Shown: piece by piece, positions 1 through 32,948 of the stretch
Numbering within the stretch: position 1 is the first letter of the stretch
How the letters are laid out: each line of letters begins with the position of its first letter
From: Clostridia bacterium
Lineage (GTDB): Bacteria; Bacillota; Clostridia; Christensenellales; QALW01
Length of the DNA: 32,948 nt
Direction: 5' to 3'
Assembly: GCA_017502165.1 (NCBI GenBank)
Contig: JAFVVO010000028.1
Coordinates: 1 to 32,948 of the forward strand
Notes under the pieces: generated by a model
What the model was told of the DNA's origin: nothing
Seen by the model: the letters and a program-made list of their open reading frames with translations, nothing else
The model's database searches: none
Program-made: the position numbers and the translations under genes

Positions 1-449
1 ACTTCACCCTGAATGCCTTGTAAGCCTTGTGGACCTGTTGGACCGGTTGCGCCTGCTACACCCTGCAAGCCCTGTGGTCCGGTGGGGCCGGTTGCGCCTG
101 CTACACCTTGTAAGCCTTGTGGTCCCGTTGGACCAACTTCACCCTGAATACCCTGCAAACCTTGTGGTCCCGTGGGGCCGGTTGCACCTGCTACACCTTG
201 TAAGCCTTGTGGACCTGTTGGACCGGTTGCACCTGCTACCCCCTGCAAGCCTTGTGGTCCGGTTGGACCGGTTGCGCCTGCTACGCCTTGTAAGCCTTGT
301 GGACCGGTTGCACCCGCTACACCTTGTAAGCCTTGTGGACCGGTTGCACCCGCTACACCTTGTAAGCCTTGTGGACCTTGAATTCCCGGAACGCCCTGCA
401 TTCCCTGAGGGCCTACTGCTCCTCTTGGTCCCGTGGGACCCGTTGCACC
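1..449 (-). repeat. Tandem 36/45-bp repeats encoding collagen Gly-X-Y triplets
   Basis: Near-identical 36- and 45-bp units run back to back and encode [12 protein letters not shown] with or without an extra GPT triplet. About 50 Gly-X-Y triplets are visible. Units differ mostly at third codon positions, so the protein repeat is conserved while the DNA has drifted slightly. Such arrays usually vary in copy number between strains. Confidence 0.9.
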
Positions 450-755
450 GGCAGGAATTACAAAATCAAGCACCACGTTTGTTGGCGTTCCACTATTGAA
501 TACAAACGCATCTGTTCCCGGAGCGCCCGTTACCGTTTCACCTACTGTTACCGTTGTTGTGGGGCAAACGGGCGTTGGTGGACAAACGGGCGTTGGTGGA
601 CAAATGGGTGTTGGCATGCAAGACGGTCTTTCGCAGGAACAGCTTCTGTTTGCTGTACTGCAGCCGCACGCTTCTCTATTATCAAGTCGGCAAGAATTTC
701 CATTCATTCCAATATCGGAAATAATACCGCCTGAAGAACACTGATATCTATTCAT
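1..755 (-). CDS. Collagen-like triplet-repeat surface/exosporium protein (partial, C-terminus beyond window)
   Basis: Translating the minus strand from ATG at 755 (strong AGGGGG ribosome binding site, 5 nt upstream) gives 251 codons without a stop to the window edge, so the gene is cut. Residues 1-64 carry 10 cysteines, ending in a tandem CPPTPV repeat (about 52-64). Residues 66-102 form a short hydrophobic module of the kind that precedes collagen repeats in Firmicutes ([19 protein letters not shown]). From Gly103 on the chain is uninterrupted Gly-X-Y, built from the units [12 protein letters not shown] and [15 protein letters not shown] with occasional IQGEV. There is no signal peptide, as in BclA-type exosporium filament proteins, which are made in the mother cell and assembled on the spore. 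Exosporium location is inferred; a different surface location is possible. The C-terminal head domain is not visible. Confidence 0.85.
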
Positions 756-776
756 AAAATCCCCCTTAAATTGTGT

Positions 777-793
777 TAGGAAATAATTTCCTA
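777..793. promoter_or_regulatory. 8-bp perfect inverted repeat upstream of the collagen-like gene
   Basis: TAGGAAAT, one centre base, then ATTTCCTA. It lies 22 nt upstream of the collagen-like start codon. Its position suits an operator or an mRNA 5' hairpin; no regulator can be named. The remainder of 756-931 holds only the terminator at 832-862 and AT-rich sequence with a TAACGCGTTA palindrome at 877-886. Confidence 0.35.
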
Positions 794-831
794 TATCAAT
801 TTATGCGCTGAAGATTTTTTCTGCTACACGC

Positions 832-862
832 CAAAAAAGAAAACCGTGAAATCATCACGGTT
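832..862 (-). terminator. Rho-independent terminator of the 932-2012 gene pair
   Basis: An 8-bp perfect stem (AACCGTGA / TCACGGTT) with a 5-nt loop is followed on the minus strand by a T-rich tract. It lies 70 nt past the stop of the 219-aa gene. Confidence 0.75.
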
Positions 863-931
863 GGTTTATCTATGTATAACGCGTTACAACGTTATATTAT
901 AACACAAACTTTTTGAATATTCAAATATTTC

Positions 932-1591
932 CTAATACTTTCCTTCAACCTCAAATAACTCTAAAGCGCGGTTAAAATTATAGGGGTAGGCATTATCACC
1001 ATAGATTTTTACCGTTTTTTTGCCATTGTTAAAGTGAATTTCCAGATCCCACTGTGTACCATCCAAAATCTCATAACCATAACGCTTTAAATTATAGTGG
1101 TTACGCCATTCGCCAATGTGCAGGTATTTAAGTGTTTCAAGGAAACATTCTTTATCCATATCCTCAATTTCGCATTCGTCAAGATTGGATGGTTTAAGAT
1201 CAAGGGAATGTTCAATATCTATGCGGACAGTATCTCCAACAACAGTATAAGTTCTTGTTTCATAGCCGCAAGAATATCCACCGATAGAAAATACCACCTT
1301 ACGAATGTTTGGAATATTAGCATCAAACTCCATTACTTTCTTTTCGGCAGCAGACGGAACATATTCCCCACCAGCTTCTACTAAAGCCTGTTTTGCGCGC
1401 TCTAAATAATCACGTGAGCAGGAAATTCTTACGTCTTCGGACGGGCACATTGTGCATTTGTATTCTGGGTGCTCCACAATGTTTTTCAATCTGCCGATTT
1501 CTTGTTTTAACCCACGAATAACAGTCGTAATTTCTGCTGTGGTTTTACCTTTTAATTTCATTTCATAAAAAGTTTCAGGACAAATCATCAT
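932..1591 (-). CDS. Conserved clostridial hypothetical protein, 219 aa
   Basis: I do not recognise a function. The N-terminal 80 residues (CPETFYEMKLKGKT, then a helix-rich stretch ending YLERAKQALVEAGGEY) look like a small helical module with four cysteines between residues 46 and 59 (Cys-x2-Cys, then a third Cys nearby). The C-terminal half is beta-rich (GGYSCGYETRTYTVVGD; then YGDNAYPYNF near the end). There is no signal peptide or membrane segment. The gene starts inside the upstream 145-aa gene (17-bp overlap) with ribosome binding site GAGGT, so the two are very likely translated together. Two adjacent ATG codons are possible starts (1591 or 1588). Confidence 0.75.
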   Translation of the reverse strand: MMICPETFYEMKLKGKTTAEITTVIRGLKQEIGRLKNIVEHPEYKCTMCPSEDVRISCSRDYLERAKQALVEAGGEYVPSAAEKKVMEFDANIPNIRKVVFSIGGYSCGYETRTYTVVGDTVRIDIEHSLDLKPSNLDECEIEDMDKECFLETLKYLHIGEWRNHYNLKRYGYEILDGTQWDLEIHFNNGKKTVKIYGDNAYPYNFNRALELFEVEGKY

Positions 1592-2012
1592 TTTTAGTTA
1601 CCTCTTTTATATTATTTTTTATAACTCTTTTTGCGTGTTTTACCCAATTTTGATAGATTTCTCCAGGCGATTTATACTTGGTTATCAGCTTGCTAAATGC
1701 AAGAAACACCTTTGTTTTAACAATCAAATGATTGCCCATGCCAAGATTAACATAATTCCAATCCTTTGGCACCTTACTGTCAAAACCAAACAACCCAAAT
1801 TCACATTCTGCAATCATTGGAAATGCTTTAATAACATCCTGAATATTAAAACCGCCAAAGACATAATTCAAATGATATAAAGTTCCATCATCTGTAATAA
1901 AATTTATAGCGCCAGGTTCGCCCATAGCTCCGCCTTCTGCAATCATAAAGAACAAGATTTTATAAAATTGTTTTTCTTCCAAATCTTTTTGCTCAAGTTC
2001 CACTTTTTTCAT
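1575..2012 (-). CDS. Hypothetical protein, 145 aa
   Basis: Not recognised. The protein has a mixed alpha/beta pattern with distinctive stretches MIAEGGAMGEPGAINF (about 23-38) and WNYVNLGMGNHLIV (about 85-98), and a basic, lysine-rich tail. It is soluble, with no signal peptide. It starts behind a strong AAGGAGGGG ribosome binding site and overlaps the next gene by 17 bp, so it is the first gene of a two-gene operon ending at the terminator at 832-862. An immunity-like or adaptor role is conceivable, but nothing in the sequence shows it. Confidence 0.75.
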   Translation of the reverse strand: MKKVELEQKDLEEKQFYKILFFMIAEGGAMGEPGAINFITDDGTLYHLNYVFGGFNIQDVIKAFPMIAECEFGLFGFDSKVPKDWNYVNLGMGNHLIVKTKVFLAFSKLITKYKSPGEIYQNWVKHAKRVIKNNIKEVTKNDDLS

Positions 2013-2085
2013 AATTTACCCCTCCTTTTTTCTTTAATTATATCAGCACTATTGTCCAATAAACCGTACTTTAATATATTTTTTT

Positions 2086-2116
2086 ACAAAAAAAGATGCC
2101 CTTTTCAGAGCATCTT
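2086..2116 (-). terminator. Terminator of the murI-nrdR operon
   Basis: Stem AAGATGC / GCATCTT with a 10-nt loop and a run of Ts on the minus strand, starting 6 nt past the nrdR stop. Confidence 0.85.
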
Positions 2117-2121
2117 AGAAT

Positions 2122-2586
2122 TTATTGTTTTTCGCTTTGTTTAAGGAGTGAGCTTAATTCCTTCATAAAGGAATCGATATCCTTAAATTCGCGGTACACG
2201 GAAGCAAAACGAACGTAGGCTACCTGGTCAAGTTGAACGAGCTTATCCATAATCATTTCGCCGATTTCAATGGAGCTGATTTCGTGTTCCATTGAGTTGT
2301 GCACCTGACGGTCGATTTCGTTTACAACGTGCTCGATCTGTTCAACGGAAACCTTACATTTTTCGCAAGCCTTTACGATACCTCTGCGAACCTTGTCAAT
2401 TTCGAACAGCTGACGGCTGCCGTCCTTCTTAACTACCATAACGGGTGAAGATTCTATTTTTTCGTACGTAGTAAAGCGTTTACCGCAATCAGGACATTCT
2501 CTTCTGCGACGAATTACCGTTCCCTCCTCGGTTGGACGGGAATCAAGCACTCTGCTGTCAAGACATCCGCAATACATACATTTCAT
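2122..2586 (-). CDS. nrdR: Transcriptional repressor NrdR
   Basis: At 154 aa this is full length for NrdR, the repressor of ribonucleotide reductase genes. Residues 1-45 form the zinc ribbon (CMYC near residue 3 and CPDC near 31, flanking RRRREC). They are followed by the ATP-cone domain (about 46-140: VVKKDGSRQLFEIDKVRRGI), which senses ATP/dATP and controls DNA binding to NrdR boxes. The start codon overlaps the murI stop by 4 bp (ATGA), indicating translational coupling. No ribonucleotide reductase gene or obvious NrdR box pair was seen in the window, so its targets lie elsewhere. Confidence 0.97.
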   Translation of the reverse strand: MKCMYCGCLDSRVLDSRPTEEGTVIRRRRECPDCGKRFTTYEKIESSPVMVVKKDGSRQLFEIDKVRRGIVKACEKCKVSVEQIEHVVNEIDRQVHNSMEHEISSIEIGEMIMDKLVQLDQVAYVRFASVYREFKDIDSFMKELSSLLKQSEKQ

Positions 2587-3353
2587 AAAATACCTCCGCT
2601 TATAAGCCTATCAAAAAGCTCATTTGTTTTTTTATCGTCTTTTGAGGAACTTATTAAAACTGTTCCTTTTTGTTTTTCGTCACGCTTAACGTTGTTTTGA
2701 ATTAAAACGTCCTTCAAATGCTGAACTGTGCCGTCAATACCGTCGAACACAAGCACGCTTTCGCCCAGGCAGGCCTTAATTTTATCCTTAACCAAGGGAT
2801 AATGGGTGCATCCAAGAACCACGGCAGTTGCGCCCACGTCTTTATACTCCGCCAAGACGCTTTCAAGATACGGCAAAACGTCTTCCTCGCCGAAAACGGA
2901 AGCCTCTATTTTGGCGGCTAAATCGGGGCAAGGCACCTTGATAACTCGCGAATTTTTATCAAGCTTTTTTATCAAAGCACAAACGCGTTTAGATGAAAGC
3001 GTTACGCTTGTTGCTAAAAGCAACACTTTTCCGTCCGTTTGCTCAAGGGCAGGCTTGACTGCAGGCTCCATACTGATTATGGGAACGGCAACTGTTTCTC
3101 TCAATCGGTCAACCGCAATGCTCGTTGCGGTGTTGCACGCAATAACAACGGCTTTTGCGCCTTGCAAAACAAGCTTTTCAACTGCCGAGCTTGTTAGCTC
3201 AAAGACCTTGTCAGCATCCTTGGTGCCGTAAGGCGCGTTTTGCGAATCACCAAAGTATATGAAATTTTCCTCCGGCATTTGCTTAACTGCAGAATACAAA
3301 ACAGTAAGTCCGCCAACACCGGAATCGAAAAAGCCTATTGGCCTATCGGGCAT
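2583..3353 (-). CDS. murI: Glutamate racemase
   Basis: This enzyme converts L- to D-glutamate for peptidoglycan. The start chosen is ATG at 3353, preceded by GGAGG at a good distance, giving MPDRPIGFFDSGVGG and 256 aa. A longer reading frame to 3428 would add 25 residues without family similarity and run through the promoter, so it was rejected. Family motifs are present: FFDSGVGGLTV (Asp10 and Ser11), VIACNTATS with catalytic Cys73, and LGCTHYPLV with the second catalytic cysteine. It is first in the murI-nrdR operon, under a consensus promoter. Confidence 0.96.
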   Translation of the reverse strand: MPDRPIGFFDSGVGGLTVLYSAVKQMPEENFIYFGDSQNAPYGTKDADKVFELTSSAVEKLVLQGAKAVVIACNTATSIAVDRLRETVAVPIISMEPAVKPALEQTDGKVLLLATSVTLSSKRVCALIKKLDKNSRVIKVPCPDLAAKIEASVFGEEDVLPYLESVLAEYKDVGATAVVLGCTHYPLVKDKIKACLGESVLVFDGIDGTVQHLKDVLIQNNVKRDEKQKGTVLISSSKDDKKTNELFDRLISGGIL

Positions 3354-3393
3354 ATTATGCCTCCGAAATACAAAATAAATTACTATATGTAGT

Positions 3394-3422
3394 ATTATAC
3401 TCTTATAAAATCCATTTGTCAA
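3394..3422 (-). promoter_or_regulatory. Consensus sigma-A promoter for murI-nrdR
   Basis: On the minus strand, TTGACA (3422-3417), a 17-nt spacer, then TATAAT (3399-3394). Both hexamers match the consensus perfectly. The start codon follows about 40 nt downstream. Confidence 0.85.
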
Positions 3423-3459
3423 GAGCAAGGAATTTTGAAGTTATTTATTAAAAATATCC

Positions 3460-3488
3460 TTGCTATTAACCGTATGATTTGATATAAT
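3460..3488 (+). promoter_or_regulatory. Sigma-A promoter for the GH78-type gene
   Basis: TTGCTA (3460-3465), 17-nt spacer, TATAAT (3483-3488); the ATG follows at 3525 behind AGGAGA. It is divergent from the murI promoter, 38 bp away. No clear operator is visible between them. Confidence 0.7.
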
Positions 3489-3524
3489 TAGTGTATTAAA
3501 TAATTACATTTCAGGAGAGCTTTT

Positions 3525-5996
3525 ATGAATTTATCAGATTTCAGCAAACATATCCTTTGCCCTAAGAACAAAGTTTGTTATCCTACTCTGGTTAAGCACA
3601 CCTTTGGTGACGTTACGGGCGCAGAAAACATTTTAGGCGCATCAGGCACTACCACCTTAACCTATTCATCAGATACCGCCCCTAAGCTTATTCTTGATTT
3701 AGGTGAATCCTCCGTTGGCGGTTATCCCGTATTCAAAATTAAATCCTATACCGGTGAAAAGCCCGTTATCCGTTTGGCCTATGCTGACTGGTATGATTAT
3801 ATTATGGACGAAACCTACGGCGAGAACGGTGATTTCCGCCGCGGTTGCTGTAAGTATCTCGGTGTTGAGCTTCCCGTTCTTCCCGGTGACCCTAACAGAT
3901 TTAATCTCTTTACAATTTCCCGCGAAGGTGAATATATTTCTCCCTTAGTTCAAGGTCAGGAGCGCTGGCTTATGATTAAGCTTGAAACTCCCGGCACAAG
4001 CGTTGAAATTGAATACGCCTATATTTATTATACTTCTGACGATTCTGCTTATGACGGCGGCTTTGAATGCTCCAATCCCGACCTTACAAAGCTTTGGTAC
4101 GCTTCCTGCTGGACTTGTCAGATTGCTACCATAAACAATTCCCACGCGTGGGACAACCTTAATTCCACCTTGCTTCTTCGCACCTTGGCAAAGGGTAACG
4201 ACGCAGGTTATTATAAAGACGGTGTTTCTCTTACCGACTACGTTATGGAGTTTGACGGTGCAATTTCCCGCAATCCTCAGATGTGCTCAGGTATTGGTGT
4301 TTTACTTCGCGCAACGGACATTACCTCAGGTTATGTAATTTTCGTTAACCTGGACGGTACCGTTCAAGCCTTTGTACGCAAGAACAACACTTATTTCGTG
4401 CTTACCACCAAAAAGCTTGATTTTGAGGTCATTGATAATAAGTTCTATCACTTTACGGCTTCCGCAAAGGGCAACGTAATTACTCTTTCTATTGACGGCA
4501 ATAACGTTCTCGAATTTACTAATGATACTTACCCCGTTGGTTCTTTCGGCTTCTGTCAGACCACCGAAAAGTTTGCAGTTGCTAAAAACCTTACCGTATC
4601 AAACGATGAGGGCGTAATCTGGAAAGACGATTTCTCCAAAAACCTTGACGCTTACGAGTTTACACGCTCCAAGCCCTTCGTTTCCGACGGCGCAAAGCGT
4701 GACCGTCTTCCCTGGATAGGTGATCTTGACTGGGCAGGCAGAAACATTTATTACGCTTTCCGCAACTTCACGCCTATGCCCGAAACCTTGCGTATGTTTG
4801 CTTTCCATCAGACGAGCGAGGGCTTCGTATGGGGCACCTGCTATCCTGAAAACACTCAAAAGCCCGAAGAAAAGGACTACGGCTACTACGAATCCGACAT
4901 TTTCTCCGCCTGGATTGTTCCCACACTTGCGGACTATCTTCTCTTCACAGGCGATAAAGATTTCTGCCGTGAGCTCTACCCCACCATTAAGGCAGACGTA
5001 GACTACTTATGGCGTTTTGTTGAAAGTGACGGCTTATTCAATCAGCGTTACGCAACAAGTAAGGGACTTTGGGACCATACCTTAAACGATATGGGCAAAT
5101 TCACCTACAATAACCTTATTATTTCAGAGGCTTTTGGTGAAGCGGCATATATTGCTAAAGAGCTTGGCTTAGAAGACGATGCAAAAGAATTTTCAATGCG
5201 CAAGGAAACCGTGCGCAAGGCTATAAGAGAAAACTTTACAAGCCCCGAAGGCTATTTAACAAAGAGCCTGACAAACAGAGACTTCTGCGAAATGTCTAAC
5301 GCTATGGCACTTTCCCTTGCATATTTTGATGACCGCAATCACGCTGCCGCTGCCCTTGAAGCGCTCCTTAACCGCACTCCCGGCCACGGCAAAACCACAA
5401 CCTTAATGATTCGTGGCGCTTATATGTACGATTTTGACGTTGAAGCGATCAGCACTCTCATTCAGCCCGGCTACCGTTACGTTCACGAAGGCGCAGAGTT
5501 TGTTGCTTTCGACCCCTTATACAATCCTAACTTTGACTTTGCATCGCTTCACATTCACCCTGCAAACTGGGTTAAGGCGCTTAACGATTGGCGCGGTCCT
5601 GCAACCACTTGGGAATGTATGACGTATCCTCCCTTTAAGGACAGCAAGGGCGAGGCTTGGGGCGACCGCTCACATCCCGACACCGCAGTTGCACACATTC
5701 TTACTGCTTATATGCTCGGTGTAATGCCCGAAAAGCCCGGCTTTAAAACCTTTACCGTTGCTCCCCACACGGCGCTTCTGGATTACGCAAAGGGCATCAT
5801 TCCTTCTAAATTCGGTGATATTTTTGCTTCCTGGAAGAAGGAAAACGACGTTCTTACCCTTTCGGTTGACTTCGCAGGCGAAAACGAGCTTGCGGGCATC
5901 AAGCTTAAGGCCGATGACGCTAAAACTTTTGTTGTAACCGTTAACGGCAAGAAAGCTTCCCAAAAATCCAATGACGGCGAATATATTTACTTTTAA
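3525..5996 (+). CDS. GH78-type alpha-L-rhamnosidase-like protein with inserted lectin-like domain
   Basis: This 823-aa protein has the layout of family 78 glycoside hydrolases, inverting enzymes that remove terminal L-rhamnose. Residues 1-175 form an N-terminal beta-sandwich region. About 390-740 is the (alpha/alpha)6 barrel, with the KRDRLPWIGD motif (391-400), a variant of the family DERLGWxGD acid motif, and GPATTWE, whose Glu697 fits the catalytic base. Residues 740-823 form a C-terminal beta domain. Between WYASCWTCQIATINN (191-205) and the barrel sits an extra region of about 180 residues (206-386) that looks like a concanavalin/LamG-like fold (GIGVLLRATDITSGYVIFVN, LSIDGNNVLEF). There is no signal peptide, so it is probably cytoplasmic. 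No transporter or sugar-specific regulator is nearby. The exact substrate is unknown. Confidence 0.85.
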   Translation: MNLSDFSKHILCPKNKVCYPTLVKHTFGDVTGAENILGASGTTTLTYSSDTAPKLILDLGESSVGGYPVFKIKSYTGEKPVIRLAYADWYDYIMDETYGENGDFRRGCCKYLGVELPVLPGDPNRFNLFTISREGEYISPLVQGQERWLMIKLETPGTSVEIEYAYIYYTSDDSAYDGGFECSNPDLTKLWYASCWTCQIATINNSHAWDNLNSTLLLRTLAKGNDAGYYKDGVSLTDYVMEFDGAISRNPQMCSGIGVLLRATDITSGYVIFVNLDGTVQAFVRKNNTYFVLTTKKLDFEVIDNKFYHFTASAKGNVITLSIDGNNVLEFTNDTYPVGSFGFCQTTEKFAVAKNLTVSNDEGVIWKDDFSKNLDAYEFTRSKPFVSDGAKRDRLPWIGDLDWAGRNIYYAFRNFTPMPETLRMFAFHQTSEGFVWGTCYPENTQKPEEKDYGYYESDIFSAWIVPTLADYLLFTGDKDFCRELYPTIKADVDYLWRFVESDGLFNQRYATSKGLWDHTLNDMGKFTYNNLIISEAFGEAAYIAKELGLEDDAKEFSMRKETVRKAIRENFTSPEGYLTKSLTNRDFCEMSNAMALSLAYFDDRNHAAAALEALLNRTPGHGKTTTLMIRGAYMYDFDVEAISTLIQPGYRYVHEGAEFVAFDPLYNPNFDFASLHIHPANWVKALNDWRGPATTWECMTYPPFKDSKGEAWGDRSHPDTAVAHILTAYMLGVMPEKPGFKTFTVAPHTALLDYAKGIIPSKFGDIFASWKKENDVLTLSVDFAGENELAGIKLKADDAKTFVVTVNGKKASQKSNDGEYIYF

Positions 5997-6017
5997 TTTG
6001 CCATTGTCACATTTTAG

Positions 6018-6046
6018 TTGAATTTTTTACTGCTCTGTGATATACT
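6018..6046 (+). promoter_or_regulatory. Promoter of the HPr-like gene
   Basis: TTGAAT (6018-6023), 17-nt spacer, TATACT (6041-6046), 33 nt before the start codon. Confidence 0.65.
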
Positions 6047-6078
6047 TAAAGTGTAATAAAAATTTATGAGGTGAAAAT

Positions 6079-6315
6079 ATGAAATCTATTTTAGTTAATT
6101 TGAGCGAATCTCAACAGATTAAAAACTTTGTAAACGTAATCAATAAATATTCTTTTGACATTGACCTTTGCTCAGGCAGATACGTTGTTGATGCAAAGAG
6201 TATTTTAGGCATCTTCAGCCTTGACCTTTCAAAGCCTATCGAACTTCAGATTTTCTCTGATGACAATGCAGAAATTGAAAAATTTATGGCTGATATCGCA
6301 CCCTTTTTGGCATAA
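6079..6315 (+). CDS. HPr-like protein lacking the active-site histidine
   Basis: This 78-aa protein aligns with the phosphocarrier HPr over VDAKSILGIFSLDLSKPIELQI, which matches the HPr regulatory-serine region (AKSIMGLMSLG...). The N-terminal GLHARPA motif that holds the phosphorylated His15 is absent: residues 6-14 read VNLSESQQI. It therefore cannot carry phosphate in the normal PTS way. The Ser46-like serine (Ser41) is kept. Ribosome binding site GAGGTGA. Such proteins are common in Clostridia and may act as regulators or binding partners; no function is proven. It has its own promoter and terminator. Confidence 0.8.
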   Translation: MKSILVNLSESQQIKNFVNVINKYSFDIDLCSGRYVVDAKSILGIFSLDLSKPIELQIFSDDNAEIEKFMADIAPFLA

Positions 6316-6324
6316 ACAAAAATC

Positions 6325-6350
6325 AAAAGCCTGCTTAACGCGGGCTTTTT
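6325..6350 (+). terminator. Terminator after the HPr-like gene
   Basis: A 10-bp stem (AAAAGCCTGC / GCGGGCTTTT, one G-T pair) with a 5-nt loop and a T run. It lies just 16 nt before the next start codon, so the DUF4364 gene probably depends on partial readthrough. Confidence 0.8.
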
Positions 6351-6366
6351 AAGTAATGGAGATAAA

Positions 6367-6882
6367 ATGAGTTTTACAGAAGTTGCTCTTTCAGTTTTAT
6401 ACTTGCTTCAGGAAGCAAAAATCCCCCTGAGCATTGAGCAAATGAGCCACGCCCTTGCAGAATCAAGTGAATACACTTATCTTGATGCGGCAATTTCGGT
6501 TAACAATTTGCTTGAGAAAAATCTTATAATTAAAGAAACTAACCCTATGGGTGAGTTTTACACTATTTCCGTTGACGGCAGAATTTCTCTTGCCCATCTG
6601 AAAGCAGAAATAAGAGGCTCTGTTCGCAGAGAGCTTTCCGCTTTTGTACAAGAAAACTTTGATTTGCTTAATATTCAATCAAAAGTTTATACCCGAATTG
6701 ATAAACTTGATTCAGGCGCATATCAGGTTATGCTTCGTTCCTATGATAAGGATTTATCCATGAACGATTTTATCCTTACCGCACAGGACGAAAACGAGGC
6801 AAAAACTATTGCTACCAACTGGGAACGTCACGCAGACGACGCCATTGCGGCAATTTATTCCGTACTTATGAAGGATATATGA
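6367..6882 (+). CDS. DUF4364 family protein, winged-helix-like
   Basis: This 171-aa protein matches the DUF4364 family of Clostridia. Residues 1-60 look like a winged helix (ALSVLYLLQEAKIPLSIEQM, then a second helix and NLLEKNLI, then a beta wing FYTISVDGR). About 70-165 is a mixed domain (KVYTRIDKLDSGAYQVMLRS). A transcription-regulatory role is suggested by the N-terminal fold, but no target is known. It starts 16 nt after a terminator, behind GGAG. Its 3' end overlaps the convergent minus-strand gene by 17 bp. Confidence 0.85.
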   Translation: MSFTEVALSVLYLLQEAKIPLSIEQMSHALAESSEYTYLDAAISVNNLLEKNLIIKETNPMGEFYTISVDGRISLAHLKAEIRGSVRRELSAFVQENFDLLNIQSKVYTRIDKLDSGAYQVMLRSYDKDLSMNDFILTAQDENEAKTIATNWERHADDAIAAIYSVLMKDI

Positions 6883-7603
6883 TATTATTCGTTAAGTCCA
6901 ACGAATAAACCTTATCATCAAGGATTATAGGGCTATCTGCACAAGAGCACAGGATTTTTCCTGTGCTTTTTTTTGTTGATAAAACAGTGAGCTTTTCCGT
7001 TAAAATATAGTTAAAATCAAGACCGCTGAATATGATTTTTCCCGAAAAATAAAGAATGTCCCCTATTTGCCTCGGAAAAATAATTTCTCTGATAAAATTA
7101 AGCTCCCTATCAAACGACATAATTTTGCTGAAAAATCCGTCGTTAACAAGCACGAACACTCGATTTTTAACGATAATTCTCTGAGGAGTCGACGGTAACG
7201 CCACTTCTTTTTCTATTTTGAAATCACTTAGCTTAACAAGCTTATTGTCGTGAAAGGTAACGCAATAAATTTTATTTTCCAAGACGGCAAAATCACTTAC
7301 GTGCTCCCCTATTTTTGCGGCTTGAATAGGCCTTGCGCAATCGGAAAATTGATAGATCGTTCCCGTATCGCAGGACGAAACGTATATTTCTCCATGCACC
7401 TTTATCAAGTCGGCATCAGTTGAGGCTAACGGCTCGGCAAACAAAATTTTACCGTCTTTACCGCAAAAAATGCTGTGCCTCGTTAAAAAATAAAATCTGT
7501 CTTCATACTTTGCAACGTCTCGGCAATCGGAAATAAAATACATTTTTTCCTTGCCGTTATCATTAACCGAAATACCGTTCTTCTCCCGCCTACCGTACCA
7601 CAC
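6866..7603 (-). CDS. Beta-propeller-like hypothetical protein
   Basis: The start used is GTG at 7603, preceded by GGGGTGA, giving about 245 aa. A TTG at 7621 would add six residues but has no ribosome binding site. The chain is nearly all beta: short repeated segments of the form x-hydrophobic-YF/YV-Asp/Gly (DRFYFLTRHSIF, GEIYVSSCDTGTIYQF, NKIYCVTFHDNKLVKL, NRVFVLVNDGFFSKIMSF), as in YncE/WD-like propellers with about 5-7 blades. It has no signal peptide or membrane segment, so it is probably cytoplasmic. I know of no function. Its last part contains the terminator of the opposite-strand gene. Confidence 0.65.
   Translation of the reverse strand: MWYGRREKNGISVNDNGKEKMYFISDCRDVAKYEDRFYFLTRHSIFCGKDGKILFAEPLASTDADLIKVHGEIYVSSCDTGTIYQFSDCARPIQAAKIGEHVSDFAVLENKIYCVTFHDNKLVKLSDFKIEKEVALPSTPQRIIVKNRVFVLVNDGFFSKIMSFDRELNFIREIIFPRQIGDILYFSGKIIFSGLDFNYILTEKLTVLSTKKSTGKILCSCADSPIILDDKVYSLDLTNNIIYPS
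6946..6974 (+). terminator. Terminator of the DUF4364 gene, inside the antisense coding region
   Basis: A perfect 9-bp stem (AGCACAGGA / TCCTGTGCT), TTTT loop and an eight-T tract on the plus strand. It lies entirely within the convergent propeller-like gene, 64 nt past the DUF4364 stop. Confidence 0.85.
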
Positions 7604-7647
7604 AAAATCACCCCAAAGCAATATATGCTTTTTAAGGTGCTTTTGAT

Positions 7648-7680
7648 AAAAAAAGCGCGTGCTGCTGCACGCGTTTTTTT
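7648..7680 (-). terminator. Terminator of the yceD-rpmF operon
   Basis: A perfect 7-bp GC-rich stem (CGCGTGC / GCACGCG), 4-nt loop, flanked by A and T runs so that it works in both directions. It starts 9 nt past the rpmF stop. Confidence 0.85.
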
Positions 7681-7688
7681 GTTTTTAA

Positions 7689-7877
7689 TTATTCTGCGTC
7701 CTTTTCAACGATCTGCTTACCGTCATAATAACCGCAAGCCTTGCACATTCTGTGAGCTAATTTCTTAGCATGGCACTGGGGACACTCAACGATGCCGGGA
7801 AGAGAAAGCTTCCAGTTAGCACGTCTTGAGTCACGTCTTGCTCTTGAAATTTTACGCTTAGGTGCTATTGCGCCCAT
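7689..7877 (-). CDS. rpmF: 50S ribosomal protein L32
   Basis: At 62 aa this is the normal length of bacterial L32, a component of the large ribosomal subunit. It begins with the conserved MGAIAPKRKISRARRDSRRA and carries the zinc-binding form of the protein: CPQC (about 32-35) and CKAC (about 45-48). Zn-type L32 paralogues can respond to zinc supply, but no Zur box was seen. Ribosome binding site GGAGGTG. It follows yceD by 12 nt in the order conserved across Firmicutes and Proteobacteria. Confidence 0.97.
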   Translation of the reverse strand: MGAIAPKRKISRARRDSRRANWKLSLPGIVECPQCHAKKLAHRMCKACGYYDGKQIVEKDAE

Positions 7878-7889
7878 GAAGACACCTCC

Positions 7890-8378
7890 TTAGTCCACAA
7901 GCCCACGCAAAACGGCAAAGGGATTATCCTCATCACCGTCAGTGCACGAGCAAGATGAAAAATTTTTATCAATACCGCAATGCTGGCAAAGTCCCTTACA
8001 GTCTTCCGTGCATAAACGCTCAATAGGAAGGGCTGAAAGCACCGTATCAAACAAAAGCGGTTGAATATCTACTGTATCGTTTCGGCTGATAACAAGATTT
8101 TCTTCCTCAGAGGAATGAGAAAACATTTCGCTGAAGGAAAAGGTGAAGCTCTTTTCAAATTCCTTTAAGCAACGGTCACATTCAAAAACACAGTCAACGT
8201 CAATCTTGCCTGAAAAACGAACGTTTTTACCGTCAGCAAAATAAAATCCCGTTGCTTTTGCATTTTTGAAGCTTACCGCACCCATATAAGAAACGGGCTC
8301 AAAGGAAACGTCTGCTTCAAAATCATATCTGTCCCCTTCATTATAAAGGGAATCTTTTACAGAAATAATACAACTCAT
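7890..8378 (-). CDS. yceD: YceD/YlbN (DUF177) family protein
   Basis: A 162-aa DUF177 protein, the family linked to 23S rRNA accumulation and nearly always found next to rpmF, as here. Features are CDRC in the middle (about 72-75), a conserved CxxxCKGLCxxCG segment (about 123-133) and a C-terminal CSC, together a likely metal-binding set. The upstream -35 sits just past the ackA stop and the -10 is only 15 nt before this ATG. The predicted mRNA leader is therefore about 8 nt, too short for a normal Shine-Dalgarno. AGGTTT is the only weak candidate. Confidence 0.92.
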   Translation of the reverse strand: MSCIISVKDSLYNEGDRYDFEADVSFEPVSYMGAVSFKNAKATGFYFADGKNVRFSGKIDVDCVFECDRCLKEFEKSFTFSFSEMFSHSSEEENLVISRNDTVDIQPLLFDTVLSALPIERLCTEDCKGLCQHCGIDKNFSSCSCTDGDEDNPFAVLRGLVD

Positions 8379-8392
8379 ATCAAACCTAAACC

Positions 8393-8421
8393 ATTATACC
8401 TATATTCTGCTTCTTTGTCAA
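8393..8421 (-). promoter_or_regulatory. Consensus promoter for yceD-rpmF, giving a near-leaderless mRNA
   Basis: On the minus strand, TTGACA (8421-8416), 17-nt spacer, TATAAT (8398-8393); both hexamers are perfect. The start codon is at 8378, so transcription would begin about 8 nt before it. Confidence 0.8.
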
Positions 8422-9618
8422 TCACAAATTTGCAAGTTCTGCAGTGTCACGAGCAATAACAAGCTCTTCATTGGTGGGGATAACTACGATCTTAACTGCA
8501 GAATCGTCAGTTGAAACGATAGTTTCCTTGCCGTGAACGGTCTTATTTAACTCATAATTCATCTTTGCGCCGAGGAATTCAAGACCTGTTACAGAGCCTG
8601 CACGAACAACGTCGTCATTTTCGCCAACACCTGCAGTGAAAACGATAGCGTCAACTCCGCCCATAGCAGCGGCGTAAGCGCCGATAAACTTCTTAACGTT
8701 GTAGCAGAAAATGTCAAGAGCGAGCTGTGCGCGCTTGTTGCCTGCTTCAGCAGCGGCAGAGAGGTCTCTGAAGTCACTGCTTACGCCTGAAATACCAAGC
8801 ATACCGCTCTTTTTGTTAAGATAGGAATCCATCTCGTCAATGGTCATATTGTACTTATTCATAAGGAAGCGGATGAGTGCGGGGTCAATGTTACCGCAAC
8901 GGGTACCCATGGGAAGACCTTCAATGGGAGTTAAGCCCATTGTGGTATCAAGGCACTTGCCGCCCTTAACTGCCGCAATACTTGAGCCGTTACCAAGGTG
9001 GCAGGAAACGATGTTAAGCTCTTCGGGCTTCTTGCCTAAGATTTCAGCGCAACGGGCTGAAACAAATCTGTGGCTGGAGCCGTGGAAGCCGTATCTGCGT
9101 ACCTTGAAATCCTCGTATGCTTCGTAAGGAATACCGTAAATATAGCTTATTGCAGGCATTGTCTGATGGAATGCAGTATCAAATACGCCTACCATGGGAG
9201 TGTTGGGCATAACTGCCTTACAAGCGGCAATACCCTGAAGGTTTGCGGGGTTATGTAAGGGAGCAAGGTCAATAAGGCTCTCCATCATTTCGATAACTTC
9301 ATCGGTAATCTTAACTGAGCAAGCAAACTTATCACCGCCGTGAACAACTCTGTGTCCAACTGCGCCGATTTCGTCCATTGAAGAAATAACGCCTACCTTT
9401 GCATCGGTAAGAGTTTCAAGAACAAGCTGAATAGCCTCTTCGTGATTATGCATATCCTTTTCGATAACGGTTTCCTCACCGTTAGCCTTGTGCTTAAGCT
9501 TTGAGCCTTCAAGACCGATACGGTCAATACCGCCCTTTGCAATAACTGCCTCGTTCTCCATATCAATAAGCTGATATTTAAGAGAGCTGGAACCTGCGTT
9601 GATAACTAAAACTTTCAT
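8422..9618 (-). CDS. ackA: Acetate kinase
   Basis: This 398-aa protein is full length for AckA, which makes ATP and acetate from acetyl phosphate. N-terminal MKVLVINAGSSSLKYQL is the first ASKHA phosphate loop. VGHRVVHGG, FDTAFH, RRYGFHGTSH-type RRYGFHGSSH, and GLTPIEGLPMGTRCGNIDP are all present, as is the C-terminal GVGEN. Ribosome binding site GGAGG, 8 nt before ATG. Phosphotransacetylase (pta), often adjacent, is not in the window. No terminator separates it from yceD. A TATAAT at 9713-9708 (minus strand) with only a weak -35 may be its promoter. Confidence 0.97.
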   Translation of the reverse strand: MKVLVINAGSSSLKYQLIDMENEAVIAKGGIDRIGLEGSKLKHKANGEETVIEKDMHNHEEAIQLVLETLTDAKVGVISSMDEIGAVGHRVVHGGDKFACSVKITDEVIEMMESLIDLAPLHNPANLQGIAACKAVMPNTPMVGVFDTAFHQTMPAISYIYGIPYEAYEDFKVRRYGFHGSSHRFVSARCAEILGKKPEELNIVSCHLGNGSSIAAVKGGKCLDTTMGLTPIEGLPMGTRCGNIDPALIRFLMNKYNMTIDEMDSYLNKKSGMLGISGVSSDFRDLSAAAEAGNKRAQLALDIFCYNVKKFIGAYAAAMGGVDAIVFTAGVGENDDVVRAGSVTGLEFLGAKMNYELNKTVHGKETIVSTDDSAVKIVVIPTNEELVIARDTAELANL

Positions 9619-9643
9619 TTAATTTACCTCCGGTAAAAATTTT

Positions 9644-9672
9644 TTTACTTTTTCATTAGGATGTGTTATAAT
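9644..9672 (+). promoter_or_regulatory. Promoter for tmcAL
   Basis: TTTACT (9644-9649), 17-nt spacer, TATAAT (9667-9672). It gives a leader of about 87 nt before the start at 9766. It faces the presumed ackA promoter within the same 147-bp gap. Confidence 0.55.
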
Positions 9673-9765
9673 ACCAGTGAAAGTATTACTAAGGCACATC
9701 AATAAGTATTATATCACACTTTTTGTAATAAGTACAGAATTTTTTAGTTATTTAAGAGGTTAAAA

Positions 9766-10824
9766 ATGAAAATTTGCGGTATTATTTGCGAATATAACCC
9801 TCTTCACAAGGGACATATTTATCAAATCAACAAAGCTCGTCAGTTAACGGGAGCCGATTACGTGGTTTGTATTATGAGCGGAAGCTTTGTTCAGCGCGGT
9901 GAAAATGCCGTATTTGACAAGTTTTCCCGTGCAAAAGCCGCCGTTGAATCGGGAGCAGACGCTTGCCTCGAATTACCTCAGATTTTTGCACTTCAATCTG
10001 CCCAATACTTCGCTTTAGGCGGTGTTTTGGCGGCTGATACTATTGGTTGCACGCATCTTTGCTTCGGCTCTGAATGCGGTGATTTAACTTTAATGCAGGA
10101 TTTTTCCGAGCCCGAGACCTTTAGAGAATCTCTTGCCTCAGGCGCCTCCTACGGCAATTCCCTTTCTGCCTTTGAAGGTCAGCCTAACAGCATGCTCGGC
10201 AGAGAATACCTTAAGGCTATTGACCTGATTAAAAGCGATATTAAACCCGTTACGCTCCTTCGTGAGCCCGACTTTGCCTCTGCAAGCAGAATCCGAAGCG
10301 AACTTTTAGTCGGCTCAACCAACAAGGAAATGTATCCCTTTAACATTTCTCCCGTTTTCTTTGAAAAGTTCTTCCCAATCATAAAATATAAGCTGATTAC
10401 AATGTCGGCTGAGGAGTTATCTAACGTTTGCGGCGTAAGCGAAGGTCTTGAGCACAAAATAAAGAAAGAAATTCTTTGCTCAAATTCTCTTGACGAGCTT
10501 ATTCATAACATAAAAAGCAAACGGTACACTTATTCAAGAATCAGCCGTATTCTTTGCTGCGCCCTGCTTGACATAACAAAGGATAAGTTAACAGAAGTAA
10601 TCAAATATCCGCCTAAATTAAAGCTTTTGGCAATAAAGAAAGAAAAAACCGCATTACTTTCAATTCTTGATAATTACTATATCTCCCCTCTCGACTCACA
10701 AAACTACGATAAAAGCACCGAAATTTCTTCTTCTACCAACGTTCTGGCAACGCACGTCTACTCCGTTATGTATCCGGGGCTTTTAGGTGACGAGGACTAC
10801 ACCTTAGGCTTAATGAAAGTGTAA
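9766..10824 (+). CDS. tmcAL: tRNA(Met) cytidine acetate ligase
   Basis: Homologue of B. subtilis TmcAL (YlbM), which uses acetate and ATP to make N4-acetylcytidine at the wobble base of elongator tRNA-Met. The N-terminus has the nucleotidyltransferase signature KICGIICEYNPLHKGHIYQI (HxGH type) and MSGSFVQRGE, typical of the family; FDKFSRAKAAVESGADACLELP follows. At 352 aa it is shorter than the B. subtilis protein (a little over 400), the difference being in the C-terminal part. Ribosome binding site AGAGG. It lies divergent to ackA, whose product is the acetate substrate. Confidence 0.93.
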   Translation: MKICGIICEYNPLHKGHIYQINKARQLTGADYVVCIMSGSFVQRGENAVFDKFSRAKAAVESGADACLELPQIFALQSAQYFALGGVLAADTIGCTHLCFGSECGDLTLMQDFSEPETFRESLASGASYGNSLSAFEGQPNSMLGREYLKAIDLIKSDIKPVTLLREPDFASASRIRSELLVGSTNKEMYPFNISPVFFEKFFPIIKYKLITMSAEELSNVCGVSEGLEHKIKKEILCSNSLDELIHNIKSKRYTYSRISRILCCALLDITKDKLTEVIKYPPKLKLLAIKKEKTALLSILDNYYISPLDSQNYDKSTEISSSTNVLATHVYSVMYPGLLGDEDYTLGLMKV

Positions 10825-10953
10825 AACTTGTTTTTTGCTAATTATCTCGTTTTAACATAGTATCCGTAATTCTTTAGCACACAAAAACTCTTCAATACAA
10901 TTAAACTGTAACGCTTTGCTTGATAAAAAATTTGTCAAATGGCTATAAATCTC

Positions 10954-10982
10954 TTTACAAACTTTTTTTTGAGTATTATAAT
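10954..10982 (+). promoter_or_regulatory. Promoter for nagB
   Basis: TTTACA (10954-10959), 17-nt spacer, TATAAT (10977-10982), 41 nt before the start. The rest of 10825-11023 is AT-rich with no other clear element. Confidence 0.65.
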
Positions 10983-11023
10983 TAGCATATAAACCAAATT
11001 TTGATTGAAAAGGAGAAAGAAAA

Positions 11024-11809
11024 ATGAAACTTATCATCAAAGACAATTACGAAGCTATGAGTGCGTGGGCTGCTCAGCATATTGCTGATGCCATCAACAA
11101 TCACAAAGAGGACCGTCCCTTTGTGTTGGGCCTTCCTACAGGTTCCTCCCCCCTCGGTGTTTACAGAAACCTCATTAAGATGAACAAAGAAGGCAAAGTA
11201 ACCTTCAAAAACGTTGTTACCTTTAATATGGACGAATACGTTGGTCTTCCCCGCGAGCATGACCAGAGCTACTGGTACTTTATGCACGACAATTTCTTTA
11301 ACCACATTGATATTCCTGCTGAAAACGTGAACATTCTTAACGGTATGGCAGAAGATTTAGCGGCTGAATGTCAGAGATACGAAGACAAAATTGCGTCCTA
11401 CGGCGGCATTGACCTTTTCCTTGGCGGAAGCGGCGTTGACGGCCACATTGCATTCAACGAGCCTTTCACATCATTAACCTCCAGAACCGGTGTGCGCGCT
11501 CTTACCGAGGATACACTCATTGTTAACTCCCGTTTCTTCGATAATGATCCCGATAAGGTTCCCAAAACTGCCCTTTCTGTTGGTGTTGGTACCGTTTGCG
11601 ATTCTAAGCCGGTGCTTCTCCTCATCAGCGGACACAATAAGGCACGCGCTCTCCGTCACTGTGTTGAGGGCGGTGTAGACCACGCTTGGACCATAAGCGC
11701 ACTTCAGCTTCACAAGGACGGCATTATCGCTTGTGACGAAGCTGCCTGCGGTGAGCTTAAGGTAGACACCTATAAGTATTTCAAAGAAATCTATAAGAAC
11801 GAAAAATAA
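11024..11809 (+). CDS. nagB: Glucosamine-6-phosphate deaminase
   Basis: This 261-aa enzyme converts glucosamine-6-phosphate to fructose-6-phosphate and ammonia. All catalytic positions of the E. coli enzyme can be seen: Asp70 in NMDEY (Asp72), and [14 protein letters not shown] with Asp139, His141 and Glu146 (Asp141, His143, Glu148). The phosphate loop [10 protein letters not shown] is intact. Ribosome binding site AAAGGAGA. It stands alone between tmcAL and the patatin-like gene, with its own promoter and terminator; no nagA or transporter is adjacent. A divergent paralogue is at 25094-26032. Confidence 0.97.
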
Positions 11810-11844
11810 TTAAAGCGTATTTGCTTTTGCAAATGCTTCAAGCA

Positions 11845-11886
11845 AAAAAACAATGCTCCGATTTTTTAGTCGGAGCATTTTGTTTT
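11845..11886 (+). terminator. Bidirectional terminator after nagB
   Basis: A perfect 10-bp stem (AATGCTCCGA / TCGGAGCATT) flanked by A and T runs. It can serve both nagB and the convergent patatin-like gene. The remaining 11887-11995 is T-rich, low-complexity DNA with TTTCGTT-like repeats and no gene. Confidence 0.85.
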
Positions 11887-11995
11887 TTTGGAGATTACGT
11901 ATTTAATTTTTGTTTGGTTTCGTTTTTCTTCAGTTTCGTTCTTAGTTTCATTTTTGAAATTTATCTTTTCCTTGATTTTGAATTGCACGTTTAGC

Positions 11996-12763
11996 TTAAT
12001 TTTGTATTTCCGCTTTGATTTTATCTATCATTTTCTCTGCCGCTTCTCGCCCTAAACGCAGACATTCTTCCGATTTTTCGAGATTTGTTAACGGAATGGT
12101 GCGCAGGTCAGGATTTATTACGCAATCACTGTTTTTATACGTTTCCTCAACCACCTGCCAATCACACATTTCAAACGCGTACATAAGAACGTCCATCAAA
12201 TTAGTTGCTTTTTCGTGCCCCCAACCCTGATATCCAACGTCAACGGCAATGACGTATTCGGCGCCCATCTGGCGTACCTGCTGAGCAGGAACTCTCGTCA
12301 TAGCTCCACCGTCAATAAGCTGCATATCACCGATTTCAACCGGCTCAAATACCCCGGGAATCGCAAAGCTTGCGTGGCAGGCACGAGAAACCCTGCCCGA
12401 AGTAATAGAAACGCATTTGCCGGTTATAATATCGCAAGCAACGGCAGAAAAGGGCGGTGAACATTCTTCAATATTTTTGCTTTTAGTAAGCATATCCACA
12501 AGATTTTCTGCCTTGTCGCCCTTAATAAAGCCTAAGCGTGGAATAATTATATCAATAAATGACGACATATCAATGCTCGAGCAGAGCTTTCCCGCAAGAT
12601 ACATATCACTTCCCGTACAGAACAGTCCTCCGGCAATAGCTCCTGCCGAGCATCCCGAAACAAAGTCTATGGGAATATTATTCTCTTGCAACACCTGTAT
12701 TACTCCCAGATGCGCTACACCGTGAGCGGCTCCTCCGCCCAGTGCCAAGCCTACTTTTTTCAT
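11996..12763 (-). CDS. Patatin-like phospholipase (YlbK/RssA type)
   Basis: A 255-aa patatin-fold serine hydrolase. The oxyanion-hole motif GGGAAHGVAHLG (about 9-20), the nucleophile elbow GCSAG (about 37-41) and the catalytic Asp in LIDGGAMTRVP (about 166-176) are all present, so it should be active. Length and motifs fit the RssA/YlbK subgroup. B. subtilis ylbK is next to ylbJ, as here, which supports orthology. The natural lipid substrate is unknown. It is divergent from ylbJ across a 43-bp gap that contains a 12-bp direct repeat. Confidence 0.92.
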   Translation of the reverse strand: MKKVGLALGGGAAHGVAHLGVIQVLQENNIPIDFVSGCSAGAIAGGLFCTGSDMYLAGKLCSSIDMSSFIDIIIPRLGFIKGDKAENLVDMLTKSKNIEECSPPFSAVACDIITGKCVSITSGRVSRACHASFAIPGVFEPVEIGDMQLIDGGAMTRVPAQQVRQMGAEYVIAVDVGYQGWGHEKATNLMDVLMYAFEMCDWQVVEETYKNSDCVINPDLRTIPLTNLEKSEECLRLGREAAEKMIDKIKAEIQN

Positions 12764-12795
12764 ATTTTTAACGTCTCCACAGTATATTTTTAACG
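12762..12795. repeat. 12-bp direct repeat in the ylbK/ylbJ divergent gap
   Basis: ATATTTTTAACG occurs at 12762-12773 and 12784-12795, a 22-bp period (two helical turns). One copy touches the patatin-like start codon, the other lies 11 nt before the ylbJ start. The placement suits paired binding sites for a regulator acting on both genes. Confidence 0.5.
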
Positions 12796-12806
12796 GGTGA
12801 ATTATA

Positions 12807-13763
12807 TTGGTTGCACTTATTTTTATTCTGATTATATGTATTCTTTTTCCCGAAATTTCAATTTCCTGCGCAAAAGAAACTATTATTTTATGGTTCCGCT
12901 CCGTTTTGCCCGTACTGCTTCCTTTTTTTATTTTAAGTAAGGGAATTTATTTTCTTGGCGGAGCAGAATTTTTTGCAAAGCTATTGCGTCCCGTTACCAC
13001 GTTTTTGGGGTTGCCGAAGGATGCCGCCTTTCCCCTTTCCATGAGCCTTTTATGCGGATTTCCCACGGGTAGCCGAATGGTAGAGAGCGTTTGCGGAGAT
13101 AACAATGAGGCAAAGGAATATTTAGGAAACGTCTGCTTTTCCTCAAGTCCCATTTTTATTTTGGGAACTGTTGGTGAGGTTATGCTAAAAAGCACGCGGG
13201 AGGGATATGCTTTATTTGCGCTTCACCTTTGCACCTTAATAATATTTACCTTATTTTATCGGCCTAAACAAAATTTTATACTTCATTCTTCCTCTTCCGA
13301 AAAAGGCACTTTTTCTCAGGCGGTTACCCAAAGCGTTGCCTCCGTTTTATCAATTTGCGGCTTTATGATTTTCTTTAATCTCATAAGCCGAATTTTTACC
13401 TTTATTTTGCCCGTTTCAGAGCCTTGGATTTGGCTGATTTCAGGCTTTTGCGAATTTACCTCAGGAATAAGCCTATTAAGCCGGCAAGGCGATTGGGCTC
13501 TGCCCTTTATCAGCTTTTTTCTCTCCTTTGGCGGAAGCTGTGTTATTGCCCAATGTCTTTCGTTTCTAAAAGGCATAAATGTCTTACGTTTCATCTTTAA
13601 CCGCCTTTTATGCGGTATAATAGCATTTTTACTGTGTTTTTTATATAAAAAAACCGCCCTGTACGTTCCCATAGCTCTAACGGCACTTTTGTCTTTAGCA
13701 GGTTTTGTACTCAGGCGGAAAAATTCGTATTTTTCTTATTTATTGAAATCGTCTAAATCCTGA
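12807..13763 (+). CDS. ylbJ: Sporulation integral membrane protein YlbJ
   Basis: This 318-aa polytopic membrane protein of the nucleoside-recognition/Gate family matches YlbJ, needed for spore cortex formation in B. subtilis. The conserved segment LWFRSVLPVLLPFFILSKG (about 29-47) and CGFPTGSRMV (about 84-93) are clear, with about eight hydrophobic segments overall. The start is TTG at 12807, placed 6 nt after GGGTGA; no in-frame ATG or GTG fits better. The 3' end overlaps the convergent coiled-coil gene by 28 bp. Confidence 0.92.
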   Translation: MVALIFILIICILFPEISISCAKETIILWFRSVLPVLLPFFILSKGIYFLGGAEFFAKLLRPVTTFLGLPKDAAFPLSMSLLCGFPTGSRMVESVCGDNNEAKEYLGNVCFSSSPIFILGTVGEVMLKSTREGYALFALHLCTLIIFTLFYRPKQNFILHSSSSEKGTFSQAVTQSVASVLSICGFMIFFNLISRIFTFILPVSEPWIWLISGFCEFTSGISLLSRQGDWALPFISFFLSFGGSCVIAQCLSFLKGINVLRFIFNRLLCGIIAFLLCFLYKKTALYVPIALTALLSLAGFVLRRKNSYFSYLLKSSKS

Positions 13764-14182
13764 TCGATTTGCTCATCAAGGTCTTTAATGCGAACCTTAA
13801 GCTCATCAAAAACGCTTAAAGCGTAATTCTTTGCAGAAAGACGAACTTCCTTGGCATTCTGGCGAGCCATATCAATAATCTTCTTTGCCTCGATTTCAGC
13901 ATTACGGGTAATCTCGTGCTCAGCAACCATTTCCTCAGCCGTTTTCTGTGCGGCGGCAATGCACTGTTTTGCTTCTTCTTCAGCATCAATAAGAATCTGA
14001 CGGCGTTCCTTCATAATATTAACTGCACGTTCAAACTCGGTAGGCATATTTTCTACAATTTCGTCCAAAATGTCCAGACAAGCATCAGCGTCAACCAACG
14101 ACTTTCCCGAGAAAACGCTCTTTTTAGACTGTGTTAACTCCTTTTCAAGTTCATCAAGCAAATTAGAAATTACGTTATTCAT
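13736..14182 (-). CDS. Coiled-coil protein (ATP synthase subunit b/DivIVA-like)
   Basis: A 148-aa, highly charged, almost wholly helical protein. Residues 40-125 give long heptad-like runs (EEEAKQCIAAAQKTAEEMVA, AEIEAKKIIDMARQNAKEV), like the stalks of ATPase b/H subunits or DivIVA-type scaffolds. There is no membrane segment. It follows coaD by 10 nt with ribosome binding site AAGGAG, as the last gene of the rsmD-coaD operon. A structural or divisome-related role is possible but unproven. Its C-terminus overlaps ylbJ tail to tail. Confidence 0.8.
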   Translation of the reverse strand: MNNVISNLLDELEKELTQSKKSVFSGKSLVDADACLDILDEIVENMPTEFERAVNIMKERRQILIDAEEEAKQCIAAAQKTAEEMVAEHEITRNAEIEAKKIIDMARQNAKEVRLSAKNYALSVFDELKVRIKDLDEQIDQDLDDFNK

Positions 14183-14192
14183 TTTGTACTCC

Positions 14193-14678
14193 TTACACCT
14201 TATCCTTTAATTTATTTTGTATTTCTTCATATATCTCTTGGGGGACCATTTTTTTAATATCGCCGCCCATTCTGCCTATTTCACGAACGATGCTTGAGCT
14301 AAGAAAGCTATGTTCACTGTTTGCCATTAAAAACACCGCTTCAAAATCAGGGTCAAGATTCTGATTAAATGCCGCCCATTGCAGCTCATACTCAAAATCG
14401 GTAATAGCGCGAAGACCTCTGATGGCTGCAGTAGCTGAAACCTTCTTAAGATAGTCAACCATAAGTCCGTCAGAAAAATCGACCTCTACGTTGTCTAAAT
14501 CCTTAACCGATTTTCTTATAAATTCCATACGCTCTTCAAGGCTGAAATAGCACTTTTTTGAAGGATTGTGCATAATGGCAACTATTACCTTATCTGCCAT
14601 CTTTGAAGCGCGCTTTATTATGTCTAAATGTCCCAGAGTTATCGGGTCGAAGCTTCCGGGATAAACCATTATTTTCAT
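14193..14678 (-). CDS. coaD: Phosphopantetheine adenylyltransferase
   Basis: This 161-aa enzyme performs the penultimate step of coenzyme A synthesis, adenylating 4'-phosphopantetheine. MKIMVYPGSFDPITLGHLDI contains the TxGH nucleotide-binding motif. RGLRAITDFEYELQWAAFN and SSSIVREIGRMGGDI are further family signatures. Length is normal. The start overlaps the rsmD stop by 4 bp, the classic rsmD-coaD pairing. Confidence 0.97.
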   Translation of the reverse strand: MKIMVYPGSFDPITLGHLDIIKRASKMADKVIVAIMHNPSKKCYFSLEERMEFIRKSVKDLDNVEVDFSDGLMVDYLKKVSATAAIRGLRAITDFEYELQWAAFNQNLDPDFEAVFLMANSEHSFLSSSIVREIGRMGGDIKKMVPQEIYEEIQNKLKDKV

Positions 14679-15226
14679 TGTTTTCCTCCCACAAAGGTTA
14701 AAGCACGGCTACCGTAAGCCCGTTGATCTTTTATTGCATAGCCTTCGCTCTCTTCTAATCTCATATCGGAAGAATGCTCTAAAATCAAAGTGCCGTTTTC
14801 CTTTAATAACGGAAGCGTGCAAGTAATTATTCTTTCGTAATATCCGTTTTCGTAAGGCGGATCAGCAAAAACAAAATCGAATTTTTTGCCTTGATTTAAT
14901 AGCGTTTTCGCAACAAACTCAAAATCGCCTGAAACGATGCCCGAAGCATCCTCACAACCGATTTGGCTGATATTTTCGCGCACGAGACGCACGTCCTTAT
15001 CGGCAAAAACACATTTTGCGCCGTTTGAAACCGCTTCAAGCCCCATCTGCCCCGTACCTGCAAACAAGTCAAGAAAATCTGCACCAAACAAGTCGGTACG
15101 CAGGATGTTAAAAAGAGAATCCTTAACTCTTGCCGAGGTGGGCCGAACCGTCATATCCTTAGGAGAAATTATTCCCTTTCCCCTATATTTACCGCTGATA
15201 ATGCGAAGTAGATACTTATTCTTCAT
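14675..15226 (-). CDS. rsmD: 16S rRNA (guanine(966)-N(2))-methyltransferase
   Basis: A 183-aa SAM-dependent methyltransferase acting on G966 of 16S rRNA. RIISGKYRGKGI (about 8-19), VRPTSARVKDSLFNIL, DLFAGTGQMGLEAVSNGA (SAM-binding motif I) and FADPPYENG (catalytic DPPY) are present. It begins MKNKYLLRIISG, slightly longer than usual. No good ribosome binding site precedes the ATG, so translation may depend on readthrough from upstream genes. Overlaps coaD by 4 bp. Confidence 0.95.
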   Translation of the reverse strand: MKNKYLLRIISGKYRGKGIISPKDMTVRPTSARVKDSLFNILRTDLFGADFLDLFAGTGQMGLEAVSNGAKCVFADKDVRLVRENISQIGCEDASGIVSGDFEFVAKTLLNQGKKFDFVFADPPYENGYYERIITCTLPLLKENGTLILEHSSDMRLEESEGYAIKDQRAYGSRALTFVGGKQ

Positions 15227-15269
15227 AATTTTATCACAAATTTTCTAATTTTTCAATAGTATTTTGAAA

Positions 15270-15872
15270 TTATTTGTTGTTTTTTGCATTTTTTAGCGCC
15301 TGATTTACGGCTTTTCTTTCCTTGTTACCGTAAATGTAGCCCAAACCGACTGAAACAATAAAGATAACAATAGGTATAAAAAACATAGGTGCAAATACCG
15401 CATTTGGCATAGTGATATTTTTAAGCACCGTAATGGCAGGCTGTGCAAAATCAATACTGAACGCAGGATTAAAGGGCACCAGGGTAGCAAGCAGAGGCGA
15501 ATAGGAAATAAACGCAAGATACAAAAGGGTGTAAACTCCGTCCGCCGTCTCCCTGATACCCGTTTCCCATCCGTGATAGGAAATAATCAGGTAATAAACC
15601 GTAACGAGTATTGCGGGAAGCATCGCAACAGCACCTGCCGCAAAGCCTTTCCAAAAGGCAAAATTATGTTCCTTAGTATCTGCCTCACCGCGATTCAGCG
15701 CATTGTTCCAGGCAAGCACAAGAGTAAAAGCAACGAATAATAAACCTACTATAATTTTATAGGCAAGTCCCATATCACTGCTTAAGCACATAATCATACT
15801 GATCAGCGCTACTACACTTGTTGCAAAGAAAACTAAAAACAGCTTTCCCGAAAAAATAAATAAATTTTTCAT
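15270..15872 (-). CDS. Hypothetical integral membrane protein, 200 aa
   Basis: Not recognised. About five membrane segments are visible (roughly 8-29, 37-55, 74-97, 112-132 and 158-182), with a polar loop (NRGEADTKEHNFAFWKG) and a basic tail (NKERKAVNQALKNAKNNK) that is likely cytoplasmic. It lies 4 nt downstream of the 5-formyl-THF cyclo-ligase gene and 43 nt before rsmD in one minus-strand run, so it is probably cotranscribed. No catalytic motif is visible. Confidence 0.75.
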   Translation of the reverse strand: MKNLFIFSGKLFLVFFATSVVALISMIMCLSSDMGLAYKIIVGLLFVAFTLVLAWNNALNRGEADTKEHNFAFWKGFAAGAVAMLPAILVTVYYLIISYHGWETGIRETADGVYTLLYLAFISYSPLLATLVPFNPAFSIDFAQPAITVLKNITMPNAVFAPMFFIPIVIFIVSVGLGYIYGNKERKAVNQALKNAKNNK

Positions 15873-15876
15873 TTTG

Positions 15877-16383
15877 TCACCTCAAAATATCCTTTTCGGT
15901 AATTATCAAGTCCATTTTAACGTCGGTGTCTTTGGGAACGATTCCCTCAGCTTGCTGGCAGGAAAATGCCACGCCAACCTTAAGCGTGTCCCGAACAGAC
16001 AAAAATCTGTCGTAATATCCCTTGCCGAAGCCGAGACGGTTAAGCTCGCGGTCAAAGGCGCACATCGGCACGATTACGCAGTCGATTTTTCCCTCGTAGG
16101 CATTGCCTATTGGCTCAAGCACACCGAAGGCGCCCCTTTGGGTTTCCCCTATTTTGCAGGCGACCATATTCTCGCCTTCAACACGGGGAAGCAGTAAATT
16201 TTTATTCAGTGAATACAGCGGAAAAACGTCAACCTCGCAGTCAATCGGACTGTAAAGCATAACCGTATCCGCATTTTTTATTACCTCTTTTGCCTTTTCG
16301 CAGATGATAGCAGAAAATTTCTCTCTGTCGTCAGCAGAAAGGCCTTTTCTTCTTTTCCTTGCCTTTTTTCGCGCGTCAAACAT
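15877..16383 (-). CDS. 5-formyltetrahydrofolate cyclo-ligase
   Basis: At 168 aa this protein is slightly short for the family, which converts 5-formyl-THF to 5,10-methenyl-THF with ATP. The N-terminal basic segment ARKKARKRRKGLS binds ATP phosphate in homologues. LLPRV, the GAFGVLEP segment and the hallmark GFGKGYYDRFL (about 117-127) are present. It overlaps alr by 8 bp and precedes the membrane protein by 4 nt, so it is part of the alr operon. Confidence 0.93.
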   Translation of the reverse strand: MFDARKKARKRRKGLSADDREKFSAIICEKAKEVIKNADTVMLYSPIDCEVDVFPLYSLNKNLLLPRVEGENMVACKIGETQRGAFGVLEPIGNAYEGKIDCVIVPMCAFDRELNRLGFGKGYYDRFLSVRDTLKVGVAFSCQQAEGIVPKDTDVKMDLIITEKDILR

Positions 16384-17485
16384 ACTCTTTAGGTACTCTC
16401 TCGGTTATTGAAAGCATAATTTCATAGCTTATGGTTTCTGCCCAGGACGCCAAATCGTCTGCCGTAACGGCACAATTTCCGTCCGTACCGATTAAAACCG
16501 CCTTCGTGCCAACTGAAACGTCGGGCACGTCGGTTACGTCAACCATAGTCATATCCATACAAACTCTGCCTACGATGCGCGCTTTTTTGCCGTTTATAAG
16601 CACGAAGCCTCTGTTGGAATTAAGACGCTTATATCCGTCACCGTAGCCGATAGGCAAAACTGCTACGCGCATATCTCTTTCAGCGCAGAAGGTACCTCCG
16701 TAGCTGATTTTTTCTCCCTTTTTTACAGTATTTACCGCAGCAACCTCCGTTTCAAGAGAAAGCACGGGAGAAACTTCAACGGTTTTTTTTGCCGATTCAG
16801 AGGGATAATATCCGTAAGCAATAATTCCTGCCCGAACCATATCGAAGCAATATTCGGGATAATTAAGTATTCCTCCGCTGTTGGCGCAATGAACGATAAT
16901 ATCTTTCAAGCCTGCTTGCTTTATTCTGTCAACCGCCTGCAAAAATTCCTTTGCCTGCATATCTGTGTATGCCCTATCTTCTTCATCGGAAGTTGCAAAA
17001 TGAGTAAACACCCCTTTAAGCTCAACAAAGGCAGAATTTTTTATCTCATTTATAATTTCATCAAGTTTTTCGCCAACTCGAACGCCCGTACGGTGCATAC
17101 CCGTTTCTATTTTTACGTGGACGCCCGCCTTTTTGCTTTGTTTTGCACATTCGTTTTCTATCAAGCGGATTTGCTCAGCGCTTGAGACAGCCTGCTCAAC
17201 AGAGTAATTTACAATTTCACTAATGCTTTGCTCAATTAACGGTCCCACGCACAGAATGGGCAGCATTATCCCTGCATTGCGAAGCATAGCGGCTTCCTCT
17301 GAAATAGCAACGCCTAAATAATCCGCCTGCGCTTGTTCTAAAGCCTTTGCGCAAGGAACAAGCCCGTGGCCGTAGGCATCAGCCTTAACAAGCACAAGCA
17401 CCTTAGTATTAACCTTTTTCTTAATTGCAAGGAAATTTTCTTGAAGCAACTTCAAATCAACCTTACACTTAGTTTGCCTTGCCAT
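16376..17485 (-). CDS. alr: Alanine racemase
   Basis: A 369-aa PLP enzyme supplying D-alanine for peptidoglycan. The PLP lysine is in VLVKADAYGHG (Lys34). The second catalytic base, the tyrosine of ISYGGTFCAERDMRVAVLPIGYGDGY, is in the C-terminal domain, and VCMDMTMVDVT is conserved. Ribosome binding site GGAGGC. It is the first gene of a likely alr/cyclo-ligase/membrane protein/rsmD/coaD/coiled-coil run. It may also serve spore germination control, but nothing here shows a special spore form. Confidence 0.97.
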   Translation of the reverse strand: MARQTKCKVDLKLLQENFLAIKKKVNTKVLVLVKADAYGHGLVPCAKALEQAQADYLGVAISEEAAMLRNAGIMLPILCVGPLIEQSISEIVNYSVEQAVSSAEQIRLIENECAKQSKKAGVHVKIETGMHRTGVRVGEKLDEIINEIKNSAFVELKGVFTHFATSDEEDRAYTDMQAKEFLQAVDRIKQAGLKDIIVHCANSGGILNYPEYCFDMVRAGIIAYGYYPSESAKKTVEVSPVLSLETEVAAVNTVKKGEKISYGGTFCAERDMRVAVLPIGYGDGYKRLNSNRGFVLINGKKARIVGRVCMDMTMVDVTDVPDVSVGTKAVLIGTDGNCAVTADDLASWAETISYEIMLSITERVPKEYV

Positions 17486-17549
17486 AGCACGCCTCCAATA
17501 ATTCTATTAAAGCATTGCGATAATATTATTATATTACATTTGCACAAAA

Positions 17550-17595
17550 AAAGAAAGCAAAAACACATTTTTTTACTATGTTTTTGCTTTTTCTT
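17550..17595 (-). terminator. Terminator of the sipL-like gene (bidirectional)
   Basis: Stem GCAAAAACA / TGTTTTTGC with a 13-nt loop, flanked by A-rich and T-rich sequence, 32 nt past the stop of the minus-strand gene. Confidence 0.7.
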
Positions 17596-17627
17596 CACTT
17601 TTATTTTACTTTATAGGTCTTTTTTCC

Positions 17628-19139
17628 TTACACTCTTAATTTTCTGAACACGTAAAGTCTGGTTCCCGCTTGAATTTCGTCAGTAATGTCGGGATTGATT
17701 TTTCTAAGTTCATCCTCATCAACACCGAATTTCTTACAAATATCCCAAACCTGCTCATTTTTATGAGTATTGTAGATAATAATTCCAAATTCGGGCATTT
17801 GTTCGGTTGCGGATTCCTCCGCCTTTTGCATAATGAGGCACTCTTTTTCCTCTACAGAAAGCGCCTGAATATCAAAGCCTAACCGAAGCTCAATTTCATT
17901 GCCCGTTCTGAGCGTTGCCTGCATTTCGTTAATTGAAAGCAGCGCAAGCACCTTGCTCGCATCAACGTTATCGCACCAAAGCTCAAAGGCTACCGTTGTA
18001 TTGAAGCCTTCCGTCTCCCCCGTGCCCGACGCCGTATAAATAACGCTTACCTCTCCCGAGCAATCGAGTCGGGTTTTGTTTGAAACGCTTTCGCATTTAA
18101 TAACGTGAGGCGTAAAGGTTGCCGAGCTTATTCGGGAAATCGGTATTTTTCCCTCAGGAAGCGGCACCGCAATATTTTTATTCACCGTGGTTTTAATATT
18201 TTCTCCCAGGCAAGTAACATTCAAGGGCTCGTATTCCGTTTCAAGTACGTTTTTAACTGAATAAGCGTCTGAAAGCACGTTCCACTCCACCTTTTCGGTC
18301 GCATACGCGTATCCCGCCAGGCTTACTGCATAGGAAATAATCCTTGCCTCACCTATATCGGAATTGGAGATTTCACCATGAACCTCTTCAACCTCAAGAT
18401 GCACTATTACGTCTGTTCCCTGAGCCTCGGGCATTTCCTGAACGGAAGAAAACTGACACTTATCCGTAACCTGCACAATAGGCTCAAATTCGTCCTTTGA
18501 TGCATATACGGTCTGATATGTAATTTCGCCGCCTACAATTAACTGCCCTGCAGATAAATGAGCTTCGCGAACAGAAACGTCACTGCAGATGCAAAGAATT
18601 TGCTCCGCCTCCGGCACTCTCGGTGAAAGCTCTGTTTCCTGGTTAACGTTAAATCTGATGCTTTGAGCAAAGGAAACCTTGTCGGCAGAAATACTTTTCT
18701 CTTTTTTCCTTACGTCGTCACCTGATAAATCCGTGAGAATTTCTTTTTCCATCGGCGTAATGAGAATACCCGAAACGTTTGCCGTGCAGGATAAAAGAAG
18801 ATTGCCCGATTCAACGTATCCCCGTACCCTTTCAACGCTTGTGCTGACAAGCATTTTTGATTTTGGCGTAGCACCGGAAATTCTCTCGCTTTGGCTGAAT
18901 CTTTCTGTTTTTTCAATTTTCTTGATCTGTCCTTCCTGATTTTTGCAAACGGCGCAGAAATGAACAAGTCCTTCAAAAAGAATTTCACCGTTTAATACCT
19001 CGCACCTGCCACAGTTGGCATAAGCGTTAACGCTTAAAAGCTTTGATCCCGCCTCAAGCATTTCTTTAGCGCTTACGTTCAGTCCGATTTTATGCTCCTT
19101 GATCAAATCGTAGCTGACGTTTTCTCTGTTAAAATCCAT
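17628..19139 (-). CDS. sipL: SipL-like spore coat morphogenesis protein (DUF3794 + LysM)
   Basis: A 503-aa protein with DUF3794-type domains (about 35-140, 170-270 and 300-400, the last marked by ISRISSATFTPHVIKCESV) and a C-terminal LysM domain (about 452-500: YNTHKNEQVWDICKKFGV then INPDITDEIQAGTRLYVF). This is the architecture of C. difficile SipL, which binds SpoIVA through its LysM region to anchor the coat to the forespore, a role like that of SpoVID. It is soluble, with no signal peptide. Ribosome binding site GGAGGGTG. A sigma-E-like promoter lies upstream. It stands alone between alr and a GNAT gene. Confidence 0.85.
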   Translation of the reverse strand: MDFNRENVSYDLIKEHKIGLNVSAKEMLEAGSKLLSVNAYANCGRCEVLNGEILFEGLVHFCAVCKNQEGQIKKIEKTERFSQSERISGATPKSKMLVSTSVERVRGYVESGNLLLSCTANVSGILITPMEKEILTDLSGDDVRKKEKSISADKVSFAQSIRFNVNQETELSPRVPEAEQILCICSDVSVREAHLSAGQLIVGGEITYQTVYASKDEFEPIVQVTDKCQFSSVQEMPEAQGTDVIVHLEVEEVHGEISNSDIGEARIISYAVSLAGYAYATEKVEWNVLSDAYSVKNVLETEYEPLNVTCLGENIKTTVNKNIAVPLPEGKIPISRISSATFTPHVIKCESVSNKTRLDCSGEVSVIYTASGTGETEGFNTTVAFELWCDNVDASKVLALLSINEMQATLRTGNEIELRLGFDIQALSVEEKECLIMQKAEESATEQMPEFGIIIYNTHKNEQVWDICKKFGVDEDELRKINPDITDEIQAGTRLYVFRKLRV

Positions 19140-19159
19140 AAATTCACCCTCCGTAAACC

Positions 19160-19188
19160 TTTTTATGCTTTTTTACAGTAAAATATAT
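19160..19188 (-). promoter_or_regulatory. Possible sigma-E promoter of the sipL-like gene
   Basis: On the minus strand, ATATATT (19188-19182), 14-nt spacer, CATAAAAA (19167-19160), resembling the sigma-E pattern with a -10 near CATACAMT. Fits mother-cell expression but the match is partial. Confidence 0.4.
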
Positions 19189-19229
19189 AACTATTTTGAG
19201 AAAATTATTCCGTTTTCGTAAATTGAGCA

Positions 19230-19257
19230 TTGCATTTTTTGTAAAATTTGATATAAT
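19230..19257 (+). promoter_or_regulatory. Promoter of the GNAT gene
   Basis: TTGCAT (19230-19235), 16-nt spacer, TATAAT (19252-19257), 42 nt before ATG. Confidence 0.65.
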
Positions 19258-19299
19258 ATACTTAACATATTATAAAAATTAGTTTTTTGAGGTGTAATT

Positions 19300-19833
19300 A
19301 TGGTAAGTTACAGACTTAGCATTCGCAAAGTGGAAAGAAGCGACATTCCCTATCTTGTAGAATGGGCAAACAACCATTCACACGTAAAAGGCTTTAACGG
19401 TTATCTTCCCAAGAACATCAACGAGGGTAACAAATGGTTCCAGCGTTCATTGCTGGACAAAACCAGAGACGATTACGTTATTTACGTTTTCGAGGAAGGC
19501 GGAAAATCTTATCCCATCGGTATGTTAGGTCTTATAAATATTGATGACGTTAACCGCAAGGGTGAATATTACATCATTATCGGTAACGAAGAATTCCTGC
19601 ATCGCGGTATCGCCTACCGTACAACTAACGAAATGGTTAAAAATACTTATTTCAAGAATTTTGATTTCGTTAAGGTTTACGCAAGAATCGATAAGGAAAA
19701 CTATCCTGCACAGAAGCTTGCTGAAAAGTTAGGCTTCAGAAAGGAAGGCGTGATGCTTTCCGATATTCTTCTCGAAAACGGCACTCCCGTTGACAGAATT
19801 TACTACGGTCTTCTTGCATCCGATAAGCAGTAA
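19300..19833 (+). CDS. GNAT family N-acetyltransferase (RimJ/RimL-like)
   Basis: A 177-aa acetyl-CoA-dependent acetyltransferase of the RimJ/RimL-like subgroup. Signs are a YRLSIRKVERSDIPYLVEWAN start, the beta-4 strand GEYYIIIG, the acetyl-CoA-binding turn region EEFLHRGIAYRTTNEMVK (about 103-120) and ENYPAQKLAEKLGFRKEGVM (about 138-157), typical of the family C-terminus. The substrate cannot be told; protein N-termini, amino sugars and antibiotics are all possible. Ribosome binding site GAGGTG. Monocistronic up to the terminator at 19844. Confidence 0.88.
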   Translation: MVSYRLSIRKVERSDIPYLVEWANNHSHVKGFNGYLPKNINEGNKWFQRSLLDKTRDDYVIYVFEEGGKSYPIGMLGLINIDDVNRKGEYYIIIGNEEFLHRGIAYRTTNEMVKNTYFKNFDFVKVYARIDKENYPAQKLAEKLGFRKEGVMLSDILLENGTPVDRIYYGLLASDKQ

Positions 19834-19843
19834 TAAAAAATTT

Positions 19844-19869
19844 GGCACCTTGACTTAAGGTGCCTTTTA
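19844..19869 (+). terminator. Terminator between the GNAT gene and ruvC
   Basis: A perfect 8-bp stem (GGCACCTT / AAGGTGCC), 5-nt loop, T-rich tail. Only 13 nt remain before the ruvC ATG, so no separate promoter fits between. Confidence 0.8.
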
Positions 19870-19882
19870 ATTAGGAATATTT

Positions 19883-20377
19883 ATGGTTATTTTAGGATTT
19901 GACCCCGGTCTAGCCACTTTAGGCTTCGGTGTAATTGAAACGGACGGGCATAAGCATAAAATGATTGAATACGGCGTAATTTCAACGCCCCCCGATATGC
20001 CGACGCCTATTCGCTTGCGCAATATTTATTCTGACGTGCAAACGGTAATCGACCGCTTTAAGCCCGATGCCATTGCCGTTGAGGAATTGTTCTTTAACAA
20101 CAACGTTAAAACCGCAATAAACGTTGCCCAGGCCCGTGGCGCGCTCCTTGCCGCCGCAAGCATGAAAACGAATGAGCTTTACGAATACACACCCTTGCAG
20201 ATAAAACAAGCCATTGTTGGCTACGGCAGAGCGGACAAGCATCAGATTCAGCAGATGGTAATGTATTTTCTGAATCTTGATAAAATTCCAAAGCCCGACG
20301 ACGCGGCTGACGGTCTTGCCGCCGCAATATGCCACGCTCACACGGCAAAAATGAGTTCTCAGTTCAAAATTAAGTAG
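19883..20377 (+). CDS. ruvC: Holliday junction endonuclease RuvC
   Basis: A 164-aa resolvase that cuts Holliday junctions symmetrically. The four metal-binding acidic residues are visible: Asp7 in ILGFDPG, a Glu in AVEELFF (67-68), and Asp140/Asp143 in PKPDDAADGLAAAICH. ISTPPDMPTPIRL replaces the usual spacing loop. Ribosome binding site AGGA. First of the ruvC-ruvA-ruvB run; 8 nt to ruvA. Confidence 0.97.
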   Translation: MVILGFDPGLATLGFGVIETDGHKHKMIEYGVISTPPDMPTPIRLRNIYSDVQTVIDRFKPDAIAVEELFFNNNVKTAINVAQARGALLAAASMKTNELYEYTPLQIKQAIVGYGRADKHQIQQMVMYFLNLDKIPKPDDAADGLAAAICHAHTAKMSSQFKIK

Positions 20378-20385
20378 GAGATAAT

Positions 20386-20982
20386 ATGTACGCATTTATT
20401 AACGGTATAATTGATGAAATAGATTCTTCAGGCGTTGTTATTGAAAATAACGGTATCGGATATTTTGTTCAATGCCCCACAAGTGTTCTTCATTCCTGCA
20501 CGGTAGGTAATAAAATGAAATTGTTTACTTATCAGCACGTTCGGGAAGACGCCATAATTCTCTTTGGCTTCTTAACAAAAGAAGACCGCACAATGTTCCT
20601 GCGCCTTATTTCCGTCAGCGGAATTGGACCGAAAATCGCTTTACAGGTACTTTCCTCTCTTTCTGCCCGTGACCTTGCCATCGTTCTTGTTTCCGGTGAC
20701 GCCACTGCGCTTACAAAGGTTCCCGGCATTGGCAAAAAAACAGCTCAAAGAGTTATTTTAGAGCTTCGCGAAAAGGTAGAAAACGACGAGCTTGTGGGCA
20801 CAAGTCAGCAAACGGTAAATACTAATTTTGCCTCCTCTATGGTTACCGACGCAATTTACGCTCTTGCGGCTTTAGGCTATTCCTCACAAGAGGCGGCAAA
20901 GGCCGTTGAAGCCGTTGCAGGCGACTGTAAAGATACGGAAAGCATTATCCGCGCAGTGCTGAGAAATCTTGATAGGAGGTAA
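20386..20982 (+). CDS. ruvA: Holliday junction branch migration protein RuvA
   Basis: A 198-aa protein that binds the four-way junction as tetramers and loads RuvB. It has the N-terminal OB fold ([19 protein letters not shown]), two helix-hairpin-helix motifs ([38 protein letters not shown]), a linker, then the C-terminal RuvB-binding helices ([20 protein letters not shown]). Normal length. Five nt separate it from ruvB. Confidence 0.97.
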
Positions 20983-20987
20983 GCGCA

Positions 20988-22025
20988 TTGGAAGACGAAA
21001 GAATTATAACCTCAGGTCTTTTAGAGGAAGATATAGACAGCGAAAACTCTCTCCGTCCGAAAACCTTTGAAGACTATATCGGTCAGCCAAAGGTTAAGGA
21101 AATGATAAATATCTTCGTTTCAGCCGCAAAGGACAGAAGCGAAGCTCTTGACCACACACTTCTCTATGGTCCTCCCGGACTTGGCAAAACTACTCTTGCA
21201 AATATTATTGCCTCTGAAATGGGCGTTTCCATCCGTGTTACAAGCGGACCTGCTATAGAGCGTCCCGGTGATTTGGCGGCAATTTTAACCAACCTTAACG
21301 AAAACGATATTCTGTTTATTGACGAAATTCACCGCCTTAACAGAAGCGTTGAAGAAGTTTTATATCCTGCCATGGAAGATTTTGCCCTTGATATTATGAT
21401 CGGCAAAGGTCCTTCTGCCCGTTCCGTACGCCTCAGCTTGCCCCCATTTACCTTAATCGGCGCAACAACGAGAGCAGGTATGCTTACGGGTCCCTTGCGT
21501 GACCGCTTCGGTGTTATTTGCCGTCTTGAAATGTATTCTCCTGAGGATTTGGCAAAAATTATTAAGCGCAGTGCTTCTATTTTGGAAATTCCTATGGAAG
21601 AAGAAGGCGCTATGGCTATTGCAACCCGTTCACGCGGAACACCCAGAATCGCAAACCGCTTACTTAAACGCGTGCGTGACTTTGCTCAGGTTAAGGGTAA
21701 CGGCATTATCACAAAGCCCATTGCCGACGATGCTCTTGAAATGCTTGAGGTTGACTCTCTCGGTTTAGACAGCAGTGACCGCAGAGTTTTACTTGCTATG
21801 ATAGAAAAATTCGGTGGCGGTCCTGTGGGACTTGATACCTTAGCAGCTTCAACGGGTGAAGAAGATATTACTATTGAAGACGTTATTGAGCCTTTCTTAC
21901 TTCAATTAGGCTTTATTTCACGTACGCCAAGAGGCAGAATTGTGCTTCCCAAGGCGTACGAGCATCTCGGAATTAAGCAAAATAACCCTACCAACCCCAC
22001 ACAAGTTAAATTACAGTTGGACTAA
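20988..22025 (+). CDS. ruvB: Holliday junction branch migration helicase RuvB
   Basis: A 345-aa AAA+ motor. [12 protein letters not shown] opens the AAA domain; Walker [13 protein letters not shown], Walker [11 protein letters not shown], sensor 1 LIGATTRAG, the arginine finger GPLRDRFG and the C-terminal winged helix ([15 protein letters not shown]) are all present. The start is TTG at 20988, chosen because AGGAGGT sits 7 nt upstream and the protein begins as usual ([12 protein letters not shown]). It is followed 4 nt later by queA. Confidence 0.97.
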
Positions 22026-22029
22026 ACAA

Positions 22030-23052
22030 ATGAAAACAAGTGACTTTTATTTTGACCTTCCAAAAGAATATATTGCCCAGACACCTGTTGAGCCCCGTGA
22101 CCACGCAAAGCTTATGGTGTATCACCGCGATACTAAAACCGTTGAGCATAAGCACTTTTACGATTTACCCGATTATTTGAACGCAGGTGATTGCCTTGTG
22201 CTTAACGAAACAAGAGTTCTGCCTGCAAGGCTTTTCGGTGTGCGCGAAGACACTAATTCTTTTATTGAATTTCTGCTTCTTAAAAGAATTGATACTGACA
22301 CCTGGGAAATTCTTGCACGCCCCGGTAAGAAGGCAAAGATAGGCAAACGCTTCAAGTTTGGCGAAGAGCTTTTCGCCGAGGTTATTGACGTTTTAGACGA
22401 CGGCAACCGAATTATAAAGTTCTCCTATGACGGTGTTTTTGAGGAAATTCTTGACCGTTTGGGCACTATGCCCCTCCCCCCATACATCACGGAGAAATTG
22501 GAAAATAAAGAACGCTACCAAACCGTGTATTCCAAGCAGACGGGCTCAGCCGCCGCGCCTACAGCAGGCTTGCACTTTACAACCGAGCTGCTTGAGTCAA
22601 TTAAGCAAAAGGGTGTTGACGTTGTACCCGTACTGTTGCACGTCGGTCTCGGTACGTTCCGTCCCGTTCAGGTTGACGACGTTACAAACCACAAAATGCA
22701 CAGTGAATATTATAGTGTTTCCGACGATGCTGCCGAAAGAATTAACTCTGCAAGGCAAAATGGCGGAAGAATTATCTGCGTTGGCACCACAAGCTGTCGC
22801 ACGTTGGAAAGCACCACAACAAGCGAAGGCGTCATTCAAGCAAATAGCGGTGATACGGAGATTTTCATTTATCCCGGTTATAAATTCAAGGCGGTCGATT
22901 GCCTTATTACAAACTTTCACCTGCCTGAATCAACACTTTTAATGCTTGTAAGCGCTCTTTGCTCAAAGGAAGAAATTATGGCTCTTTACGAAGAGGCAAA
23001 AAAAGAAAACTACCGTTTCTTCTCTTTCGGCGACGCGATGCTGATTTTGTAG
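22030..23052 (+). CDS. queA: S-adenosylmethionine:tRNA ribosyltransferase-isomerase
   Basis: QueA transfers the ribosyl part of SAM to preQ1-modified tRNA, making epoxyqueuosine. The start at 22030 gives 340 aa and [19 protein letters not shown], the usual N-terminus; a longer frame from 21940 lies inside ruvB and was rejected. Conserved segments are [46 protein letters not shown] and [18 protein letters not shown]. The C-terminus FSFGDAML is the sequence whose DNA recurs twice downstream. No strong ribosome binding site is visible; translation is probably coupled to ruvB, whose stop is 4 nt upstream. Confidence 0.97.
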
Positions 23053-23065
23053 TACAAAATCAGCA

Positions 23066-23132
23066 GGTAATAAGTAATAGGTAATAGTGAAGAGGTAAGG
23101 TGTCGGCTTCGCCGACGGATTTATAAATTTCC
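23066..23132. mobile_element. Truncated MITE-like element
   Basis: The left part is purine-rich with iterated GGTAATA and AGTAATA; the centre is a perfect hairpin GTCGGC-TTC-GCCGAC (23102-23116) followed by GGATTTATAAATTT. It shares the hairpin stem and the GGATT(T)ATAAAT block with the element at 23180-23299 but has no matching right arm, so it seems to have lost it. Confidence 0.45.
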
Positions 23133-23136
23133 TTTT

Positions 23137-23179
23137 CACATATGCCGTAAACTTTGGCGACGCGATGCTTATTATATAA
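23137..23179 (+). repeat. First downstream copy of the queA 3' end
   Basis: 23153-23179 reads as TTTGGCGACGCGATGCTT then ATTATATAA and would encode FGDAMLII-stop, nearly the same as the true queA end FGDAMLIL-stop (23029-23052 with its upstream TTC). The 33 nt at 23137-23169 are repeated at 23311-23343 with one mismatch. No start codon or ribosome binding site serves it. Confidence 0.85.
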
Positions 23180-23299
23180 GTGAAGAATGAATAATGAAAA
23201 ATGAATGATGAAGAATTAAGGAGTGCCTTCGGCACGGATTATAAATCGTCGGCAGAGCCGACACCGAAATTATTCATTATTCAATATTCACTATTCATT
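23180..23299. mobile_element. MITE-like inverted-repeat element
   Basis: Outer arms 23186-23221 and 23264-23299 are inverted repeats (28 of 36 positions match by hand count) made of iterated ATGAATA/TATTCAT. The centre has two perfect hairpins: GTGCC-TTC-GGCAC (23223-23235) and GTCGGC-AGA-GCCGAC (23248-23262). No coding capacity. The layout fits a non-autonomous element or a long RNA hairpin. Confidence 0.6.
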
Positions 23300-23353
23300 G
23301 TTTACGGCATCACATATGCCGTAAACTTTGGCGACGCAATGCTGATTCTGTAG
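23300..23353 (+). repeat. Hairpin plus second downstream copy of the queA 3' end
   Basis: GTTTACGGCAT (23300-23310) and ATGCCGTAAAC (23316-23326) are an 11-bp perfect inverted repeat. Directly after, 23327-23353 would encode FGDAMLIL-stop, identical in protein to the end of queA. The left hairpin arm is absent from the first copy. Confidence 0.85.
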
Positions 23354-23420
23354 AGAACAAGCAAACGAACAATAATGCTATATTTTACTTGCGACTGACG
23401 GTCGCTGACACTAAAAATGA

Positions 23421-24551
<1,131 letters not shown>

Positions 24552-24570
24552 TTTTTAACTAATTTTTCAC

Positions 24571-24599
24571 TTGAAATTTCAGTGTATATCTGTTACAAT
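24571..24599 (+). promoter_or_regulatory. Promoter of yajC
   Basis: TTGAAA (24571-24576), 17-nt spacer, TACAAT (24594-24599), 31 nt before ATG. It lies just after the tgt stop, so yajC can be transcribed independently of tgt. Confidence 0.6.
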
Positions 24600-24630
24600 A
24601 ATTATATTAACGTTGAAAGGAATTAAAGTT

Positions 24631-24993
24631 ATGTTACAGAATTTTATTTTACTTGCAGAGCAAAAACCGGCTAGTGGATTTGAAAGCTCTCTCGGCTTCA
24701 TTTTGATTATGGTTGCTATGATTGCTTTTATGTGGTTCTCAGGCAGAAAGCAGAGAAAGCGTCAGAAAATGATGCAGGAAAGAAAGGCAAACCTTAAGCA
24801 CGGCGACCGCGTTATGATGGATTGCGGCATCTACGGTGTTGTTAAAGAAATTCACGACGATATCGTTACTATCGCAGTTGGTCCCGACGAGGTTAAGCTT
24901 GTTTTCAACAAGGCAGCAATTTCCGTCGTTGAATATGATGACGACGAGGTTGACCACAGCCGCGAGCAAGCCAAGGATATGGAAGCAAAATAA
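24631..24993 (+). CDS. yajC: Preprotein translocase subunit YajC
   Basis: The start chosen is ATG at 24631 behind AAAGGA; a longer frame from 24571 would begin within the promoter. The resulting 120-aa protein has one membrane segment (about 17-36: FILIMVAMIAFMWFS), then a strongly basic stretch (GRKQRKRQKMMQERK), the conserved LKHGDRVMMDCGIYGVV and an acidic tail. YajC accompanies SecDF in Sec-dependent export; the tgt-yajC order is widespread. SecD/SecF are not in the window. Confidence 0.95.
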   Translation: MLQNFILLAEQKPASGFESSLGFILIMVAMIAFMWFSGRKQRKRQKMMQERKANLKHGDRVMMDCGIYGVVKEIHDDIVTIAVGPDEVKLVFNKAAISVVEYDDDEVDHSREQAKDMEAK

Positions 24994-24997
24994 ATTG

Positions 24998-25034
24998 AAA
25001 TAAAGTCTCCCTTTGCGGTGACTTTATTTTTTTA
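24998..25034 (+). terminator. Terminator of yajC
   Basis: A 10-bp stem (AAATAAAGTC / GACTTTATTT) with a 12-nt loop and a T tract. Confidence 0.75.
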
Positions 25035-25044
25035 ATTTCTGTCA

Positions 25045-25078
25045 CAAAAAAATCCCACTCTGATTGAGTGGGATTTTT
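25045..25078 (-). terminator. Terminator of the deacetylase-kinase-NagB-like operon
   Basis: A perfect 13-bp stem (AAAAATCCCACTC / GAGTGGGATTTTT) with a 5-nt loop, 15 nt past the stop. It is symmetrical and can also stop leftover yajC transcripts. Confidence 0.9.
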
Positions 25079-25093
25079 ACTATCATTATTTGA

Positions 25094-26032
25094 TTAGTTG
25101 CATTCTGCCACAAGGGGACCAGCAAGCTCTTTAAGGTAGAAAAGCTTACCGGGCATTGTAGGCATAAATGAAGAGGTGATGCTCTTTTCAGGGCCATAGT
25201 GAAGTGTTGTAAGGAAGCTCATTCCCTGCCAACCCATTCCTCTGCCTAATGCACCGTCGCATCCGCCGATAATGCTATCTGCCTGCAGGAAGATGCCGGG
25301 GCCAATGGTGTTAGCAGTACAAGGAACTAAGGTTGTACGGCTCTTAAAGCTTGTAATAGCGTTCTGTTCGATTGTTAAGGGATGAAGCTTTGCGCCGATA
25401 CGGTAGGGCTGCTTCTTCCATTCTTCAACAGTATCAAACTCATCAGCGAAATGAGGCTCCCAGAAAGCAATATGACACATTCTTCCGATACCGAAAACAA
25501 GCAAAAGCTTTGCGCCCTCTGCCTTTAATGCTGCAATCTTTTCGGGGTAAGTAGGAAGATTTTCCTTTGTTGCGAAATTACGCTGACACGCAGGAACTGT
25601 GTTTTCACCTAACTTATCAAAAAATGCCTGCTTCATACTAAATTCAAAGGAAGCGGGATTTGATGAATCAAGAGTGTTGCCGTCCTTATCTGCCCATTCG
25701 TCCATATTAAAGGTGTAAACGTGGTCACACTTAACGTTCCAAGCAGTTAAGAAATAAACTGCCCACTTATACATTCCCATAGGTCCTACGGGAAGAATAA
25801 TTGCAAGCTTCTGTCCGCGCTCACGGGCATTTTTAATTTCAAGAGCAATTTCGTGGCCCATAAGTGTATCAAATTCATAAATATTCTCGCACTCGATAGG
25901 ATTGAAATCCTTGTGCCAGAAATCCTCTCTTGCAACGCCCTTTTCACAGCAGGCGTCAATTTTTGCCATATCCCATCCCTTTGGATAGAAGTTTTCAAGC
26001 AAGCTTTCCTTTACGGTTGACATAAAATCCAT
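25094..26032 (-). CDS. NagB-like sugar isomerase/deaminase homologue with altered active site
   Basis: A 312-aa protein of the glucosamine-6-phosphate deaminase/6-phosphogluconolactonase superfamily with about 50 extra N-terminal residues. NMDEW (Asp111) matches the catalytic Asp72 of E. coli NagB. The motif DGHIAFNEP is MCHIAFWEP here: His187 and Glu192 are kept, but the position of Asp141 is Met185. The phosphate loop TGSSP reads VGPMG. So it probably acts on a different substrate or by a changed mechanism from the true NagB at 11024. It is third in an operon after PIG-L deacetylase and PfkB kinase (14 nt gap). The real reaction is unknown. Confidence 0.8.
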
Positions 26033-26046
26033 AATCTTTTTCTCCT

Positions 26047-26991
26047 TTACTTTTCTCTTTCTTTCATAAAACTTTTAATTGTATCGTAATCCTTAATTCC
26101 TGCCGATGCGCCCTTTGCCTGAACGCAATGAGCGCCCGTTGCATTTGCAAACTTGATGCAATCCTCAAGGCTTTCACCTCGGGCAAAGCCGGCAAGGAAG
26201 CCTGAACAGAAGCTATCTCCCGCGCCGGTGGTATCAACAACGTTTTCAACCTTGTAGCAGGGATAAACAGTTCCCTTTTCCTGCCCTGCAAGGCGCATAT
26301 AGCTACCTTTTGAGCCTAATTTGATAATTACGTTTTTAACGCCCTTATCCATAAATACCTGAGCAATTTCGTCAGGCTCACTCTTTTGAGCAATATTAAC
26401 CGCCTCGTCAATGCTGGGCATAAAATAGTCAATGTACGGCATTGAGCAATCCAAAAGCTCTCCCCATCTGCCGCTGGCATCCCAACAAACGTCAAGGAAG
26501 GTGGTCTTCCCCATTTCCTTGCATTTTTTCAAAAACTCCATTGTTTCTTTGCCGTCAAAACGAGAAAGCAGGAACGAGCCGGTTACAAAAACCATATCGT
26601 ATTCCTCAAGCACAGAAAAATCCACGTCATCAACGGAAAACACGGCATTCGCGCCTACACAATGGAAGAAGGAACGCTCTCCGGAGGAGTCAAGTATAAC
26701 AATAGATGCAGAGGTCTGAACGGAATCGTCGTGGGACAAACCACGAACGTCAACCTCTTTATTAACTAAAATATCGTTAAGATAGTTGCCGTAAATATCG
26801 TTACCTACTTTTCCGAAAATTGCCGATTCAACGCCTAATGACCGCAAATTAAGTGCCGCCGTCATAGCGTTACCGCCGTTGTGAACGGTTATGGCGTCTA
26901 CGTTTTCCAGCTTACCCTTTTCGGGATACTTTTCTACCGTTGAAACGATAATATCCGCAACTAAAATACCTACGCAGGCAACCTTTCTCAT
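26047..26991 (-). CDS. PfkB family carbohydrate kinase
   Basis: The start at 26991 ([16 protein letters not shown], 314 aa) overlaps the stop of the upstream gene by 4 bp (ATGA); a frame from 27066 inside that gene was rejected. Family features are the [17 protein letters not shown] sugar-binding segment (37-53), [10 protein letters not shown], the two-residue lid strand [14 protein letters not shown], and the ATP/anion-hole motif [18 protein letters not shown] with catalytic Asp259. The substrate is not evident: ribokinase-, fructokinase- and aminosugar-kinase-type members share these motifs. In this operon an amino sugar freed by the deacetylase is the natural guess. Confidence 0.9.
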
Positions 26992-27686
26992 GGCAGAAGT
27001 CTCCTTGTTGTAATTTTGGGCCAGGCATATTCCTGAGTGAAGCCCTCTGCATACTGTGCACCGCACTGAAGACCGCGGAAGCGTGAGCAGGTTCTTACAA
27101 ATTCCGCAAAGTCAATTTTGTCGTGGTCACGCATCCATTTAAGCTGACTTTCGTGGCATTCGAGCATTTCTATCTTTAAGTCGATTTCATCTGAAATATC
27201 AACGTACTCGGTAGGCAAGAAATTAACGCCTGCCAAGGTATCCATATAATAAATGGGTGTAACCGCCGCTTTACCGCCGTTATTGTAATGAGGAACGCTT
27301 GCTACAAAGGAAGCATCAAACACGAGCTTTGCAACGGCAGTGTGGTCAGGCATATAGTCGTGGGGATAGTGAGTAATAATGAAGTCAGGCTGAACGTCAA
27401 TAATAAGCTGGGCAATCTTGTCGCGTTGCTCCATAGAAGCGCCGTCAACAAGCAAATCGCCAACGTCAATAGTACGTACTTCAATGCCTGCAAGGGAGCC
27501 TGCTTTTTTTGCCTCGCCTATGCGCATTTCACGTAATTCGTCGGGCTGAATAATCTCGTGGCCCATATTTCCGTTGGCAACGTGGCAAACCACTACCTTA
27601 TCGCCGCGCTTAACGCATTTTGCCAAAGTTCCGCTACAAGCAATTTCAATATCATCCGGATGACAACCAATTGCTAAAACATTCAT
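26988..27686 (-). CDS. PIG-L/LmbE family deacetylase
   Basis: A 232-aa zinc-dependent N-deacetylase of the PIG-L/LmbE family, which deacetylates N-acetylglucosamine units in lipids, bacillithiol and mycothiol precursors or free sugars. The HPDD motif (His9 to Asp12) and HYPHDYMPDH (106-115) supply the zinc ligands and base. No signal peptide, so it acts in the cytoplasm. Ribosome binding site CAGGAGG. First gene of the operon; the 4-bp overlap with the kinase implies coupled translation. The substrate is unknown. Confidence 0.92.
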   Translation of the reverse strand: MNVLAIGCHPDDIEIACSGTLAKCVKRGDKVVVCHVANGNMGHEIIQPDELREMRIGEAKKAGSLAGIEVRTIDVGDLLVDGASMEQRDKIAQLIIDVQPDFIITHYPHDYMPDHTAVAKLVFDASFVASVPHYNNGGKAAVTPIYYMDTLAGVNFLPTEYVDISDEIDLKIEMLECHESQLKWMRDHDKIDFAEFVRTCSRFRGLQCGAQYAEGFTQEYAWPKITTRRLLP

Positions 27687-27718
27687 TTTTATTAAAACCT
27701 CCTGAAATTAAAAAATAG

Positions 27719-27747
27719 TTGACTTTACCTGCTTTTAATTATACAAT
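27719..27747 (+). promoter_or_regulatory. Promoter of the AraC-type regulator gene
   Basis: TTGACT (27719-27724), 17-nt spacer, TACAAT (27742-27747). Its -10 overlaps that of the divergent operon. Confidence 0.6.
27738..27743 (-). promoter_or_regulatory. -10 box of the deacetylase operon, with no proper -35
   Basis: TATAAT on the minus strand (27743-27738), 52 nt before the start codon. No TTGACA-like hexamer lies 16-18 nt upstream, as expected for an activator-dependent promoter. It shares two base pairs with the opposite -10. Confidence 0.5.
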
Positions 27748-27814
27748 ATTAATAAAAGAATGTATTTGCCAATAATCTTTTTTGATTTATCATTTTTTCC
27801 GTTGAGGTGGTTTT

Positions 27815-28687
27815 TTGTTTACAACACAACAAATTAAAAAAGAAATTATTATTGATGGTTTCAACAGTATTTATTACTTTGAGTTCAGCAAGAGCTTTTC
27901 TCACGCTCCCGAAAAGCACGACTTTTGGGAGATGGTGTACGTTGACAGCGGTGAAATTATTGCCGTAACTAACGGCGCAGGCTGCGCGCTTGGCTGCGGT
28001 CAGGTAATTTTTCACGAGCCTATGGAGCAGCACGCCCACATTTCCAACAATCTTGTGCCAAACAATATGCTCGTAATTTCATTTTCATCTAAAAGTCCTG
28101 CTATGTCCTTTTTCTCAAAGAAGACCTTTACCTTAGATAAAACCGCCAAAACATTGCTTTCCCTATTTATTGACGAGGCAAAAAAGGCGCTTGGTAAAAT
28201 TCCCGATAACTATAATATCCGAGGCGATCTTTCCTTTGAAAAGGCGCCCTTTGGTTCAACTCAGCTGCTTGAGTGCTTCTTTACCGAATTTTTAATTCAT
28301 CTTGTCCGCTTGGGTGAGGAAAACACAAAAGCCATAACCCAGAGCACCAAATCCCGCGCCATTGCGGAAAGCTCAATAGCAGAGCTGATGAAGGATTATA
28401 TGCAGGAGCAGATTTACGCAAATCTTACTCTGCCCGAGCTTTGCGCCCACTTTATGCTCGGCAAATCCCAATTAAGCAAGATTTTTAAGGAAAACACAGG
28501 TCAAAGTCCTATGTCATATTACACGGAAATAAAAATTGCCGAAGCAAAACGGCTTTTGCGTCAAGGCACCTTTTCCGTTACCGAAATTTCTGAAAAATTA
28601 GGGTATCTTGACATTCACAGTTTTTCGCGGGCATTCAAAAAAGCCGTAGGTCTTTCCCCCACGGCTTACATAAAGAGTATATTTTAA
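27815..28687 (+). CDS. AraC family transcriptional regulator
   Basis: A 290-aa protein with an N-terminal cupin-like sensor domain (about 20-110: FEFSKSFSHAPEKHDFWEMVYVDSGE, then a sugar-pocket-like barrel) and a C-terminal AraC DNA-binding domain (about 190-290: two helix-turn-helix units, LTLPELCAHFMLGKSQLSKIF and FSVTEISEKLGYLDIHSFSRAF, then SPTAYIKS). The start is TTG at 27815 behind GAGGTGG. It is divergent from the deacetylase/kinase/NagB-like operon across 128 bp and very likely controls it in response to a sugar. Confidence 0.93.
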   Translation: MFTTQQIKKEIIIDGFNSIYYFEFSKSFSHAPEKHDFWEMVYVDSGEIIAVTNGAGCALGCGQVIFHEPMEQHAHISNNLVPNNMLVISFSSKSPAMSFFSKKTFTLDKTAKTLLSLFIDEAKKALGKIPDNYNIRGDLSFEKAPFGSTQLLECFFTEFLIHLVRLGEENTKAITQSTKSRAIAESSIAELMKDYMQEQIYANLTLPELCAHFMLGKSQLSKIFKENTGQSPMSYYTEIKIAEAKRLLRQGTFSVTEISEKLGYLDIHSFSRAFKKAVGLSPTAYIKSIF

Positions 28688-28695
28688 TATGTAAC

Positions 28696-28736
28696 AAAGC
28701 AGAGCAACTAAAATAATTGTTCTGCTTTATTTTTTA
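28696..28736. terminator. Bidirectional terminator between araC-type and SASP genes
   Basis: A 12-bp stem with one G-T pair (AAAGCAGAGCAA / TTGTTCTGCTTT), 9-nt loop, T run on the plus strand; it starts 9 nt past the regulator stop and ends 9 nt before the SASP stop. Confidence 0.75.
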
Positions 28737-28744
28737 TTGCAAAA

Positions 28745-28918
28745 TTACTTATTATTTTGCTCGTACTGTTCAACCATTCTGCGAACCATTTCGCCGCCTA
28801 CACGGCCATTGTCCTTGGAAGAAAGGTCGCCATTATAGCCCTTTTTCATGTTAACGCCGAGGCTGTTAGCAACTTCGTACTTCATGTTTTCAAGAGCAGC
28901 TTTACCTGACTTTGCCAT
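28745..28918 (-). CDS. Small acid-soluble spore protein, alpha/beta type
   Basis: A 57-aa SASP that coats and protects spore DNA. The start at 28918 follows an excellent GGGAGGTG site; a frame from 28981 is longer but would run over the promoter. The conserved core MKYEVANSLGV and GDLSSKDNGRVGGEMVRRMV are present. The germination-protease target, normally Glu-x-Ala-Ser-Glu, reads EVANS, so the Glu after the cut is replaced by Ser. A sigma-G-like promoter precedes it. Confidence 0.93.
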   Translation of the reverse strand: MAKSGKAALENMKYEVANSLGVNMKKGYNGDLSSKDNGRVGGEMVRRMVEQYEQNNK

Positions 28919-28950
28919 TTTTGTTTCACCTCCCTTTAAGAGTCTGCTAT

Positions 28951-28979
28951 TATTATTGACTTTTATTGAGAGATTATAC
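28951..28979 (-). promoter_or_regulatory. Possible sigma-G promoter of the SASP gene
   Basis: On the minus strand, GTATA (28979-28975), 17-nt spacer, AATAATA (28957-28951), close to the forespore pattern with a CATAATA-type -10. Confidence 0.4.
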
Positions 28980-29000
28980 AATTTTTAATTTTGGTATTTT

Positions 29001-31022
29001 TTAGTTATAAGCAATGTCCTCAAATTCACGGTTGAACTTAACCTCAACGTCCTTAGAAAGCGCTTCAAACAAGGCTATCTGAGGCAGAATTTCATCCTCT
29101 AACACTTTTTGTGTTTCCTTGAGCAGAAGAGAATTGGAAAGCGCATAGGAAAATCTTGCCTGAGCTATTCCGCTTTGGCGCTTACCCAAATAATCACCGG
29201 GACCGCGCAATTCATAATCCTGCTGAGCAATATCAAAGCCGTTGGAGGTTGTAGTCATAATCTTTAAGCGGTCTAACGTGGCTGTATTAGTTGAATCGGT
29301 CAGCAAAAAGCAATAGGATTTTTCTTCTCCCCTGCCTACTCTGCCGCGAAGCTGATGCAGCTGTGCAAGTCCAAACCTGTCACTGCCGTAAATAACCATA
29401 ATGCAGGCATTTTTAACGTTAACCCCTACCTCGATAACGGTAGTTGACACAAGTGCCTTAATTTCGCCCCTAACGAAGCCGTCCATAATCTCGTTTTTCT
29501 CGTCGGCAGTCATTTTGCCGTGCATAAGACCAATAGCAATGCCGTTGAACACACCGCTCGTCAGCTCTTCAAACAAGCCCTCTGCAGAAACGAGTGTGCT
29601 TTCCTCGTCGTCCTCAATGGCGGGACACACAAAATAGGCTTGCTTGCCTGAAAGCATTTGCTCTTTTATGTAATTAAGCATATCTGCTTCACGCTGTTTT
29701 GTGATAATCGATGTGGAAATTCTCTTTCTTCCCGGCGGAAGCTGGTCAATTACAGAAATATCAAGGTCACCGAACACGATAAGTGACAAGGTTCTGGGAA
29801 TAGGCGTTGCCGACATTACTATAGTATGCGGCGAATTGCCCTTTGCAAAGAGCTTTGCCCTTTGTGCAACTCCGAAACGATGTTGCTCGTCAGTTATAAT
29901 CAGCAACAGATTGTTATATTCAACGCTATTTTGAATAAGGGCGTTTGTACCTACTATATATTTGGCTTGTCCGTTTCTAACACGTTCGAGCTCTTCTTTT
30001 CTTTTGGCATTAGTTAACGAGCCGGACAAAAATGCCACGTTTTCTTCTCCAAAGAATTCAACAAGCTGAATATAATGTTGCCGCGCAAGAATCTCTGTAG
30101 GAGCCATTAAAGCGGCTTGTCCGCCGTTTTCAACAGCTAAAAGCATAGCAATAAAGGCAACTATGGTTTTTCCGCAGCCTACGTCGCCCTGAACTAATCT
30201 GTTCATTGCCTTGCCGCTTTGAACGTCTTTAATTATTTCGCTGACGCATTTGCTTTGAGCCTCAGTAAGCTTATAAGGTAATTTTTTATAAAATTCCTCA
30301 AGAGTGCTCTGCTGAACCGTGAAAATCTTACCTGCCTCGGTTTCGTTTTGCTTTTTGCGTGTACGAATGAAAAGCTGTACCCTTATAAGCTCTTCAAAGC
30401 ACAGTCTTCTTCGCGCCTGGGACAAAACAAACTCATTTTGCGGAAAATGAATGTTTTTTATAGCCGTTTCTCTTGAAATAAGCTTATGTCTTTGACGGAA
30501 GTCTTCATCAAAAACCTCCGTTTCATTTTCAGCGCAGTATTCTATTGCCTGACGCATAAGCGCTCGCATTGATTTTTGGTTAATGCCGCTTGATGCAGGA
30601 AGACGGTATACGGGAGCAATCGCCAAGTCCTCCTCATGCTCGATGGTGGGATTCATCAGCTTGCGTCTGCCCTGCTTAATTTCTATTGCTCCGTAAAGGT
30701 AGATGGTTTCTTCGCTTTTGATATTTTGCACAAGATACGGCTGATTAAACCAAACCGCCGTTGCTCTGCCTGAAATATCTTCTATTTCGCAGGTAGTAAT
30801 GCTGAAATTTTTTCTCGGAAACTTAACGATAGGCTTTGAAACAGCGCGAACCTTGAAAAGCGCAGAAGAATTAACCCCCACGGCATTAAGCAGTGCCACG
30901 GTGGTTAAATCTCTGTATCTGACGGGAAGATAGGCTATTAAATCTTCAACGCAGAAAATATCAAGTTTATTAAGGGCCTCGGCACGTTTTTTGCCTATGC
31001 CTTTAAGTTCTTCAAGCCTCAT
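29001..31022 (-). CDS. recG: ATP-dependent DNA helicase RecG
   Basis: A 673-aa helicase that reverses stalled forks and migrates Holliday junctions. It starts MRLEELKGIGKKRAEALNKL, then the wedge/OB domain (about 60-150), Walker A GDVGCGKT, the DEQH box (TDEQHRFGVAQR), MSATPIPRTL and motif VI LHQLRGRVGRG, ending in the family tail. Length is normal. It lies 8 nt behind the methyltransferase gene, so the two are cotranscribed. A terminator is not obvious at its end; the SASP promoter region follows. Confidence 0.97.
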   Translation of the reverse strand: MRLEELKGIGKKRAEALNKLDIFCVEDLIAYLPVRYRDLTTVALLNAVGVNSSALFKVRAVSKPIVKFPRKNFSITTCEIEDISGRATAVWFNQPYLVQNIKSEETIYLYGAIEIKQGRRKLMNPTIEHEEDLAIAPVYRLPASSGINQKSMRALMRQAIEYCAENETEVFDEDFRQRHKLISRETAIKNIHFPQNEFVLSQARRRLCFEELIRVQLFIRTRKKQNETEAGKIFTVQQSTLEEFYKKLPYKLTEAQSKCVSEIIKDVQSGKAMNRLVQGDVGCGKTIVAFIAMLLAVENGGQAALMAPTEILARQHYIQLVEFFGEENVAFLSGSLTNAKRKEELERVRNGQAKYIVGTNALIQNSVEYNNLLLIITDEQHRFGVAQRAKLFAKGNSPHTIVMSATPIPRTLSLIVFGDLDISVIDQLPPGRKRISTSIITKQREADMLNYIKEQMLSGKQAYFVCPAIEDDEESTLVSAEGLFEELTSGVFNGIAIGLMHGKMTADEKNEIMDGFVRGEIKALVSTTVIEVGVNVKNACIMVIYGSDRFGLAQLHQLRGRVGRGEEKSYCFLLTDSTNTATLDRLKIMTTTSNGFDIAQQDYELRGPGDYLGKRQSGIAQARFSYALSNSLLLKETQKVLEDEILPQIALFEALSKDVEVKFNREFEDIAYN

Positions 31023-31030
31023 AAAGCTCC

Positions 31031-32281
31031 TTAAATTTCAACAAATCTGTGGTTACCGAGACAGTCGCAGAAATAAACTGCCTTTTTGCCACCCTTTTCA
31101 ACAGTAAAATCGCATTTCAGCGCGGGCTTTCCCGGTGTACGTACCGAATAAGCCTCAGTAATAAAGGTTTCTCCTTCAATTCTGCCAACGGAAACGTAGT
31201 TAAGATACTGCAGACCGTCGGAATACTTAGGCAACGTGCTTTCCACGTCAAGAGCGCGGTAAGCCTCAAAGGAAATAGTTACGTGGTTTTCGCTTTCTGC
31301 CTTCTGAATAGAAATTCCCGCCATATCGTTAGGCTTTGAGGTGTGGAAAATTTCCACGTCAAAGGTGCTTTTAGCGGTTAATCTGCGGCGGAAGGTCAAT
31401 AAGCTCAATGCCGCCTTATCAACGCCGATAAACCGTCTGTTATTGTTAAATGCGCTGATTAATGTAGTTCCGCTTCCTGCAAAAAGGTCGCAAACGATAT
31501 CGCCCTCTCGGGAGCAGGACTTAATAATTCTGTCTAATAATTCTAATGGCTTTTGTGTGCCAAAGCCCGTTCTTTCGGGGTGCTTTTGCTGAAGATGCGG
31601 AATATCCCAAACGTCATCAAAGGAAACAATATCATCTTCATAATATTTGTACTCCTTGCCGTTGCTCTTGATAGAGAAATACACTCTGCCATCAACGTCA
31701 ACGTTTTTCTTCATATGATTTTGTTTTTTGTCCGTTCTTGCCTTGCCTGCGGCGGCAGGATTAATTTTTACGTTGGACTTTTTGCCGTAAATGTAAATGT
31801 TATCGTGCTTTGCAGGGAAGGAATGCTTGCTTGAGCCGCCCGAATGATAATGCCAGATAATCTCGTTAATAAAGCAATTTTCGCCAAAGACTTTATCGAG
31901 AAGAATTCGAACGTATGCCGAAGCGTGACGGTCAACGTGAACGCAAACAACGCCGTCATCAGTTAACAATTCCTTGGTTCCTTCCAAAACCTTGCCTAAA
32001 AACTCCAGGTACGCCTCTCTGCTTTCCCACTGGTCCGAATATGAGGGAATTTTGGCAAAATACTGTCTGTTACCTGCAAATCCCTTTTCACCTACGGGCA
32101 TATTGGCATCAAATTCTCTGCCCGTCATAAAAGGCGGATCAAAATACACAAGCTTTACCTTGCCTGCGTGTTTTTCTATCAGTTCAGGCATAATTTCCAA
32201 AGTATCTGCCAGATAAAACTCACCCGGCAAAGAACCGAAAAAGCTATTATTTATATTTATTTTTTCACTTTTTATCAGCAT
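31031..32281 (-). CDS. Solitary beta-class DNA (adenine/cytosine-N) methyltransferase
   Basis: A 416-aa SAM-dependent amino-methyltransferase. The catalytic motif IV DPPF (48-51) comes before SAM-binding motif I FAGSGTT (267-273), the beta-class order; GTQKPLELLDRIIKS (241-255) is the conserved motif X segment. This fits N6-adenine or N4-cytosine methylation. No restriction gene or other methyltransferase subunit is in the window, so it is an orphan. The C-terminal 110 residues resemble no motif I know. Start at 32281 with ribosome binding site GGTGA. Cotranscribed with recG. Confidence 0.88.
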   Translation of the reverse strand: MLIKSEKININNSFFGSLPGEFYLADTLEIMPELIEKHAGKVKLVYFDPPFMTGREFDANMPVGEKGFAGNRQYFAKIPSYSDQWESREAYLEFLGKVLEGTKELLTDDGVVCVHVDRHASAYVRILLDKVFGENCFINEIIWHYHSGGSSKHSFPAKHDNIYIYGKKSNVKINPAAAGKARTDKKQNHMKKNVDVDGRVYFSIKSNGKEYKYYEDDIVSFDDVWDIPHLQQKHPERTGFGTQKPLELLDRIIKSCSREGDIVCDLFAGSGTTLISAFNNNRRFIGVDKAALSLLTFRRRLTAKSTFDVEIFHTSKPNDMAGISIQKAESENHVTISFEAYRALDVESTLPKYSDGLQYLNYVSVGRIEGETFITEAYSVRTPGKPALKCDFTVEKGGKKAVYFCDCLGNHRFVEI

Positions 32282-32401
32282 ATTATCACCAACAAATCAA
32301 TTTTTTATATTTTTCGTTTATTGCCAATTAAAACTTATTACAAATTCACATATTTTATTAATTTATTATACCATTTTTATGCATCTTTTTCAAGAATATA
32401 T

Positions 32402-32430
32402 TTGCAATACCGCAATTTATTTGATATAAT
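32402..32430 (+). promoter_or_regulatory. Promoter of the right-edge gene
   Basis: TTGCAA (32402-32407), 17-nt spacer, TATAAT (32425-32430), 24 nt before the start at 32455. Confidence 0.7.
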
Positions 32431-32454
32431 ACAATCATATTCAGGAGGTATGTT

Positions 32455-32948
32455 ATGCTTATATTCGGTATTTTTATTGAGGTTCCCGTTTTAATCGTAG
32501 GCGGAATTATTCTTCTTGCCATTTTAGCCCTTATCGGTGTTTCCCTTTTCGGCTCAAAAAAAGAGTCCGTTTCCGAGGAAGCAGAGGAAGCTGCTGTTCA
32601 GGAAGGCTCAGGTGATTTCCACGGTCTTTTAACCCGTGAGGATTTCGAAAACCGCGCTGAAGATCCTTCTCTTGAGGTTTACCGTATGCAATGGATAAAG
32701 GCAGCGCCCGGTGAGGAAAAGGATAAATTCCTGCTTTTATATCTTGCTCTTAAACAGCTTTATAAGGAGCAGGACGAAAGTGAAGCAGAGCTTTCTCAGG
32801 AGGAGCTGGAAGCAAGAATGGATCAAATTCTTGCCGACCTTTCCGCAAAAACCGGTATCCCCTTCTCCGGTAAGGAATTTGAAACAACTCAATTTGACGA
32901 ATTCTTTGCCCAATACGACGAAGACGCTGAATACGACGAAGAAGACGA
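32455..32948 (+). CDS. Membrane-anchored acidic protein, partial (C-terminus beyond window)
   Basis: Open to the window end: 164 codons from ATG at 32455, behind a good AGGAGG. One hydrophobic segment (about 8-32: EVPVLIVGGIILLAILALIGVSLFG) is followed by a short Lys-Lys boundary and a long, glutamate- and aspartate-rich region with helical stretches (LEVYRMQWIKAAPGEEKDKFLL; ELEARMDQILADLSAK) and a final Tyr/Asp/Glu-rich piece. A single-pass protein with a soluble acidic domain is the safest reading. I do not recognise the family. Confidence 0.8.
   Translation, partial: MLIFGIFIEVPVLIVGGIILLAILALIGVSLFGSKKESVSEEAEEAAVQEGSGDFHGLLTREDFENRAEDPSLEVYRMQWIKAAPGEEKDKFLLLYLALKQLYKEQDESEAELSQEELEARMDQILADLSAKTGIPFSGKEFETTQFDEFFAQYDEDAEYDEED

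Follow-up and report, generated by a model that had tools for sequence, protein, structure and literature searches.

A predicted CBM66-like module inserted ahead of the general acid in a putative GH78-type alpha-L-rhamnosidase of a Clostridia bacterium

The stretch of Clostridia bacterium DNA analyzed here (32,948 nt; hereafter the window) contains a gene for a GH78-like alpha-L-rhamnosidase in which a predicted beta-sandwich, with CBM66 as its closest solved relative, lies between the N-terminal domain and the catalytic barrel. The parts of this protein and their order, its catalytic residues, the predicted fold of the module and the retention of the module in two bacterial families are supported by computation. 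The layout looks like an unusual arrangement of two well-known parts, not a new kind of system.

Gene, domains and catalytic residues

The gene begins with an ATG, and a ribosome-binding-type sequence (AGGAGAG, 3513 to 3519) ends 5 bases ahead of this start; the remaining features are collected in Table 1. Pfam matches PF17389 to residues 387 to 621 (61.5 bits against a cut-off of 24.5, covering positions 33 to 257 of the 339 of the profile) and PF17390 to residues 732 to 782 (29.1 bits against a cut-off of 22.1), and the barrel probably ends near residue 731, as judged from where PF17390 begins. In the G623 ortholog the PF17390 match scores 20.4 bits, just under the same cut-off, and an NCBIfam scan of the window protein gave no match near any cut-off. 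A full-protein profile of four orthologs (the window protein, G001, G002 and G623) finds the solved GH78 structures 8iwd (A. niger Rha-2), 2okx (Bacillus sp. GL1), 8hmm (AoRhaA) and 3cih (BT_1001), and in the profile search of solved structures query residues 6 to 205 align with residues 3 to 186 of the 8iwd chain. As judged from sequence, the product would be a GH78-type enzyme, predicted to hydrolyze alpha-L-rhamnosides with inversion.

Table 1. Coordinates of the rhamnosidase gene and its parts within the window
Feature	Residues	Window position	Strand	Basis
GH78-like alpha-L-rhamnosidase gene	823 aa	3525..5996	+	ORF call, Pfam
N-terminal domain, ending in helix region LTKLWYASCWTCQIATINN	1-205	3525..4139	+	Alignment to A. 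niger Rha-2
CBM66-like beta-sandwich module (predicted)	206-358 (to 370 possible)	4140..4598 (to 4634 possible)	+	Profile, model
Linker between module and barrel	359-386	4599..4682	+	8iwd alignment, insert model
(alpha/alpha)6 barrel, catalytic domain	387 to ~731	4683..5717	+	PF17389 match 387-621
Acid motif DGAKRDRLPWIGD	388-400	4686..4724	+	Alignment with 3cih
Putative general acid	Asp393	4701-4703	+	Aligns with BtRha78A Asp335 (3cih)
Putative general base, within TTWECMTYPP	Glu697	5613..5615	+	Aligns with 2okx Glu841
C-terminal beta domain	PF17390 match 732-782	5718..5993	+	Pfam

Both Asp393 and Glu697 are invariant in the four orthologs, and Glu841 of 2okx is a residue that we take to be catalytic. 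On our reading, BtRha78A is the same protein as BT_1001 (3cih). Its general acid is Asp335, within a motif running from D330 to D342, according to the available part of PMC12838782, and it has this Asp-type acid in common with the window protein. Index 337 of the 3cih chain equals the published residue 335 if the solved chain has two extra residues, an offset that we accept because it fits both published ends of the motif (330 and 342). By the division given in the same part of that paper, the window enzyme is placed by its predicted acid in the Asp-type subfamily I. Two adjoining GH78-type paralogs of the same genome (L057 and L058; G000:C4:22158-25515) have an odd acid-motif region, ESCPRTEMKFFSGD and ESCPRNEMKFFAGD, respectively, and are without the insert.

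Site and predicted fold of the insert

From the start of the last N-domain helix (LTKLWYASCWTCQI) to the start of the acid motif we count 201 residues, and the gap between the matched stretches spans 169 residues in the window protein (205 to 375) versus 27 in 8iwd (186 to 214). The helix of the preceding domain directly abuts the acid motif in all 38 other GH78-type proteins compared, which are best-scoring matches and not a random GH78 sample. These proteins, together with the short gap of 8iwd, agree with the preliminary description, which held that about 180 residues split the N-terminal part from an acid motif that normally follows closely; the 38 compared proteins lack the insert at that site. 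The 38 comprise 37 proteins in which a script found the motif, plus a paralog with a differing motif that was read by eye (L056); the 37 exclude the window protein and its three orthologs and include the same-genome paralogs L057, L058 and L060. Abutment was judged by eye on the 45 residues printed before the motif, the automatic helix-to-motif distance being unusable in some rows, where it was absent or had been thrown off by a match further upstream, and 12 loci in which no motif was found (L005-L008, L011, L013, L018-L021, L029 and L054) were dropped.

The module proper ends near residue 358 to 370 (window about 4598 to 4634), a border that we give as a range because a predicted strand at residues 363 to 368 could belong to either the module or the linker. 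The interval first put forward, residues 206 to 386 (4140 to 4682), holds as an insert but reaches too far at its 3' end, where the last 16 to 28 residues, up to 4682, are the usual GH78 linker. The length of this linker (359 to 386) is about that of the 27-residue gap of 8iwd.

When the insert alone was compared with solved structures by phmmer, the first matches were three entries of the CBM66 of B. subtilis levanase SacC (4azz, 4b1l and 4b1m), the best being 4azz with an E-value of 0.0027. A slightly extended insert matched CBM66 at 0.0013, collinearly over chain residues 8 to 162 of 172, and a profile of the four orthologous inserts matched it at 5.6e-8 (over 59 to 161), with a neurexin LamG domain next at 0.0013. 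Matches of the insert to a viral fusion protein, IRE1 and Photorhabdus lectins (phmmer E-values of at least 0.02) were taken as chance. A model of the insert alone, made with three sequences, is a beta-sandwich of 12 strands (mean pLDDT 74.8, pTM 0.75), with 10-residue pLDDT means of 84 to 96 at model residues 51 to 140 and 151 to 160 and values below 50 at model residues 1 to 21, 142 to 145 and 170 to 181. Foldseek places CBM66 at the top for this model (E-value 8.1e-10, with the best non-CBM66 row at 4.1e-6), and VIA-align 2 aligns 141 residues with CBM66 (Z 16.0, rmsd 2.6, 21% identity), covering model residues 8 to 155/158, that is, protein residues 213 to 360/363; galactocerebrosidase and galectin rows rank after CBM66, with Z of at most 13.9. 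The full-length model, also made with three sequences, has a mean pLDDT of 50.9 and is too poor to show where the module sits with respect to the active site; GH78 enzymes, followed by CBM66, head the Foldseek matches of that model, which were used only as agreement.

Pfam matches on the insert are all sub-threshold, to DUF7908, LamG and PF06439 (3-keto-disaccharide hydrolase), with the insert alone scoring 19.1 bits against a cut-off of 27.6 for Laminin_G_3, 17.7 against 22.9 for Laminin_G_2 and 15.4 against 26.8 for PF06439. Residues 206 to 358-370 are predicted to form a separate beta-sandwich whose closest solved relative, by sequence and by modeled fold, would be CBM66, the similarity being remote, at about 21% identity. 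The LamG/concanavalin-like pattern noticed earlier thus stands as regards the predicted ConA/LamG-type jelly roll and is refined as regards the family, the closest solved one being CBM66 and not LamG proper. LamG proper and galectin were both rejected, as they rank below CBM66 in the profile search and in VIA-align 2, respectively. The idea of a circularly permuted jelly roll, raised by a DDF at the C-terminal end of the module, likewise found no support, the CBM66 alignment being collinear from near its start.

Distribution, other carriers and genomic context

Full-length relatives bearing the insert are found in two genomes of the same genus as the window genome, G001 (71% identity) and G002 (63%), and in G623, from another family of the class (36% over the match and 25% in the insert region). 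For the insert (206 to 358), identity to the window protein is 73%, 53% and 25% in G001, G002 and G623, respectively, and for the barrel it is 75%, 73% and 38%. The searches covered 5 genomes of the family, 297 of the order, 391 of the class, 16 of the family of G623 and 299 of the phylum, in overlapping sets and with E-value limits of 0.001, 1e-8, 1e-8, 1e-40 and 1e-40, respectively. Two genomes of the window's family but another genus (G003 and G004, 70% and 91% complete) gave short, weak matches only, and no relatives were found in viral contigs and phages, nor in plasmids with either the whole protein or the insert as the query. Since some PF17389 match occurs in 99 of 196 genomes of the class and orthologs with the insert are few, the arrangement is uncommon in the set that was searched, yet it extends beyond one assembly. 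Of 391 genomes probed with a degenerate DNA version of the acid motif, only the window's own and G623 matched; the pattern proved too stringent for surveying GH78, and PF17389 was used for that purpose instead. The insert has a GC3 of 0.464, where other stretches of equal length in this gene span 0.41 to 0.59, and a GC content of 0.436, near the 0.439 of the N-domain; its composition therefore gives no hint that it was acquired recently. These sequence comparisons support retention of the module in two bacterial families.

The four-insert profile matches in 21 of 291 genomes of the class, the window's own genome counted, and Pfam was run on 10 of the 23 other loci that it matched. The scanned carriers are a GH28 protein, a GH106 rhamnosidase, a GH78 protein, a rhamnogalacturonan lyase 11, two beta-helix proteins, proteins with ADP-ribosylglycohydrolase, CBM3 and malectin domains, and one with only LamG/PF06439 over cut-off. 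In the GH78 carrier the module match (185 to 307) lies ahead of a Bac_rhamnosid_N domain, a site unlike that of the window protein. Four of the ten (GH28, GH106, GH78 and rhamnogalacturonan lyase 11) are pectin- or rhamnose-related, which suggests the kind of ligand that the module may bind. PF06439 exceeds its cut-off at the site of the module match in three of the ten (L063, L067 and L079), indicating that the relatives of the module form a broad group of sandwiches that extends beyond CBM66. The GH106 carrier (L068 in G524, ORF 1345-3351, minus strand) has its match near the C-terminal end and represents a second rhamnosidase family with such a module. The best E-value of the insert profile outside the window's own genome belongs to the ADP-ribosylglycohydrolase carrier (L062 in G332, ORF 1453-3261, minus strand), which also shows, more C-terminally and in frame, a sub-threshold 3-keto-disaccharide-hydrolase match (440 to 589).

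The neighbors of the gene are largely housekeeping (nrdR, an Asp/Glu racemase, DUF4364, yceD, ackA and a HIGH nucleotidyl transferase). In G001 the gene is flanked by the same racemase and DUF4364 families according to Pfam, and the order from nrdR to ackA, read from translations, is the same. With respect to the cell location and surroundings of the enzyme, the preliminary description reported neither a signal peptide nor sugar-uptake neighbors, and our results are in line with both points. No signal peptide is apparent by eye and the N-terminus lacks a hydrophobic stretch (over the first 46 residues, mean hydropathy in 12-residue windows peaks at 0.53), and no sugar transporter occurs among the 33 Pfam-scanned ORFs of the 45 other window ORFs of at least 100 aa, the remaining 12 of which mostly overlap larger ORFs. 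The N-terminus also lines up with the beginning of the 8iwd chain (query residue 6 with chain residue 3), and the enzyme is probably intracellular, as far as its sequence indicates. The same genome has four further PF17389 proteins and an L-rhamnose isomerase.

Elsewhere in the window there is a glucosamine-6-phosphate isomerase-like ORF (11024-11809) and, some 20 kb off, a PfkB-type sugar kinase, a PIG-L-type deacetylase and an AraC regulator (26047-28687). The kinase and the deacetylase lie on the minus strand with a 312-aa ORF without a Pfam match, the divergent AraC regulator adjoins them, and the whole (25094-28687) looks like a small sugar-processing cluster. A 416-aa N6/N4 DNA methylase (31031-32281, minus strand) adjoins recG. 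Between DUF4364 and yceD, both the window (6866-7621, minus strand) and G001 (L009:9324-10055) encode a protein of about 250 aa with no Pfam match over cut-off and only a weak beta-propeller match. The G623 copy of the rhamnosidase has an AraC-type regulator nearby and adjoins a protein with a sub-threshold GH99 match. Also beside this rhamnosidase copy lies an 891-aa protein (L085:1630-4305, minus strand; G623:C8) that carries a tyrosine-phosphatase domain at its C-terminus and matches fn3 below threshold; its first 550 residues have no Pfam match at an E-value of 0.1.

Comparison with known enzymes and possible roles of the module

The fungal GH78 enzymes Rha-2 (8iwd/8iwf) and AoRhaA (8hmm) have the N-domain, the pre-linker helix, the acid motif DGAKRDRLxW and part of the barrel in common with the window protein; they differ in their chains of 638 and 642 aa, respectively, and, for 8iwd, in the 27-residue gap where the window protein has 169. 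The insert is also missing from 3cih, in which the N-side match runs to chain residue 326 and that of the barrel starts at 327. SaRha78A, a GH78 enzyme of Streptomyces avermitilis, reportedly contains a CBM67 (Fujimoto, in 2013) and, as far as the title of that work alone allows the likeness, resembles the window protein in having a carbohydrate-binding module among its domains, the CBM family being different. The SacC CBM66 is collinear with the module over most of its chain at 20 to 22% identity and has the same predicted fold. In SacC, the exo-levanase of Bacillus subtilis, CBM66 forms the C-terminal domain of a GH32 enzyme and binds fructans (PMC6560043, in the part available), whereas the window module is spliced inside a GH78-type enzyme.

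We lean, with moderate confidence, toward an intracellular exo-rhamnosidase whose inserted CBM66-like module holds or orients the substrate. The enzyme would work inside the cell as an inverting, exo-acting alpha-L-rhamnosidase of the GH78 type and the Asp-acid subfamily; it would have a single N-terminal beta-sandwich, as in fungal Rha-2 and AoRhaA, and a complete CBM66-like module would have been inserted, in an ancestor, into the linker between N-domain and barrel, about 25 to 35 residues ahead of the general acid. The module may then lie near the active-site mouth and bind or orient the sugar end of the substrate, as CBM66 grips the non-reducing fructan end for SacC. The substrate would presumably be an imported rhamnose-containing oligosaccharide or plant glycoside, with the released rhamnose passing to the cell's RhaA pathway. 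A bolder version, in which the module acts as an active-site lid with distal subsites that gives a cytoplasmic GH78 enzyme a new specificity, as a subsite and not as an appended anchor, we consider rather doubtful.

The serious rival to a substrate-holding module, and a distinct possibility in our view, is a purely structural role, in which the CBM66-type fold would serve barrel packing, dimerization or active-site shielding without binding sugar. Two observations that favor it also count against substrate holding: the enzyme seems intracellular, and a CBM makes more obvious sense in a secreted enzyme than in one that lacks a secretion signal; furthermore, in G002 and G623, two of the three orthologs, the insert has diverged further than the barrel, though in G001 the two are nearly equally conserved (73% versus 75%). 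The C-terminal domain of BT1760, a CBM-like sandwich judged to be structural in the available part of PMC6560043, offers a precedent by analogy, indicating that such sandwiches are not all binders. However, the nearest solved relatives of the module are CBM66, and the two characterized members described in the accessible text of PMC11002231 both bind glycans, one of them fructans and the second not fructans but xanthan. Because these two differ, transfer of a ligand by homology is unsafe.

The remaining readings concern what the region is. That it is a further catalytic domain, similar to 3-keto-disaccharide hydrolases (PF06439), which would give the enzyme two activities, appears improbable: three of the four orthologous inserts do match PF06439 (E-values up to 0.1, best 0.00024), and the insert profile finds domains over the PF06439 cut-off in three of the ten other proteins, but the window insert itself stays well under that cut-off and CBM66 is best among solved structures by both profile and fold. 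Least probable of all, to the point of being hardly credible, is that an ordinary GH78 part, whether an extra N-terminal domain or an elaboration of the barrel, has been misread as an insert. GH78 enzymes have one to five beta domains according to the part of PMC12838782 available, so that the number of beta domains before the barrel is nothing out of the ordinary; yet here the region follows an N-domain that is complete down to its last helix, a helix that runs directly into the acid motif in the 38 compared proteins, and the nearest fold is CBM66, not a GH78 domain. The preliminary description had named a region belonging to the barrel or to the ordinary N-terminal domains as the outcome that would speak against it; the insert, modeled by itself, is instead predicted as a separate jelly roll with CBM66 as its best match.

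This arrangement of a GH78-type enzyme and a CBM66-like module is new as far as we searched and may already be listed in CAZy; a literature search found no paper on a GH78 crystal structure with an inserted jelly-roll domain. In this predicted rhamnosidase a binding-type module is built into the protein and not appended to it, at a constant site a short way upstream of the general acid. Were the module to bind sugar, the protein would be a natural example of GH78 specificity tuned by insertion that could help somewhat in engineering rhamnosidases, and it would broaden the range of CBM66 beyond the two characterized specificities named in the accessible text of PMC11002231.
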